Shown here in pieces: positions 1 to 64,000 of a DNA stretch of 64,000 nt. A model generated the notes under the pieces. The model was not told where the DNA came from and did no database searches. It saw only the letters and a list, made by a program, of their open reading frames with translations. Source of the stretch: Deltaproteobacteria bacterium. GTDB taxonomy: Bacteria > Desulfobacterota > Binatia > UBA1149 > JAJCZL01. How positions within the stretch are numbered: position 1 is the stretch's first letter; the number at the start of each line of letters is the position of its first letter. Made by a program: the position numbers and the translations under genes. The stretch spans positions 62,001 through 126,000 of the forward strand of contig JAJCZL010000057.1 of assembly GCA_029262415.1 (NCBI GenBank), read 5' to 3'.

Positions 1-142
1 CGAGCTGACTGCGCTCAGGATAAGCGCGAAGCGCACGCTTGTCGACAACTTTGCCGCGGTTTTCCATGACGCGCTTGGTTAAAAGGCGTCAGCCGGGCGG
101 CCGCCGTTTCGCTAAGCACAGTCCGCCAGCTAAAAAAGACAG

Positions 143-1027
143 ATGATCTCCACAGACGAGCGATACACGAAGAGCACCGCCACCGTCAACGGCAAGAAGA
201 TGGCCTACGTTGAGACCGGCCAGGGCGACCCGATCGTATTTCTGCACGGCAACCCGACCTCTTCGTATCTGTGGCGCAACATCATTCCGTACCTCGAAGG
301 CCAAGCGCGCTGCATCGCCCCCGACCTGATCGGAATGGGTGACTCAGAGAAGCTCGACGACCCCGGCCCCGACTCGTATCGCTTCGTCGAGCATCGCCGA
401 TACCTGCACACGCTTCTCGACCAACTCGGCGTCGGCAAAGACGCAACCTTCGTCATCCACGACTGGGGTTCGGCGCTCGGTTTCGATTGGATCAACTCAA
501 ACCCCGGCAAAGCCAAAGGCGTCGCCTACATGGAGGCCATTGTTCAGACGTTAACGTGGGAGGACTGGCCACCACCGGTTAAACCGGTGTTCCAAGGCTT
601 CCGCTCGCCGGCCGGCGACGAGATGATTTTACAGGGCAACGTGTTCGTCGAACAGGTGCTCCCCGGCGCAGTGCTGCGCGGGCTGACCGACGAGGAGATG
701 GCCGTGTATCGAAGGCCGTTCACCGCGCCTGGCGAAAGTCGCCGCCCTACGCTTACCTGGCCGCGGCAGCTCCCGATCGAGGGCGAACCCGCCGATGTCA
801 CCAAGATCGTCGAAGAATACGGAGCCTGTATGGCGCAGGCAGCCGACCTGCCCAAGCTGTTCATCAACGCAGATCCCGGCGCTATCCTGCGCGGTAAGGC
901 ACGTGAGTTCTGCCGGAGCTGGCCGAATCAGCAAGAGATCACCGTCAAGGGCTCGCATTTCATCCAAGAAGACTCCCCCGACGAGATCGGCGCAGCGATC
1001 AGCGCTTGGTACAACAAACTAGGCTGA
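143..1027 (+). CDS. haloalkane dehalogenase (HLD-II/DhaA-like alpha/beta hydrolase)
   Basis: [13 protein letters not shown] (halide-binding Asn), nucleophile context HDWGSALGF, catalytic acid context [15 protein letters not shown], catalytic His context [15 protein letters not shown]; matches the DhaA family layout. Confidence 0.9.
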
Positions 1028-1059
1028 CGCCGCAGGGCATTGCCGCTAGTCTAAGGGTC

Positions 1060-1911
1060 GTGACCGAGAGCGAATCCGAGCATACGCATTTGGCGACTTT
1101 CGATGCCGGCGGCGTCGAGATCTCATACCGCAGCCGCGGACGCCGCGAAGACCCGGCCGTGACCCTGATGCACGGCTTCACCGGCAACGTCCGTAACTTC
1201 AACTTCAATTTCAACGCTATTGGGGATGCCGGATTTCGCGTGTTGGCTTCGGACCATCCGGGTCACGGGCGCTCGGGAGCACCAGACGATCCCTCTTTCT
1301 ACCAAATGCCCGCTCTCGCGCGGATCCAGCGCGACCTGGCCGAGCACACCGGGTTCACACCGACAGTGCTGGTCGGCCACTCGATGGGCGCGGCTGTAGC
1401 CGAGGAGTTTGCTATTGCCTATCCGGAGCAGGTACGCGCGTTGGTTTTGGTCGACAGTGCCGGCGGTAGCTACAAGGAGTCTTGGCGCAAGACTCTGGAG
1501 ATATACTGCGAAGACGAACCACGCCGCGTCGCTTTCGATCACGGAATGAAGGCGTTGTTTGACTACCAGATCGAACGTGGCTGGCGGCAGCTGGATCACC
1601 TCCCCGAGGAGATCCAGATACTCGCACGCGATGAGTTCGCCCGCACCTCGGCGGTCGGCTACTTCCACGCCGCGGGCGGGCTGATCTCCCGCCGATCTAC
1701 GCTCGACGCGCTACGCAGCTTCGATAAGCCCGCGCTGGTTGTGCACGGCGAGAACGAAGACCGTGGCTTTGTTAAGGGCTCGCAGGAACTGGCCGCGGCT
1801 CTACCCAACGCCCGCCTCAAGGTGGTCGCCGGCGCGGGGCACAGCCCGCCGTTCGAAGCGCCGCTTGCGTTCAATGAACTGCTGATAAGCTTTCTGAACG
1901 GGCTCGACTGA
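1060..1911 (+). CDS. alpha/beta hydrolase
   Basis: HGFTGN oxyanion region, GHSMGAA nucleophile elbow, GAGHSPPFEAP His; probable GTG start at 1060 inside the 1006-1911 ORF. Confidence 0.85.
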   Translation: MTESESEHTHLATFDAGGVEISYRSRGRREDPAVTLMHGFTGNVRNFNFNFNAIGDAGFRVLASDHPGHGRSGAPDDPSFYQMPALARIQRDLAEHTGFTPTVLVGHSMGAAVAEEFAIAYPEQVRALVLVDSAGGSYKESWRKTLEIYCEDEPRRVAFDHGMKALFDYQIERGWRQLDHLPEEIQILARDEFARTSAVGYFHAAGGLISRRSTLDALRSFDKPALVVHGENEDRGFVKGSQELAAALPNARLKVVAGAGHSPPFEAPLAFNELLISFLNGLD

Positions 1912-1924
1912 TAAGCTCAGTCGA
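1904..1924. terminator. stem-loop between convergent genes (TCGACTGA-TAAGC-TCAGTCGA)
   Basis: Perfect 8-bp arms with 5-nt loop between convergent CDS ends at 1911 and 1939; no clear T-tract. Confidence 0.5.
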
Positions 1925-1938
1925 TCTACGTCCGCAGC

Positions 1939-2838
1939 CTAGGGCCGCTCCGCGGTGACCAGCCAGCACGACGAATCCATGAGTACACCCTGCGGCGTCG
2001 CGAACGGTTCGAGCGCTTCACGCACCGCAGTTCGGACTTTGTCGCGAGTAGCATCGTCCACGTCAGGCAACACGCGCGCCACCGGTCCGAGCTGCAACAT
2101 AAACTCGGCGGTACGTTCGGCGTCGCCGCCGTCACCGAGCGTCATCACTTGGTCGAACGATGTCAGCGCCATATTTTTGAAGCCCGATTGTTCGAGGATG
2201 CCGGCGACTCTCTCGTTATCTGCAAATGCGAATGGTCCGGGTGCCTCCGGATCCGGCGGGGCCTGCATGGACACGTGTTGCGCGGCCGCGGCGACCGGCA
2301 CCAACATCCAGGGGTTGCGCATTAGTTCACGCCAACAGATGAACGAAACTCGACCACCCGGGCGCAGCGCAGCAGCAAGATTGCTGAACGCGGCGACCGG
2401 ATCGGAGAAAAACATCACACCAAAGCGCGAGAAAACGCCGTCGAATGACGACTCCTCGAAGACGTACGACTGCGCGTCGGCGTGCAGAAATTCGGCGTTG
2501 CCGATCGCCGCGGTCTGCGCACGGCGCCGCGCGATCTCGAGCATCGGAGAGGAAATATCGACACCGATAACCGTGCCGCCTGAGCCTACGTGCTTGGCCA
2601 ACTCGATGCTCGTGGTTCCACAACCGCACCCAACGTCGAGCAGGCGCTCGCCGGGACGCGGAATCAACGCCCGCATTGCTACGTCACCGAAAGGGGCAAG
2701 CTGAAAATCGAGCTCTTGCTGGTAGGCGACCCAACGGTCGCCTGCGGCCACGTTCCAGAACTCGATCTGTTCAGAATTCGCCTCAGTAGGCTGCGCGGGC
2801 TGCGGCCGTTGTGACAACGGCGTAGGGGTATCACTCAT
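1939..2838 (-). CDS. class I SAM-dependent methyltransferase
   Basis: LLDVGCGCGTTSIELA motif I, FDGVFSRFGVMFF, LRPGGRVSFICW. Confidence 0.85.
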   Translation of the reverse strand: MSDTPTPLSQRPQPAQPTEANSEQIEFWNVAAGDRWVAYQQELDFQLAPFGDVAMRALIPRPGERLLDVGCGCGTTSIELAKHVGSGGTVIGVDISSPMLEIARRRAQTAAIGNAEFLHADAQSYVFEESSFDGVFSRFGVMFFSDPVAAFSNLAAALRPGGRVSFICWRELMRNPWMLVPVAAAAQHVSMQAPPDPEAPGPFAFADNERVAGILEQSGFKNMALTSFDQVMTLGDGGDAERTAEFMLQLGPVARVLPDVDDATRDKVRTAVREALEPFATPQGVLMDSSCWLVTAERP

Positions 2839-2921
2839 GTGCCGAGTGATGCCGTGTTTCCGGGCCTAGTGCCAACGCGCCGACCGCTTCGCAGATGAAT
2901 CCCGGCGCTCTGCCGCCACAG

Positions 2922-4868
2922 CTATTGCGAAGCCGATTCGATCGGCCGCTCCAGCATCTCCAGGGCTGCAGCGATAGCACCGTGGGGGCCGTAGATCACC
3001 ACCAGGTCGCCGGCCAGGAGGGTGGTGCCGCCATCGGGGCTAGCGACCGGTTGTTGGTCACGAACCAGGCTCAGAATACTCGCGCCGGTTGCCCTGCGCA
3101 GGTCGAGTTCGGCCAGTGTCTTGTCGCAAGCCTCACTTCCGGCCATCACCTCGGCGGTCTCCAGGACACCGCCGCGTATCAACTCCTCGATCTCGGGCAA
3201 AAGGTCGGTCGATGTGCGCGAGCCGCGCAACGCACGGTAATGACCGAGCCGAATGATCGATTCTTGCAGCCGCGAAACATGGCGCGGAACTCCGAGATGG
3301 GTAAGCAGGCGCGAGAACAACTCGATTGAAGCTTCGAACTCCGCCGGGATAACCTCGTCGGCACCGAGACGCTCCAATTCCGCGATATCCTCGACCCCTT
3401 GCGCGCGCACCAGAATCCGTGTGGTCGAGTTCAGCTGGCGCATAAGCGACACGATTCGTCTCGTCTGACGCGCGTCACTAACAGCAACGACTGCCGCACG
3501 GCACTTGCCGATCCCCGCCGACTGCAACACCGCGCGTCGCGAAGCGTCACCGAAGTGGACCGGTAGCCCCTCGCGCCTTGCAAGCCGGACACGGTCAGGG
3601 CTCATGTCCAAGGCGGCGAACGGGATACTCGTCTCGCGTAGTACCCGCGTGACCGCCTGCCCGGTCTCTCCGTAACCGATCACCAGAACATGATCGACGA
3701 GGCTGCCCGTGTCCTCCGATTTGGAGTGATCTTTATCGGCGAACCTCTCGGCCCACGACAAGAGGTACGGCGTCGCCGCCATACTCAAAATCGCGGCACC
3801 GAGGAACGCCTGCTCGAGTTTCGGCGAGAGCAACCCGAGATTGACTGCTTCGCGGCTGAGAACGAACGAGAACTCTCCGATCTGCGCAAGCGCGAAACCG
3901 GTGACAACACCGAGCGGAATCGATCGCCAGGCGAATCCGAGCACCACCCCGCATAACACTCCCTTGACGGCGACCGCTAAGACCATCAATACGACGAGTT
4001 CGGGTTCCTCGAACAACACGACAGGTTGGAACAACATGCCGACGCTGGTGAAAAACACCGCTATGAAAGCATCGCGCAGCGGCAAGACCTCGGCAAACAC
4101 CTGATGCGCGTAGGGACTGCCGGAGAGCGCGAGACCTGCGAGAAACGCCCCGATCGGCAAAGACAGCCCCACATAGCTTGCACCGAGAGCGGTGCCGAAC
4201 GCGATCAAGACGGCAACCGGGGGGAACAGCTCCGGTGCCTGCGCAGTCGCAACCAGCTTGAGCACCCGCGGATACAACGCGCGCGCGAGCACCATGATTG
4301 CGGCCACCGCTACACCGGCGCGCGCGAAAGCCATGAGGCTCGCGGACAACGCACCCTCGCCGGGCGCCACGAGCACCGGCAGCAAGAGCATCATCGGCAA
4401 CAGCGTAAGATCTTGAAACAACAGAACGCCGGTGGCGGCCTGTCCGTGCGGCGCGTGGAGCTCGCCCTTGTCTTGGTAGAGCTTGAAGACCACCGCTGTG
4501 CTGGACAGCGAAACCAGGAAACCCACCACAATCGCCGTAGCCCACTCAGTCCCGAGCGCCGCGAACGCAACCGCTGTAACCGCTACTGTCAGGACAACCT
4601 GCGCAAGCCCGGTAGTGACCAGCCGCGTAAGACTCTTGCGTAGGCGGTCAAGTGAGAACTCGATACCGATGCCGAACAAAAGGAGCGCCACACCGAGGTC
4701 GGCAATCTGCTCGATCGCCTCCAATTCGCTGATACCGCGCAACAGCATCGGGCCGGCCAATACACCCGCAAGCAGATAGGCGACCATTGGCGGAATGCGG
4801 ACGACGCGCCCTAAAAGAATTCCGACGCAGGCGACTGCAAGGAGAAGAACAAGGTCGGTAAGCGGCAC
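2922..4868 (-). CDS. CPA2-type monovalent cation:proton antiporter with RCK (TrkA-N/TrkA-C) domains
   Basis: N-terminal multi-TM domain, then HVLVIGYGETGQAVTRVL (TrkA-N) and a C-terminal TrkA-C-like segment. Confidence 0.88.
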   Translation of the reverse strand: MPLTDLVLLLAVACVGILLGRVVRIPPMVAYLLAGVLAGPMLLRGISELEAIEQIADLGVALLLFGIGIEFSLDRLRKSLTRLVTTGLAQVVLTVAVTAVAFAALGTEWATAIVVGFLVSLSSTAVVFKLYQDKGELHAPHGQAATGVLLFQDLTLLPMMLLLPVLVAPGEGALSASLMAFARAGVAVAAIMVLARALYPRVLKLVATAQAPELFPPVAVLIAFGTALGASYVGLSLPIGAFLAGLALSGSPYAHQVFAEVLPLRDAFIAVFFTSVGMLFQPVVLFEEPELVVLMVLAVAVKGVLCGVVLGFAWRSIPLGVVTGFALAQIGEFSFVLSREAVNLGLLSPKLEQAFLGAAILSMAATPYLLSWAERFADKDHSKSEDTGSLVDHVLVIGYGETGQAVTRVLRETSIPFAALDMSPDRVRLARREGLPVHFGDASRRAVLQSAGIGKCRAAVVAVSDARQTRRIVSLMRQLNSTTRILVRAQGVEDIAELERLGADEVIPAEFEASIELFSRLLTHLGVPRHVSRLQESIIRLGHYRALRGSRTSTDLLPEIEELIRGGVLETAEVMAGSEACDKTLAELDLRRATGASILSLVRDQQPVASPDGGTTLLAGDLVVIYGPHGAIAAALEMLERPIESASQ

Positions 4869-4991
4869 GTTGTGAGTTTCCCTTTTCCTACGCGGGTGCG
4901 CAACGATGCAGCGATCCAGCGCGCGGCGTTCGCCCGGAGATGAATGCGCTGTCCTCAGAGTTTATACTGTGATTGGTACAAGTTTCGAGCA

Positions 4992-5927
4992 ATGAAAGCA
5001 GGTGAACAAATCGCTCTGGTGTTTCCGGGCCAGGGCTCGCAACGCAAGGGCATGGCCCAAGACTTCTACGACTCAGAGCAGTGCGCACGTTCGGCATTCG
5101 AGGAGGCATCGGAGGCTTGCGGGCTCGACCTGGCTGCAATCTGCTTCGAGCACGACGAACGCCTCGCGCTTACCGAGTTCGCCCAGCCGGCGATCCTGAC
5201 CGCCGAAATTGCCATGGCCCGGGCCCTCGGCGAGCGCCACGGTTTGTCGGCGCGCTACTTCGGCGGGCACAGCCTCGGCGAGTACACTGCGCTCGTCGCC
5301 GCAGACGCCCTGCCCCTCGGCGTTGCCGCACGTCTGGTTCGTGCACGCGGCCGCCTCATGCAAAACGCGGTCGAACCGGGCCGTGGGAGGATGCTCGCGG
5401 TACTCTCACGCGACTTAAACCTCGAGGGCGTGCTCGGCTGCCTCGACGGACTAAACGTAGTCGTCGCCAACGATAACTCGCCCGACCAGGTCGTGCTCTC
5501 GGGACTCGCCAACGACACCCGGGTTGCCGAAGCACGGATCGCCGAGCAGCTGGGCGCCAAGCCCTTCAAGGCAATCGAGCTGCATGTGAGCGCTCCCTTC
5601 CATTCTCCACTAATGGCCGGCATTGAGGATGAGTTCGAGGCTCTGCTTTACGACGCAGGAGGTATCGACAGCGCCGCCGCGCGGACAGTGACCTCGAACT
5701 TCACCGGCCGGCTACACAGCGGCAATCGCGATGAGCTGATTGCCGCCCTGCGCGGTCAGCTCAGCGGCCGGGTCCGCTGGCGCGAGAATATGTCGGTGCT
5801 CACCGCGGCGTGCCCCCGGATCGTCGAGGTCGGACCTGCGGCGACCCTCAAAGGCTTCTTCAAGGGTGCCGGCACTCACATCTCCGCGGTGACAAGCGTG
5901 GAATCAGCCGCGAAAACTCTCGAATAG
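4992..5927 (+). CDS. fabD: malonyl-CoA:ACP transacylase
   Basis: FPGQGSQRKGM, active-site GHSLGEYTAL, SAPFHSPLM, EVGPAATLKGF; likely ATG at 4992. Confidence 0.9.
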   Translation: MKAGEQIALVFPGQGSQRKGMAQDFYDSEQCARSAFEEASEACGLDLAAICFEHDERLALTEFAQPAILTAEIAMARALGERHGLSARYFGGHSLGEYTALVAADALPLGVAARLVRARGRLMQNAVEPGRGRMLAVLSRDLNLEGVLGCLDGLNVVVANDNSPDQVVLSGLANDTRVAEARIAEQLGAKPFKAIELHVSAPFHSPLMAGIEDEFEALLYDAGGIDSAAARTVTSNFTGRLHSGNRDELIAALRGQLSGRVRWRENMSVLTAACPRIVEVGPAATLKGFFKGAGTHISAVTSVESAAKTLE

Positions 5928-5967
5928 CGCCACCCCAGAGCCGAGTTGTAGGATAGGAAGCCGTGCC

Positions 5968-6729
5968 ATGAAAAACCGGATGAAGATGAAGGAGCTGGAG
6001 CGTGCGACAGGGGTCAACCGCGAGACCGTGCGTTTCTATATCCGCGAAGGCTTGTTGCCCGAGCCCGAGCGGCGTGGACGCAACGTCGCGTTCTACGACG
6101 AGAGCTTCATCGAGCGCCTCGAATTGATCAAAGAGCTCAAGAGCAAACGCTTTCTCCCGCTCAGCATCATCAAGAGCATCGTCGGCTCCAAGCAAGCCCC
6201 GACGTTGTCCGAAGTCCAGGCGTTGATGGAACTCGACGGGCACGTATTCGAGGGCGTGCCGGAAGAGTATACGCCCGAGGAGCGCAAGCTGAGCGAGGTC
6301 TCCGAACGTACCGGGTTGTCGGCAGCCGAGATCCTGCGCATGGCCGAGATCGGCGCGATCGAGATAGAAACGACGGACGGTGACCAGTGGCTCGACGACA
6401 ACTCACTTCACATAGTTCAGATATGGGGCGAGCTGCGCGCAAAAGGCGGGTACAAGGAAGAACTCGGGTTCGGTCCTGATAACCTGCAACCCTACGTCGA
6501 CTTCGTTCGCTGGCTTGCGCGTGAAGAACTGAGAATGTTCGCGCACGGAGTCGCCGGGCGGGTTACCACCGAGGATTCGGCTCGAATGGCCGAGTCGGGC
6601 ATCGACGGTATGAATCAGATCATCGGCCTGATGCGTAAGGCCACGCTTCTCCGCTTCATCGCCCAGGGGAACGTTCCAACCGGCGAAGAAGATGTCGGCC
6701 AAATCCGCAGAGACGGCACCGACGATTGA
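5968..6729 (+). CDS. MerR-family transcriptional regulator
   Basis: N-terminal MKMKELERATGVNRETVRFYIREGLLPEPERRGRNVAFYDESFIERL winged HTH typical of MerR. Confidence 0.85.
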   Translation: MKNRMKMKELERATGVNRETVRFYIREGLLPEPERRGRNVAFYDESFIERLELIKELKSKRFLPLSIIKSIVGSKQAPTLSEVQALMELDGHVFEGVPEEYTPEERKLSEVSERTGLSAAEILRMAEIGAIEIETTDGDQWLDDNSLHIVQIWGELRAKGGYKEELGFGPDNLQPYVDFVRWLAREELRMFAHGVAGRVTTEDSARMAESGIDGMNQIIGLMRKATLLRFIAQGNVPTGEEDVGQIRRDGTDD

Positions 6730-6785
6730 AAGGTTGCTACCCGAGTACCAACAGCGTTTCCCGCAGCCTATAAAACTTCGCTAGA

Positions 6786-7958
6786 ATGCGCGATATAAGC
6801 TACGTCATATGGGCTTCCGGGCTCTCTCCGTTCGCGCTGAAAACCCGCGCACTGTTCCAATACAGCGGGATTCCATACAAGTGGCACCCCGCCGAGGGGT
6901 CACTTAGCGAACGTCTGCGAGGGCTTCGACGCGTCGACGCCATCAAACGCGGCCGACTGCCGATCCATTCACCGGATGTAGACGACGACCTCGACGAGTT
7001 GCCGCTGGTGCCGTTTGTGTTCAGCGATGACGGGACCAACCTGTGTGATTCCTCTGCGATCGCGCAGTGGTGCGACACGCAGGCTCATAGGGACATCGAG
7101 CCACTGTTCCCGACGGGCGAAATCGAACACATGGCCGCCCGGCTCATCGACGAGTACTTTGATGAGTTCGGCCTGTATATGGCGCACCACAACCGCTGGG
7201 TTACCTCGGCCCACGACAACGACGCCGGCCGACGTCTCGCACGCGAGATGATCCCAGTCACGCTCGCCCCACTGCGCCCGATCTTGGCGTCTCGATTCAG
7301 CGCACGCCAGGTGCGTCGCTTGCCGTACCTGTTCAGCAACGGGAACCCGTCCAGCCAATACCAAGGACTCTCGCCTGCGCGTCGCCCACCCGCAATCGAA
7401 GGGTTCCCACCTACGCACGCGTTGCTCGACGAGGCTTTCTTAAAGATGCTCGAACGCGTTGAGCTGGTCTTGTCCGACCAGGCCTATTTGCTCGGGGAGC
7501 GGTTCACAATCGCGGACGCGAGCGCCTACGGGCAACTGGCGATGAACCTCGACGATCCCGCGCCTTGCCGGATCATCGAGCTACGCGCACCCCTGACCTA
7601 TGCCTGGTTGCGCAGGATCCAGGCCGGTGAACACCAATCCACGCGGAAAGCCTCCGGTTCTGCACGGCTGGAGGTAAGCCCTCGTCTGAGCTACCTTTTA
7701 GAGGAAATTCGCCGGACCTTTGTGCCGTTGATGCGGCAAAACGAAGCAGCCTACGAGAAGTTTTACGCCCGCGGTGTAAAGATGTTCAACGAGGCGGCGT
7801 TCGGGCGGGGGGTTGCGCTGTATGACGGCGAGATCGACGGTCGGCCGTTTCGAAGCGTAGCCAAATCGTTCCAGGTTAAGGTTTGGCGGCGGATCAAACG
7901 CGAATGGAGCCATCTGAGCAAACCCAACCGGGCGAAGCTGCCGGATGTCGAGTCGTAG
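6786..7958 (+). CDS. glutathione S-transferase-family protein
   Basis: Thioredoxin-like N-terminus (SPFALKTRALFQYSGIPYKW, DSSAIAQWCDTQ) and helical GST-C region (LGERFTIADASAYGQL). Confidence 0.75.
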   Translation: MRDISYVIWASGLSPFALKTRALFQYSGIPYKWHPAEGSLSERLRGLRRVDAIKRGRLPIHSPDVDDDLDELPLVPFVFSDDGTNLCDSSAIAQWCDTQAHRDIEPLFPTGEIEHMAARLIDEYFDEFGLYMAHHNRWVTSAHDNDAGRRLAREMIPVTLAPLRPILASRFSARQVRRLPYLFSNGNPSSQYQGLSPARRPPAIEGFPPTHALLDEAFLKMLERVELVLSDQAYLLGERFTIADASAYGQLAMNLDDPAPCRIIELRAPLTYAWLRRIQAGEHQSTRKASGSARLEVSPRLSYLLEEIRRTFVPLMRQNEAAYEKFYARGVKMFNEAAFGRGVALYDGEIDGRPFRSVAKSFQVKVWRRIKREWSHLSKPNRAKLPDVES

Positions 7959-8752
7959 CCACTTCGAGGAACCTCGGCTTGGCGGTCGGTCGGCTGGACT
8001 GGTGGACTACGTTCCTGCGTGTCTGTGTAGCGACCGTTCGGGTCTGTGTGCCGACCATTCTCGAGGCGTTGACCGGACGCTACGACCGCAGCGTGGCCAA
8101 TGGCCGCGCGCGTTGGTGGTCCAATCGTCTTCTCCGCCTCGTCGGGGCGCGGGTCGAGGTCTCTAACCCACACGGCATTCATCCAGTGCCGGGCCGGGCG
8201 ACCGTCATCATGAGCAACCACGCCAGCCATTTCGACATCCCCGTGATCTACAGCGCGATAGACGGAAGCATTCGGATGTTGGCAAAGAAGGAGCTCAGGC
8301 TCATTCCGATCTTCGGATTCGCGCTGAAGATCTCCGAATTCATCTTTGTAGATCGCGCCAACCACGACCGCGCCATGGAGGCGATGGAGCAGGCCCGCAG
8401 CCTCATGCGCGACGGGATCGCGATATGGCTCTCACCGGAAGGGACACGAGCACGCGGTCAAACGATGGGTCCCTTTAAGAAGGGCGGCTTTATGTTGGCG
8501 CTGCAGACCGGCGCCGACATCATCCCGGTAGGGATCGTCGGCACGCAGCGCATCCTGCCGCCCGAGAATTTCTTCCACATGCAACGAGGAGAACGTGTGA
8601 TGGTTCGCGTCGGCAAGCCGATCGATACCTCCGCTTACTCCGTAGAGAATCGCGACGCGTTGATCGAGCGCGTACGCAGTGAGATCGCCGAACTTAGCCA
8701 CCTCCCCGCCGACCACCCCGGCGAACCGCCGACGACACAGCAATCCCCCTAG
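7883..8752 (+). CDS. 1-acyl-sn-glycerol-3-phosphate acyltransferase (PlsC-like)
   Basis: NHASHFD and PEGTR acyltransferase motifs; the annotated start overlaps the upstream CDS, so the true start may lie downstream. Confidence 0.85.
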   Translation: MAADQTRMEPSEQTQPGEAAGCRVVATSRNLGLAVGRLDWWTTFLRVCVATVRVCVPTILEALTGRYDRSVANGRARWWSNRLLRLVGARVEVSNPHGIHPVPGRATVIMSNHASHFDIPVIYSAIDGSIRMLAKKELRLIPIFGFALKISEFIFVDRANHDRAMEAMEQARSLMRDGIAIWLSPEGTRARGQTMGPFKKGGFMLALQTGADIIPVGIVGTQRILPPENFFHMQRGERVMVRVGKPIDTSAYSVENRDALIERVRSEIAELSHLPADHPGEPPTTQQSP

Positions 8753-8833
8753 CAAAAGCCTGCAGATTTTCCGCGCCGAGCGACAGGCGGGTTTGGACAC
8801 GCAGCGCACCCACCTCGCCTACAATGGGAGGTC

Positions 8834-11299
8834 ATGCTGGCCGAACGCTACACCGCGGGACTCGCAGATGCTGTGCGCGGAAAGTGCCTTGGACTTCGTC
8901 TACGACGCGAATTTCAGGGCGGGACCATCCGTAACCTCGCGTGCGAACTCTCCAACACATCCGCGACTGGTGCGTCGCAACTACCCGCCGAGACATTTTT
9001 CGAGGCCTCATACCCGACAGGCACCATTCTGCAGGGCCTCGAGGCACTCGCAGCCGGACACGGCCGGCCGATTATCCTGACCGGTCGTGCTGGATCGGGA
9101 AAGTCACACGCCCTTGGCGTCTTCCATCATGCACTGTCTGAGCCCGAAACGGCGCAAGAGTGGTTAGAGACCTGGAGCCGCCGTCTCGGCCACGCGCTTC
9201 CCGCACGGTTTCCCGAACACGCCAACCTGCAAGTCCTCAGCGAGAACCTTGATGGCTCGGTTTACCAGGTCTTATGGGACTACGTCCTGAACTGGCACTT
9301 TCGTGGTGAGTGGGGACGTGCCCAATCCGAAGAGCAGGGTCGCATACTCTACGAGGTTCCTGCACGCGAGATATTCGAAGAGATGTTCCGGCTGCAACCG
9401 GCAGTGTTCCTATTTGACGGCTTCGAGCGTTGGCTCGCGAACCTACCCGACAGCGAAGAACAGCCGTTTCGAACCAGATCGTGGCAGTTGGTGCAACTCC
9501 TTGCGGAAATCGCGAAGGACTACCCTAACCGCATCGCCATGGTGTTCTCGATCGACGACAAACGCTCCGACGCGTTCGAAAAACTCGAGTTCTTGTCGCC
9601 CCGTATCATCGACACCGAGTTGCCCTCAGCGCGTGGCGAACGCGCCCATTGGCTGGTACACCGGATGTTCGAGAATCGTTGGGAGATCGCCGAGTGCTCG
9701 ATTCGCGCACAGCTCGAACCGTACGTCGAACAGTACGTCGATACCTACGACACCCCGGTCGGCGTTCGACCCACGCTCTGGCGGGCGTTTCTTGACGCAT
9801 GGCCCTTCGTGCCCGGACTCGTCCGGCTTATCGAAGACCGGATCGATGTCGACGACCCCGCACAGAGTGCGCGGGTAACAGTCAAACTCCTCGCCGATCT
9901 ATTCGAGCGCCAACCGCGCCGCACGCGGGTGATCAACGTCTCCGACATCGGTTTGAACGACGACGACGAAGGAATAGCCCTTTGGCTGGGCGCGGCGATG
10001 AATGAAGAAGGCGCGTTGCTACGCGAACGCGCGATCGAGAATCTTACCCAGGTCTTCGACGCGGTCGGGAGAACCAAGTCGACGATCCCTCACGCCGCCG
10101 CGATCATGAGCGCACTCTGGGTGCGATCGGTAACTCCGCGCGACGGCGACGACGACTCGGGTAGCGACCTGCGCTCTCTATTGCTCGACATTACCCACGG
10201 CGAAAAGATCGGTGTCGTCGCGCTTGAAACCGAGCTTGCGACTATTCGTAACCTCAGCCTGTTCGTCCACGAGGACAACGGTCGCTACCGTATTTGCGAC
10301 ACTCCGAACCCGCGCAACCGGCTGCTGATCGAAGCCCATGACAACACGAACTTCAAAGACGGTTCGGATCAGCGCGAACTCGCCAATCAGATCCGTCACG
10401 TCATCGGCGCACGCGAAGACGTTGCACACTCATTCCGGCTGGTCGTCCTCCGCCGTCACTGGCAGGTGGCGCCGTGGCGCGAAATGGACGAAGAATGCCG
10501 GCCACCGGCTTGGGACGGGAGAATCGTTTTGCTGGTCGTTCCCGAAGCACCCCATCATATCGAGTCCACACTCGGCCGCTGGTTGCGCGATCACGTACCG
10601 AACCGGCGCAACACCATTCGGTTTCTCCTTCCGAGCGAGGGATCGGGTAACGTCTACGAGGATCCGGAACTCTTACTGCCGATTCGCGGAATGCTACTCG
10701 CCGACAGGTGGGAAACCGAGGATCCTGCCTACCTCGACCACTACGCCGAGTTTCAAGCACGTGCACGCGAGCTGATCCGCAAGCGGTTCGACCGCTTCGC
10801 AGTCGTCGATATCTGGGACGACGAGGACGCACGACGATCGCGTTTCCACGTCGTTAAGCACGAGTCAGAAGGCGCAGGCATCCCCGACGCTGTCGATGCG
10901 TATATCCGCCAGAACCTAGTCAAGCCGGGATGCTTCGACGAAATGCTACTGGAGTTCGCGCATGCCAACGAAACGGTAGGTGCGGTACTGGCTGCTCTGC
11001 AGGAACCGCGACCCAACCGCAAGTTAACGATCCCGTGGATCGGCCACAGTTCGATCATCAAGAAGTTGGAGAAACTCTGTGCGGAGGGCCGTATCACTTT
11101 GGACATCAGCAGCACACGTAGCGGAGACAGAGGAAACGACCCCAGATCGCACCAATCGACCGCAAGCGACCGGCTCGCGCGAACCATCACGTCGGATGAG
11201 GAAGCTGAGCAGGTCCGCCTATCGTTGCCGGGGGATTCTCCGAGCGTGGATAGGTCGGCAGGCGGCGGTGCAGGCGGCACCGGCAAAGTATCCAAGTAG
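8834..11299 (+). CDS. large P-loop ATPase, DUF499/PglY-like
   Basis: N-terminal FFEASYPTGTILQGLEAL then Walker A GRAGSGKS; Walker-B-like VFLFDGFERWL; FSIDDKR sensor-like strand; Gly/Ser-rich C-terminal tail. Family assignment is by motif architecture only. Confidence 0.6.
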   Translation: MLAERYTAGLADAVRGKCLGLRLRREFQGGTIRNLACELSNTSATGASQLPAETFFEASYPTGTILQGLEALAAGHGRPIILTGRAGSGKSHALGVFHHALSEPETAQEWLETWSRRLGHALPARFPEHANLQVLSENLDGSVYQVLWDYVLNWHFRGEWGRAQSEEQGRILYEVPAREIFEEMFRLQPAVFLFDGFERWLANLPDSEEQPFRTRSWQLVQLLAEIAKDYPNRIAMVFSIDDKRSDAFEKLEFLSPRIIDTELPSARGERAHWLVHRMFENRWEIAECSIRAQLEPYVEQYVDTYDTPVGVRPTLWRAFLDAWPFVPGLVRLIEDRIDVDDPAQSARVTVKLLADLFERQPRRTRVINVSDIGLNDDDEGIALWLGAAMNEEGALLRERAIENLTQVFDAVGRTKSTIPHAAAIMSALWVRSVTPRDGDDDSGSDLRSLLLDITHGEKIGVVALETELATIRNLSLFVHEDNGRYRICDTPNPRNRLLIEAHDNTNFKDGSDQRELANQIRHVIGAREDVAHSFRLVVLRRHWQVAPWREMDEECRPPAWDGRIVLLVVPEAPHHIESTLGRWLRDHVPNRRNTIRFLLPSEGSGNVYEDPELLLPIRGMLLADRWETEDPAYLDHYAEFQARARELIRKRFDRFAVVDIWDDEDARRSRFHVVKHESEGAGIPDAVDAYIRQNLVKPGCFDEMLLEFAHANETVGAVLAALQEPRPNRKLTIPWIGHSSIIKKLEKLCAEGRITLDISSTRSGDRGNDPRSHQSTASDRLARTITSDEEAEQVRLSLPGDSPSVDRSAGGGAGGTGKVSK

Positions 11300-11407
11300 T
11301 CGTTCCTGACCCAGAGGGCGGACAAAAACCTCTCGAAATAGCGTGGGCGGAATACAAACCGGCGCGACGAAAATAGGTAAAGGCTGCTTCCGCACCCAGC
11401 GGCAATG

Positions 11408-12202
11408 CTAGCCCGCCTGGTCCGGAGGTACCAGAGCTTGCGCGCGCACGGGCATGAGCAATGCAGCCGCCACACCGGGGGCTTTGACGGTGCCGGGTAG
11501 GCCCACGCGGTACCCCTCTTTCGCGGGGCCAGGCCCAAAAGTCCCGAAAAGTCTGTCCCACAGGCTGAAGATCGTCCCAAAATTCGAATTCAGCTCCCGG
11601 GTACGGGCAACGTGGTGGCGTCGGTGAAGCGAGGGCACGATGAAAACGGCCCCCGCGACGCGCTCAATCGTGCGGCCTTCGCCGATATCGGCGTGCTCGA
11701 AATAGTTAAAGCCGTTGAATATGGCTTCGAACATGACGACCGCGTGGGCCGGCGCGCCGAGCAAAACGATAGCGGTCAACCGCAATGGAAAGGACAGCAA
11801 CAACTCCCCTGGGTGAAAGCGCGCCGCCGTCGAAACCGTCAGCGCGGTATCGCTGTGGTGAACTTGGTGAAAGCGCCACAACACACCAACGCGATGGTTT
11901 ACCCGGTGCCACCAGTACGAAACCAAATCCAGGCCTGCGACCGTTACCGGGAACGACAGCACTGCCGGGGCATCGACCAAATTGAAAAGTCCAATGTTCG
12001 CTTCACGCGCACGCTGCGAAGCCCAAACCATGCATAACCCGCAAGCGAGCGCGGTCACCACCCCACCCGCAACGAATAGCGCCGTGTTAACACGTACGTT
12101 TCCCGGGCGACGCGAAAATGGAAACAAGCGCTGCAGGATCCAGGCAACCGCCACGACCGTGGCTAAGCTGAGCAGACGAAGCGTACGTGGGTCGTCGCTC
12201 AT
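11408..12202 (-). CDS. sterol desaturase / fatty acid hydroxylase superfamily membrane protein
   Basis: Histidine boxes HRVNH, HQVHH, HRRHH with TM segments; start at 12202 overlaps the upstream stop by 1 nt. Confidence 0.85.
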   Translation of the reverse strand: MSDDPRTLRLLSLATVVAVAWILQRLFPFSRRPGNVRVNTALFVAGGVVTALACGLCMVWASQRAREANIGLFNLVDAPAVLSFPVTVAGLDLVSYWWHRVNHRVGVLWRFHQVHHSDTALTVSTAARFHPGELLLSFPLRLTAIVLLGAPAHAVVMFEAIFNGFNYFEHADIGEGRTIERVAGAVFIVPSLHRRHHVARTRELNSNFGTIFSLWDRLFGTFGPGPAKEGYRVGLPGTVKAPGVAAALLMPVRAQALVPPDQAG

Positions 12203-13143
12203 CACTTGCGCGCGAGCAGTCTGCCCAAAGCGGCCCTTTCTTCGGGAGACGACGGGACCTCCTGCAACGCTTCGATCGGCCGGAGCTTGGCTAGAAGCCC
12301 CTCGCCGTCGGCAAGTTGGATGTTCAACCCCGGACGTGCGTTCAACTCGAGGACCAGCGGGCCGAGGTCGCGATCCAGGACGATGTCGCAGCCGAGGTAT
12401 CCGAGTCCGACCAAGTCGTAACAACGCGCACCGAGTTCACACAGGCGATCCCAGTGCGGGATCACGGTACCCGCGAGCGGTGAGCCGGTGTCTGGGTGGT
12501 GGTCAACGATCTTGTCTCGCCAGACTCCGGAGACCGTGGTTCCCGTAACGAGATCCACTCCGACTCCAACCGCCCCCTGGTGGAGGTTAGCCTTGCCGTC
12601 CGACATCCGCGTCGGCAGTCGAACCATCGCCGCAACGGGCACGCCCCTGAATACGATCATGCGGATGTCGGGAACACCCCGATAGCTCAGCTTCTCGAAT
12701 AGCCGATCGAACTTGACGCGGTACTCAATCATCGCGATGTCCGGCTTGCCGCCAAGGCTGTGCATACCGCTCAGGATGTTCGAGACGTGGTGCGAAACCT
12801 CGGCGATGGTCAAGACGTTGCCGCTGCTTAGCCGAAAGCGATCGCGGGCACGGCCGGTAACAACCAAAACGCCTTTACCTCCGCTGCCCTGAGCGGGCTT
12901 GATCACGAAGTCTTCTTCGTCGCCGATCAACTCGAGTAGGTCGCGTACCTGGTGCTGAATCTCGACGACCGCGTACAACTTGGGGACCGCAATCCCCGCA
13001 CGCACCGCGAGTTGTTTAGTCAACAGCTTGTTGTCAACGAGCGGATACAAACGACGCGGGTTGTACTTCTGGATGAAGTCGCCATTGCGGCGGTTCATGC
13101 CAAGCAAGCCGTAGCGGTGCAATGCTCCGGGGCCGGCGATCAT
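12202..13143 (-). CDS. RimK-like alpha-L-glutamate ligase homolog (ATP-grasp)
   Basis: GLLGMNRRNGDFIQKYNPRRLYPLVDNKLLTK start typical of the RimK-related family; FVIKPAQGSGGKGVLV ATP-grasp loop; VLELNARPGLNIQ; ATGA overlap with the upstream gene. Confidence 0.85.
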   Translation of the reverse strand: MIAGPGALHRYGLLGMNRRNGDFIQKYNPRRLYPLVDNKLLTKQLAVRAGIAVPKLYAVVEIQHQVRDLLELIGDEEDFVIKPAQGSGGKGVLVVTGRARDRFRLSSGNVLTIAEVSHHVSNILSGMHSLGGKPDIAMIEYRVKFDRLFEKLSYRGVPDIRMIVFRGVPVAAMVRLPTRMSDGKANLHQGAVGVGVDLVTGTTVSGVWRDKIVDHHPDTGSPLAGTVIPHWDRLCELGARCYDLVGLGYLGCDIVLDRDLGPLVLELNARPGLNIQLADGEGLLAKLRPIEALQEVPSSPEERAALGRLLARK

Positions 13144-14681
13144 CGTAGCCGTCTGTCCGCGAAGAGCACTGCGCGGAACCTCCAAAACTCCGACAAACGG
13201 TAGCCGGTGTAGCGACCCAGCAACAGCGTCGCAGCCAAAACAACAAGGAGCAATTCGGGGAATACGAACAGCAAATACGTGAGCTGCTTGGTACTCATCA
13301 AAACGTAGGCAAGGCTCGCAACAACCAGACTACCGGCACCTTGCTGCAACGCGTCCCGGGCACCGTTCTCTTCCCATACCACCGACATCCTTTCGATCGT
13401 CATTGCCAACACGACCATCGGAAACAGGGCGACCGATAACCCGCCCTGAAACCCAAGCTTGTGCGTCAATAATGTTACCGCAGCCATTAAGATAACGACG
13501 ATGATCAAGACCGCTGCCACGCGTGGGACGGCAAGCAAGTGCAGTGTCTCAAAGTAGAAGCGGATACTCAGCCCCAAAGCGACGATCAAACTGAACAGTA
13601 CGAGACCCGAGACCAGTTGCGTCTCGCGGAACGCCAACGCGATCAGAACCGGCATGAACGTGCCAAAGGTATGAAACCCAATGACGTTGCGCATGAACAC
13701 CACTAAGAACGCGCCGAGCGGTATCGTCAGGAGGATCTTGTAAACGTTCTGAGTCCCGATCGGCAACCCAAACAGCGAGTATTCGAGGATCCGTGAGCCC
13801 TTCAAGCGCGCCCGTGTTTCCGCCACTGACACCACCGCACGGATGTCGCTCGCAATCGAGAAGTCAACCACCGCGGGTTCTCCACCCTTAACCCTCACCA
13901 ACGGATCGTTGCCGACACGCCAGACCAAGAAATGCGCGGGGTATCCGAGCTTGCCGGTCATCGGATCGAAAGCCATCCATTGGTTCTCATCGTGCACCTC
14001 GAGCCACGGCTGCAACGACGCCTCGCGAACACCATCCGAGAGCTTGAGACCGTACACGATGCGAGCGGGGATGCGGGCGCCGGCGAGTATGTCGACAATC
14101 TTGGCTACAAACTCATCCTTCGACTCCGTCGTGCCACGGATGAGCTGAACGCTTTCGTCACCACCCACCCCGTTCAGGGTCTTGATCAACTCGCGCGTGA
14201 ATGACGCGATATCGGCCGAGTGACCGCGCACCGCCTCAAGCAAGCTGTTGACCGCCGATTTGTACGGCTCCGGGTAGTCCGGCTTGTCCGGATACGGCGG
14301 CTGCGGCGCCGTCCAGGCTGCCGGCGGCTCGCTCTCCTGATGCAGTAAGGCGCGGTAGTACAGGACCTGTTGCCCCGACGCCTTGCGCACGGCCCACATT
14401 GAAACGCGGTTTTCACCGTTGTCTTCGGTCGAAGAACCGTAGTTGCTCGAAACAAAATCCTCGCCCAGCAACGCGAACCCGGGAGGGTTGCGAGGAATGT
14501 AGAACTCGACTTTCGCAGGGGTGTTCTTGCCCTTGAACGATAACCGCGCCTCGACAGTCCAAACCTCGGTCTTCTCCGTGGGGCTGAGCGGCAGGCCGAG
14601 TGCCGTCGTCTTGTAGAGGCAGAGTGAGAGTCCAATAGCACTCAGCACGAGCGCGAGGGTGCGGACCTGGAGGTCTTTCAT
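13140..14681 (-). CDS. inactive-transglutaminase-like domain fused to 7TM membrane domain
   Basis: N-terminal signal/TM, transglutaminase-like segment ARIPARIVYGL...SLQPWLEVHDENQWMAFDP without the catalytic Cys/His, then about seven TM helices. Confidence 0.82.
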   Translation of the reverse strand: MKDLQVRTLALVLSAIGLSLCLYKTTALGLPLSPTEKTEVWTVEARLSFKGKNTPAKVEFYIPRNPPGFALLGEDFVSSNYGSSTEDNGENRVSMWAVRKASGQQVLYYRALLHQESEPPAAWTAPQPPYPDKPDYPEPYKSAVNSLLEAVRGHSADIASFTRELIKTLNGVGGDESVQLIRGTTESKDEFVAKIVDILAGARIPARIVYGLKLSDGVREASLQPWLEVHDENQWMAFDPMTGKLGYPAHFLVWRVGNDPLVRVKGGEPAVVDFSIASDIRAVVSVAETRARLKGSRILEYSLFGLPIGTQNVYKILLTIPLGAFLVVFMRNVIGFHTFGTFMPVLIALAFRETQLVSGLVLFSLIVALGLSIRFYFETLHLLAVPRVAAVLIIVVILMAAVTLLTHKLGFQGGLSVALFPMVVLAMTIERMSVVWEENGARDALQQGAGSLVVASLAYVLMSTKQLTYLLFVFPELLLVVLAATLLLGRYTGYRLSEFWRFRAVLFADRRLR

Positions 14682-15655
14682 TCGTGGTCTCCGTTCGAGG
14701 TAGGCATTTTCCCCGAGCGTTGTGCGGCGGGTTGTCGGATGGGTCTGATCGGTTGAGCGTCGCCCTGCGCGGGCTCAACCTCGACAGCGTCTGCGCCTCC
14801 CGCGTCCGCGGCAATGGTGTCGTCCTCGAGCGGAGAGCCTTCGTCGACGCGGATGTCGAGATCCCCGACCGGCGGGTCTTGGTATTCACACTCGGCGGCA
14901 ACCACAAACGTGTGGTTGGGATCGATTAACGCTACGCGGCTGAGGAAAGTACGGCCAAGCAAAATCGGATACACAAACCCCTCCCGCGGCGTCAACGTAA
15001 ATTCAACGTCGTGGTGCTCCCCATTGAAACAAATCGGCATCTTGACGACGGGACGCACGGCCGTAACGCGACCGTGTTGGCGAATCTTCGCCTCGCGCAC
15101 CACCGGCTGTTCGACGGTCAGTACCGCGGGCGCATCTTCGGTCTCATCCAGATGCAGATCGAAACGAACCCATTCTGCGCCTTTCCCGGTCTTGCCGGGT
15201 TTCAGGAAGTACTCGATCTCACGCGCACTCATCGACGAGGTTTGCGCGCCGGTGTCCAGTTTCGCTTTCAGCTTGTAGCCCCAGGGCTCGATGTAGACGT
15301 GCTCGACCCAGCCCGCGATCAGTCGGCCGGGCTCCGGGTCGGGCTCAGGCTCAGGCGTGGGCTCAGGCTCCGGCGCGGCTGCGTCCTGGTCGGCCTCGGT
15401 GCTCGCCCCCGGGTCGGCCGGCGTCCCGGCATCTCCGTCGCCGGCAGCATCAGTCGTCTCGTCAGCATCGGTCGTGTCGTCAGCTGGGCCGGCGCTCGCG
15501 ACCTCGACGCCGTCGCCACGCGCCGCGACGGCCTTTTTCACCATCTCGATCGCGTTACCGCCCGGCAACGCCTCCTGCTGTGCAAGAGCAAGAGCTTGAC
15601 CGCTCAAAACCAGAACCAGCAACACAACCGAGGTCATTCCACAACAACCACTCAT
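14678..15655 (-). CDS. secreted retropepsin-like aspartic protease ('ATP-dependent zinc protease' / RimK-associated family)
   Basis: Signal peptide, acidic/Pro-Glu linker, then LKAKLDTGAQTSSMSA (DTGA motif) and YPILLGRTFLSRVALID. Confidence 0.8.
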   Translation of the reverse strand: MSGCCGMTSVVLLVLVLSGQALALAQQEALPGGNAIEMVKKAVAARGDGVEVASAGPADDTTDADETTDAAGDGDAGTPADPGASTEADQDAAAPEPEPTPEPEPDPEPGRLIAGWVEHVYIEPWGYKLKAKLDTGAQTSSMSAREIEYFLKPGKTGKGAEWVRFDLHLDETEDAPAVLTVEQPVVREAKIRQHGRVTAVRPVVKMPICFNGEHHDVEFTLTPREGFVYPILLGRTFLSRVALIDPNHTFVVAAECEYQDPPVGDLDIRVDEGSPLEDDTIAADAGGADAVEVEPAQGDAQPIRPIRQPAAQRSGKMPTSNGDHE

Positions 15656-15745
15656 CGACCGGATCGCGGGCAATCCTACTCCACCACATGCCGTGCGCAA
15701 TCGCCCATCCTTGCCCAGGTGTGCGGTTCATGGAAATGAATTTGC

Positions 15746-18241
15746 ATGGCTGACATCGAGAAACTCGGAGCATTCTACCTGGGGCGCCGCTACGACGTTG
15801 AAAAAGGCGAGGTGACCGACGAACCGGTGGTCTACGATGCAAAAGACCTGACCACCCACGCAGTCTGCGTCGGCATGACCGGCAGCGGAAAAACCGGCCT
15901 AGGCGTCGCCCTTCTCGAAGAAGCCGCAATCGACGGGATCCCGATCATCGCGATCGACCCTAAGGGCGACCTCGGCAGCCTCTTGCTCGCTTTCCCCGAT
16001 TTGAGCGCGGCGGATTTTCGCCCGTGGATCGACGAAAGCGAAGCCGCACGCAAAGGCCGTACTCCGGAAGAGCAGGCCGCTTGGACGGCCGATCTGTGGC
16101 GCGACGGCCTCGCAGATTGGGACCAGGGTCCGCAGCGGATTCGCCGCTATCGCGACAGCGTCGATGCCGCGATCTACACCCCGGGAAGCAGCGCAGGCCG
16201 CCCGCTGACGATTCTAAAATCCTTTAGTGCGCCACCCCCCGCTGTCGCCGAAGACCCTGAGGCACTCGCCGAACGCACCGAGTCTGCCGTGTCGGGCCTG
16301 CTCGGACTGCTTGGTATTCGCGCCGAGCCGCTGCGCAGCCGCGAACACATCCTGCTCTCCAACATCATCAACACCGCGTGGCGCGAGGGCCGCGACCTCG
16401 ACCTGCCGAGCTTGATTCGCGAGATACAAGAACCGCCGTTCGAGCGTGTCGGCGTGATCGATCTCGAATCCTTCTATCCCTCTGCCGAACGCTTCGAACT
16501 CTCGATGTCGCTCAACAATCTGCTCGCCTCACCGGGCTTTGCGGCCTGGACCCAAGGCGAACCCCTCGACATCGGCAAGCTCTTGTACACCAGCGAGGGC
16601 AAGCCGCGCTTGTCGATTATCTCGATTGCCCACCTTTCCGAGAGCGAAAGGATGTTCTTCGTCACGCTGCTGCTCGGCGAGGTGTTGTCGTGGGTAAGGT
16701 CACAGCCCGGCACACGCAGCCTGCGCGCCATCCTCTATATGGACGAGGTCTTTGGCTACTTTCCGCCCTCAGCAAACCCGCCGTCAAAAAAACCGATGCT
16801 CACGTTGCTCAAGCAGGCGCGTGCGTTCGGACTCGGTTGCGTCTTGGCGACACAAAACCCCGTCGATCTCGACTACAAGGGTCTGTCCAACGCAGGCACA
16901 TGGTTCCTCGGACGCCTGCAAACCGAGCGTGACAAAGCCCGCGTGATCGAAGGTCTCGAAGGCGCATCGGCCGGCGCAGGCTTGGATCGCGCCACAATGG
17001 AAAGAATACTCTCGGGCCTGGATAGCCGGGTTTTCCTCATGAACAACGTCCACGAGGACGGCCCGGTGGTGATGCACACGCGATGGGTCTTGTCCTACCT
17101 GGCCGGACCGATGACGCGATCGCAAATCAAAACACTCACCGACCAACGCGGACGCGGCGGTGAAGCCGATGCCGGCAGACAACCCTTGGAGGCCGCCAAG
17201 CCTAGGCGTGAAGAGGCGGCGACAAGACCCAAAGCAGGCACCGCAAAGCGCCCCGCAGATGCCGCGCGCGGGTCGGGCGACGAGGATAGCGAACGCCCAA
17301 TGGTGCCACCGGATATCGAAGAGGTCTTTCTTCCTGTCACCAAACCGGCAGGGCCGCGCTCGGCACTTTTGTACCGCCCGACGCTGCTCGCAACCGCGAC
17401 TCTTCACTACACGAACACGAGTGCGAAGGTTGACCAGTGGCGGACCGAGTCGTTTCTCCTCCCTGTCGATGCCGCCACTGACGGTCCCGATTGGGACGCG
17501 TTGCGCGGACTCGGAAAAGGCAAGACCACCGCGTTCGACGAGCCTTCAACCGGTGCGCGCTTCGGTGCCTTGCCCGGCACGGCGGCCCGCGCAAAAGAAC
17601 ACACGCGGTGGAGAAAAATGCTCGCGAGCCGCCTATACCGCGAACACAAACTGCGTTTGTGGCACTGCAAGGAGCTCAAGCTCTACTCGCAGCCCGGCGA
17701 GAGCGAACGAGAGTTTCGCGGCCGCCTGCGTGAGGTCGCGCGCGAAGCCCGCGATCTGGAAGTAGAGAAGCTGCGCGATAAGTACGCGCCGAAGTTGGCG
17801 AGGATCAAAGATCAAATCCGTCGCGCAGACGACCGCGTCGAACGCGAGCAAGAACAGTACAAACAACAAAAGATTCAGACCGCCATCTCGGTCGGCACGA
17901 CGGTTTTGGGTGTGTTGTTCGGACGTAAACTCGGTACCGCCACCAATGTCGGGCGCGCCGGCACCGCGATGCGCGGCGCCGGGCGTGCAGCGCGCGAACG
18001 TGGAGACATTGGACGCGCCGCGGAAAGCCTCGAAGCTTCGCAAGAAAAGTTGGAGGCGTTAGAGAGAGAACTCGTCGAGCGCCTCGAAGAAATTCGTGAA
18101 GAATACGAACCCGATGCGCTCGAGGCACAAGAGATCGCCATAACGGCAAAGAAGACGGAAATCGCTATTGACAGGTTCGCACTCGCCTGGGCACCGTGGA
18201 ACCTGGATCCAGACGGGGTTGCCGAACCTGCGTTCGGTTAG
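15746..18241 (+). CDS. HerA-like P-loop ATPase with C-terminal coiled coil
   Basis: GMTGSGKTGLGVALLEEA Walker A, ILYMDEVFGYFP Walker B, LATQNPVDLDYKGLSNAGTWFLGRLQTERDKARVIEGL (HerA/VirB4-like), coiled coils flanking a Gly-rich hydrophobic segment. Confidence 0.82.
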   Translation: MADIEKLGAFYLGRRYDVEKGEVTDEPVVYDAKDLTTHAVCVGMTGSGKTGLGVALLEEAAIDGIPIIAIDPKGDLGSLLLAFPDLSAADFRPWIDESEAARKGRTPEEQAAWTADLWRDGLADWDQGPQRIRRYRDSVDAAIYTPGSSAGRPLTILKSFSAPPPAVAEDPEALAERTESAVSGLLGLLGIRAEPLRSREHILLSNIINTAWREGRDLDLPSLIREIQEPPFERVGVIDLESFYPSAERFELSMSLNNLLASPGFAAWTQGEPLDIGKLLYTSEGKPRLSIISIAHLSESERMFFVTLLLGEVLSWVRSQPGTRSLRAILYMDEVFGYFPPSANPPSKKPMLTLLKQARAFGLGCVLATQNPVDLDYKGLSNAGTWFLGRLQTERDKARVIEGLEGASAGAGLDRATMERILSGLDSRVFLMNNVHEDGPVVMHTRWVLSYLAGPMTRSQIKTLTDQRGRGGEADAGRQPLEAAKPRREEAATRPKAGTAKRPADAARGSGDEDSERPMVPPDIEEVFLPVTKPAGPRSALLYRPTLLATATLHYTNTSAKVDQWRTESFLLPVDAATDGPDWDALRGLGKGKTTAFDEPSTGARFGALPGTAARAKEHTRWRKMLASRLYREHKLRLWHCKELKLYSQPGESEREFRGRLREVAREARDLEVEKLRDKYAPKLARIKDQIRRADDRVEREQEQYKQQKIQTAISVGTTVLGVLFGRKLGTATNVGRAGTAMRGAGRAARERGDIGRAAESLEASQEKLEALERELVERLEEIREEYEPDALEAQEIAITAKKTEIAIDRFALAWAPWNLDPDGVAEPAFG

Positions 18242-18246
18242 CTTAT

Positions 18247-18270
18247 TCGGCCCGTGCCGGGCCGGGCCGA
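18247..18270. terminator. GC-rich stem-loop TCGGCCCG-N8-CGGGCCGA
   Basis: Perfect 8-bp arms between the convergent CDS ending at 18241 (+) and 18305 (-). Confidence 0.5.
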
Positions 18271-18304
18271 GAATCGAGGCGTACCCCGATCGCCACCGGC
18301 TGGG

Positions 18305-20113
18305 CTAGGACGAAGCGGCGCGAAGCTCGTTCTTGGGCGTGAAGCTCACCAACACATCGCCGTCTTCGGGCTTCACGGGCAGCTTCGCAGACTGAAGCGC
18401 GAAGCCTCCGTTCTTCTTCACGACTGCAATCGGCATGGCATCGTCGGCGGCGTCACGCTGCCAGTCTTCAAAGCCATACTCCTTGGTGATGTTGGTAGCG
18501 TGAAAAACCCAGCCGTCCGTCAGGCGCCGGTTGAGGCGATAGGTATCTGCATCCGATGAATGAAGAAGCCGCCCTCGAAGTGGACGCTGGACGTTACGGT
18601 CTTCGTTTTCGACAACCGCCAGACTCGCGACCTGGAACACGTGCGCACGCCCTAGTTCGGGGCCGAAATGCACACAGACCAGCGAGTTGTAGGCATCGTT
18701 CTCGGTCGCCGCGAGCACGGTCGCAAGCGTGTGCAGCGGTAGCACCTGCTCGGCGTCCTCGGCCAAAACCTCACCAAAATGCACCGGAACATTGGCCAGA
18801 CGCGCAGGCCTGAGCCTGTTCCAAACCGTATCGGTCAACACGACGGGCACTTCGAGTTCGCCCAACGTGCGGGCGAACTCGGTCGTCCACTGCGATGCAC
18901 CGACGATGAGCAGGCCCTCGCGCCCCCCACCGCCGACGCCGAGGGCACGCGCGAGCCGCCCGAGACTGAAGCCGTGCAAAACCACGGTTAAGACGACAAA
19001 CGAGAATACGAACGGGACCAGGAGTTCGGCATCCTGGTACCCAAACTCGACCAGCCGCGGGCCGAAAACACCCGCAACCGCCGCTGCGACAATCCCGCGC
19101 GGGGCGATCCACCCCAACAGAAGACGATCCGCCAACGGCATCCCGGCGCCGATCGTCGCCAGGAACACCGAAGCCGGCCGAACCAAGAACAGAAATGCGA
19201 ACAGCAAACCGATCAGGCGAGGATCGAGCTGCAGAATGCGCGACACGTCCATGTCGGCCGAGAGCACGATGAACACGCCCGAGACCAACGTGACGGTTAT
19301 CGCCTCCTTGAAGCGCGTAAGTTCGGAGATGCTGGCCAGCCCCATGTTACCGATCACCGCCCCCATCACGGTGACGGCGAGTAACCCCGCCTCTTCGTGC
19401 ACCTGGTTGGCCGCCGTATACACAAAAACAACCGCCATCAGCAGCATCGGAGACTTGAGAAACTCGGGGACTGAGCCGCGGCCGAAACTGGCACCGATCG
19501 CCCACCCGATCAGCACTCCGATGCCCGCGCCGGAGCCGAGGCCGAACAGCAAACTCGAGACCACAGTGCTCGTGGTAGATCCGTGCTCGAGGCCTGCGTA
19601 GAACTCGAAAACGACAACCGCGAGCAGGGCTCCAAGCGGATCATTGATGATGCCTTCCCAGAGAAAGAGGTTGGCTGTGCGCTGCTGCAGTTTGGCCTGT
19701 CGTAAAAGCGGGGTGATGACGGTCGGGCCGGTTACAACCAAGATCGCCCCCAGCACCATAGCCGTCGGCCGCGAAAGTTGCCCTACGTAGATGCCGGCTG
19801 CCGTTCCAAAAACGAAGGCCAACACCAGGCCTATCGTACAAAGCCGCCAGATGCCCGGCACCGCGTCCGAGTCGGGGCGGCGCAGACGCAAGCCGCCCTC
19901 GAAGAGAATTACTGCGACCGCCAGGCCGACGAACGGATCGAGAAGCTCGCCGAACGCCTCGCTAGGGTCGAGGACCCCGAACGCGGGTCCCGCGAGCAGG
20001 CCGGCGAGCGTCAGTATGACGATCGCCGGGATGTGGAACCGCCACGCGATCCACTGCGCCCCGGTTCCGAGGACGCCGATCAGCGCGATGGCAACTGCAG
20101 CGCTGTGATCCAT
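18305..20113 (-). CDS. Na+/H+ or K+/H+ antiporter (CPA1/NhaP-like) with RCK-like C-terminus
   Basis: N-terminal 12-13 TM antiporter domain (LTLAGLLAGPAFG, VILFEGGLRL) and a NAD-binding-like domain (GLLIVGASQWTTEFARTL). Confidence 0.85.
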   Translation of the reverse strand: MDHSAAVAIALIGVLGTGAQWIAWRFHIPAIVILTLAGLLAGPAFGVLDPSEAFGELLDPFVGLAVAVILFEGGLRLRRPDSDAVPGIWRLCTIGLVLAFVFGTAAGIYVGQLSRPTAMVLGAILVVTGPTVITPLLRQAKLQQRTANLFLWEGIINDPLGALLAVVVFEFYAGLEHGSTTSTVVSSLLFGLGSGAGIGVLIGWAIGASFGRGSVPEFLKSPMLLMAVVFVYTAANQVHEEAGLLAVTVMGAVIGNMGLASISELTRFKEAITVTLVSGVFIVLSADMDVSRILQLDPRLIGLLFAFLFLVRPASVFLATIGAGMPLADRLLLGWIAPRGIVAAAVAGVFGPRLVEFGYQDAELLVPFVFSFVVLTVVLHGFSLGRLARALGVGGGGREGLLIVGASQWTTEFARTLGELEVPVVLTDTVWNRLRPARLANVPVHFGEVLAEDAEQVLPLHTLATVLAATENDAYNSLVCVHFGPELGRAHVFQVASLAVVENEDRNVQRPLRGRLLHSSDADTYRLNRRLTDGWVFHATNITKEYGFEDWQRDAADDAMPIAVVKKNGGFALQSAKLPVKPEDGDVLVSFTPKNELRAASS

Positions 20114-20350
20114 TGTGTCCCGGGTCGCCGCCGGCGGCGCTCAGCTATCTTCCATCGACGAATGGATAGTGTGTTGCATTGATTGATCGATTGTCCCTAT
20201 CACGGATCCTGCCCTGCCGAGGCGAACTTGACCGTGAAGCCTGCTCACCATTGACTGCCACAGTCGTGCGAAAGCGCAACTTTGCGACCACGAGTACGCA
20301 TAGATTGTCGAGCGCTTTCGTTCGCTGTAGTCGGGAGGCCCAGAGACAAA

Positions 20351-21094
20351 GTGAGCAAGCTTGTTCTTAGGACTTATAGCGCCGCTGCATTAGCCCTCTC
20401 GATGACCATCGGCGGTTGCACAGAGTTGCAGGGCGGTTTCGCAGACATCTTATCGTCGGGCGGACTGGGTGGAACGGGCGTGTCGAGCGGACCGCTCGAC
20501 GAGAGCACCGTCGTCGCCGGGCTCAAGGAAGCGCTACGTGTCGGTACCGAGCGAACTGTGGCATCTACGTCGCGGCCGGACGGCTATCTCGGCAACAGCC
20601 TCATCCGTATCCCGCTTCCTGAAAACCTCGATCGGATGAGCAGCGCGCTACGTGCGATCGGCTTCGCCTCGCAGGTCGACGCGCTCGAAGTCGCGATGAA
20701 CCGCGCCGCCGAGCAGGCCGCCGGGGAAGCGAAGACAGTATTCTGGGACTCAGTGCGCGCAATGAGTATCGCCGATGCGTTCGCAATCCTCAATGGCGGC
20801 GAGACCGCGGCGACCGACTACTTCCGCGCGGAAACCAGCGCGCCGCTGCTGGCGCGTTTCCAACCGATCGTGCGTGAAAAGATGGGCGCGGTAGGCCTCT
20901 ACAACTTATACAACGATCTCGCCGGGCGCTATGCGCAGCTACCGTTCGTAACTCAACCCGCACTCGATCTAGACGAGTACGTCAGCTCGCGGGCGCTCGA
21001 CGGCTTGTTCACCGTGTTGGCTTCCGAAGAGACCAAGATCCGCCAAGACCCAGCCGCGCGCACAACCGCGCTGCTGCGTCGCGTCTTCGAGTAG
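20351..21094 (+). CDS. DUF4197-type putative lipoprotein
   Basis: Lipobox-like LSMTIGGC; DUF4197-like VVAGLKEALRVGTERTV...SLIRIPLPENL...AILNGGETAATDYFR; GTG start at 20351. Confidence 0.75.
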   Translation: MSKLVLRTYSAAALALSMTIGGCTELQGGFADILSSGGLGGTGVSSGPLDESTVVAGLKEALRVGTERTVASTSRPDGYLGNSLIRIPLPENLDRMSSALRAIGFASQVDALEVAMNRAAEQAAGEAKTVFWDSVRAMSIADAFAILNGGETAATDYFRAETSAPLLARFQPIVREKMGAVGLYNLYNDLAGRYAQLPFVTQPALDLDEYVSSRALDGLFTVLASEETKIRQDPAARTTALLRRVFE

Positions 21095-21117
21095 AAACCG
21101 GAATCCGTCGAAAACAC

Positions 21118-21151
21118 CCGCCGTTGTCTTGTCGGCTCGTTACTACGGCGG
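21118..21151. terminator. hairpin CCGCCGT...ACGGCGG between convergent genes
   Basis: 7-bp perfect arms around a 20-nt spacer between convergent ends at 21094 and 21143. Confidence 0.35.
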
Positions 21152-22921
21152 CGTGGAGCGCGGGCTCGTCGGCCGCGTAACTTCTTGAAACCGAGCGGCG
21201 ATCAACGGTTCGCGGTGCTTGCTGCCAGCGTAGACGTGCCGCGCAATTTCCACTGTGACCAAGCGGTGGCCGAGCGCCGCCTGCTCGCGCAGGTCCTCGA
21301 CTAGGCTTGCACGGACAAAGACCACCGCGTCGGCGAGATTTTCTATCGTTGCCAGGTCGCCGACAGCCACAATCGGGCGCCCCGCGTAAAAGATCGCCTC
21401 GTATTCAACCTCACCGAAGGAATACATCGCCGCACCGGACGATGCAGCGGCGATTTCTTGCGCGAAGGTGCGCGTGGTCTGGCGCACCGCAATGTCGCGC
21501 GCGAACACCCCGGACACCACCAGAGTTGTCAGACAGCTGAGCCCCGCCGCGGCGATCAACGCCGCCCGCGCCTTACCGCGATCGATCGAGGTCGCCAACA
21601 CTACCGCCAACGTCAAAGAAGCCGTCGCCCAGCCGGCGATCACCATGTGGCGGTCTGCGATCGTCTCGGCAGCGGCAGCTAGGTTCGCACGGTCACCGCT
21701 ACTCAGGTCAGTCAACGCAACAACCGCGCCGAAAGCGTCGAACCCGAGGGCTTGTATCAACAACAGCGAGGTAGGAACGGCAACAAAGGCTACCAACATC
21801 CACGCCGACACAGCTACAAGCCCGCGGCCTGATGCGCGCAGCGAATCGGGGTTGCCGCCCAGCAGCGACCACCATCTACCGAGCAGGATCGCAACCGCGG
21901 GATAGGCCGGAAGCAAGTAGATTACGCGTTTCGACCCAGCCAACGAAAACAACACCACCGTGACCGCAATCCATGTCAGGAGAAACCCGCTTCCGCGTTG
22001 GTCTGAGCGATCGCGAGACTTCCATAAAAAGCGTCCCAGCGCGGGGAAAAACAGCGACCACGGAGCGAACCCGGCCAGCAAATACGGTCCGTATACCCAG
22101 AACGCTTTCGCGTGGCCCACGTCATGGCGTTCGGCATCGATAACCCGGAATACGTTCTCGCGAAACAACTGAACGTCGAGAAATGCCTGTCCGCCCTGCG
22201 CATAGGCCAACCCGTACCAGCCGATAGGTAAGGCCAACCACAGCAAACCAGGATGCAAAAACAGCCGGACCGCTTCGCCGGGCTCACGCGCTATGATCAA
22301 CAGATAGGCGCCGATAATTGCGGCCGGCAGCACCACGCCGACAGGGCCCTTGGCGAGAATCGCCAAAGCACACGCCAGATAAAGGAGATGCGAGGCCTTG
22401 CGCCGAGCGAAAAAGTGAGTCGAAGCGAACGACGTCAGCGCTGCCGTGACGAACAATGCCAACACCATGTCGACGCGTGCGCAGGTACCGCCAACCACGA
22501 AAAGTTGGGCGCTTGCGAGCAAGACAGCTGCCGCAAGACCCGCGGTCATGCCGTAAAGTCTGGCGCCCAACACACCGGTGAGGAAGACGCAGCCGGCAGC
22601 CCCGAGGATCGAAGGTAGACGGCTCGAGTACTCGGTCACTCCGCCCATCGCGAGCGAGGCTGCTGCTCCGATCCAGTGAAAGAGCGGCGGTTTGGAAGGA
22701 ATCTCGCCGCCGTTACGCAGCGGCACCAGAACCGACTCGCCGGCAACGATCGCTTGGATCTCAATCGCCTCGCGTGGTTCGCCCTTGGTGTAGAATGGCA
22801 GACCCCAAGTCAGCACGCTGTAGAGACAGGCAACTACGATCGCCACTGACGCAATCGCGGCAATGCCACGCCAAGGGTGGGCGCCTAGACCGTCAGAGTG
22901 AGGGTTTTCGTTTTCCAACAT
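21143..22921 (-). CDS. GT39/ArnT-like integral membrane glycosyltransferase
   Basis: Multi-TM, TKGEPREAIEIQAIVAGESVLVPLRNGGEIPSKPPLFHWIGAA, typical of the ArnT/PMT family; likely start MLENENPH. Confidence 0.82.
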   Translation of the reverse strand: MLENENPHSDGLGAHPWRGIAAIASVAIVVACLYSVLTWGLPFYTKGEPREAIEIQAIVAGESVLVPLRNGGEIPSKPPLFHWIGAAASLAMGGVTEYSSRLPSILGAAGCVFLTGVLGARLYGMTAGLAAAVLLASAQLFVVGGTCARVDMVLALFVTAALTSFASTHFFARRKASHLLYLACALAILAKGPVGVVLPAAIIGAYLLIIAREPGEAVRLFLHPGLLWLALPIGWYGLAYAQGGQAFLDVQLFRENVFRVIDAERHDVGHAKAFWVYGPYLLAGFAPWSLFFPALGRFLWKSRDRSDQRGSGFLLTWIAVTVVLFSLAGSKRVIYLLPAYPAVAILLGRWWSLLGGNPDSLRASGRGLVAVSAWMLVAFVAVPTSLLLIQALGFDAFGAVVALTDLSSGDRANLAAAAETIADRHMVIAGWATASLTLAVVLATSIDRGKARAALIAAAGLSCLTTLVVSGVFARDIAVRQTTRTFAQEIAAASSGAAMYSFGEVEYEAIFYAGRPIVAVGDLATIENLADAVVFVRASLVEDLREQAALGHRLVTVEIARHVYAGSKHREPLIAARFQEVTRPTSPRSTPP

Positions 22922-22969
22922 CGGTGTCGTACCTAGCCCCCACCGGCGCCTCGGGGTAGAAAGCAGAAG

Positions 22970-23632
22970 ATGACGATGGATCGCGACGAGAGTCAACGCC
23001 GGGTTTCGCCGCCGGCCGACCTGAGGATCGCAGGCGTAGCTCACCTCCAAGCCGGCGACCCGCGCATGGCGGCTCTGGTCTATCAAGTCGGCGTGTGCCG
23101 GTTGCCAAAGCGCCGCGGTCGATACGCTGCGCTGGTGCGCGCAATCGTCGGCCAACAGGTCTCGGTCAAAGCGGCGTACTCAGTCTACGAAAAGCTGCGT
23201 GCAGCGGCTGGCGGATACGTTACCCCCGGCCGGGTCGCGGCGCTGTCAGCCATCCACTTGCGTGAATGCGGACTCTCGCGACAAAAGAGCGGGTATATCC
23301 AGGATCTCACCGCGCATGTCCTCGAGCTACGACTGCACCTCGGCCGCATGCACACAATGGGCGATGAAAGGGTCATCGAGGAGTTAACGGCAGTGAAAGG
23401 GATCGGCGCTTGGTCTGCACAGATGTTTTTGATGTTCGTGCTCAACCGTCCCGACGTACTACCCACCGGCGACCTCGGCATCCAAGAGGGCTGCAAACGA
23501 ATTTACCGCCTGCGCGAGCGACCGGGCCCGGAGCGCATGGAGGCGCTCGCAGCACCCTGGCGGCCCTACCGTACGGTCGCGTGTTGGTACCTGTGGCGCA
23601 GTCTGGAGACGCCGCCGCAAGTTGGCCGCTAA
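22970..23632 (+). CDS. DNA-3-methyladenine glycosylase II (AlkA-like)
   Basis: HhH-GPD: ELTAVKGIGAWSAQMFLMFVLNRPDVLPTGDLGIQ with catalytic Asp. Confidence 0.88.
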   Translation: MTMDRDESQRRVSPPADLRIAGVAHLQAGDPRMAALVYQVGVCRLPKRRGRYAALVRAIVGQQVSVKAAYSVYEKLRAAAGGYVTPGRVAALSAIHLRECGLSRQKSGYIQDLTAHVLELRLHLGRMHTMGDERVIEELTAVKGIGAWSAQMFLMFVLNRPDVLPTGDLGIQEGCKRIYRLRERPGPERMEALAAPWRPYRTVACWYLWRSLETPPQVGR

Positions 23633-23724
23633 CGCGACGATCTCCTGGATTTCACCGGCGGTCGACGTCGTTGCACCCGGGCAACGGCGCCGCCAGGCCT
23701 GAGTCGGGCAGCATGCCGCCCAGT

Positions 23725-24279
23725 CTACATGTTCAGTTGCAAACGTGCCGCCTCGGTCATCATGTCCATCGACCACGGCGGATCGAAGACGACTTCGACT
23801 TCGGCTTGTTCAACACCGGGGATGGCGATGATCTTCTGGGCAACGTCGGCGCGAAGCACGTCGCCCATCCCGCAGCCGGGCGCCGTGAGGGTCATTACAA
23901 CTTCGGCCTTGTAGCCGCCGTTGTCGAGTTCGGCGACGACACAGCTATAGACCAATCCCAGCTCGACGATGTCGACCGGGATTTCCGGGTCATAGGTGGT
24001 TCGCATCAGCTCCCAACAAATCTCTTCAACCTCGGCGACGGTGGTGGGCTTTGCAGCGGCAAGCTTGCTCATCGACTCGGGGACTTCAAGGCCGAGCGCA
24101 TCGGCATCCTTGCCGCTGATGCGCACCATGTTGCCGCGATCGGTCGTGACCGTATAGCTGTCACCCAGCGACTGCGTGATGAGAACGTTAGTGGCAGCCG
24201 ACAACACCAACGGCGTCCCGTCGGGTATTTGAATCGCATCGGTGTCGCGTGTCAGCGTTATCCAATCTCTCGCAGCCAT
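23725..24279 (-). CDS. sufT: SufT-like Fe-S cluster assembly protein (DUF59)
   Basis: DUF59 core (YDPEIPVDIVELGLVY, TAPGCGMGDVL) with the N-terminal extension of SufT proteins; last gene of the suf operon. Confidence 0.85.
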   Translation of the reverse strand: MAARDWITLTRDTDAIQIPDGTPLVLSAATNVLITQSLGDSYTVTTDRGNMVRISGKDADALGLEVPESMSKLAAAKPTTVAEVEEICWELMRTTYDPEIPVDIVELGLVYSCVVAELDNGGYKAEVVMTLTAPGCGMGDVLRADVAQKIIAIPGVEQAEVEVVFDPPWSMDMMTEAARLQLNM

Positions 24280-24287
24280 CGTTCTTC

Positions 24288-24740
24288 CTACTCAGTCGTC
24301 GCGACTTCCTCGGCCTTCTCTTGAATCGCGTTGCGCATCGTGTGCCAGGCGAGCGTCGCGCACTTTACACGCATCGGATAGGCGCGGACGCCTTCGAAGA
24401 CGGCGAGCTTTCCTATATCGACCCCCTCGGGGACCTCGCCCTCACCGGTCAGCACCGTGTGCATGGCGGCAAACATCGCTTCTGCGTCCGCGCGCGTCAT
24501 TCCCTTGAGGATCTCGGTCATCAGCGATGCAGAAGCAGTGGAGATCGCGCAGCCATCGCCCTTGAAGCCGGCGTCGGTGACCTTATCGCCCTCCAGCACA
24601 AGGTACAGCTCTAAGCGGTCGCCGCACAGCGGGTTGTAGCCCTCGGCCGAATGCGTCGCCCCCTTCAAGACACCGAAGTTTCGCGGTGCCTTACTGTGGT
24701 CGAGTATCACCTCTTGGTAGAGATCGCGGAGATCCGACAT
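24288..24740 (-). CDS. sufU: SufU-type Fe-S cluster assembly scaffold/zinc protein
   Basis: LYQEVILDHSKAPRNFG, NPLCGDRLELYLVLEGD, DGCAISTASASLM, VKCATLAWHT. Confidence 0.92.
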   Translation of the reverse strand: MSDLRDLYQEVILDHSKAPRNFGVLKGATHSAEGYNPLCGDRLELYLVLEGDKVTDAGFKGDGCAISTASASLMTEILKGMTRADAEAMFAAMHTVLTGEGEVPEGVDIGKLAVFEGVRAYPMRVKCATLAWHTMRNAIQEKAEEVATTE

Positions 24741-25990
24741 CAGCCAAATATCTCCCGGACCTTGCCAAGGCCCGCGACCAAACGATCGACCTCGGCGCGC
24801 GTATTGTACAGCCCGAACGAGGCGCGAACCGTGGCCGCAATCCCGAAGCGCTGCATCACCGGCTGAGCACAGTGGTGACCGGTGCGAATCGCCACCCCCT
24901 CGTTGTCGAGAATCGTGCCGACATCGTGTGGGTGGATGCCGTCGAGCACGAACGAATGGACGCCGGCTTTTTCTCTGGCGCAACCAATGATCCGTAGCCC
25001 GGCGATTTCCGGCAAACGATCGGCCGCATACAAAAGCAGGTCGTGTTCGTGGGCTTCTATCGCATCGATGCCGATCGATTCTATGTAGTCGACGGCTGCG
25101 CCGAAACCGATAGCACCGGCGATGTGCGGGGTTCCGGCTTCAAACTTCGCCGGTACCTCGTTGAAAACGGTCTTTTCGAACGTGACCGAGAGGATCATCT
25201 CACCGCCGCCTTGGTAGGGGCGCATCTCATCGAAAAGCTCGGCCTTGCCCCACAAAACGCCGATGCCCGTGGGTGCGTAGGTTTTGTGGCCCGACAGCGC
25301 AAAGAAGTCGGCCCCGAGTGCGGCCACGTTGATGCGCATGCGCGGCGCGCTCTGCGCGCCGTCCACCAACACGAACGCACCGGCCGCATGGGCCGCATCG
25401 GCAATCCGACGCACCGGGTTTATGGTGCCGAGTGCATTAGATAAGTGCACGACGGAAACGAACTTGGTGCGCGGCCCGATCATCGCGAACATCTCGTCGA
25501 GTTTGATCTCGCCGTCGTCGTTAATCGGTGCGACTTTGAGAACAGCGCCCGTGCGCTCGCAGAGCAGCTGCCACGGCACGATGTTGGAGTGGTGCTCCAT
25601 CGTCGTTATCAGGATCTCATCGCCCTTGCCGACCCGCGGCTCGACGAAACTGTAGGCTACGAGATTGATCGCTTCGGTGGTCCCGCGTGTAAACACGACC
25701 TCTTTGTCCGAGGTCGCACCCAGAAAACCCGCCAGCTTGCTGCGAGCGGCCTCATACGCATCGGTCGCGCGCTGGCTCAATGTGTGGACGCCGCGATGGA
25801 CGTTGGCGTGATCACGCTGGTAGTAAGAGCTGATCGCATCAATCACCGAACGGGGCTTCTGCGAACTCGCCGCATTGTCGAGAAACACCAGAGGATGGCT
25901 GTTGATATCTTGGTTAAGAATCGGAAAGTCGGCGCGAATCCGTTCGATGTCGAGCGCATGAGCCGGCGTTCGCGCCGTTGCCCCGCTCAC
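24740..25990 (-). CDS. sufS: SufS cysteine desulfurase
   Basis: YLDNAASSQKP-like start, ALSGHKTYAPTGIGVLWGK (PLP lysine), RTGHHCAQP (active Cys). Confidence 0.95.
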   Translation of the reverse strand: MSGATARTPAHALDIERIRADFPILNQDINSHPLVFLDNAASSQKPRSVIDAISSYYQRDHANVHRGVHTLSQRATDAYEAARSKLAGFLGATSDKEVVFTRGTTEAINLVAYSFVEPRVGKGDEILITTMEHHSNIVPWQLLCERTGAVLKVAPINDDGEIKLDEMFAMIGPRTKFVSVVHLSNALGTINPVRRIADAAHAAGAFVLVDGAQSAPRMRINVAALGADFFALSGHKTYAPTGIGVLWGKAELFDEMRPYQGGGEMILSVTFEKTVFNEVPAKFEAGTPHIAGAIGFGAAVDYIESIGIDAIEAHEHDLLLYAADRLPEIAGLRIIGCAREKAGVHSFVLDGIHPHDVGTILDNEGVAIRTGHHCAQPVMQRFGIAATVRASFGLYNTRAEVDRLVAGLGKVREIFG

Positions 25991-27414
25991 GACGCACCTC
26001 CGTTGCCGCGGTCGCGCGCGACGCCGCCGCTGCCGTGTACGGCGTCAGCCCCGTCGTTACCGCCGAGAACGGCGTGCTCGACGCGCTCGTGCACGGCGCG
26101 CTCGGCGCTCGCACGTAGATGTGGGTCGGCGATGTGCTCGGTCACCTCAGCCGCAAACGCGAGCGTGAGCATGCGTTTGGCCGGGCCGGGGCCGATGCCG
26201 CGTTGGCGCATGTAGAAAAGCGCATCCTCGTCCAAGCGCCCAATCGTCGCGCCGTGATTGCACTGCACATCATCGGCGTAGATCTCCAATTGGGGGCGCG
26301 TCTCTGCAACCGCACCAGCACCGAGCAAAAGATTGCTGTTCGACTGAGATGCGCTGATCTTTTGCGCATCCGGACGCACCAACACACGACCGGTAAAAAC
26401 ACCGCGCGAGCGTCCGTCCATGATGCCCTTATAGAGCTCGGTGCTGCGCGTTCGCGGCTGCGCATGATCGATCACGGTGTGATGATCGGCGTGCGCGTCG
26501 CCCTCGAGCGCGTAAAGACCGTATAGCGAGCACGAGGCCTCGGGCGCGTCCAACGCGACATGGATTTCGGTGCGTGACAGCCGCGCGCCCACCGCAACTG
26601 CATGCGAGACGAACTCGGAACCCTCGCCCTGGTGTACCTGGATGCGCGCAACGTGGAACGCACCGGCGGCTTCGCGCTGCAGCTTGCAGTGGCTGAGCCG
26701 TGCACCACGGCCGAGCACAATCTCGGTCGCGGCGTTGGCTAAGTACGAAGAATCCGGCAGGCCCACGTAATGCTCGGCCACCGTGGCGCTCGACCCGGGC
26801 TCGGCGATGATCAGCGTGCGCGGATGACTTACGCTCTTGTCTTGTACGCCGCCGACGAACACCAGATGCACGGGCCGGGCGGCGTGTTTACCAGCCGATA
26901 CAAAGACAACCGCACCTGCGGACAAGAACGCGCTATTTAACGCGGTAAAGCCGTGCGCGTTGGTGTCGAGAAACTGACCGAGGTTCTCACTGAGAAGTTT
27001 CGGGTTCTCCGTCGCGGCCTGCTCAAAGCTCATCACACACACCGCAGTGTCTACCTCATCGAGATTGCGCGAGAGTTCGGCTATCGGCGAGCCATCGACG
27101 AACACCAGCACCTGTGCGCTTTGGTCGGAGACTGCCGCATCGATAATGGCGGAAACGCGATCGACGGGGATCTCGCTCCGCGCGGCCGGCGCAGGATCGA
27201 AGTCGGCGGCCACAAGGGAAGCAACGCTCGTGTACTTCCAGTCTTCGTTTTTCGGCCCGGGAAAGGCCAGCATGCCGAAGCGCTCGATGCCGATGCGGCG
27301 CAACTCGGCGACGCGCGTATGCACGTCGCTGTTGTCGGCGACTCGAGGGTCTGCGGCAAAGAAACGCTCGTGGGCGTCAAGAAAGCCCTGCTTGGCTTGT
27401 GCTGATGTTGCCAA
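25987..27414 (-). CDS. sufD: Fe-S cluster assembly protein SufD
   Basis: FPGPKNEDWKYTSV, HHTVIDHAQPRTRSTELYKGIMDGRSRGVFTGRVLV, NHGATIGRLDEDALFYMRQRG; probable TTG start at 27414; unusual Gly-rich tail. Confidence 0.9.
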   Translation of the reverse strand: MATSAQAKQGFLDAHERFFAADPRVADNSDVHTRVAELRRIGIERFGMLAFPGPKNEDWKYTSVASLVAADFDPAPAARSEIPVDRVSAIIDAAVSDQSAQVLVFVDGSPIAELSRNLDEVDTAVCVMSFEQAATENPKLLSENLGQFLDTNAHGFTALNSAFLSAGAVVFVSAGKHAARPVHLVFVGGVQDKSVSHPRTLIIAEPGSSATVAEHYVGLPDSSYLANAATEIVLGRGARLSHCKLQREAAGAFHVARIQVHQGEGSEFVSHAVAVGARLSRTEIHVALDAPEASCSLYGLYALEGDAHADHHTVIDHAQPRTRSTELYKGIMDGRSRGVFTGRVLVRPDAQKISASQSNSNLLLGAGAVAETRPQLEIYADDVQCNHGATIGRLDEDALFYMRQRGIGPGPAKRMLTLAFAAEVTEHIADPHLRASAERAVHERVEHAVLGGNDGADAVHGSGGVARDRGNGGAS

Positions 27415-27427
27415 AAAGATTCTCCGG

Positions 27428-28189
27428 CTATACCGACGCGGCGCCCACTTCTTCTTCGATCCAGCGATAGCCACGCTCTTCAACCTCGCGCGCGAGATCG
27501 GCACCGCCTGACTTGACGATGCGGCCGCCGACCAGGACGTGGGTCTTGTCGGGGACGATGTAGTCGAGCAGGCGCTGGTAGTGGGTGATGATAAGCATCG
27601 CACGATCGGGCGAACGCAGGGCATTTACGCCGTTGGCGACAACACGCAGTGCATCAACGTCGAGCCCTGAGTCGGTCTCGTCGAGGATCGCAAGGCGCGG
27701 CTCGAGCATTGCCATTTGAAAGATCTCGTTGCGCTTCTTCTCACCGCCGGAAAATCCTTCGTTGATCGAACGGCTGAGCAAAGCGGCGGGAAGTTCCACG
27801 AGCTTTGCCTTCTCTTTGCTCATCTGGATGAAATCCATGGCGTCGAGTTCAGACTCGCCGCGCTGTTTGCGCACAGCGTTGAGCGCGGAACGCAGGAAAT
27901 ACGAGGTGCTCACCCCGGGGATCTCGACCGGATACTGAAACGACAAGAACACCCCTTCACGCGCGCGCACCTCAGGTTCCATCGCAAGCAGGTTGTGGCC
28001 GTCATAGGTAACCGATCCCTTGGTCACCTTGAATAGTTCGCGGCCCACGAGCACCGAGGCCAGCGTAGACTTGCCCGAGCCGTTCGGACCCATCACGGCG
28101 TGCACCTGGCCCACCGCGAGTTCGAGGTCGATACCGTTGAGGATTTTCTTACCCTCGACTTCGGCGTGTAGATCTTTGATGACTAACAT
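27428..28189 (-). CDS. sufC: Fe-S cluster assembly ATPase SufC
   Basis: ABC ATPase: GPNGSGKSTLASVL, SGGEKKRNEI signature, LAILDETDSGLDVDAL. Confidence 0.95.
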   Translation of the reverse strand: MLVIKDLHAEVEGKKILNGIDLELAVGQVHAVMGPNGSGKSTLASVLVGRELFKVTKGSVTYDGHNLLAMEPEVRAREGVFLSFQYPVEIPGVSTSYFLRSALNAVRKQRGESELDAMDFIQMSKEKAKLVELPAALLSRSINEGFSGGEKKRNEIFQMAMLEPRLAILDETDSGLDVDALRVVANGVNALRSPDRAMLIITHYQRLLDYIVPDKTHVLVGGRIVKSGGADLAREVEERGYRWIEEEVGAASV

Positions 28190-28224
28190 ACTGCTCCAAT
28201 TCGATGCCGCCTGCGGCGCGGCAT

Positions 28225-29688
<1,464 letters not shown>

Positions 29689-29690
29689 GC

Positions 29691-30161
29691 TTACTTGACT
29701 GCGCTATCCGAGCCCGGCGCAGCGAGCCATCCATAAGTCGAACTCTCGCCACGTCCGCATATGTCGGCAAGTGTCACCGCCGAAAGAGCTGTTTCCAAGA
29801 GGTCATTGACTCCGCGCCACACGCCACGGATCGAGCAGTCGCCGGAGTGCACGCAATAGGTTTTCAGCCCGGCGTGACTCTCGCAAAATTTGACTGGGAA
29901 AAACGGTTCGCCGAGGGCCTCGATCGCCTCCCACATGTTGATCTCCTCGGCCGGTCGCCCGAGCCGATAGCCCCCGCCGGCACCACGGGTAGAGGTGGCC
30001 AGCTCGGCTTTGCGAAGAACGCGGACGAGCTTGGCTACGTACTCGAACGAAAGCCCTTCGGCCTCCGCAATATCCTGTATTCTCAGTGGTTTACGCCCAT
30101 CGTGACGGGCCAGCTGGATCAGGCAACGGAGTCCGTATTCCTCTTGTGCCGACAGTTGCAT
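29691..30161 (-). CDS. Rrf2-family (IscR/SufR-like) Fe-S-responsive regulator
   Basis: [21 protein letters not shown] winged helix, three Cys ([18 protein letters not shown]); first gene of the suf operon. Confidence 0.9.
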
Positions 30162-30245
30162 AACGCAGTACGTAACTATTGTGTACAGCGAAGTCAACTT
30201 TAGGCGCAGGTGCCCGAACAAGGAGCCTACGAGGCCCGCCCAGCC

Positions 30246-32288
30246 TCAGGGCCCCTTAGCGCGGAAGGCCTCGGCATCGTTCTTGGACGGATCAGAAAGG
30301 ACGCCTTCCCAGCAGCGGCGCTGGCCGCCATCCTCGGCAACGAACTGCACGCGCAGCGGCACAATCAAAGGAAGGGGCGGCAAAGCGAGGTTGCCGCCCC
30401 TTCCCTTCAGACCGATCTTGGCCTTGCCGGCCGCGCCCGAGCGTAACGTAACGCTGGTAATTCCCGAAGACGCGGCCCTGTCGCGCATCCTGAATCCTTT
30501 GTCACCGGTAGACTTCCAGCACGCGCGCTTGCCGCACATACCGCCGGTCGGCACAGCGAATTCGGCCAGCGCTGCGCTCGCGCCGGAAGCGTCATAGAGG
30601 CAAAGACTCAAAGCTGCGGCGGCCGAACCCGGCTGCATAAAGTCTTCGGTAGCAATGGCCGCGCCTTTGCGCCACTTCCAGTCAAGCTTGTCGCGACTCT
30701 GACCAGGCCGATCGGCGATCGAAATACGCGCACCTCCCGGGCCCGCCGCCGGGCATCCCGGATCAGGCTGTGCGCCGCACAGACTCGCCGGCGGCGCCAA
30801 GCGCACCAACACGCCGTCATAGGCGCCACCGGCGTAGGCCTGCCCCTGCGGCCCGCTCTGCGGCCAGTCCGGCGAGGTGGTCTGGCCGCCGAGAACAAGC
30901 GTGCCGCCGGGGCCGAAATCGGCAGCGCGCCCGTAATCGTCGCCGGAACCGCCGAGCGTCGTCGCGAAGGCCAACGAGAAGTCCGCATTCAGTTTGATCG
31001 CCAGCGCGCGCACGCCCGGCGGCGGGCCGGTCGGCGCGGCACCGGTGTAGGGAAAGTCGCTCGATTGCGTTTGGCCGACGCAGAACACCTCGCCGCTGTC
31101 GCTCGCGGCCATGCCTTCCGCGAAATCGGAACCGTTTCCGCCAAGCAGGGTCAAGGCTTCAAGTCGATCACCGCCACTTGAAAGCCGAGCGAACAGCACC
31201 TGCCGCGGCCCCGACAAAGATCCGTAAAGCCTGCGTACTGTCTGCGCACTGTCGGGGATGGCCGCGGGGGTAGACGTCGTCGACGCGGCGATGTGGACGC
31301 GACCGTCGGTAGTGACGTCGAGATGGTGGGTCTCGGTGAACTCGCTACCGTCACCTCCTAGATAGGTTGCCCACACCAGCGCGCCTTGCGGATCGAGCTT
31401 TACGGCAAGTAAATCCTCGCCTCCGGCGTAAGACACGTCGTAAGCACCCGCAGTCGCGAGCCCCGGCGAAAAGGTGCCGAACCCAAGGTAGCAGTTTCCG
31501 CCGCCGTCGGTGCCGACAGAGCCGGTCCCGGGCTCACTCTGAGACCCGCCGAGATAGCGGGCCCAGCGCAACGTCGCACCGTCGCCGGAGAGTCGCGCCG
31601 CAACGATATCGGTATCCCCGGCCGGCCCGTTGACAAACGCGGCAGCAACGAAAGGCGTGTAGACGCCGTTGAAATGGCCTGCAGAGATACAAATATCGCC
31701 GCCCGGCACTGCAACAACGTCGCGGATGATGCGCCCGTCATCGGCGCCAAAGTAGCTGCAGAAGATAACCCGGCCGTCAGGATCGATCTTGCAGACGAAG
31801 CCGTCCTGTTCGAAGTACGGATCACCGGGGTTAACTCGACCGCCTTCAAACTGGCTTTGCACTACTCCTGCCGTTACCGGAAAACCCGCGCCTGCGCGGC
31901 CGGCGATAACAAGATTGCCGTCTTCGTCAAGGTCGGCGGCGTAGGCGCGGTCGTAGCCCGGACCACCAAGGAAGGTCGACCAGACCAGCGTTCCGTCGGC
32001 GGCGAACTTAGCTGCATAGGCGTCGAAAGAGCCGTTGTGCGTACCGTCAAAGACGAACCCCGAAGCGTTTGCCTGCACCGGGAAGTCTGCCGACCCCGAT
32101 CCACCGGTCACGTACACACTGCCGTCACCCGCAGCGACGATATCGCGAACCTGATCGGGTCCGCCGCCGCCCAAAAGACGCGAGAACACCGGAGCGACGG
32201 CCTGGGCTTGGCCGGCACACAGCAACCCGGCCGAGATCACCAACAAACCGGTAAGAATAACCTTTCGGTGAACCGGGCATGAGTTCAT
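30246..32288 (-). CDS. secreted SBBP-repeat beta-propeller protein with C-terminal beta-rich module
   Basis: Signal peptide; repeated WSTFLGG.GYD/WARYLGGSQSEPG/WATYLGGDGSEF units; C-terminal CWKSTGDKGFRMRD...GKAKIGLKGRGG. Confidence 0.8.
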   Translation of the reverse strand: MNSCPVHRKVILTGLLVISAGLLCAGQAQAVAPVFSRLLGGGGPDQVRDIVAAGDGSVYVTGGSGSADFPVQANASGFVFDGTHNGSFDAYAAKFAADGTLVWSTFLGGPGYDRAYAADLDEDGNLVIAGRAGAGFPVTAGVVQSQFEGGRVNPGDPYFEQDGFVCKIDPDGRVIFCSYFGADDGRIIRDVVAVPGGDICISAGHFNGVYTPFVAAAFVNGPAGDTDIVAARLSGDGATLRWARYLGGSQSEPGTGSVGTDGGGNCYLGFGTFSPGLATAGAYDVSYAGGEDLLAVKLDPQGALVWATYLGGDGSEFTETHHLDVTTDGRVHIAASTTSTPAAIPDSAQTVRRLYGSLSGPRQVLFARLSSGGDRLEALTLLGGNGSDFAEGMAASDSGEVFCVGQTQSSDFPYTGAAPTGPPPGVRALAIKLNADFSLAFATTLGGSGDDYGRAADFGPGGTLVLGGQTTSPDWPQSGPQGQAYAGGAYDGVLVRLAPPASLCGAQPDPGCPAAGPGGARISIADRPGQSRDKLDWKWRKGAAIATEDFMQPGSAAAALSLCLYDASGASAALAEFAVPTGGMCGKRACWKSTGDKGFRMRDRAASSGITSVTLRSGAAGKAKIGLKGRGGNLALPPLPLIVPLRVQFVAEDGGQRRCWEGVLSDPSKNDAEAFRAKGP

Positions 32289-32290
32289 TG

Positions 32291-33319
32291 CTAGGCCGCC
32301 GCGAGTCGCTCGAACAAATCGGTCTCGGTTGCGGCAAGACCCTCGGCCTGCCGACGCGCAGTGTCCCAGTGCCCGGTGTTTGCCGGATCCTCGGCGGCCG
32401 CAAACAACGAGGTCGCCAGCGCCGTCCAGGCCTCGGCCGCCTGGGCAGCGAGGCCGGGAGCATCGGCGGCGACAAGCGAGCGGTCCAACTCACGCGCCCA
32501 AGCAAGGAACGACGCGTACAACCGCCGGAAGTTGCCACCGCCGTTACCGAACTTTTCGATGCACTGCGCGTTGTAGCCCGCGATCCACTTGGCATCCTCG
32601 CGTTTCGACCATTCTGAGATCCCGTCGGCCAAGCGGCGGATGCCGCCGATCCCCGAGGTCGCACGCATACTATCGCCGTCCAGAGCTTCGAACAGCGGCG
32701 CGTTCTTTGACGCGAGCATCCGCGCCGAGGTCTCTTTAATCGCGAAACGGCACGCGTCGGTAAGCGACCGGCCCGGCTCGTTGCTGTGAAACTTGCCCCA
32801 AGCGTTGAAACTCGAAAACCCTTCAGGCGCGTTGCGGCTCTTCGCCAACGCTCCGTACGAACAGGCTTCGGCAACATCGCGAATCCGGTCGGCAATAAAC
32901 GCTTTCTCGGTCTCGTCGTCGAATCCTAGAAGAACGAAACGGTGGCCGGGAAAGTGCACTTTAAACTCGCGGTAGTCGAGATAGAGGATGTCGCCGGACA
33001 GCATCGTCGGGCGGCCTTGCAAAACCTCTTCGCGAACGACCTCCCAAGCATAATCGTCGTCGCTTTCGGGCCGCTCGCGGTAGTCGATTTCAAGGGCACG
33101 TGCGACGTCGACTTCCATCGTCGCCGTGCGCCCAAACGCGATCGCGCAAGGGTCAAGCACGCTCCCCTCTAGGTAAACACAGTCGACACCGGCGCCTAAC
33201 CCGAACACTGCGGGCTCGGGTAGTTCGAGATCACAGTAATGCTTGAGAAGGCCGCGCATCGCGGTGCTGCCGCAATGCTCACCGGGAAAGATTCGGTAAC
33301 CGTCGATGAGCGTATTCAC
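32291..33319 (-). CDS. BtrH N-terminal/DUF4872-like protein
   Basis: FPGEHCGSTAMRGLLKHYC N-terminal Cys context and YREFKVHFPGHRFVLLGFDDETEKAFIADR typical of BtrH-like proteins. Confidence 0.7.
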   Translation of the reverse strand: MNTLIDGYRIFPGEHCGSTAMRGLLKHYCDLELPEPAVFGLGAGVDCVYLEGSVLDPCAIAFGRTATMEVDVARALEIDYRERPESDDDYAWEVVREEVLQGRPTMLSGDILYLDYREFKVHFPGHRFVLLGFDDETEKAFIADRIRDVAEACSYGALAKSRNAPEGFSSFNAWGKFHSNEPGRSLTDACRFAIKETSARMLASKNAPLFEALDGDSMRATSGIGGIRRLADGISEWSKREDAKWIAGYNAQCIEKFGNGGGNFRRLYASFLAWARELDRSLVAADAPGLAAQAAEAWTALATSLFAAAEDPANTGHWDTARRQAEGLAATETDLFERLAAA

Positions 33320-33470
33320 GGACGAATCCTAGATCATCTGCTCAGGTGTCTCCAACCGCACGCGCCGGACGGGACGCGGCCATGGACCTAGGTAATCAGT
33401 CCACCCAGTCGCCGTGTTCGGCCTGCATTGCGTTGACTCGCCCGCGCCATCCCGGTCTAGTCGCCCCCCA

Positions 33471-35657
33471 ATGATCACCAAAATCGCGGGTCCTTTCGCC
33501 TTCGCAGCTCTGTTAGCGACTTTTGTCGTTGCCGGGTGGTCTCCGACGCAGGCCTTTGCTGCGTGCGACTCCGGCGGCACATCGTGCGCGGGCCTCGGTA
33601 ACTGCTGTGGCGGATTGTGCAGCAATCCGTTCGGCGGTACCTGCCCGTCTTGTGGGAGCGGAAAGAGCAGGTGCAGCGGCCTCGGACGCGGCAATTGTTG
33701 CGACGGACTGGCCTGCGATTTTCTCGGCGAATGCCGACACGTACCGGGGCGCTCCGGAGAGTTGTGTGGAGTGGGCGTCTCTTGCGGATCGGGCCTGGTT
33801 TGCACCAAGGCCGCCGGCCTGACCAGCCGCTGCACCGCGTGTAAGACCTCCACGCAAAGCTGCAGCGGGCTCGGCCAAGGCAATTGCTGCAGCGGTATGG
33901 TTTGCGATTTCTTGGGCGAGTGCCGCAACCAGCCGGGCAAGGTCGGCGAGCTGTGCGGCCTCGGCGTAGCCTGCGAAGGCGGCCTGAGATGCGTCCTTCA
34001 ATCGAACCTGCAAAGCCGTTGCGAGCGCTGCGACCAGCGTCTCGAGGGCTGCAGCGGATTGGGTCAAGGAACGTGTTGCGACGATCTGGTCTGCGACATT
34101 AGCGGAACCTGTCGCCACAACCCTCCACAGGCAGACGAACCCTGCGGTGTCGGCGTTAACTGCTGCTGCGGTTTGGTGTGTAACGCCGTCATCGGAGGTA
34201 CCTGCGAGCTGTGCGGCCAGGGCAAGGACGATTGTATCGGCCTTGGCCAAGGGAGTTGCTGTGAGGGTCTTCTCTGCGACTTCTCGGGTAAATGCCGCAA
34301 CGTTCCCAGCGAACTCGGAGAACCGTGCGGCGCCGGCGTACCGTGCACCGAACCCAACAGCTGCAGCGCAATCATCGGCGGTGTCTGCGAAGCCTGTGGC
34401 CGGCCGGGCGATGGCTGTTTCGGACTCGGCAACGGCACGTGCTGTCGCGACGACGGCGAGGACGCCGGCAATCCGTTACTATGTGATTTTACCGGCGAGT
34501 GCCGTCACTCCCGGCCGACTGAAGGCGAGCCGTGCGGGGTCGGGGTCCCCTGCAACGGTGACGCGTTGTTTTGCGACGCGCTGGCCGGAGGTCGCTGCGT
34601 AGTCAGCGGGCAGGACAGGTGCGCGCGGCTGAGCGCCGACTGCGCCCCGCAGGGCGAGGTTTGCGACTTCCTCTGTGGTGAATGCCGGGCTGAGCCCGGT
34701 ACCCAAGGACAGGTTTGCGGGCTCGACGATTTCTTCGGACCAGACTGCGCACCTGACCTGACCTGCCGTCTGGCTCTTCCCTGCAGCCGCTGCGACCCCG
34801 CGCGCGGGATCGGACAGAGCTGCTTCAGCACCACCAACTGCGCCGACGGATTGCAGTGTTGGCCGTTCGAGCAGGTCTGCTACCCGGAGGGCGGGGAGGA
34901 CCTGTTTCCCGATGAGGTTTGCCTCGGGATGTACAGTCCGGAAAAACACCTCAGCGCTTCGGCTCTTGGCGTCGCGGTGGCGTACAGCACCGCTTCGGTT
35001 GCCAGTGTCGGCGTCTCGGGCACCGTGGAACTGGGCGCGGTCTATGGACCGGCGGGCGAATACGGCTGCTTCATCACCCGCTGCACCGGCGCTGAGATCA
35101 GTGTCGGCGTCGCCTCCTCGGCCTGCCTAGCGATCTACAACGACTACGAATCGGTGATCGGGTTGTCGACGGAGATCGTCGAGTCGGTCGGGCCGGGCAC
35201 AGGCGCACAGTTCTCGACCTCGCAGATCCTCAACACCTCTGGAGGACTCATAGGAACCGCGGACTGCTTCAGCATCGAGGCCTCGGTCTCACCGCCGTTC
35301 ACGGTCGGCGCGTACGCCTGTGACACGATCGTCGATACAATGTTCGGTCGGTTTACGACGCTCTCACCAAGTTCGTTCGCCGGCGACACCGATGGTAGCG
35401 GCAAGGTGCTGGCAACGGACGCATTGCTTTCTTTGAAAACCGCCGTCGGCAACGAACTGCGCTGTCCGAAATGCGTTTGCGACCTCAACGGTTCGGGTCG
35501 CGTAACCGCGACCGACTCACTGATGACTCTGCAACTCGGACTCGGGATCGAGGTGACGACGTTCAACTCTGAGTGCCTCACACCACCGACCACTACGGCA
35601 ATAGAGATGCCACAGCTGCAACGGTTGAGAGAACTGCAGCGGCAAGCGGCGCCTTAG
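33471..35657 (+). CDS. secreted Cys-rich tandem-repeat protein with C-terminal dockerin-like repeats
   Basis: Signal peptide; about six to seven copies of CxGLGxGxCCxGLxCDFxGxCRxxPxxxGExCGxGVxC; C-terminal GDTDGSGKVLATDALLSL...CDLNGSGRVTATDSLMTL. Confidence 0.75.
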   Translation: MITKIAGPFAFAALLATFVVAGWSPTQAFAACDSGGTSCAGLGNCCGGLCSNPFGGTCPSCGSGKSRCSGLGRGNCCDGLACDFLGECRHVPGRSGELCGVGVSCGSGLVCTKAAGLTSRCTACKTSTQSCSGLGQGNCCSGMVCDFLGECRNQPGKVGELCGLGVACEGGLRCVLQSNLQSRCERCDQRLEGCSGLGQGTCCDDLVCDISGTCRHNPPQADEPCGVGVNCCCGLVCNAVIGGTCELCGQGKDDCIGLGQGSCCEGLLCDFSGKCRNVPSELGEPCGAGVPCTEPNSCSAIIGGVCEACGRPGDGCFGLGNGTCCRDDGEDAGNPLLCDFTGECRHSRPTEGEPCGVGVPCNGDALFCDALAGGRCVVSGQDRCARLSADCAPQGEVCDFLCGECRAEPGTQGQVCGLDDFFGPDCAPDLTCRLALPCSRCDPARGIGQSCFSTTNCADGLQCWPFEQVCYPEGGEDLFPDEVCLGMYSPEKHLSASALGVAVAYSTASVASVGVSGTVELGAVYGPAGEYGCFITRCTGAEISVGVASSACLAIYNDYESVIGLSTEIVESVGPGTGAQFSTSQILNTSGGLIGTADCFSIEASVSPPFTVGAYACDTIVDTMFGRFTTLSPSSFAGDTDGSGKVLATDALLSLKTAVGNELRCPKCVCDLNGSGRVTATDSLMTLQLGLGIEVTTFNSECLTPPTTTAIEMPQLQRLRELQRQAAP
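35383..35577 (+). other. dockerin type I-like paired Ca-binding repeats (domain within the 33471-35657 CDS)
   Basis: Two DxDxSGxVxxxD / DxNxSGxVxxxD loops each followed by a short helix. Confidence 0.65.
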
Positions 35658-35802
35658 CAGAGCCGCGGCCCTGAGCTCGCGAGCGGGTCGCCCCCACATG
35701 CGCCTACAGGATGCAGCGCTGCGTTAGGCCGTGGTTCCCTGGCGCCTTGGGTGACAAGACCCTTCGCGCTGGAATCCCCTTGCCAACGTCGGCGCAGACT
35801 AA

Positions 35803-35820
35803 CTAGAATTCTGATTCTAG
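35803..35820. promoter_or_regulatory. putative TetR operator CTAGAAT-TCTG-ATTCTAG
   Basis: Perfect 7-bp inverted repeat ending 4 nt before the TetR ATG at 35825. Confidence 0.55.
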
Positions 35821-35824
35821 AAGC

Positions 35825-36517
35825 ATGCTTACCAACACTCGCATCCCCACCATCGGGCCGCACGGGCGCGACACCCGCGCCGAGGCAACCCGCAAGCGCT
35901 TGGTCGACGCCGGTAGAAAAGCATTCGCCGGCAAGCCGGCTGCGCAGGTGCATTTGAAGAACGACATCCTGCTTCCCGCGGGCGTCTCGGTGGGATCGTT
36001 TTATCATCAGTTCAGGGACAAGACCGATCTCCTCCTGGCCATTCTCGAGCAAGACTCGCGTGCGTTACAAGAAATGTTCAACGCAGTGCACACGCCCAAT
36101 GAGACGCGAAGCCCGGAGGCCGTCGCTTACGATTGCTACGCTCTGCTGTTCGATATCGCCGACGCCTTCCCCGCTTTGTTTCGGCTTCAGCTTCTCCGAG
36201 GGGACAAAGTCGACCCTCGCATCGAGGAGTTTCTCAAACGCGACCGCCGCGCTTGGCAGCGCAGCCGCGCGGCCGATTACCAACGCATCGCCAGAGTCCA
36301 TGGCATCGAGTTGGACGCGGAGTTCGCCGCCGAACTGATCGGCATGCTGACCTCAGGTGCGCTGCAGCGCTACCTATCGACGCCGACGACCGAGCGCAGC
36401 AAACTGCGCGAGCGATTGCTGCCGGGCCTGGTGCAACTGACCCTCAACGGCTTGCCGGGACTTCAGCAAAACGCCTCACCCCGGGATGAGGCAGAAAAGC
36501 GCAGCACAGGGGCCTAG
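35825..36517 (+). CDS. TetR-family transcriptional regulator
   Basis: N-terminal HTH TRKRLVDAGRKAFAGKPAAQVHLKNDILLPAGVSVGSFYHQFRDKTDLLLAILEQ. Confidence 0.85.
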   Translation: MLTNTRIPTIGPHGRDTRAEATRKRLVDAGRKAFAGKPAAQVHLKNDILLPAGVSVGSFYHQFRDKTDLLLAILEQDSRALQEMFNAVHTPNETRSPEAVAYDCYALLFDIADAFPALFRLQLLRGDKVDPRIEEFLKRDRRAWQRSRAADYQRIARVHGIELDAEFAAELIGMLTSGALQRYLSTPTTERSKLRERLLPGLVQLTLNGLPGLQQNASPRDEAEKRSTGA

Positions 36518-36522
36518 CGACA

Positions 36523-39500
36523 ATGAAATCCGACCTTCGCAACCAAACACAACGTCAACCCGGATACGTGGCGATGGTCGCTCTTCTCGCCGTCGGGTTG
36601 GTGCTCTGCTACCCGCACCCTGCACCGGCATTCTTCGCTGCCGAGAACACCTGCCTGAGTAAACTCGGCAAAGCCGTAGCCAAGGTGAACAAGATTGCGT
36701 TCAAGGCCGGGTCCAAATGCCTTGACAAGGAGATTGCCGGAAAGGGCACGCTGCCCTGCCCGAGCCTAACCGACGCGGCCAAGATCCAGCAGACTCTCGA
36801 CAAAGCCGTCGTGCTCGCCGCCTCTGCGTGCGGTAGTACCTGCAGCGTTTCGCAGGTGCCGTGCATCACCAGCCGGCTGTGCCCTCCCAACGGCACTCTC
36901 CCTGAGCTATGCACCGGCGGGATCAAGGGAATCCGCTTCGACATCGACAACTTGGGCTTCCCCGGCCCGATTTGCGAGTCTCCTGCGGTGCTCGGGCGAC
37001 AGCTCGAAACGGCGGCAGACCTCGGAGAATGCGCCGGAAAGGTCGCGCTGCTAACAACCGAGTCAGCGCTCGCTGCCGTTTACGGAGGCGTCTCGAGCGC
37101 GACAATCGCCGGCCCGGCCGCCGGCAAGTGCTTGGCAACAGCCGCGAAGGCGTTCGCCAAACTGGTGGGAACCGCCGCCAAGGGCATCCTCAAATGCCGC
37201 GACCGCGTCAACAAGGGAGTTCTGCAGATCAACCCAGCCGACTGCGCGACCTCCGACGTCAAGCTCGCAGGCAAGATCGCCAAGATTGAAGACAAGCTCG
37301 CCAGGCTTATCGGCACAAAGTGCACCAACAACGACATCTCCGGTCTCGAGATTTGCAACGGGACAGCCACGACGGTCGCGGAGGCTATCGCCTGCCTGAG
37401 CGCAGGCGCGCGCGAGGTTGCCGAGAGTAAACTTCAATCGGCAGACCGGACTTTCTCATCGGCGTCTTTGGTCGAAGCCGCCTATCCGGCCGCACCTTCG
37501 TGCGGCGACGGCGTGGTCAACCAGGTACAAAACGCGTTCTTGTTGCTCGGTGAGGAGTGCGACGGCGACGACGATGCGGCATGCCCGGGCGAATGCGGCG
37601 CACCGGGTGACGTTTTCGAGTGCAGCTGCCTGAACATCCCACGCGTCAGGTTCTTCGGTGACCCGGACCAGTCAGATCTCGACAGCGGTTGGACCGGCGT
37701 TTCGTACAACTCAAACGTCCCCGAAAACAGCGGCTACTTCAGCCGCCGCGAGAACTGCGACTGTGCCGCCTTCGCTCCGCTGCTGAAATGCGACGGCGAC
37801 CGATCCACGGTTTGCACCAGCAACGCCGATTGCGAGCTAGCCGGCGCCGGCGCCTGCACCGTTCGCAGCACGCAGTGTGTAGGCACGTCGATCGACCCAA
37901 TCTGCGATGTGCCGGCGACGCTTCTCCCGGTGTGTGCGTTCAATCCGACATCAACGGTCAGCTGCGACCAGTTCGGCAACCACAACGGTTCGCACACCGA
38001 CACCGACTGCACCTACTGCGACGCCTTCAACGCAAACCCCTTCGACTCGTGCGACGATGCCGGCGATTGCCAGGCGCAATGCTACGACGAGGCGGATGCA
38101 ATCGTCGGCTCGTGCACCAAGCAGAGCGACTGCGACGCGCTCGGCGCTAACCTGCGCTGCCGCGGACAGTGCCTACCCTCGGAATGCCTGGTGATCCCTT
38201 CGGCCGCGCCGATCCCGCAGTCGGGCGGCACACCAACCTGCCTCGAATCAATCTTTGTCAACGACGTGACCGGAACGCAGAATATCCTCGACGGGACTGG
38301 GCAGACATTCCTCGAACAGAACACCAAGGTTTTCCTCGGCATGTCCAGCACCGTCCCCTGTCCGGTGTGCGGTGGGTTCTGTGCCGGCGGCACCCGCGCC
38401 GGCGAGATTTGCCAAGGAAGCTGCAGCGGGAGTGGAGACGACTGCCGCTTCGATAGCGACTGTGGTCCGGGCGAGACCTGTACCACGGCGTCGACCGGTT
38501 GCCCGGACAGCACTTGTACACTGAGCCTAATCTGCGGCGGCGCGGGCCTCGGCGGCGCCAACGCCGGCCAAGCCTGCCGCATCCAGGCTTTTACCGAGAA
38601 GTTCGGCAGCGTATCCAACGACTGCCAGCCCAACAACAACATCTCCGGCAATGGGCTGTCGATCAAATTCACGCCGCAAACCACCGGGACGGTCGCGTTG
38701 GCGGACACGCTGGCGTGCGGAGCCCCCGGCAAAGAGAACTACGACTGTCCGTGCCCAGGACTTACCGGCGCTCTGACCGCCCCGAACAAATGCGCAACGG
38801 CATGCGACGCCGGTCCCTCGTTCGGCCAAGGCTGCGGCACCGGCACCGACTCCAACGGCGGCTTCGCGACCACCTGCGCCGCAGGAGCGACGAACGCGGG
38901 TGAGAACTGCGATGCGGATGCCGACTGCGCGGGTGACACATGCTCAAACAACCCAACCCACTGCGAAGGCAACCCCGCGACCGATCTGCAGCTCTGTGCG
39001 ACGAACGGTGACTGCGGGCTCGGGGGCACCTGCACGGACGCTTGCCCCGGCGGGCGTTGCGTTCCACTCTGCCTACCCTCGAATGACCCGCACTTCGGTG
39101 CCTTGGCCGGTAGCGACCCGGCCGACGGGTTCTGCGCCGGCGGTTCGCCGCGCTACCACTGCAGCGGCGCCAAGTTCGACTTCCTGAGTTGCACAGCAGG
39201 CGACGCCGCCGCGGGATGCTCGGCAACCTGCAGCGTCAGCGCAACGCCCTGCAACGACTCCTCGCAGTGTCCGGCGGGGGAGAACTGCGCGGGCGAGTGC
39301 CCGGCGGCGCGGCTCTGCGGTGCCGGCAGCGACTCTACGCTGGGCAACGCCAACGACCAGCCCGGCGCGGGAATCTGCGTAGAGGACCCGCGGCACTGCG
39401 CTGTCAGCGACGTGACAAAAACCTGTACGATTTTGCCGGGAGACGCACCGGGGAGCGCGCAACAACCGTGCAGCGTCGATACCGACTGCACCGACTTCCC

Positions 39501-39708
39501 CGCGCGGCTATGCGACGGACCGGCAGCGACGTTCAGCGCGGTCGGAATCCCCGACGTGTCCAACCCCACCAACGTCTCGGTCTACTGCGTACGCCCCACC
39601 AACTCGCCGACCGTCAACCTCTCCTCAGGCCTGGGTGGCCCGTCGAGACTGCGACAGGGTGGAATCAGCGTGCCGAACTACGATTGCTTGGGCGTCGGTT
39701 GCCCGTAA
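36523..39708 (+). CDS. secreted Cys-rich protein with N-terminal helical Cys/Lys modules
   Basis: Signal/TM segment; CLSKLGKAVAKVNKIAFKAGSKCLDKEIAGKGTLPC-type helical modules; many C-x(n)-DxDC-x(n)-C units. Confidence 0.7.
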   Translation: MKSDLRNQTQRQPGYVAMVALLAVGLVLCYPHPAPAFFAAENTCLSKLGKAVAKVNKIAFKAGSKCLDKEIAGKGTLPCPSLTDAAKIQQTLDKAVVLAASACGSTCSVSQVPCITSRLCPPNGTLPELCTGGIKGIRFDIDNLGFPGPICESPAVLGRQLETAADLGECAGKVALLTTESALAAVYGGVSSATIAGPAAGKCLATAAKAFAKLVGTAAKGILKCRDRVNKGVLQINPADCATSDVKLAGKIAKIEDKLARLIGTKCTNNDISGLEICNGTATTVAEAIACLSAGAREVAESKLQSADRTFSSASLVEAAYPAAPSCGDGVVNQVQNAFLLLGEECDGDDDAACPGECGAPGDVFECSCLNIPRVRFFGDPDQSDLDSGWTGVSYNSNVPENSGYFSRRENCDCAAFAPLLKCDGDRSTVCTSNADCELAGAGACTVRSTQCVGTSIDPICDVPATLLPVCAFNPTSTVSCDQFGNHNGSHTDTDCTYCDAFNANPFDSCDDAGDCQAQCYDEADAIVGSCTKQSDCDALGANLRCRGQCLPSECLVIPSAAPIPQSGGTPTCLESIFVNDVTGTQNILDGTGQTFLEQNTKVFLGMSSTVPCPVCGGFCAGGTRAGEICQGSCSGSGDDCRFDSDCGPGETCTTASTGCPDSTCTLSLICGGAGLGGANAGQACRIQAFTEKFGSVSNDCQPNNNISGNGLSIKFTPQTTGTVALADTLACGAPGKENYDCPCPGLTGALTAPNKCATACDAGPSFGQGCGTGTDSNGGFATTCAAGATNAGENCDADADCAGDTCSNNPTHCEGNPATDLQLCATNGDCGLGGTCTDACPGGRCVPLCLPSNDPHFGALAGSDPADGFCAGGSPRYHCSGAKFDFLSCTAGDAAAGCSATCSVSATPCNDSSQCPAGENCAGECPAARLCGAGSDSTLGNANDQPGAGICVEDPRHCAVSDVTKTCTILPGDAPGSAQQPCSVDTDCTDFPARLCDGPAATFSAVGIPDVSNPTNVSVYCVRPTNSPTVNLSSGLGGPSRLRQGGISVPNYDCLGVGCP

Positions 39709-39715
39709 ACAAAAA

Positions 39716-39758
39716 GGGCCGAGTGCTGTTTCCCTCGCTGGGAGCCGGCACTTGGCTC
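39716..39758. terminator. extended hairpin between convergent genes
   Basis: GGGCCGAGTGC...GCACTTGGCTC (11-bp arms with two wobble-compatible positions) with inner TCCC-TCGCT-GGGA, between convergent ends at 39708 and 39758. Confidence 0.55.
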
Positions 39759-41377
39759 TAGGCTTCGGCGAGCACGCGCTTTAGGACCTTGCCGGTGGGG
39801 TTACGCGGGAGTTCGTCCATGAATACGATCTCGCGCGGAATCTTATAGCGGGCCAGGTTGGTACGCACGTACTGCTTGAGGTCGGCCTCGTTCACGCTGG
39901 AGCCGTTCTTTACTACGACGAAGCCTTTCAGGCGTTGGCCGAACTCATCGTCGGGGACTCCGATAACCGCAACCTCGGCAATCGCATCGTGGTTGGAGAG
40001 AAGATCTTCAACCTCGCGGGGAAACACGTTCTCACCGCCCGAGACGATCATGTCGTCGTCGCGGCCGTCGATGTAGAGCTTGCCGTCTTCATCGAAATGA
40101 CCGACGTCACCGCTCGACATCAAACCCTGGATTTTCTCTTTGTCGCCACCACCGGTGTATCCTTCAAATTGCGCGTCGCTGCCGACGAAGATCCGTCCAA
40201 TCTCACCCGGCTTGGTAATCTCGTTGGCGGCCTCGTCGAACAGCTTGATGACGACACCGCGCGGAGGACGGCCTGCGGTTCCGGGATCGGCGCGCAACTC
40301 ATCGGGCATCGCGACCGAGGCGACACCCACTTCGGTAGAGCCGTATAGGTTGCGGATGTTGTCACCGAACGTGTCCATCCAACGGGTGACGACATCACCG
40401 GGCAACGCCGAACCGCTGGCGCCGACGATCTTGAGCGAAGAACAATCGTAGCGTCGGCAGACATCGTCACCGAGCGCCAAAATTCGCTGCATCATGACCG
40501 GCACCACGGCCATCACTTCGGGGCGTTCTTTCTCAATCGTGCGCAGTGCATCTTCGGGGTCGAACTTTGTGCGTAGTATGATCTTGTTGGCAAGCAGCGC
40601 TCCGAACAACAGGTTCGCTCCGCCCCACGAGTGGAACACCGGGGCGGGAATGTAGGTCGTCACTCCGGAACGGTAGCCAAGACGTCCGAGCATCCCGATC
40701 AGGAAGTTGATCCCGGTCGGACGCGACTCGCGTTGCGCGCCTTTGGGAGTTCCGGTCGTCCCCGAGGTCAGAATCGTCATCCGACCGTGCTTGGCCGGAG
40801 GGTCAGGTTCTCCGCATCCGGGGTTTCCCCTGATCACGTCTTCGAGCGTAGTCGAACCGCGCCCCTCGCCCCAACAGACAAAACGCTTGCGCCGGCCGCC
40901 GCCGACGTCGACGACCTTGGAGAACTCCTCGTCGTGGATCACCAGATCGATACCCTCACGGTCGAGCACTTCAGCAAGCTGCGGGGCCGAGAATCCGGTG
41001 TTCAGCAGTAAGGCGTTGGCGCCGAGCTTGTGAATCGCAATCGCCGATTCGACGAAACCACGGTGGTTACGCGCGAACAGCCCGACGCCGTCGCCGACCT
41101 TGACGCCGGCTTCGGCAAGACCGGCCGCGATCGCGTTGGTTCGCGACTCGATGTCGCCGAAAGTGAGCGAACCGATATCGTCGACCAGGCCGATTTGGCC
41201 GGGCATTCTCGACGCCGAAGCACCGAAGCCCGCGGCAAATGTCGAGCCCCATTTTTTGGTCGCGCCGGCGACCGCTCGCAGCGCCAGCGGGTTCAAAAAC
41301 CCAGCACTTCCGAGCACCTCGACTGCTTCGTAGAGACGCGCGAGCGTCCCTCCCTGTCCGGTTCCACGTAAACTCAT
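39758..41377 (-). CDS. AMP-dependent acyl-CoA synthetase/ligase
   Basis: MTILTSGTTGTPKGAQR P-loop, NLYGSTEVGV, YIDGRDDDMIVSGGENVFPREVE, NPTGKVLKR. Confidence 0.9.
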   Translation of the reverse strand: MSLRGTGQGGTLARLYEAVEVLGSAGFLNPLALRAVAGATKKWGSTFAAGFGASASRMPGQIGLVDDIGSLTFGDIESRTNAIAAGLAEAGVKVGDGVGLFARNHRGFVESAIAIHKLGANALLLNTGFSAPQLAEVLDREGIDLVIHDEEFSKVVDVGGGRRKRFVCWGEGRGSTTLEDVIRGNPGCGEPDPPAKHGRMTILTSGTTGTPKGAQRESRPTGINFLIGMLGRLGYRSGVTTYIPAPVFHSWGGANLLFGALLANKIILRTKFDPEDALRTIEKERPEVMAVVPVMMQRILALGDDVCRRYDCSSLKIVGASGSALPGDVVTRWMDTFGDNIRNLYGSTEVGVASVAMPDELRADPGTAGRPPRGVVIKLFDEAANEITKPGEIGRIFVGSDAQFEGYTGGGDKEKIQGLMSSGDVGHFDEDGKLYIDGRDDDMIVSGGENVFPREVEDLLSNHDAIAEVAVIGVPDDEFGQRLKGFVVVKNGSSVNEADLKQYVRTNLARYKIPREIVFMDELPRNPTGKVLKRVLAEA

Positions 41378-41380
41378 ATA

Positions 41381-41400
41381 GGAATATTCCCTACTGTAGG
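41381..41400. promoter_or_regulatory. adjacent dyads GGAATATTCC / CCTACTGTAGG upstream of the acyl-CoA ligase
   Basis: 10-bp perfect palindrome and an overlapping 5+1+5 dyad just upstream of the ATG at 41377 (minus strand). Confidence 0.35.
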
Positions 41401-41465
41401 TGCACGACTAGGTCGAGCCGAGCCTAACACCCAAGCACCGACGGGCCCCACCAGCACGCAGAGCA

Positions 41466-42713
41466 CTAGGGCTTGGTGATTTCCCAGCGCATCGGCGCGC
41501 GTTTGATGCCACCGACGAAACTCGAACGCTGCCTTACCGGCGGTCCCGTGGTCTCGCAAAACACCAAACGTTCACGTAGCTGGGCGAAGGCCTGACGCAG
41601 TTCCAAGCGCGCCAGGTGGGCTCCTAGGCACACATGCTCACCCATCCCGAAACCGATGTGCGGATTGGGGTCGCGGTCGACCCGAAACGTGAACGGGTCT
41701 GCGAAGATCTCCTCGTCACGGTTCGCCGAAGGATAGAACAGACACAGCGACTGCCCTTGCTCGATTCGCTTCCCGCGCAGATCCACATCTTCGGTTGCGG
41801 TGCGTGCGAACTGGATGACCGGGGTGGTCCAGCGGATTGCTTCTTCGACCGCACCGTCGACCAAACCCGGCTCGGCGTAGACCTTCGCCAGTTCGCCGGG
41901 GTTCTCGAGCAGCGCGAGCATCCCACCGGTCATCGCATTGCGCGTGGTTTCGTTGCCGGCGACCACCAGCAGCCAGTAGTAGGAAAGCAGCTCAATGACG
42001 GGCAACGGCTCGCCCGCCACGCGCCCGTTGGCCACTACGCTGACGATATCGTCAGCCGGTTGCTTACGACGTTCGTCGGCCAGATCGCTGAAGTAGGAGA
42101 ACAGCTCGAGACGCGCGCGCTCGAACGTCTCCGACGCGCTCGCGCCGTGCTGGAATTCGGGGTCATCGGGCGCGATCGTCTCGTTGGTCCAACGGAACAG
42201 ACGCTCCCAGTCTTCTTCCGGAACGCCGAGCATTTCGGCTATCACCGCGATGGTTATCTTCGCCGAGATGTCACTGACGAAGTCACCCTCGCCTTTCTCA
42301 GCGGCCGCGTCGAGCACCAGTTTGGTCACACGCGCGACTTTCTCTTCCATTCTCTGCACCGCTCGGGGCGTAAACCACCCGCTAGTCACCCGCCGGTACG
42401 CGGCGTGATCGGGAGGGTCCATATTCAGGAGATGACGAGCCTCGTCCGGCGTGGTATCGGCAACCTCATTCGAGAACACCGCCAGTCGCGGTGCGTTGAG
42501 AAAAAGCTTGGGCTGTTTGCCGATCCAGATGATGTCGGCGTGCTTGGTGATCGCCCAAAACGGATCAAAGTTCTCGCGATCGTACCAAAACACCGGATCG
42601 TTGGCACGCAACCACGCCCACTCCGAATGAGGATAACCGTGCGTCTGGTAGTGATCCGGCGTCGCGATATCGAGAGTCGCCGGGTCGATCACCGGTTGCG
42701 TCGCAGTCTGCAT
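41466..42713 (-). CDS. cytochrome P450
   Basis: I-helix VVAGNETTRNAMTGG, ExxR-like region, heme loop FGMGEHVCLGAHLARLE. Confidence 0.93.
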   Translation of the reverse strand: MQTATQPVIDPATLDIATPDHYQTHGYPHSEWAWLRANDPVFWYDRENFDPFWAITKHADIIWIGKQPKLFLNAPRLAVFSNEVADTTPDEARHLLNMDPPDHAAYRRVTSGWFTPRAVQRMEEKVARVTKLVLDAAAEKGEGDFVSDISAKITIAVIAEMLGVPEEDWERLFRWTNETIAPDDPEFQHGASASETFERARLELFSYFSDLADERRKQPADDIVSVVANGRVAGEPLPVIELLSYYWLLVVAGNETTRNAMTGGMLALLENPGELAKVYAEPGLVDGAVEEAIRWTTPVIQFARTATEDVDLRGKRIEQGQSLCLFYPSANRDEEIFADPFTFRVDRDPNPHIGFGMGEHVCLGAHLARLELRQAFAQLRERLVFCETTGPPVRQRSSFVGGIKRAPMRWEITKP

Positions 42714-42769
42714 CGCCGGGATTATTCAGTTCCGCCGGTGCTATGTCACGTGAACGGTGCCGGCTCGGC

Positions 42770-42793
42770 TGCACATTCCGCGCGGAATGTGCA
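42770..42793. repeat. perfect 24-bp palindrome TGCACATTCCGCGCGGAATGTGCA
   Basis: Directly read: 12-bp arms, no spacer, in the intergenic region upstream of the P450 (minus) and downstream of the 42916-46104 gene. Confidence 0.9.
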
Positions 42794-42915
42794 TAACCTT
42801 GATGACCCGCCGCGCGGCCTTGCTCGACGGTCTCGCGCTCGATTTCGCCACATCACTGACCAACTCGCCCGGACGGGTGAGTCTTGAGTCGGTCTCATGG
42901 CTCGATCGTCGGAAA

Positions 42916-45900
42916 TCAGCGAACTCTGGTCGCGTTGCCTGTCGTGCACAGACCGTTCAGATGGATCGTCACGACAGTGGTTGCCTCGGTTTCATCGGCG
43001 AGACCTGGTGCCCACCCATCGGAGGTCTTCAAGCTTACACTGACTCCGCCGGCCACCCGCTTGTCGTTCTTGACGCTGATACGGGTGATCCCGGTTGTGC
43101 CCTTGTCGGCTTTGAACTTGAAGCGGCTGCCCGAACGATTTGGCTCGAGCTCGGTGCCCAGGACCCCACTATCGAAGATCGTTCCACCGCCGTCAGCGAC
43201 GACGACCTGCACACTCTCCTGATCGTAGCCGGCACCGAGAACGACGGTGTGCTTGAACGAAAGCTTGCCGCGCGAGTCTTTCAGCGCAGCCTTCCTGAGC
43301 GTCACGTTTTCCGTCGACACACAGAGCATGCTGGCCCCGTCGGCAGGATCGGAACCCGCGTCGACCTCATCAGCGTCGCGGAACCCGTCCCCGTCGCGGT
43401 CGACACCTATACGGAACCCGTCGCTCACCGGCACTGCCGTGTAGGTAAGTTCCTGGCCGGCGGTCAGCGCAAGCGCACGCAGTGCCGCGTCGGTCATCGA
43501 CGCCTCGGATGCGCGGTCGGTCTCGAAATTGCCGCCGCCAACGTACACGGCGCCGCGGGCCTCGCCGCTCACTATCCCCTTGACGACAATATCGGCGTTA
43601 CCGGCATCGGCCTGCGCGATCATGAGATCGATACGCGGATCGACTGCCACAGCGCTCGCCGCGCTGCGCGTGACCTGCTGCCCGACGATCGGCGCCAAAT
43701 TGGTATCGAAAGCATACACAAGCCCGGTCATATCGAGCACTTCTTGATCGCCGGCGGGCGTCTGCGGGAATCCGGTCGGGTTGCCGGGGCGCTGCGCAAA
43801 CGCGTTGCTGCGCAGGAAGCGAAAGATCGTATCGACGCTACCGTCGTGTAAATACCCATACCCGCGCACCTGATTGCCGGGGACGGCCTCGTCAAACCTC
43901 CCGACCTTCTGGTAAACGTTGCGCAGGTGGGGGGTTTTCATCAACTGGGGGCCGCCGTCAAACGTGTTCCTACCGTCTCCGCCGAAGAAGCCCGGTCGCT
44001 TCGAAAGTTCCACCCCGGGCGGAAGACCCAGATCGTTCGGCCCGTTGGCCGCACTGTTGAGTACATGACAGCTGTTACAGTCCCTTACGGTATCGGTGAT
44101 GCGGATGAAGTAGTCGCTACGCCCAAGCGCTTGCGACGCCGTATCAGCTCCGTCCAGGTTGCGCAGCGGGTTGGGTGGATACATGATTTGCAAGACAAAG
44201 TCTGTGAAGGCCTGCAGTTCGTCGTTCTTGAGTTGCTTGTCACGCCCCAGCAAACCCACAAAAGCGGGGTTGAACTTCTTGAAGCCAAGATCCTCGTTGA
44301 AGATGCCGCGGTTCGGCTGGTGACTCGGTTCGTCGTTGCCACCGGTGCGATCGCCGCGCCAGTGCATGGGGCCGTGATTGTCCATGCCACGCAGGCTCTG
44401 CGTGGTCATCGGACCTTTCATCGGATGGAATACCGGATCGAGAAACGGACCGACCTCAAAGGGCCCAGGGTTGTTGAGTAACGTACCGTCGGGATTGCCG
44501 AGATCCCACGCGAGCGAATCGAAATCACCAAATATGTGGCAACTGGCACATGCCGAATCGCCGTGACTCGAGCTCAGCGACGCGTCGTAAAGGAACGGGC
44601 GCCCGTCGACAACGCTCTTGGGCTCCGGGTTGTGCAATGCAACGTGTGCAGCCTCGGCACCGGTGGCGGTGCTGACCACTGAGATTGAGTTGTCGAAACG
44701 CGTCAGTACATAGAGCTGTGTGCGCGACTCGTCCAAGACCAGACCGGTCGGCCCACCACCGCTCAACGTGATGTGATCGGCAGCGCTCGGCGTAAAACCG
44801 CCGGTCTCGAGTTCAGCCGTGTCAAAGATGCCGATTTTGCCCGAACCGAAGGCCGAGACGAACAGTGTCGTCCCATCGCCGGTCACCGCCATCTCCAATG
44901 GGAACGCAAGGCTGGCCTGGCTTTCTGCGTTGCCCGGTTTGTCGCAGCAAACGTTGTAGTCGATGTGAGTGTTGAGATGCCGGCGCGTCGCCGTTCCGGC
45001 TTCGATCACCGTAATGCTGCTCTCGTGCAGGTGGCCGCGAACAGTCGAGCCGCCGAAGCCGGACGCATAAGCTCCCTCGCCTTCGAAACGCACGTCGTTG
45101 AGGGCTTCGGTATTCGAGACGTACAGCTTTCCACTGATCGGGTTAACAACCATGTTAAACAGGATCGTTCCGACCCCGGCCACCTGCGAGGACGCCCCCG
45201 CGGCCTGTACGGGAGGGGTGGCATTCGCGTCGATCTCGAAGACGTCGTAGTCGGGCAGACGTAGGCCGATGACCGAGTTCCAGTTACGCCCGAGTTCGTC
45301 GCGAAACGCGGAGCCGTCCCACTTGACGATCAAGCCGACTTCGGGCGCGGTGATACCTTGGAAGTTGTCGTTGGGTAGAGGCACGCCGCCGGCGCCCTCG
45401 CCTCCGTCGGGTATCAGGTTTTCATTCGCAACCGTGGTCTGGTTCCCCGAATGGAACACCGCTGCATAGACCTTGCTGCCGTCGGGTGAGACCGCCAGCG
45501 CACGCGGGGTATCCCCGAACAGCGTAACGATCGTGAGTTCATCGCCACCGAGCGAGGTTCCGAGCGCGTTCGCGTCAAATACCCAGACATCGGCGCGGCC
45601 TAGTCCGGGGGTCAAGAGCTCCGGGTCGTTCGGGTTGTTTTGGCCCCGATGGGCACATGTGACGAACGCCCGGTCACCCGCCGTCCCGCCGAATACTATG
45701 TCGCGCGGCTCGTCGCCGACGTGCAGTGTGCGGACGACGCGGGGGCCGTCGCCGCCGGAGAGGTCAACAATGCTGACACTGTCGGAAAGGTGGTTGATGA
45801 CCCAAACTTCGGTGTTTGTGCGCGCCGCAACCGCGACCGGCTCGAGGCCTACAGGCACCGAAGCTACAAGGGCAAGGCCGCCGACCGCAACGGCGAAAAT

Positions 45901-46104
45901 CTCGAGGGTGTTATCGGGCGTGTTGGCTGCAAACAGCAGAGCACCGTCGGGCGACAGCGCCAATGGACGCACCTGGCCGCTTTCAAACAGCGTAAAGCCG
46001 TCGGCCGCGTGGGCTTCATGCATCGGTGCCGAGATTGAGCAGAGCAGCAAAGCCATTGCCAGAAAGCTTTGAATCCGCCCTGTGACGTGTGTCACCGGCA
46101 CCAT
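42916..46104 (-). CDS. secreted beta-propeller (YVTN-like)/di-heme cytochrome c peroxidase-like fusion, paralog A
   Basis: Signal peptide; YVTN-like propeller repeats; CASCH and CNSCH heme motifs; MKGPMTTQSLRGMDNHGPMHWRGDRTG; DRDGDGFRDADEVDAG Ca-loop-like segment. Confidence 0.8.
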   Translation of the reverse strand: MVPVTHVTGRIQSFLAMALLLCSISAPMHEAHAADGFTLFESGQVRPLALSPDGALLFAANTPDNTLEIFAVAVGGLALVASVPVGLEPVAVAARTNTEVWVINHLSDSVSIVDLSGGDGPRVVRTLHVGDEPRDIVFGGTAGDRAFVTCAHRGQNNPNDPELLTPGLGRADVWVFDANALGTSLGGDELTIVTLFGDTPRALAVSPDGSKVYAAVFHSGNQTTVANENLIPDGGEGAGGVPLPNDNFQGITAPEVGLIVKWDGSAFRDELGRNWNSVIGLRLPDYDVFEIDANATPPVQAAGASSQVAGVGTILFNMVVNPISGKLYVSNTEALNDVRFEGEGAYASGFGGSTVRGHLHESSITVIEAGTATRRHLNTHIDYNVCCDKPGNAESQASLAFPLEMAVTGDGTTLFVSAFGSGKIGIFDTAELETGGFTPSAADHITLSGGGPTGLVLDESRTQLYVLTRFDNSISVVSTATGAEAAHVALHNPEPKSVVDGRPFLYDASLSSSHGDSACASCHIFGDFDSLAWDLGNPDGTLLNNPGPFEVGPFLDPVFHPMKGPMTTQSLRGMDNHGPMHWRGDRTGGNDEPSHQPNRGIFNEDLGFKKFNPAFVGLLGRDKQLKNDELQAFTDFVLQIMYPPNPLRNLDGADTASQALGRSDYFIRITDTVRDCNSCHVLNSAANGPNDLGLPPGVELSKRPGFFGGDGRNTFDGGPQLMKTPHLRNVYQKVGRFDEAVPGNQVRGYGYLHDGSVDTIFRFLRSNAFAQRPGNPTGFPQTPAGDQEVLDMTGLVYAFDTNLAPIVGQQVTRSAASAVAVDPRIDLMIAQADAGNADIVVKGIVSGEARGAVYVGGGNFETDRASEASMTDAALRALALTAGQELTYTAVPVSDGFRIGVDRDGDGFRDADEVDAGSDPADGASMLCVSTENVTLRKAALKDSRGKLSFKHTVVLGAGYDQESVQVVVADGGGTIFDSGVLGTELEPNRSGSRFKFKADKGTTGITRISVKNDKRVAGGVSVSLKTSDGWAPGLADETEATTVVTIHLNGLCTTGNATRVR

Positions 46105-46198
46105 AGTACCATTCGCTGTCTCCCCCTGCCGTGATCGGCGTCCCAACTCATTGAAGGGCGGTACGCGAGAACGCTGAAGCTGAAATCGGCTTCAGCGG

Positions 46199-49100
46199 CT
46201 ATTTCACCTGCGTTGCGCTGCCGGTGAAACAGGTACCGGCGACGTTCACGACAACCGTCGTAGCCGCGGCGGCTTCATTCGCGAGTCCAGGCGCCCAGGC
46301 TTCCTTGCTCTTCAGAGAAACCTTTATTCCACCCGCAACCTTCTTGTCGTCCTTGACAATGACCTTGCGGATACCCGCGACTCCTTTCGCGCCTTTGAAC
46401 TTAAAGACCTTGCCGCTCCTGTTTGGTGCAATAGCTTCGCCGAGCACGCCGCCGTCGACAATCGTACCGCCGCTGTCGAATGCGACGATCTGGATAGTCT
46501 GTTGGGCGTAGGGGGCGCCGATCACCACGGTATCCTTGAAGTTGATTTGGCCCTTGCTGTCCTTCAATGCCGCCTTGCGGAACACCTGAGGCGTGGTCGT
46601 GTTGCACAGCATGCTCGTCCCGTCGGCTGGATCGGTCCCGGCATCGTTTTCGTCAGCATCACGGAAGCTGTCGTTGTCGCGATCAACGCCGATGCGCAAT
46701 CCGTCGCTCGGCGGAACCGCCGTAAACGTAAGCTCTTGTCCGGCGCCGGCCGCCAACGCGCGGAGCGCCGCATCCGTGATGGTTCCGTCGCTTACGCGGT
46801 CGCTCTCGAAGTTACCGCCGCCGACATAGACGTAGCCGCGCGCCTCGCTGGAGACGATGCCCTTGACGACGATGTCGGCCTCACCCGCGTTGGCGCGCTG
46901 CACGAGCAAATCGATGCTCGCATCAACGTCGGGAAGACTCGTCGAGCTTCTGGTCACCTGCTGGCCGATGATCGGCGCAAAGTTGGTGTCAAAAGCCATC
47001 ATGAAAGCTTCAAGGTTACTCCGCTCAATATCCCCCGCTGCATCCTGAGTGATCCCGGTCGGGTTGAGGGGGCTCTGGTTAAACACCACTGCATTGTGGA
47101 ATCGGAACAACGTGTCTACAGAACCGTCGTGCAGGAAGCCGAATCCGCGCACCTGGTCGCCCTGGTGGCCGTTGTTGCCGGCGTTGAAGAACGGAACATT
47201 GGCCATGCCGAACATACCGACCTTCTGGTACATGTTGCGCAGGTGCGCAACTTTCATAATCTGCGGCTCGTTCTCAAAGCTGGATTGGCCATCGGTCCCG
47301 AAGAACCCGAATCTGGCCGCCGGTTCTACCCCGGGCGGCAAGCTACCCGGCCCGTTGCCATTGGGATCGAGTGTGTGGCAGCCGTTGCAGTTCTTAAACG
47401 TGTCGGTTACCCGGCCGAAGTAGAGGTCGCGCCCGGCCTGCTGCTCGGCGGTGAGTGAGTTGTCGAGCGCACGGATCGGGTTTGGCGGATACATGATCTG
47501 CAAAACAAAGTCGGTGAAGGCCTGCATCTCGTCGTCCTTGAGGACTTTGTCACGGCCGATCAGGCCGCCAAAAGCACCGTTGAACTTCTTGAACGCGCGA
47601 TCTTCGCTGAACGCGCCGCGGTTAGGCTGGATGCTGGGCGTCTCATCGTTGCCGCCGGTGCGGTCGCCGCGCCAATGCATCGGCCCGTGGTTATCCATGC
47701 CGCGGAAGCTCTGCGTCGTCATCGGGCCCTTCATCGGGTGAAAGTCGGGGTCGATAAACGGGCCGACTACAAACGGTCCGGGGTTGTTGAGAACCGTCCC
47801 GTCGGGGTCGCCCAGGTCCCACGACAAGCTGTCGAAGTCACCGAAGACGTGACAGCTCGCGCACGCCGAGTCGCCGTGACTCGAGGTAAAGCCGGCGTCG
47901 TAAAGTAATGGACGGCCGTCAACCACGCTCTTCGGCTCGGGATTGTGTAGCGAGACGTGAGCGGTTTCGGCACCGGTGGCGGTACTGACGAGAGAAATTG
48001 AGTTGTCGAAACGGGTCAGGACGTATAGACGCGTGTTTGCCTCGTCGAGCACCAGACCGGTAGGCCCACCGCCGGAAACCGTAGCATGGTCGGCGGCACT
48101 CGGGGTAAAGGTTCCTAACTCGAGTTCAGCGGTGTCGAAAATACCGATCTTGCTCGAACCAAAAGCGGAGACGAACAACGTCGCGCCGTCGCTCGAAACC
48201 ACCATCTCCAGCGGGAACGCGAGACTCGCCCGCGACTCGGCATTACCCGGCTTGTCGCAGCAGAGGTTGTAGTCGATGTGCTTGTTGAGATGTCGACGCA
48301 TCGCGGTAGTCCCGTCGATGACGGTAATGCTGCTCTCGTGAAGGTGACCGCGAACCGTCGAGCCGCCGAAGATCGAAGAGAATTCTCCGCCGCCCTCGAA
48401 GCGTACCTCGTTTAGCGCCTCGGTGTTCGACACGTACAGCTTTCCGCTAACCGGGTTCTCGACCATGTTGAACAGAATAGTGCCGACACCCGACACCCGG
48501 CCGGTCGGGCCCGGCTCTTCGATCGGCGGATTAGCATTCGCATTGATATGAAACACGTCGTTGTCGGGCAGGTCGAAGCGCACGAACGAGCTCCAATCGC
48601 GGCCGAGTTCATCGCGCCATGCGGCGCCGTCGTACTTGACGATCAAGCCGACCTCAGGTTGAGCGATACCTTGAAAGTTGGTGTTCGGAAGAGGCAGCCC
48701 ACCGGAGCCCTCGCCGCCGTTCGGGATAACGCCTTCGCTCAGTGCGGTAGTCTGATTGCCCGAATGAAATACCGCCGCGTAAACAGTCGAACCGTCAGCC
48801 GAGACCGCGAGCGCCCGCGGCGTATCACCGAACATGCTGATGATCGTGAGTTCGTCGCCGCCGGCCGATGTTCCGAGATTTCCCGAGTCGAACACCCAAA
48901 CGTCGGCGCGCGGAGCGCCGGCAGTCGTGAGCTGGGGACTGTTCGGGTTGTTTTGCCCGCGGTGTGCGCAAGTGATGAAAGCCCGGTCCCCCGCGGTGCC
49001 TGCGAAAACGATGTCGCGTGGCTCGTCGCCGACATGCAGTGTGCGAATGACGCGAGGGCCGTCACCGCCGGACAGGTCAACGATACTCACGCTGTCCGAG

Positions 49101-49462
49101 AGGTGGTTAACGACCCAAACCTCGGTGTTTGTGCGCGCGGCAACAGCTATCGGCTCCATGCCGACGGCAACCGAACCAGCATGCGAGATACCACCCGCGG
49201 AAATATCAAAGATCTCGAGCGTGTTATCGGGAGTATTCGCCGCAAAAAGCCTGCTGCCGTCGCCGGACATAGCCAAAGGCCGGACCTGTCCGGTCTCGAA
49301 GAGCGTGAAGCCGTCGAGTGCCCGTGCCGGCGGGGTTGGCGAAACCAGCGCTACTACGAAGGTAAGGAGGCAGATTGTGAAAGAAGAAACGATGCGACCG
49401 CGCCCGACAGTTGTGTCGATCCGCGCCGCCGCATCGCGGCTGGAGGAATTCTGTGAGTTCAA
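46199..49462 (-). CDS. secreted beta-propeller/di-heme cytochrome c peroxidase-like fusion, paralog B
   Basis: Same architecture as the downstream paralog along its whole length; CASCH and CNGCH; DRDNDSFRDADENDAG. Confidence 0.8.
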   Translation of the reverse strand: MNSQNSSSRDAAARIDTTVGRGRIVSSFTICLLTFVVALVSPTPPARALDGFTLFETGQVRPLAMSGDGSRLFAANTPDNTLEIFDISAGGISHAGSVAVGMEPIAVAARTNTEVWVVNHLSDSVSIVDLSGGDGPRVIRTLHVGDEPRDIVFAGTAGDRAFITCAHRGQNNPNSPQLTTAGAPRADVWVFDSGNLGTSAGGDELTIISMFGDTPRALAVSADGSTVYAAVFHSGNQTTALSEGVIPNGGEGSGGLPLPNTNFQGIAQPEVGLIVKYDGAAWRDELGRDWSSFVRFDLPDNDVFHINANANPPIEEPGPTGRVSGVGTILFNMVENPVSGKLYVSNTEALNEVRFEGGGEFSSIFGGSTVRGHLHESSITVIDGTTAMRRHLNKHIDYNLCCDKPGNAESRASLAFPLEMVVSSDGATLFVSAFGSSKIGIFDTAELELGTFTPSAADHATVSGGGPTGLVLDEANTRLYVLTRFDNSISLVSTATGAETAHVSLHNPEPKSVVDGRPLLYDAGFTSSHGDSACASCHVFGDFDSLSWDLGDPDGTVLNNPGPFVVGPFIDPDFHPMKGPMTTQSFRGMDNHGPMHWRGDRTGGNDETPSIQPNRGAFSEDRAFKKFNGAFGGLIGRDKVLKDDEMQAFTDFVLQIMYPPNPIRALDNSLTAEQQAGRDLYFGRVTDTFKNCNGCHTLDPNGNGPGSLPPGVEPAARFGFFGTDGQSSFENEPQIMKVAHLRNMYQKVGMFGMANVPFFNAGNNGHQGDQVRGFGFLHDGSVDTLFRFHNAVVFNQSPLNPTGITQDAAGDIERSNLEAFMMAFDTNFAPIIGQQVTRSSTSLPDVDASIDLLVQRANAGEADIVVKGIVSSEARGYVYVGGGNFESDRVSDGTITDAALRALAAGAGQELTFTAVPPSDGLRIGVDRDNDSFRDADENDAGTDPADGTSMLCNTTTPQVFRKAALKDSKGQINFKDTVVIGAPYAQQTIQIVAFDSGGTIVDGGVLGEAIAPNRSGKVFKFKGAKGVAGIRKVIVKDDKKVAGGIKVSLKSKEAWAPGLANEAAAATTVVVNVAGTCFTGSATQVK

Positions 49463-49700
49463 CGTCTACCCCTTGTGCAGCGCCCGGTCGGCGAAGTTAT
49501 CTCTTGAAACGTAGCACTGCAGTTGAACTATCGTCAACAGACAAACCGGTTGCCGAAGAAGTACTGCCGACGGTAGTGTCGACAACCGCTTAGAACACCT
49601 CCATCAACCCCCTGATGGGGGCGTGAACGGCTCAAACCCGCCTTCCCGGATAGGGGGGCGGCCGTGGCAGTCGCGGGCCGCCTCGTATAGCCGTGGTTGG

Positions 49701-50123
49701 ATGAGCAAACTCAGCAGCGGGCTCGCGGCAGGTGCCGCCTACATGAGTCTCGGCACCTTCCGCAAAAACGGCACCCGCGTCGCCGTCCCGGTCTGGTTCG
49801 CCGCGAGTAACGGTCGCTACTACGTATTCACCGAATCCAAAGCCTACAAGGTTAAGCGGCTCCGACGCGACCCACGCGTCGAGGTAGCGGTATGCGACAT
49901 CCGCGGGCGGGTTAGCGGCCCCTGGCAGTCAGGATCGGGACGCGTCATGGACACAGACAGCGCAGCCGATGCGGCTCGCATCCAATCCGCGTACGCGGCG
50001 CTACGGACAAAATATGGTTGGCAGATGTGGATCGCCGACAGCGTTTCCAGGCTCAATGGACGTTACAACAAAAGGGCGATGCTTGAACTCCAGATCGAAG
50101 ATCCCGTACGCCACAGTCCTTGA
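49701..50123 (+). CDS. PPOX-class, probably F420-dependent, oxidoreductase
   Basis: YMSLGTFRKNGTRVAVPVWFAASNGRYYVFTESKAYKVKRLRRDPRVEVAVCDIRGRVSGPW. Confidence 0.8.
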   Translation: MSKLSSGLAAGAAYMSLGTFRKNGTRVAVPVWFAASNGRYYVFTESKAYKVKRLRRDPRVEVAVCDIRGRVSGPWQSGSGRVMDTDSAADAARIQSAYAALRTKYGWQMWIADSVSRLNGRYNKRAMLELQIEDPVRHSP

Positions 50124-50144
50124 CAGGGGCCACACCGAGGCGGA

Positions 50145-50164
50145 AACTGACGCCGATGTCAGTT
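50145..50164. promoter_or_regulatory. putative TetR operator AACTGAC-GCCGAT-GTCAGTT
   Basis: Perfect 7-bp inverted repeat, 6-nt spacer, overlapping the candidate ATG at 50156. Confidence 0.5.
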
Positions 50165-50860
50165 AACGACGACGGCTTTACCAGCCCCGTCCCCGCGCAT
50201 CTCGCGGTAAGTTCAACAGCCGAGCGACCCTGCCCAGCGGCGGCCGGCAGCCAGAAAGAGGCCGACAGCGCACGCGCGCGTAACCGCCTAGTGACGCACG
50301 CACGCCTGAAAGCCAGCGCAACCGAGCTGTTCGCTGCACGCGGCCTGCGCAACGTAACGACCCACGACATTGCCCGTGGTGCCGGTGTCGCCGCTGGCAC
50401 TTTCTACCTGCACTTCAAAGACAAGCGGGTGCTCCTGCGCGAGATCGTCTTGGAAGCGCTCGCCGATCTGCGCACCGAAATGGATCTCGCCGCGCGCGGC
50501 TGCAGCGGCGTCGACGCGACGCGCAAACACGTCGAAAGCGTCGTCACTTTCGCCGAACGACGCGGAGAAGTCGTGCGGATTCTCTTCAGTCATGAAAACG
50601 AATGGGAAGAACTGCAGACCCACGTACTCAACACGCTCGCCGACTACTGCGAGAGCGTGCTGCGTACCCAGCAGACTGAGGGTCTCATAGGATCCGATGT
50701 CGCCCCTGCCATCGCCGCCCAAGCCATCACCGGCTTGCAGGCCCGCGTAATCGACTGGTGGACCAAAGACCCGTCGCGCGCGACGCGCGACGCAGTGATT
50801 GAAACCCTTTACAAGCTTCAGCTCACCGGCGTCTACGGACCCGCCGTCACCGCGGAGTAA
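50156..50860 (+). CDS. TetR-family transcriptional regulator
   Basis: RLKASATELFAARGLRNVTTHDIARGAGVAAGTFYLHFKDKRVLLREIVLEAL. Confidence 0.88.
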   Translation: MSVNDDGFTSPVPAHLAVSSTAERPCPAAAGSQKEADSARARNRLVTHARLKASATELFAARGLRNVTTHDIARGAGVAAGTFYLHFKDKRVLLREIVLEALADLRTEMDLAARGCSGVDATRKHVESVVTFAERRGEVVRILFSHENEWEELQTHVLNTLADYCESVLRTQQTEGLIGSDVAPAIAAQAITGLQARVIDWWTKDPSRATRDAVIETLYKLQLTGVYGPAVTAE

Positions 50861-50864
50861 ACCT

Positions 50865-51977
50865 ATGCCCGACCACATCACCCACGACCCAATGTACAAC
50901 ACCGTCGATCGCGACGATTTCGCGAGTATGATCGAGACCGGCCGGTATATGGTCCGTACCGACGCGTTCGATAAAATTATCTCGCAAACACACGATCACT
51001 TTTGGGACCCGACCGATCCGGCCTACATCGACTTCGAATCCCAGCCATTCGACCTGACTAAACAGACCGTAATGCCCTTGGACTTCACGCTCGAGATGAA
51101 CTGCGCGGTCAAAGACAAACTCGACGAGGGGCAGCAGATCGCGCTCGCGAACCAGGCGGTGCGCTGGTCGATCTCACAGCTGCTGCACGGGGAACAAGGT
51201 GCCCTGTCGCTGTCGGCCAGCCTGTGCCACATCATGCGCGACCCGGGCGCGGTGGAGTACGCGTCAAACCAAGTCCGTGAAGAGGCGCGGCACGTTACCG
51301 GCTTCACCAACTACGTGAAGGCCCGTTACGGCACTCCTCTTCCCTGCGGCGCCACACTCGCCGCCACGCTGTCAGACCTCGTGCTCGCCCCCGAGGTTTA
51401 CAAAAAGCTGGTCGGAATGCAGATGCTGGTCGAAGGTCTTGCAATGGGCGCATTCGCGACATTTCACTCCAAGACCAACGACCCTCTGCTCCAACGGCTC
51501 GTGCAATTGGTGATGACCGACGAAGCTTTTCACCACAAATTCGGCAAAATTTGGGCCGACAACACAGTTCCGCAACTGAGCGAAGACGAGCACCAGCGGG
51601 TCGAGGAGTGGGCGGCAAAGGTCTTTCAAACGATCTTCTTCAACCTCGCCAACGCCGAACAACGCCGGATGATCTACGCCGAATTCGGACTGGACTGGAA
51701 GTGGGTGGCCGGTGCGATCCAAGAAGCGTTCACAGACACCGAGCGCCGCCGCCTGCTCTCGCAGAACACCAACATTTTCCGCGTTCTCATCAAAACCCTT
51801 CTCAAAGCCGGCATCATCACCGATCGCACACGCGATATTTACGCGGCATGGGTCGATATGGATGAGTTACACCGTGAAGACGACGAGGTCGTCGGTACAG
51901 ACGTGGCCGAAGAAGGCATCGCCTACCTGCGCGACATTAACCAGCACCGCAAGAAGCTCGGCCGCGGCCTAAAGTAG
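50865..51977 (+). CDS. ferritin-like (R2-like) diiron protein
   Basis: Four-helix carboxylate pattern: HGEQGAL, REEARH, LVEGLAMG, TDEAFHH. Confidence 0.7.
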   Translation: MPDHITHDPMYNTVDRDDFASMIETGRYMVRTDAFDKIISQTHDHFWDPTDPAYIDFESQPFDLTKQTVMPLDFTLEMNCAVKDKLDEGQQIALANQAVRWSISQLLHGEQGALSLSASLCHIMRDPGAVEYASNQVREEARHVTGFTNYVKARYGTPLPCGATLAATLSDLVLAPEVYKKLVGMQMLVEGLAMGAFATFHSKTNDPLLQRLVQLVMTDEAFHHKFGKIWADNTVPQLSEDEHQRVEEWAAKVFQTIFFNLANAEQRRMIYAEFGLDWKWVAGAIQEAFTDTERRRLLSQNTNIFRVLIKTLLKAGIITDRTRDIYAAWVDMDELHREDDEVVGTDVAEEGIAYLRDINQHRKKLGRGLK

Positions 51978-52026
51978 TCACACGCCCCACACCGGGTCAG
52001 ATGCCGTTTTTCGTGGTCGGGTCGCT

Positions 52027-52329
52027 TCAGCGCGAGGATGCGATTCGGTTGTAGATCGTGCTGATTACGAAGCCGGCGGTGAAGCCGAATGCGAAACCCC
52101 ACGCCGCACCGACCACACTGCCGAGCCAGCTGACCCGGTAGCCGACGAAGTACTGGCCGAGAAGCGCCAAGTGCGGGCCGACCACGTCGCCACCCTTGAG
52201 AAGAAGCCACGCGGTAGCTAGGAATACGCCCAGCGCACACACGGCGCCGAAGGCGACGGCCTGCACCGTCGCATTCAGCAGGATGAGCCTGATGCGCACG
52301 CTCTTTTCGATCTCTTCGATATCCGTCAC
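52027..52329 (-). CDS. small membrane protein similar to the C-terminal TM domain of the adjacent flavoprotein
   Basis: LGVFLATAWLLLKGGDVVGPHLALLGQYFVGYRVSWLGSVVGAAWGFAFGFTAGFVISTIYNR; GTG start at 52329. Confidence 0.7.
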   Translation of the reverse strand: MTDIEEIEKSVRIRLILLNATVQAVAFGAVCALGVFLATAWLLLKGGDVVGPHLALLGQYFVGYRVSWLGSVVGAAWGFAFGFTAGFVISTIYNRIASSR

Positions 52330-52352
52330 GGTTAACCCAACTCGGCCATACT

Positions 52353-54176
52353 CTAGATGTGATCGAGGAGGCGACGCAAGAGTCTTTGCTCGGCACGGCG
52401 TTTTAACACTGCCATTGAGACGAACACAACAGCGTTGCGAAGGAACGCGAATAGGTACCCGACAACAAAACCGGTCAAAAAGCCGTAGACGCCGCCGACG
52501 ACGGCTCCCCAAAAGCTGATCGCAAAGCCCGGGTAGTAGTGGCTCAAAAGACCGAGGGTCGCACCCGCGTCGGGACCGCCCTTGATTACAAGAATCAGGG
52601 TTGCCAGAAAAAGGCACACGCTGGAGACGATCCCGAGCGCGGTACCCAGGGCCACGCGGTCGAGCTTGGAGAAGACGTTCTCAACCGCGCCTTCGATCAT
52701 GACACCGACGGCGTCGACGTTCTCGAGGGTTTCGGCCGCGTCCTCGGAGATCTCCTCGTGGTACTCAGCGTCGGTGTTTACCGCCCACAGGTCGTTGTCT
52801 GCGCCGAACATCAGGTTCTCGACAGCGTACATGCCGGTGAGCATCGCGTGGTCTTGGTTGTTGTAGCGGTGCAGACCGTTGCGACCTATGGTCTGCAGGT
52901 TCTCGAGATTGTCGACGAACTCGCGAACCACGGAGAGGTACTGGGCATAGGCGGCATCGTAGACCGGGTAGGCCTTCTCCACGCGTACCACGCAGCCATC
53001 GACGATGTCTTCGACTTGGGCCAGACCGACCTTCTCAACCTCGCGCTTACCGAGCGCAATCAGTTCGTCGTCAGGCATAGACCAAACTTCGTCGCCCTCG
53101 GTGCAAAAGTACTCGAGACCGAGACTCGTCTGTACGGTGTTCGGCACCATGTCCGGGCTCCAATTCAGGTAGTTCTGGATGCGCCCAACGTGGACATCGG
53201 GGTCGTGAATATAGATCCAGTTATCGGGGAACAGGTCGCGCTTGTTCACAACCAAGCATACGGTAAGGAAGTCGCGGTAACTCAAATGGTCGGCTGCCGC
53301 CAACACCTCGGGCGGAGCCGGCGGATCCATGCCCCGGATCAACTCGGTAACCGGCATGCTCGAGATAAAGTCGCCGCCCTCGATCGTGGTGGTTTGCCCG
53401 TTTCCGTTGCCGACGACAACCCCAAGAATCTTGTTGCCGTCGCGCTTGATCGCGCGCACGCCCGACTCCATGCGCACGCTGCCACCACGCTTTTCTATTT
53501 CTTCGGTCACCGCGCGCCACATCATGCCGGGCCCGAGCCGCGGATAGTCGAACTCTTCGATCAGAGTTTTGATGGTCTTCTTGGGTGTGAAGAACATGCT
53601 GACGACCGCGGTCTTGAGCGACAGGTCTTTGATCCGCTGCGCCGCCCACTCCGCCTTTAGTTCGGAGCACGGCACCCCCCACACTTTCTCCGTGTAGGTC
53701 TTGAAGAACGTCTCAAACAGGCGTTTGCCGAAACGGTTGGTTACCCATTGTTCGAAGGTATCTTCTTCGCGATACGGGAAAAGCTGCCAGCGGATATAGC
53801 TGCAGCCGATAAGAATCGCCTGGAAGAAGCCGAGCCCGAACAGCGCGTTCCATGGCTTGAGAGGATAGTGGAAATACTTGCCGTTGTAGTAGATGCGCGA
53901 CAGGCGCGGTCTGCGCAGAAATTGATCGCCGAGAACTTCTTTCCACATCTCCTGCACCTGCTTCACTTTGGTGAAGAAACGGTGCCCGCCCATGTCGAAA
54001 TGAAATCCGCGATAGTTGTCGGTACGGGCCAGGCCGCCGACGATGTCGGCCTTCTCGAGCACAGTCGGCGTCAACCCGAGCTTGCTCAGCTGATAAGCAG
54101 CGGTTAGGCCGGCCGGGCCCGCTCCGATAACCACAACCTTCTTGTCAGTGTCGATCGGCTTTGATTCAGAAGACAA
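52353..54176 (-). CDS. FAD-dependent protoporphyrinogen oxidase/UDP-galactopyranose mutase-like protein with C-terminal TM module
   Basis: VVVIGAGPAGLTAAYQLSKLGLTPTVLEKADIVGGLA, FDMGGHRFFTK; C-terminal LFLATLILVIKGGPDAGATLGLLSHYYPGFAISFWGAVVGGVYGFLTGFVVGYLFAFLRN. Confidence 0.85.
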   Translation of the reverse strand: MSSESKPIDTDKKVVVIGAGPAGLTAAYQLSKLGLTPTVLEKADIVGGLARTDNYRGFHFDMGGHRFFTKVKQVQEMWKEVLGDQFLRRPRLSRIYYNGKYFHYPLKPWNALFGLGFFQAILIGCSYIRWQLFPYREEDTFEQWVTNRFGKRLFETFFKTYTEKVWGVPCSELKAEWAAQRIKDLSLKTAVVSMFFTPKKTIKTLIEEFDYPRLGPGMMWRAVTEEIEKRGGSVRMESGVRAIKRDGNKILGVVVGNGNGQTTTIEGGDFISSMPVTELIRGMDPPAPPEVLAAADHLSYRDFLTVCLVVNKRDLFPDNWIYIHDPDVHVGRIQNYLNWSPDMVPNTVQTSLGLEYFCTEGDEVWSMPDDELIALGKREVEKVGLAQVEDIVDGCVVRVEKAYPVYDAAYAQYLSVVREFVDNLENLQTIGRNGLHRYNNQDHAMLTGMYAVENLMFGADNDLWAVNTDAEYHEEISEDAAETLENVDAVGVMIEGAVENVFSKLDRVALGTALGIVSSVCLFLATLILVIKGGPDAGATLGLLSHYYPGFAISFWGAVVGGVYGFLTGFVVGYLFAFLRNAVVFVSMAVLKRRAEQRLLRRLLDHI

Positions 54177-54284
54177 TTTCCTAGATTCCCCCACCAAGAC
54201 TGCTGCCGGCGCCGCAGAACCACGCAATGCTATACAGTGGCAGTTTACCGCTTCCAAGCCATGGTTTCTGCAGGTTCTAGAGAC

Positions 54285-55727
54285 TCAATCCTCGACCACG
54301 TGGGTCGCGAATATCCGCCGGTAGTCTTGCCATCGGGCCAGGTCAAAGCCACCGTCGGCCGACAGACACCGGCAGGCCGCATTCGCCATGTAGAGCGCGT
54401 GGTGGGTGTTATCGTGGGCGAAAAGCCCTTGGCGGCCAAAACTAAGCAACCGAGGTATCGCCTCCGCCCAGGCATCAAGACGCGCGAAATGCGTGTCGTA
54501 GCCCTTGCGATAGATCGGATAGGCCTGCGCAAGACGTCGGACGGCGACCTCGGCGACCCGGCTACGCACCGGCAAGCCCGCGTTCTCCAAAGCCGACCGC
54601 ACCAGCGCACCGAGTTCTTCGTCCGACGCAGACCACTCCGGACCTCCAGCCGCACACGGTAGTTCCGCGCAGAGCACGGTGCGCCCCGACGGGATGTCGC
54701 TGTCGCTGTAGTTCTTGGGTTCCGAGATTCGGGTCACGGCAACGTTTGCTTCGGGGAAATAGTGGGCATCAAACTCCGTAAACTGGTCCTGCTCGAGGAC
54801 TAGATAGACCAGCAGCATCGCGCGGAACTCGACACGCTTAGCGGCCTCGAGCACTTCGAGCGGTGCCGCCGGCTGCGCAGCGCCGGCCAGCACCGAGATC
54901 GGGATTGTAGACCAAATGTAGTCGGCAGCGATCGTCTCGGCCGAACCGAAGTGCTCGACCACGACCTCACAGGCAGTAGCGCCGCGCGGCCGAGACGAGT
55001 CAAAATCCGGCAGCCGGACTTCACTGACCGAGGTGTTCAATCGGATGTCCGCACCCGCATCGCTGGCCGCCGCCGCATAGGCCTCTGATATCCGGCCGAA
55101 TCCACCGCGGGGGTAGAAGAACCTCCCGGCGCCTTGCGGCTTTAAGCCGGGGACGGCGTTCAAAACCTTACGCACCAGCTTACCGGGCGAGTTCGCCGAC
55201 ACCCGACGCGCCGCTTGCACGGCGTCAAGTTCATCAGGGTCCACACCCCAGATCTTGCGCGCGTAGGGGATATAGAAGTCTTCGGCGATGGTTGGGCCGA
55301 GGCCGGCCGCCAGCGATGCCGAGAACGATGGCTCGGCGGCTTTGTCCCGCGTTGAGAAAGGCTTGGCCAAGATGTCACGGGCGACTTTAAGCGCGAAGGA
55401 GGGAGGTAGTCGAAATGCGAGATCGATCGGTTTGAGTGGGAAGTGGATCCAACGCCCCTGTAAGCGGATGCGGCCGTGCCGCGGCCTGTCGAGTAGATCA
55501 TCGCCTAATAAGCCGCGGATCTCGGCGAGTATCTGGGGATCACACGATGGGTGCAGGCGGTGGCTTCCGTAGTCTACGCGAACATCGGCGAGCGTGAACG
55601 AGCCGGCATTGCCGCCGACCACGGCGTTGCGTTCGATGAGAGTCACCTCAGCGCGTTGGTTGCGCGCGAGTTCATAGGCCGCACCGAGACCGGCGGGCCC
55701 ACCACCGAGGATGACGACTTTGGTCAC
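54285..55727 (-). CDS. FAD-dependent protoporphyrinogen oxidase/UDP-galactopyranose mutase-like protein
   Basis: VVILGGGPAGLGAAYELARNQRAEVTLIERNAVVGGNAGSF, VDYGSHRLHP, HFPLKPIDL, IWGVDPDELDAVQAARRV. Confidence 0.85.
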   Translation of the reverse strand: MTKVVILGGGPAGLGAAYELARNQRAEVTLIERNAVVGGNAGSFTLADVRVDYGSHRLHPSCDPQILAEIRGLLGDDLLDRPRHGRIRLQGRWIHFPLKPIDLAFRLPPSFALKVARDILAKPFSTRDKAAEPSFSASLAAGLGPTIAEDFYIPYARKIWGVDPDELDAVQAARRVSANSPGKLVRKVLNAVPGLKPQGAGRFFYPRGGFGRISEAYAAAASDAGADIRLNTSVSEVRLPDFDSSRPRGATACEVVVEHFGSAETIAADYIWSTIPISVLAGAAQPAAPLEVLEAAKRVEFRAMLLVYLVLEQDQFTEFDAHYFPEANVAVTRISEPKNYSDSDIPSGRTVLCAELPCAAGGPEWSASDEELGALVRSALENAGLPVRSRVAEVAVRRLAQAYPIYRKGYDTHFARLDAWAEAIPRLLSFGRQGLFAHDNTHHALYMANAACRCLSADGGFDLARWQDYRRIFATHVVED

Positions 55728-56674
55728 GCCCTTTCGACTCCTGCGTCGCCCGGTGCAACACCGCGCCGTAGCGACAAATAGAACACCGCGCCGCACGCAG
55801 CCCCGGCGATGAGAACCGTCTCCCAAACAAGCCCGGCCGCGACTGCCGGCGCCGGCGCGATACCGAAGCGCGCGAGTAGCGCCGCGAATGCGGCCTCTCT
55901 GACCCCGATGCCACCCATACTCACCGGCACCATCGCCGCGAGCTTGGCGAGCGGCCACGCAAACAACCACCCACCGGCATCAAGATCGATCCCGCAGGCC
56001 GCACCGAGGTTTGCGTTCAAGAATACGAAAACCCCCTGGACCAAACAGGAAAGTGCGACTGCTGTAGTGATCCGGCTTGCCGAGGTCGAGGCCGCCGCCG
56101 CACGCATCGCGCCGCGTACTTTAACAACACGATCGGGAAGCCATCCGGGTGCCGGGAACGCGAGAAGCACCGCAACGGCCAGCGCGGCACCACAGACCGC
56201 CAGCGCGGTCACGGCGACGATCGCCGCATCAGCGCGGGTCAGCGTCGCGTGCGACGCTGCCGCGCCGGTGAGAACGAACCCGAGCAAGACACCGGTGTCG
56301 ATCAACCGATCGAGTACACTACCGAACACGACTGCCTGCTTGGCCTCGCGCGAGCGCATCGCTACACCGGCGCGAACCACGTCACCACCGGCCACCGACG
56401 GAAGAAACAGATTGGCGAACAGTCCGGCAAAGTAGGCACGAAGCGTCTCCCGATATCTGTTGCCCGCCGCGTGGGCGTCGATCAACAGATGCCACTTGTA
56501 GGCGCCGACGCAATGGGCGGCGATAAATGCCGCCAGACAAGCCGTCCAAAGCCACAGCGGCACCGTCGACAGTGCAACGCGAAGTTCTGCACGCGGCAGA
56601 TACGCGAAAAGCGCCGCCAGAATCACCGCGCTGGCAAGCAGACGCAGGAGTGGTCCGCGCGGCGGCAGTTTCAC
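55724..56674 (-). CDS. lysylphosphatidylglycerol synthase-like/UPF0104 flippase-type membrane protein
   Basis: Multi-TM; ANLFLPSVAGGDVVRAGVAMR, VLDRLIDTGVLL, VPVSMGGIGVREAAFAALL; GTGA overlap with the upstream GT2. Confidence 0.82.
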   Translation of the reverse strand: MKLPPRGPLLRLLASAVILAALFAYLPRAELRVALSTVPLWLWTACLAAFIAAHCVGAYKWHLLIDAHAAGNRYRETLRAYFAGLFANLFLPSVAGGDVVRAGVAMRSREAKQAVVFGSVLDRLIDTGVLLGFVLTGAAASHATLTRADAAIVAVTALAVCGAALAVAVLLAFPAPGWLPDRVVKVRGAMRAAAASTSASRITTAVALSCLVQGVFVFLNANLGAACGIDLDAGGWLFAWPLAKLAAMVPVSMGGIGVREAAFAALLARFGIAPAPAVAAGLVWETVLIAGAACGAVFYLSLRRGVAPGDAGVERA

Positions 56675-57561
56675 CGCGAACGCGACCCCAGGCCGGTACG
56701 CGCGATCTGATCGGACAACAACCCTATCGCCCAAATGATAACCGCACCCAAGTACCCGAGCACCACCGTTTCAGAAAGGTTCTCGAGCGTAAGGTCGTAG
56801 ATAAACTTGGCGGTCGCGCCAAGGAATAGAACCGCGCCGAGTGGTAGAAAAATCTTCAGCGGATTGAAATACACAATCGTGCGCACGATCAGTAGAAAAA
56901 ATTGATAGGCGTGCTTCGGGCGAATCTTGGATTGCCCGATCCGTGCCCGGTAGTTAATCGGCACGTAGTCGACGAGGTAATCGTTACACAGCATTGAGAG
57001 TGTGATCGTCGTAGTGAAAGAGAAACCCGAGGGCAGAATGTGCTCGAACCGATTAACGACATCCCTGCGCATCACGCGCAACCCGGAGTTGAGGTCGGGG
57101 ATGTCACGCTCGGCGAGGTAAGAAGCGAGCCTTTGCAGAAACCATTTCGCCGGCTTGCGAATGGCCGGCACGTGCACATCCGCGCCGGTACGCGCACCCA
57201 CGACCATGTCGTAACTGCCCGCACGCTCGAGCATCTCAGGGATCGCTTCAGCGGGGTAGGTACCGTCAGCATCGGTGATGACGATGGTGTCGAAACGGGC
57301 GCGCCGGATTCCCGTTTTCAGCGAGGCTCCATAGCCGCGGTTAACCGGGTGCCGCAGCACTTCGACCCCGGTGGCCTCCGCCCGGCCGGCGGTTTTGTCG
57401 GTCGATCCGTCATCCACGACGAGGATCTCGTGCTCTATACCCGCGCCCTCGAGCACCTCGCGCAGATGCGCTACCTCTTCGCCGATCGCTTCCTGCTCGT
57501 TGAACGCCGGAATGACAACCGTCACCCCCTGTCTGCCATTGCCCGCTTGCCTATCGACCAC
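56671..57561 (-). CDS. GT2 glycosyltransferase (DPM1/GtrB-like) with C-terminal TM helices
   Basis: VVIPAFNEQEAIGEEV, ILVVDDGSTDKTA, NRGYGASLKTGI, ITDADGTYP, DLNSGLRVMRR. Confidence 0.9.
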   Translation of the reverse strand: MVDRQAGNGRQGVTVVIPAFNEQEAIGEEVAHLREVLEGAGIEHEILVVDDGSTDKTAGRAEATGVEVLRHPVNRGYGASLKTGIRRARFDTIVITDADGTYPAEAIPEMLERAGSYDMVVGARTGADVHVPAIRKPAKWFLQRLASYLAERDIPDLNSGLRVMRRDVVNRFEHILPSGFSFTTTITLSMLCNDYLVDYVPINYRARIGQSKIRPKHAYQFFLLIVRTIVYFNPLKIFLPLGAVLFLGATAKFIYDLTLENLSETVVLGYLGAVIIWAIGLLSDQIARTGLGSRSR

Positions 57562-57590
57562 CGCTCAAACCACCTTCCTTGCGCCGCCGA

Positions 57591-59276
57591 TCACCCCGGC
57601 GGGGTATCGGCACGCGCGACGAATATTGTTCCACCCCCCAACGTACCACCGAACTCCGCCACGGTGACAAAATCCTGCTCCACCGTAGCAGCCACGTCGG
57701 GATGCCCCGCACGCAAGGCTTCGGGGAAAAAATACAGTACCCAGGTACGATCCGCACTCCGCCGCACCTGGTCCAACTCTGCCGCGGTGCCGGTCCACGG
57801 CCAGCCGGTCGGATAATAGTGCATGTAGGGGTTAATCGTGATCCCGAGCAGCGCTACGTTGTCGCCCGGCGCCAGATTCTCGCGTACGTAGGCAAGCGCG
57901 CCCTCGAAGTCCTGTTTCGGCAGATAAGCCGTTGGTAACGCAAGGGAAAACACCGCGCAAGCCGCTCCGACCCCAAGCCCGCCGAGCGCCGGCGCAAGCC
58001 GTCGCGGTGCGCCGAGCAGCCTGACGCCGAAATCGCCGATTTGCATGGCGCCGGCAACGGCTATCAACAGCGCGTGGCCCAGCGAGAACACGAACAAGCG
58101 CGGCCATACGTGGTGAGAGGTCGCCAAGGTCGCGGCAAGGGTGATCAGAACGGGAAAGAAGAACAGCTCGACGAGTACCGCGTTGCGCGCAAAGAGCCGC
58201 AAGCATCCGGCAGCGAACACCAAGCCGCCGACGGCGAGCACGGCGCCGCCGACTCCGCCGACGCCCATACCTCGTAGGAGTTCTAAGAGCCCCCAGACCG
58301 GGTTGGTCCACTGGTCGGCCAGACCGCCATGGCGCGCAGAGGTGGCGAGAAACTGCGGCAGCACCGGGGCATATAGCGCAACGGTCAAAACCCCCGACAA
58401 GACGAAGCCATAGACAAACCCGAGAAACGGCTGCGCAGGCCGACCGTGGCGCGCGCGCGTCCCATGAATCAGAAACGTAACAAACTGCCCGCCTGCGATA
58501 AACACCATCGCTGGCTGGGTGTAGGCACCCAGTGCGACCGACGCTGCGTAGGCCGCCCAACGGCCGGGTCCGGGGACACGCATCGCACGCACCAGGAGTA
58601 CGCTTGCGAGAATCCCGAAGAACATCAGCGCCGTATACCCACGCGCGTTCTGGCTGAACCAAACGTGGTGGTAGGACAACGCCATCAACGCGGCGGCCGC
58701 GATCCCTTCGCGTCGGCCGATAGTCTGCGCAGCCAGCAGATACACTGCGACGATTGAGGCGACGCCGAAACCAACGGCGGGAAGCCGAAGCGCAACCGCA
58801 CGCTCGTCGAACACCAGCAGCAGCAGCTTCCACGATAGAGTGTAGATAAAGTGCTGATTCTGCGAGTTGTACGTCGTCATCGCCTCGGCGATGCCGAGGT
58901 CGCCGTAGTAGACGAAGGTCATGATCTCGTCGTACCAAAGCCCCGAGGTCAGAGAATGTAGGCGTAGTAGACAGGCGCCGACAACGACTGCAACCAGGGC
59001 TACCCACTCGGCAGCGTCGGCGGGCGCCAGCCGCGGCTCGGAGATAGCCGGGGGTGAGAGCTGCCGCCCGGAGATCCGGCTCGCGTACCCGGCCAACCCG
59101 GCGATCATCGCTCCGGCGCACAACCAGGCGACGCGAAGCGCGATACCGCCATCGGCGAGCTGGGTCCGCAACGGTTCAAGCGCACCGGGGTGGATAGGCA
59201 GGAGGATTTCATTCGGCACAACCAGGGCCAAGGTGGCCAAGAGCATCCCGCCGATGAAGAAGAAATAAATGATCAT
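57591..59276 (-). CDS. GT39-like polyprenol-phosphate-sugar-dependent membrane glycosyltransferase
   Basis: LHSLTSGLWYDEIMTFVYYGDLGIAEAMTTYNSQNQHFIYTLSWKLLL and a multi-TM profile; start uncertain. Confidence 0.8.
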   Translation of the reverse strand: MIIYFFFIGGMLLATLALVVPNEILLPIHPGALEPLRTQLADGGIALRVAWLCAGAMIAGLAGYASRISGRQLSPPAISEPRLAPADAAEWVALVAVVVGACLLRLHSLTSGLWYDEIMTFVYYGDLGIAEAMTTYNSQNQHFIYTLSWKLLLLVFDERAVALRLPAVGFGVASIVAVYLLAAQTIGRREGIAAAALMALSYHHVWFSQNARGYTALMFFGILASVLLVRAMRVPGPGRWAAYAASVALGAYTQPAMVFIAGGQFVTFLIHGTRARHGRPAQPFLGFVYGFVLSGVLTVALYAPVLPQFLATSARHGGLADQWTNPVWGLLELLRGMGVGGVGGAVLAVGGLVFAAGCLRLFARNAVLVELFFFPVLITLAATLATSHHVWPRLFVFSLGHALLIAVAGAMQIGDFGVRLLGAPRRLAPALGGLGVGAACAVFSLALPTAYLPKQDFEGALAYVRENLAPGDNVALLGITINPYMHYYPTGWPWTGTAAELDQVRRSADRTWVLYFFPEALRAGHPDVAATVEQDFVTVAEFGGTLGGGTIFVARADTPPG

Positions 59277-59314
59277 TTCGAGCCCAACCGACCGCCGTCG
59301 CGGCCCGAGCAATG

Positions 59315-60148
59315 CTACCGCTTTACTGCGCGAACCCCGATGATGACATCGAAGCAGGGGTCATAGGTGTCGAGTTCGTCGGCAGTCAGTTCCTCGCTCG
59401 CCAACCCGTGAAGCGCGGCACATGCCGCGAGCACGTTGCCATACCCTTCGATTCTGACATTCGACTCACCGAAGCAGCCCGCGAACAAGCGCCTGGCCGA
59501 TTGCGAGGTGAAGCGCCAATATTCGCCCCAGAAGTCTACGCCCTCGTGGCGCCCCACCCTGCTTATGCCGTGCGTCGTTACCAGCAACACTCCGCCGGGC
59601 GCGAGGATCCTCGATAGTTCACGAACGGCGCTCTCGAATTTGTAGATCATCTGGAGAGTCTGCGTGAGGATGATGCAGTCGAAGGTGCCGTCGGCGACCT
59701 GGCCGGCATCGGTCAGATCGGCAACGATAGTCGCTCCGGGCACATCGACCACCGACATGACGTCGCTGCCGGTGACGCAGCCTCCGCCAAACTTGTCGGT
59801 ATAAAACGAATCACCCATTTCCAGGACCCGACCGCGAATATCTCCGGCATGCTGCGCGAGGAATTTCTCGATGTAGTAGCGCTCAACGGGAAAACCACGA
59901 TCGAGCGCGAACAGCGTGCTGATCGGCACCAGCTTGCGCAAGCTGCCGAAATCGACACGACCGACGCGCGGCCACACCAAACCGAAACGGCGTCGGGCTG
60001 CCACGATCCGCGCGCGCACCGCCGGCGGTAACACCCGGCGCAAAGCGGTGAGAAGCTGATTGCGCAATCCAGGCGAAATCGGCCCGCCGACAGCGGCGGG
60101 TTCTATTCTTCCTTCTTGACGCAGAGGAACCCCGCGAAATTGTACCAC
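59315..60148 (-). CDS. class I SAM-dependent methyltransferase
   Basis: GRVLEMGDSFYTDKFGGG, FDCIILTQTLQMIYKFESAVRELSRILAPGGVLLVTTHGI; N-terminal start uncertain (overlaps 60103). Confidence 0.78.
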   Translation of the reverse strand: MVQFRGVPLRQEGRIEPAAVGGPISPGLRNQLLTALRRVLPPAVRARIVAARRRFGLVWPRVGRVDFGSLRKLVPISTLFALDRGFPVERYYIEKFLAQHAGDIRGRVLEMGDSFYTDKFGGGCVTGSDVMSVVDVPGATIVADLTDAGQVADGTFDCIILTQTLQMIYKFESAVRELSRILAPGGVLLVTTHGISRVGRHEGVDFWGEYWRFTSQSARRLFAGCFGESNVRIEGYGNVLAACAALHGLASEELTADELDTYDPCFDVIIGVRAVKR

Positions 60149-60867
60149 TGGAAGAAACTCTCAGCGATGTCGAAACCGCCGTGGCGAAACAGCTCGAGGT
60201 TCTCGTCGACCCGATAAGGGATCAACACGTTCTCGAGCGCCTCACGTTTGCGCAGGATTTCCTGCTCGGAGTAGCCGTTACGGCGTTTGAAGTCGTAGTA
60301 GAAGTCGATGAAAAACCGGTTCATGTCCGAGTCATTAGTGAGCACCTTTTCGGTGATCACCAATGCGCCGCCGGCCCTAAGGCCGTCATAGATTCTCCTG
60401 ATCAGAGGCGTCCGGCAGAGCGGCCGGATGAACTGCAGGGTCCAACACATCGTAACCACGCTCGCATTCTCGAGATCCAGGCTGCCTGCTCCGGAACTGA
60501 GCTCGCCGTGCCGCACCTCGATCTGATCGCTGAGTTCGGCCAGGGCGATCTTCTTGCGGGCCTTTGCCAACATCGGCTCCGAATTGTCGTAGCCGACCAG
60601 GCGCACGCCCCGACCGAGCTTGTGGGCGAGCGAAATCATGGTTGTCGCGGTCGAGCAACCGAGGTCATAGATTACCGTTCCGGGGATGTAGAACTTCTCG
60701 GCGACGTCGAGCAGCATCCGCTGTTGCTCGAGATAAAAGGGGATGCTGCGGACGAGCATGTCGTCAAAAACCGCCGCGACATCGGCATCGAAGCGGAAAT
60801 CGCTGCCGCGGGGAGTCTCGGTCTCAAACACCGCATCGCGATCGTTGGTAAGCGGCTCGTTATCCAT
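60103..60867 (-). CDS. CmoA-family (carboxy-SAM synthase-like) methyltransferase
   Basis: RGSDFRFDADVAAVFDDMLVRSIPFY, VIYDLGCSTATTMIS, DFKRRNGYSEQEILRKREALENVLIPYRVDENLELFRHGGFD; very CmoA-like. Confidence 0.82.
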   Translation of the reverse strand: MDNEPLTNDRDAVFETETPRGSDFRFDADVAAVFDDMLVRSIPFYLEQQRMLLDVAEKFYIPGTVIYDLGCSTATTMISLAHKLGRGVRLVGYDNSEPMLAKARKKIALAELSDQIEVRHGELSSGAGSLDLENASVVTMCWTLQFIRPLCRTPLIRRIYDGLRAGGALVITEKVLTNDSDMNRFFIDFYYDFKRRNGYSEQEILRKREALENVLIPYRVDENLELFRHGGFDIAESFFQWYNFAGFLCVKKEE

Positions 60868-61050
60868 GCGATGACCATTGTGACACGAGCAAGTGGTATT
60901 TAACCACCAACTAGCCCACTGACTACAGCTAGATAACGCACCTGCGTTGCACAGGCGCATACGACTATCATCGGAACACGCCAAGCTCGTGCGGGAACCG
61001 GTGTACTGAGCTTAGGCGTAACCCACCCCCGACGGTCGGCGGACCTGAGA

Positions 61051-61779
61051 TCACCGCCACAGCGAGGACAGCGCGCGTGCCGCGCGACGCGCGGAAAGCC
61101 GAGCCGCGAACACCGGGCTTCCCCATTGGCGGAGTGCGCCGCCGGCGCGAAGATAGAAAGAATCGAGCCGCGGCAAGCGAAGCGGATCGAAGTCATGCGG
61201 TAGCGGACGAAGATCGGTCGTGCAGGCAAACCGGTAGTGACGCGCCGCCGCCGCCGCGACCGCATCGTTGCACGCCCCATACGGATAGCAGAACGCCTGC
61301 GTGTCAACACCGAGGTGGTGCTTGAGTGCTGACTGGGACGCGCTGAACTCTTCTTCGAGCGCTTCCGAATCGAGGCTCGTCAGTCGCCGATGAGACACCG
61401 AATGCGAGCCCACGCTGAGCCCTTCCTCGCTCAATCCGGCAAGAGTGTCCCAGCCCATCAAGGGGAAGGACGGAATCCCTTTCTCCGGCCGGCCTCTCCA
61501 GGCATTGTCGCGCCCAACATGTCCAGTCGCAACGAAGAGCGTCGCCGGCAGACCGTGCTCGCGAAGCAGCGGCCACGCAGTGTCGGCGAAGTTTTGCATA
61601 CCGTCGTCGAACGTAAGGGCAACCGCGTTGTCGTCTCGCGATCGCAACAGGTCAGGTATCGTCAAGACGGCAACCTTGCCGGCCGCGAGCCAGGCCACGT
61701 GGCGGCGAAATGAGTCCGGGCTGATCGAGATCACCGACCCGGTTTCATCGACAGAGTGATAAGTTAGGATTGCTCGCAC
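61051..61779 (-). CDS. polysaccharide deacetylase family (CE4) protein
   Basis: VALTFDDGMQNFADTAWPLLREHGLPATLFVATGHVG, SVGSHSVSHRRLT, FCYPYGACND. Confidence 0.88.
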   Translation of the reverse strand: MRAILTYHSVDETGSVISISPDSFRRHVAWLAAGKVAVLTIPDLLRSRDDNAVALTFDDGMQNFADTAWPLLREHGLPATLFVATGHVGRDNAWRGRPEKGIPSFPLMGWDTLAGLSEEGLSVGSHSVSHRRLTSLDSEALEEEFSASQSALKHHLGVDTQAFCYPYGACNDAVAAAAARHYRFACTTDLRPLPHDFDPLRLPRLDSFYLRAGGALRQWGSPVFAARLSARRAARALSSLWR

Positions 61780-61827
61780 CGAACACGGTTCCCGCCCGGC
61801 GCAGCGCCGCCCGGCCCTCAACTACCC

Positions 61828-62793
61828 CTACATCGCCCGGCGATGTTCGTCGATCACGTCGACCACGATTCGGTCCAGCGGTGTATCGGGAACAAACCCG
61901 ATCGTCGCTTGCAGTTTCGACACACAGGGAACGCGCCTCATCATGTCCTCGAACCCGGAAGCATAGGCCTGTTCGTAGGGGACGTTGACTATTTGCGACG
62001 TGCTCCCCGCGTGCTCACGCACTTTCTCGGCAAGCGCTTGTATCGTGATCTCTTCGGCACCTCCGATGTTATAGACCCCTCCACGCGCAGCGGGCGTATG
62101 CATGAGCAACTCGAGAGCACGTACGACATCACGTACGTGCGAGAAGCACCGGCTTTGCGTGCCGGTACCGAAAACGGTGATCTTCTCTCCCGCCAGCGCT
62201 TGTCTGACGAAATTCGGAAGGACCATGCCGTAACGCCCGCTTTGACGTGGGCCGACAGTATTGAACAAGCGCACCACCGTCACCGGGAGCCCGTGCTCGG
62301 TAGCATAAGCCAAGGCGAGCCACTCATCGAGTGCCTTTGAGCAGGCGTACGCCCACCGTGAGTGGCGGGTCGGACCGAGAACCAGATCGTCATCCTCACT
62401 GAACGGGATCTTGGTCGACTTTCCGTAAACCTCGGATGTCGAGGCAATGAGCACCGGCTTCTTCAACGCGATCGCGGCATTCAGCACAACCTGCGTGCCG
62501 TGGACGTTGGTCTGGATCGTGTGAACCGGTTTCTCGATAATCAGCCGAACCCCGACCGCTGCCGCCAAATGAACGACGCTATCGCTGGCATCAACCGCGG
62601 CTTTCATAAGGTCGCTGTCGGTCACGTCGCCGACGCGAAGTTCGAAGCCGTCACGTCCTTGCAACCCGCTGACATTCTCTACCGAGCCGGTCGACAGATC
62701 GTCGACCGCCAAGACGCTATGCCCGGCGTCGAGCAAGTGTTCCGCCAAATGGGACCCGATGAATCCCGCCCCTCCGGTAACCAAAACTTTCAT
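61828..62793 (-). CDS. NAD-dependent epimerase/dehydratase (NDP-sugar)
   Basis: VLVTGGAGFIGSHLAEHLL, WAYACSKALDEWL (YxxxK), VVRLFNTVGPRQSGRYGMVLPNFV. Confidence 0.9.
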   Translation of the reverse strand: MKVLVTGGAGFIGSHLAEHLLDAGHSVLAVDDLSTGSVENVSGLQGRDGFELRVGDVTDSDLMKAAVDASDSVVHLAAAVGVRLIIEKPVHTIQTNVHGTQVVLNAAIALKKPVLIASTSEVYGKSTKIPFSEDDDLVLGPTRHSRWAYACSKALDEWLALAYATEHGLPVTVVRLFNTVGPRQSGRYGMVLPNFVRQALAGEKITVFGTGTQSRCFSHVRDVVRALELLMHTPAARGGVYNIGGAEEITIQALAEKVREHAGSTSQIVNVPYEQAYASGFEDMMRRVPCVSKLQATIGFVPDTPLDRIVVDVIDEHRRAM

Positions 62794-63998
62794 GCCGCTT
62801 CCCTTCGTATCACTTGCAGGATGTCCTCGCGTCCCTTACGTCCAGCCTCGCGCTCGATGATCGAGAGGTATCGGGGGACAACCGCGTCTTCGGTCCATTT
62901 TTCTTCGAACAACGTCCGCGCCGCGCGCGACATCCGCTCGCGTGCGAGCGGGTCGGCGACCAGATTGCGCATCGCTTCAACCATCTCACCAGTGGAACCG
63001 AACAGCAGACCCGCCCCGCTGTCACCCAGAAGCTCGGGATAGGTCCCCAGGCGCCGGGCCAGAACCGGAGTCGCCGACCGCAACGCTTCAATCAGAGTAA
63101 TGCCGAACGTCTCATAGCCGATGCTCGAAACGATCGACGCGAGCGCGTGGCGGTTGTAACGCCCCAGTTCGGTCTGATCGAGCCGCCCCAAAAACCGCAC
63201 GTTGGACAGACCCGCAGCGAGTTGCCGCCACGCCGCCCCCATCTCCCCCTCACCGGCAATCAACAGGTCGGCTGCGGGAACAGCGGCCATCGCGGGGATG
63301 ACGTCGTCAAGACCCTTGTTCGCCGTCAATCGCCCGGCGAAAAGAAAGTACGGCCGTTCTTGCGGCGCTCGAGACGACCTCTGATCGGCGCTCGAAACTT
63401 CGATCTCCGGAAGGAAGTAAGGAACGACTTCCATCTCCCGGGGGAACCCGAATTCGTGGTGCTTTGCCCGGCTGAACTCGCTCTTGGCAATAAACACGTC
63501 CACATTCGCCAATTTCCGCTGCAGATACCCGGTGTAGCGCCACAACTGCGGTGGTCGGCGGTAACTCAGGGTGCAGCGTATGCACTTTCGCCTGTCGCAG
63601 AGTTCTCGGTTGTAGCGCCAAAGCACATGAGTCGGACATACCAACCAATGCTCATGTGCCTCCAGGATCTTGACCGCGCTTCCGAAGTCGAGGATACCCG
63701 GGCCACCGATCAACGAAATGTTGTTGTAGAGAATCACGTGAGGCGCGAAGCTGTCGATCAATCCCCTCAGCCTGGCCGCGTTAACCACCGGGCGCCCGGT
63801 TTGTTGGGTCAGTAACGGCACAATTAGCGAATGTCCTGTTTCCAACGAACAGACTTCGACCCCGTCCTCTCCCATCGTCGGCACGAACGGAAGCCGTGCC
63901 GGTGTGACGACGTCACCTTCACCCGACCCGGGATTTCCGCTCAAGAGGTTGTAGGAGTCGGCGTCGTGGATAACGCACACCGAATGCCCGCGACGCAC
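62790..63998 (-). CDS. GT4/GT1-type glycosyltransferase (5' end probably beyond window)
   Basis: PYFLFAGRLTANKGLDDVI, FLGRLDQTELGRYNRHALASIVSSIGYETFGITLIEAL. Confidence 0.88.
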   Translation of the reverse strand: MRRGHSVCVIHDADSYNLLSGNPGSGEGDVVTPARLPFVPTMGEDGVEVCSLETGHSLIVPLLTQQTGRPVVNAARLRGLIDSFAPHVILYNNISLIGGPGILDFGSAVKILEAHEHWLVCPTHVLWRYNRELCDRRKCIRCTLSYRRPPQLWRYTGYLQRKLANVDVFIAKSEFSRAKHHEFGFPREMEVVPYFLPEIEVSSADQRSSRAPQERPYFLFAGRLTANKGLDDVIPAMAAVPAADLLIAGEGEMGAAWRQLAAGLSNVRFLGRLDQTELGRYNRHALASIVSSIGYETFGITLIEALRSATPVLARRLGTYPELLGDSGAGLLFGSTGEMVEAMRNLVADPLARERMSRAARTLFEEKWTEDAVVPRYLSIIEREAGRKGREDILQVIRREAA

Positions 63999-64000
63999 GA

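What the first reader, a model, noticed from the sequence alone, without database searches (positions are those of the whole stretch)
8834..11299. Orphan DUF499/PglY-like large ATPase with an altered Walker B and no visible defence partners
Seen: an FFEASYPTGTILQGLEAL segment precedes Walker A GRAGSGKS. This layout recalls the DUF499 / BREX PglY-type ATPases, where an FF..TYPT-like helix precedes the P-loop. The Walker-B-like strand reads VFLFDGFERWL, with Gly where those families usually have the catalytic Glu. A Gly/Ser-rich tail ends the protein. No PglZ, PglX, DUF1156-type methylase, helicase or nuclease lies next to it; flanking genes are PlsC and a fatty-acid hydroxylase. Inference: a stand-alone, repurposed or minimal member of this ATPase group.
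Basis: partly seen in the sequence, partly recalled or inferred. Interest (0 to 1): 0.62.

Follow-up and report, generated by a model that had tools for sequence, protein, structure and literature searches.

The report
Stand-alone relative of a phage-defence ATPase
This gene encodes an ATP-binding protein of a kind that normally works inside a five-gene phage-defence cluster, but in this bacterial family it has been inherited alone, with none of its partners and with parts of its ATP-burning machinery altered, which suggests that it has been put to a new use.

Summary
Window 8834-11299 encodes an intact 821-aa protein with Walker A GRAGSGKS, a preceding FF..YPTG segment, a Walker B reading VFLFDGFE, and a Gly-rich tail. 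It is homologous over nearly its whole length (about 35% identity) to DUF499 ATPases of "Type-3 BREX-related" defence operons (ATPase, PglZ, N6-methyltransferase, iSTAND, Snf2 helicase). Its AlphaFold model finds solved BrxC structures first. In 79 of 80 relatives fetched from genome contigs PglZ accompanies the ATPase; in the 80th the contig ends first. More distant operonic relatives also carry the operon. Only the window protein and one homologue from another genus of the same family are orphans. The two form one long-branched clade (100/99) and share gene order with five neighbours, so the gene is vertically inherited. PglZ and the methyltransferase are absent from the whole genome. Both orphans lost residues that operonic ATPases keep, mostly in the AAA+ half, including a likely arginine finger, yet retain the alpha+beta domain implicated in DNA binding. 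The window copy also lost the catalytic Glu and the C-terminal RRM domain. Best reading: a repurposed, ATP-gated DNA-binding protein. Function untested.

The parts
8834..11299 (+). Orphan DUF499 / BR Type-3-like BrxC-family ATPase, 821 aa
   Evidence: ORF and RBS; about 35% identity over residues 18-805 to operonic DUF499 ATPases; fold match to BrxC 9zll/9zdx
8826..8831 (+). Shine-Dalgarno-like GGGAGG before ATG 8834
   Evidence: sequence
8996..9022 (+). FFEASYPTG segment (residues 55-63) before the P-loop; Y60 and P61 are invariant in alignment A3
   Evidence: alignment A3
9083..9106 (+). Walker A GRAGSGKS (residues 84-91), intact
9404..9427 (+). Walker B VFLFDGFE (residues 191-198): catalytic Glu replaced by Gly196, Gln198 replaced by Glu
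   Evidence: operonic relatives have E196 and Q198 in 83 of 83; the other orphan (G001) has DEYD
9581..9592 (+). Residues 250-253: invariant Q250 and R253 (candidate arginine finger, placed by spacing to BrxC K326) replaced by K and F
   Evidence: kept in all 86 operonic ATPases, lost in both orphans; BrxC arginine fingers from PMC13326643
10415..10861 (+). alpha+beta domain (residues 528-676, approximate), best-retained part (27 of 30 invariant residues)
   Evidence: model pLDDT mostly above 90; the equivalent region contributes to DNA binding in BrxC (PMC13326643)
11114..11296 (+). Mostly low-confidence tail with Gly-rich end; the RRM-like domain that follows the linker in relatives is absent, with no remnant downstream
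143..1027 (+). alpha/beta hydrolase, conserved neighbour (75% identical in G001)
1006..1911 (+). alpha/beta hydrolase, conserved neighbour (49%)
1939..2838 (-). SAM methyltransferase (ubiE-like, not a DNA methylase), conserved neighbour (47%)
2922..4868 (-). KefB-like cation/proton antiporter, conserved neighbour (63%)
6786..7958 (+). GST-domain protein, conserved neighbour (55%)

Best explanation
The gene encodes a former component of a Type-3 BREX-related (DUF499) defence system that lost its operon in the ancestor of this bacterial family and was kept as a stand-alone gene. Shown: homology, BrxC-like fold, absence of PglZ and the methyltransferase from the genome, conserved synteny indicating vertical inheritance, an intact reading frame, and preferential loss of AAA+ residues against retention of the alpha+beta domain. 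Inferred: the protein binds ATP through the intact P-loop but hydrolyses it slowly or not at all, no longer assembles with PglZ/iSTAND or into the usual ATP-bridged oligomer, and uses ATP binding as a switch for DNA binding through its alpha+beta and winged-helix domains. It would then act as a solitary DNA-binding switch, for example a regulator or a simple sensor, and not as the motor of a restriction complex.
For: About 35% identity over nearly the whole length to operonic DUF499 ATPases. The nearest relatives pass Pfam's DUF499 cut-off. The PDB fold search ranks BrxC first (E=1.5e-6). In 79 of 80 relatives from genome contigs PglZ accompanies the ATPase; the exception is a contig end. Distant operonic relatives G392, G175 and G517 also have all five genes. 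The genome lacks PglZ and the MTase, while the same PglZ query finds all five operonic control genomes. The orphans are one clade at 100/99 inside the Type-3 group, with five syntenic neighbour genes. Retention of BR-invariant residues, Walker B to lid: 35/71 and 34/71 in the orphans against 54-56/71 in comparably remote operonic members (p=0.0002-0.002); alpha+beta domain: 27/30 and 29/30 against 27/30. In BrxC, a Walker B E-to-Q mutant keeps ATP-dependent DNA binding and forms more ATP-dependent dimer (PMC13326643).
Against: Only two orphan proteins are known here, 35% identical to each other. They differ: G001 keeps the Walker B Glu and the RRM domain, so those two losses are not shared properties of the orphan lineage. 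The arginine-finger assignment rests on spacing and conservation, not on a structural superposition. No function, expression or DNA binding has been measured. The orphans are slightly more diverged overall (34-36% against 39-41%), which could inflate the contrast. Both orphan branches are long, so fast evolution under relaxed constraint remains possible.
Confidence: 0.5

Rival explanations
1. Relic: the defence operon was lost and the ATPase gene remains without function, decaying slowly; the Glu-to-Gly change and the loss of the RRM domain are early decay.
For: Catalytic Glu, a candidate arginine finger and the C-terminal domain are lost in the window copy; both orphans sit on very long branches.
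Against: Two genera keep open frames of 821 and 938 codons although the proteins are only 35% identical. The other frames show 15-21 stops, so an open frame by chance has a probability of about 1e-7 or less. The alpha+beta domain is retained as well as in operonic members. A good ribosome-binding site is present.
Confidence: 0.2
2. Still a defence protein: it acts alone, or in trans with unlinked genes (for example a methyltransferase or Snf2 protein elsewhere), as a reduced BREX-related system.
For: The whole family is defence-related. G001 has a DUF1156-type methyltransferase-like gene on another contig (28% identity), and both genomes encode Snf2-type proteins. BrxC E268Q of E. fergusonii still allows phage restriction (PMC13326643).
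Against: No PglZ in either genome and no such methyltransferase in the window's genome. The Snf2 matches are weak and lie on another contig or far away. The neighbours are metabolic genes, and the locus is vertically inherited, unlike most defence islands.
Confidence: 0.25
3. Assembly or binning artefact: partners are missing because of a contig break or contamination.
For: The genome is a draft of 83 contigs, and G001 has 9% contamination.
Against: The gene sits far inside a 177-kb contig, with composition matching its neighbours. The same neighbours flank the orphan in an independent genome. The genome is 96.8% complete.
Confidence: 0.02

Closest known systems
DUF499 ATPase of Type-3 BREX-related (BR) systems (PMC12839542)
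   Same: Homologous over nearly the whole length (about 35%); same order of AAA+, winged-helix and alpha+beta domains; falls inside the Type-3 group in a rooted tree.
   Different: No PglZ, methyltransferase, iSTAND or Snf2 gene beside it; Walker B Glu and C-terminal RRM missing; invariant AAA+ residues Q198, Q250 and R253 changed; vertically inherited next to metabolic genes.
BrxC / PglY of BREX
   Same: Best solved-structure match of the model (9zll, 9zdx); P-loop AAA+ plus winged helix plus alpha+beta.
   Different: Only 12-13% identity; shorter, without BrxC's C-terminal extension; no BREX genes around it; the BrxC profile barely responds (E=0.044).
HmaC, DUF499 ATPase of the Hma system (BR Type-1)
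   Same: Same superfamily; an operonic relative matches PADLOC's HmaC weakly (E=1e-4).
   Different: The orphan itself has no HmaC match; no HmaA or HmaB partner beside it; more distant DUF499-like proteins used as outgroup fall outside its clade.
NACHT/STAND ATPases (for example NOD2)
   Same: Walker B of the form DGF followed by an acidic residue (NOD2 LLTFDGFDEFK; window VFLFDGFERWL).
   Different: A local resemblance in one motif; only a sub-threshold Pfam NACHT match around the P-loop; the overall fold is BrxC-like.

Membership tests
DUF499 ATPase family (Pfam PF04465) | Direct match to the DUF499 profile above Pfam's cut-off | tested here: not met
   No DUF499 match for the window protein; nearest relatives L003 and L005 pass the cut-off (24.0 and 27.9 bits against 23)
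DUF499 ATPase family (Pfam PF04465) | Near full-length homology and clade membership with proteins that match DUF499 | tested here: met
   tblastn and blastp E down to 1e-177 over residues 18-819; within the Type-3 clade
DUF499 ATPase family (Pfam PF04465) | Architecture of AAA+, wHTH, alpha+beta, wHTH | tested here: met
   Model of mean pLDDT 84.7 and its secondary structure; PDB matches to BrxC; domain borders are approximate
DUF499 ATPase family (Pfam PF04465) | C-terminal RRM/ferredoxin-like domain | tested here: not met
   Absent in the window protein, no remnant downstream; present in the other orphan G001
Type-3 BR defence system | PglZ gene in the locus | tested here: not met
   None in the window or the genome; controls found in 5 of 5 operonic genomes
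Type-3 BR defence system | DUF1156-type N6-methyltransferase | tested here: not met
   None in the genome
Type-3 BR defence system | iSTAND and BrxHII-like Snf2 helicase in the locus | tested here: not met
   None in the window; the genome has only weak Snf2 matches on another contig; iSTAND was not searched genome-wide
BrxC / BREX | BrxC/DUF6079 profile match and BREX genes | tested here: not met
   BrxC E=0.044 over 38 residues only; no DUF6079 match
Canonical active AAA+ ATPase | Walker A lysine and Walker B Asp-Glu | tested here: not met
   Walker A intact, Walker B Asp-Gly; activity itself not measurable here
Type-3 BR defence system | Protection against phage | not testable with these tools
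   needs a phage-plating experiment

The most novel reading that the evidence does not exclude
A BrxC-type defence ATPase has been domesticated in one bacterial family as a solitary ATP-locked DNA-binding protein with a cellular role, which would be the first described stand-alone, vertically inherited member of the DUF499/BrxC group.
Probability: 0.35. Interest if true: 0.7.

Novelty: new variant of a known kind. Interest (0 to 1): 0.47.

Why it matters
BREX and its relatives are multi-subunit systems whose ATPase role is still being worked out. A natural version that has shed every partner, the catalytic Glu and the C-terminal domain, while keeping the P-loop and the alpha+beta domain, separates what the ATPase can do alone from what it needs the complex for. 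It is also a clean case of a defence gene changing from a mobile, horizontally spread context to a vertically inherited chromosomal gene.

Tried and rejected
Pfam, NCBIfam and PADLOC scans of the protein gave only sub-threshold P-loop matches. Phage genomes and viral contigs gave no relatives. The first genome-contig scan with the single sequence found nothing, and an alignment was needed. The sequence search of solved structures found no relative, so the fold search was needed. ARMADA was considered, because its papers list BrxHII-like and PglX-like genes, and rejected: it is centred on a YprA helicase and has no DUF499 ATPase among its listed components. A frameshifted C-terminal RRM just downstream was looked for and not found. 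The GST gene occurs in many class members, but the ones inspected have it in other contexts without the ATPase, so the block is specific to this family among the genomes held. The viral fold library gave only generic AAA+ matches.

Full report
Observation. The ORF at 8834-11299 (+) is real and encodes 821 aa. A GGGAGG ribosome-binding site lies a few bases before the ATG. GC3 is 0.695 against 0.64-0.77 for neighbours, and the other five frames contain 15-21 stops. The motifs are as described: FFEASYPTG at residues 55-63, GRAGSGKS at 84-91, VFLFDGFE at 191-198, and a Gly-rich end.

Family. Direct profile scans are nearly silent: AAA_16 below its cut-off, NACHT below its cut-off, BrxC at E=0.044. 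Homology searches are not silent. tblastn against plasmids finds proteins annotated DUF499 at 34-35% identity over up to 96% of the length, E about 1e-150. Two of these relatives score above Pfam's DUF499 cut-off. The AlphaFold2 model built on an alignment of 50 sequences has mean pLDDT 84.7, and its best PDB matches are Acinetobacter BrxC (9zll, 9zdx), followed by ORC/Cdc6.

Normal context. PMC12839542 describes DUF499 ATPases as the core of "BREX-related" systems. Its Type-3 has ATPase, PglZ, N6-methyltransferase, iSTAND and Snf2 helicase. The plasmid relatives and the genome-contig relatives match this; I assigned the ~330-aa and ~165-aa genes to PglZ and iSTAND from position, size and weak PglZ profile matches. 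In 79 of 80 fetched loci a PglZ gene accompanies the ATPase; the exception, L084, ends at the contig edge. The remaining partners follow in nearly all loci where the contig and the fetched flank reach. Even three remote members at 39-41% identity to the rest carry all five genes.

The orphan state. In the window none of the partners is present. In the whole genome (96.8% complete) there is no PglZ and no such methyltransferase; the PglZ query finds all five operonic control genomes. Snf2-type matches exist but are weak and on another contig. The iSTAND partner was not searched genome-wide. One other genome of the same family, from a different genus (G001), has a 938-aa homologue, also without partners beside it. 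Five neighbouring genes, two alpha/beta hydrolases, a ubiE-like methyltransferase, a KefB-like antiporter and a GST-domain protein, are shared in the same order and orientation (names). This indicates vertical inheritance. In a rooted tree the orphans form a clade (100/99) inside the Type-3 group. The program warns that two long branches meet there, but synteny supports the grouping independently.

What changed. Among columns at least 97% conserved in 83 operonic ATPases, I compared retention in the two orphans with three operonic members of comparable remoteness. From Walker B to the lid, the orphans keep 35/71 and 34/71, against 56, 56 and 54 of 71 (p=0.0002-0.002 in pairwise tests). In the alpha+beta domain all keep 27-29 of 30. 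Twenty-seven residues conserved in the operonic set and kept by the three remote members are lost in both orphans, including Q198 next to Walker B, Q250 and R253. R253 lies 57 residues after the Walker B Glu position, the same spacing as the BrxC arginine-finger residue K326 (PMC13326643); the assignment is an inference. The window protein alone has also lost the Walker B Glu and the C-terminal RRM, both kept in G001.

Mechanism. [quoted passage not shown] that mutation also strengthens the ATP-dependent dimer (PMC13326643). The window protein resembles a natural version of that mutant that has also lost its C-terminal domain. I therefore favour an ATP-binding, poorly hydrolysing, DNA-binding switch working without PglZ or iSTAND. 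A caveat on "dead ATPase": NOD2 has DGFDE at this site (PMC4906405), and the window has DGFER, so residual hydrolysis by another geometry is possible.

Selection. Neutral decay is unlikely, because two frames of 821 and 938 codons stayed open through a divergence that left 35% identity. Without close orthologues a formal test was not possible.

Novelty. The searched literature (six papers mention DUF499) did not show stand-alone members; the main paper has no occurrence of 'orphan' or 'solo'. The library holds open-licence papers only, and not every paper was read. I rate this a new variant of a known kind.

Noticed in passing
L008:3530-4190 (G001 contig 78): AhpD-like ORF with an in-frame TGA at the second Cys of its CxxC motif (ECFY-TGA-TQSH), a candidate selenoprotein, between the GST genes and the orphan ATPase.
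   Followed up: partly
window 15746-18241: 831-aa HerA/DUF87-like ATPase, a few kb downstream of the orphan, also without an obvious nuclease partner.
   Followed up: no
window 12202-14681: ATP-grasp gene (ATPgrasp_ST) next to an inactive transglutaminase fused to seven membrane helices.
   Followed up: no
L005:14753-28212: Type-3 BR operon with inserted SIR2 and HerA-like genes on a conjugative IncN plasmid, next to Tn7-like TnsD/TnsE.
   Followed up: no
L141 (G001 contig 377): DUF1156-type methyltransferase-like ORF on a separate short contig of the other orphan-bearing genome (28% identity).
   Followed up: partly
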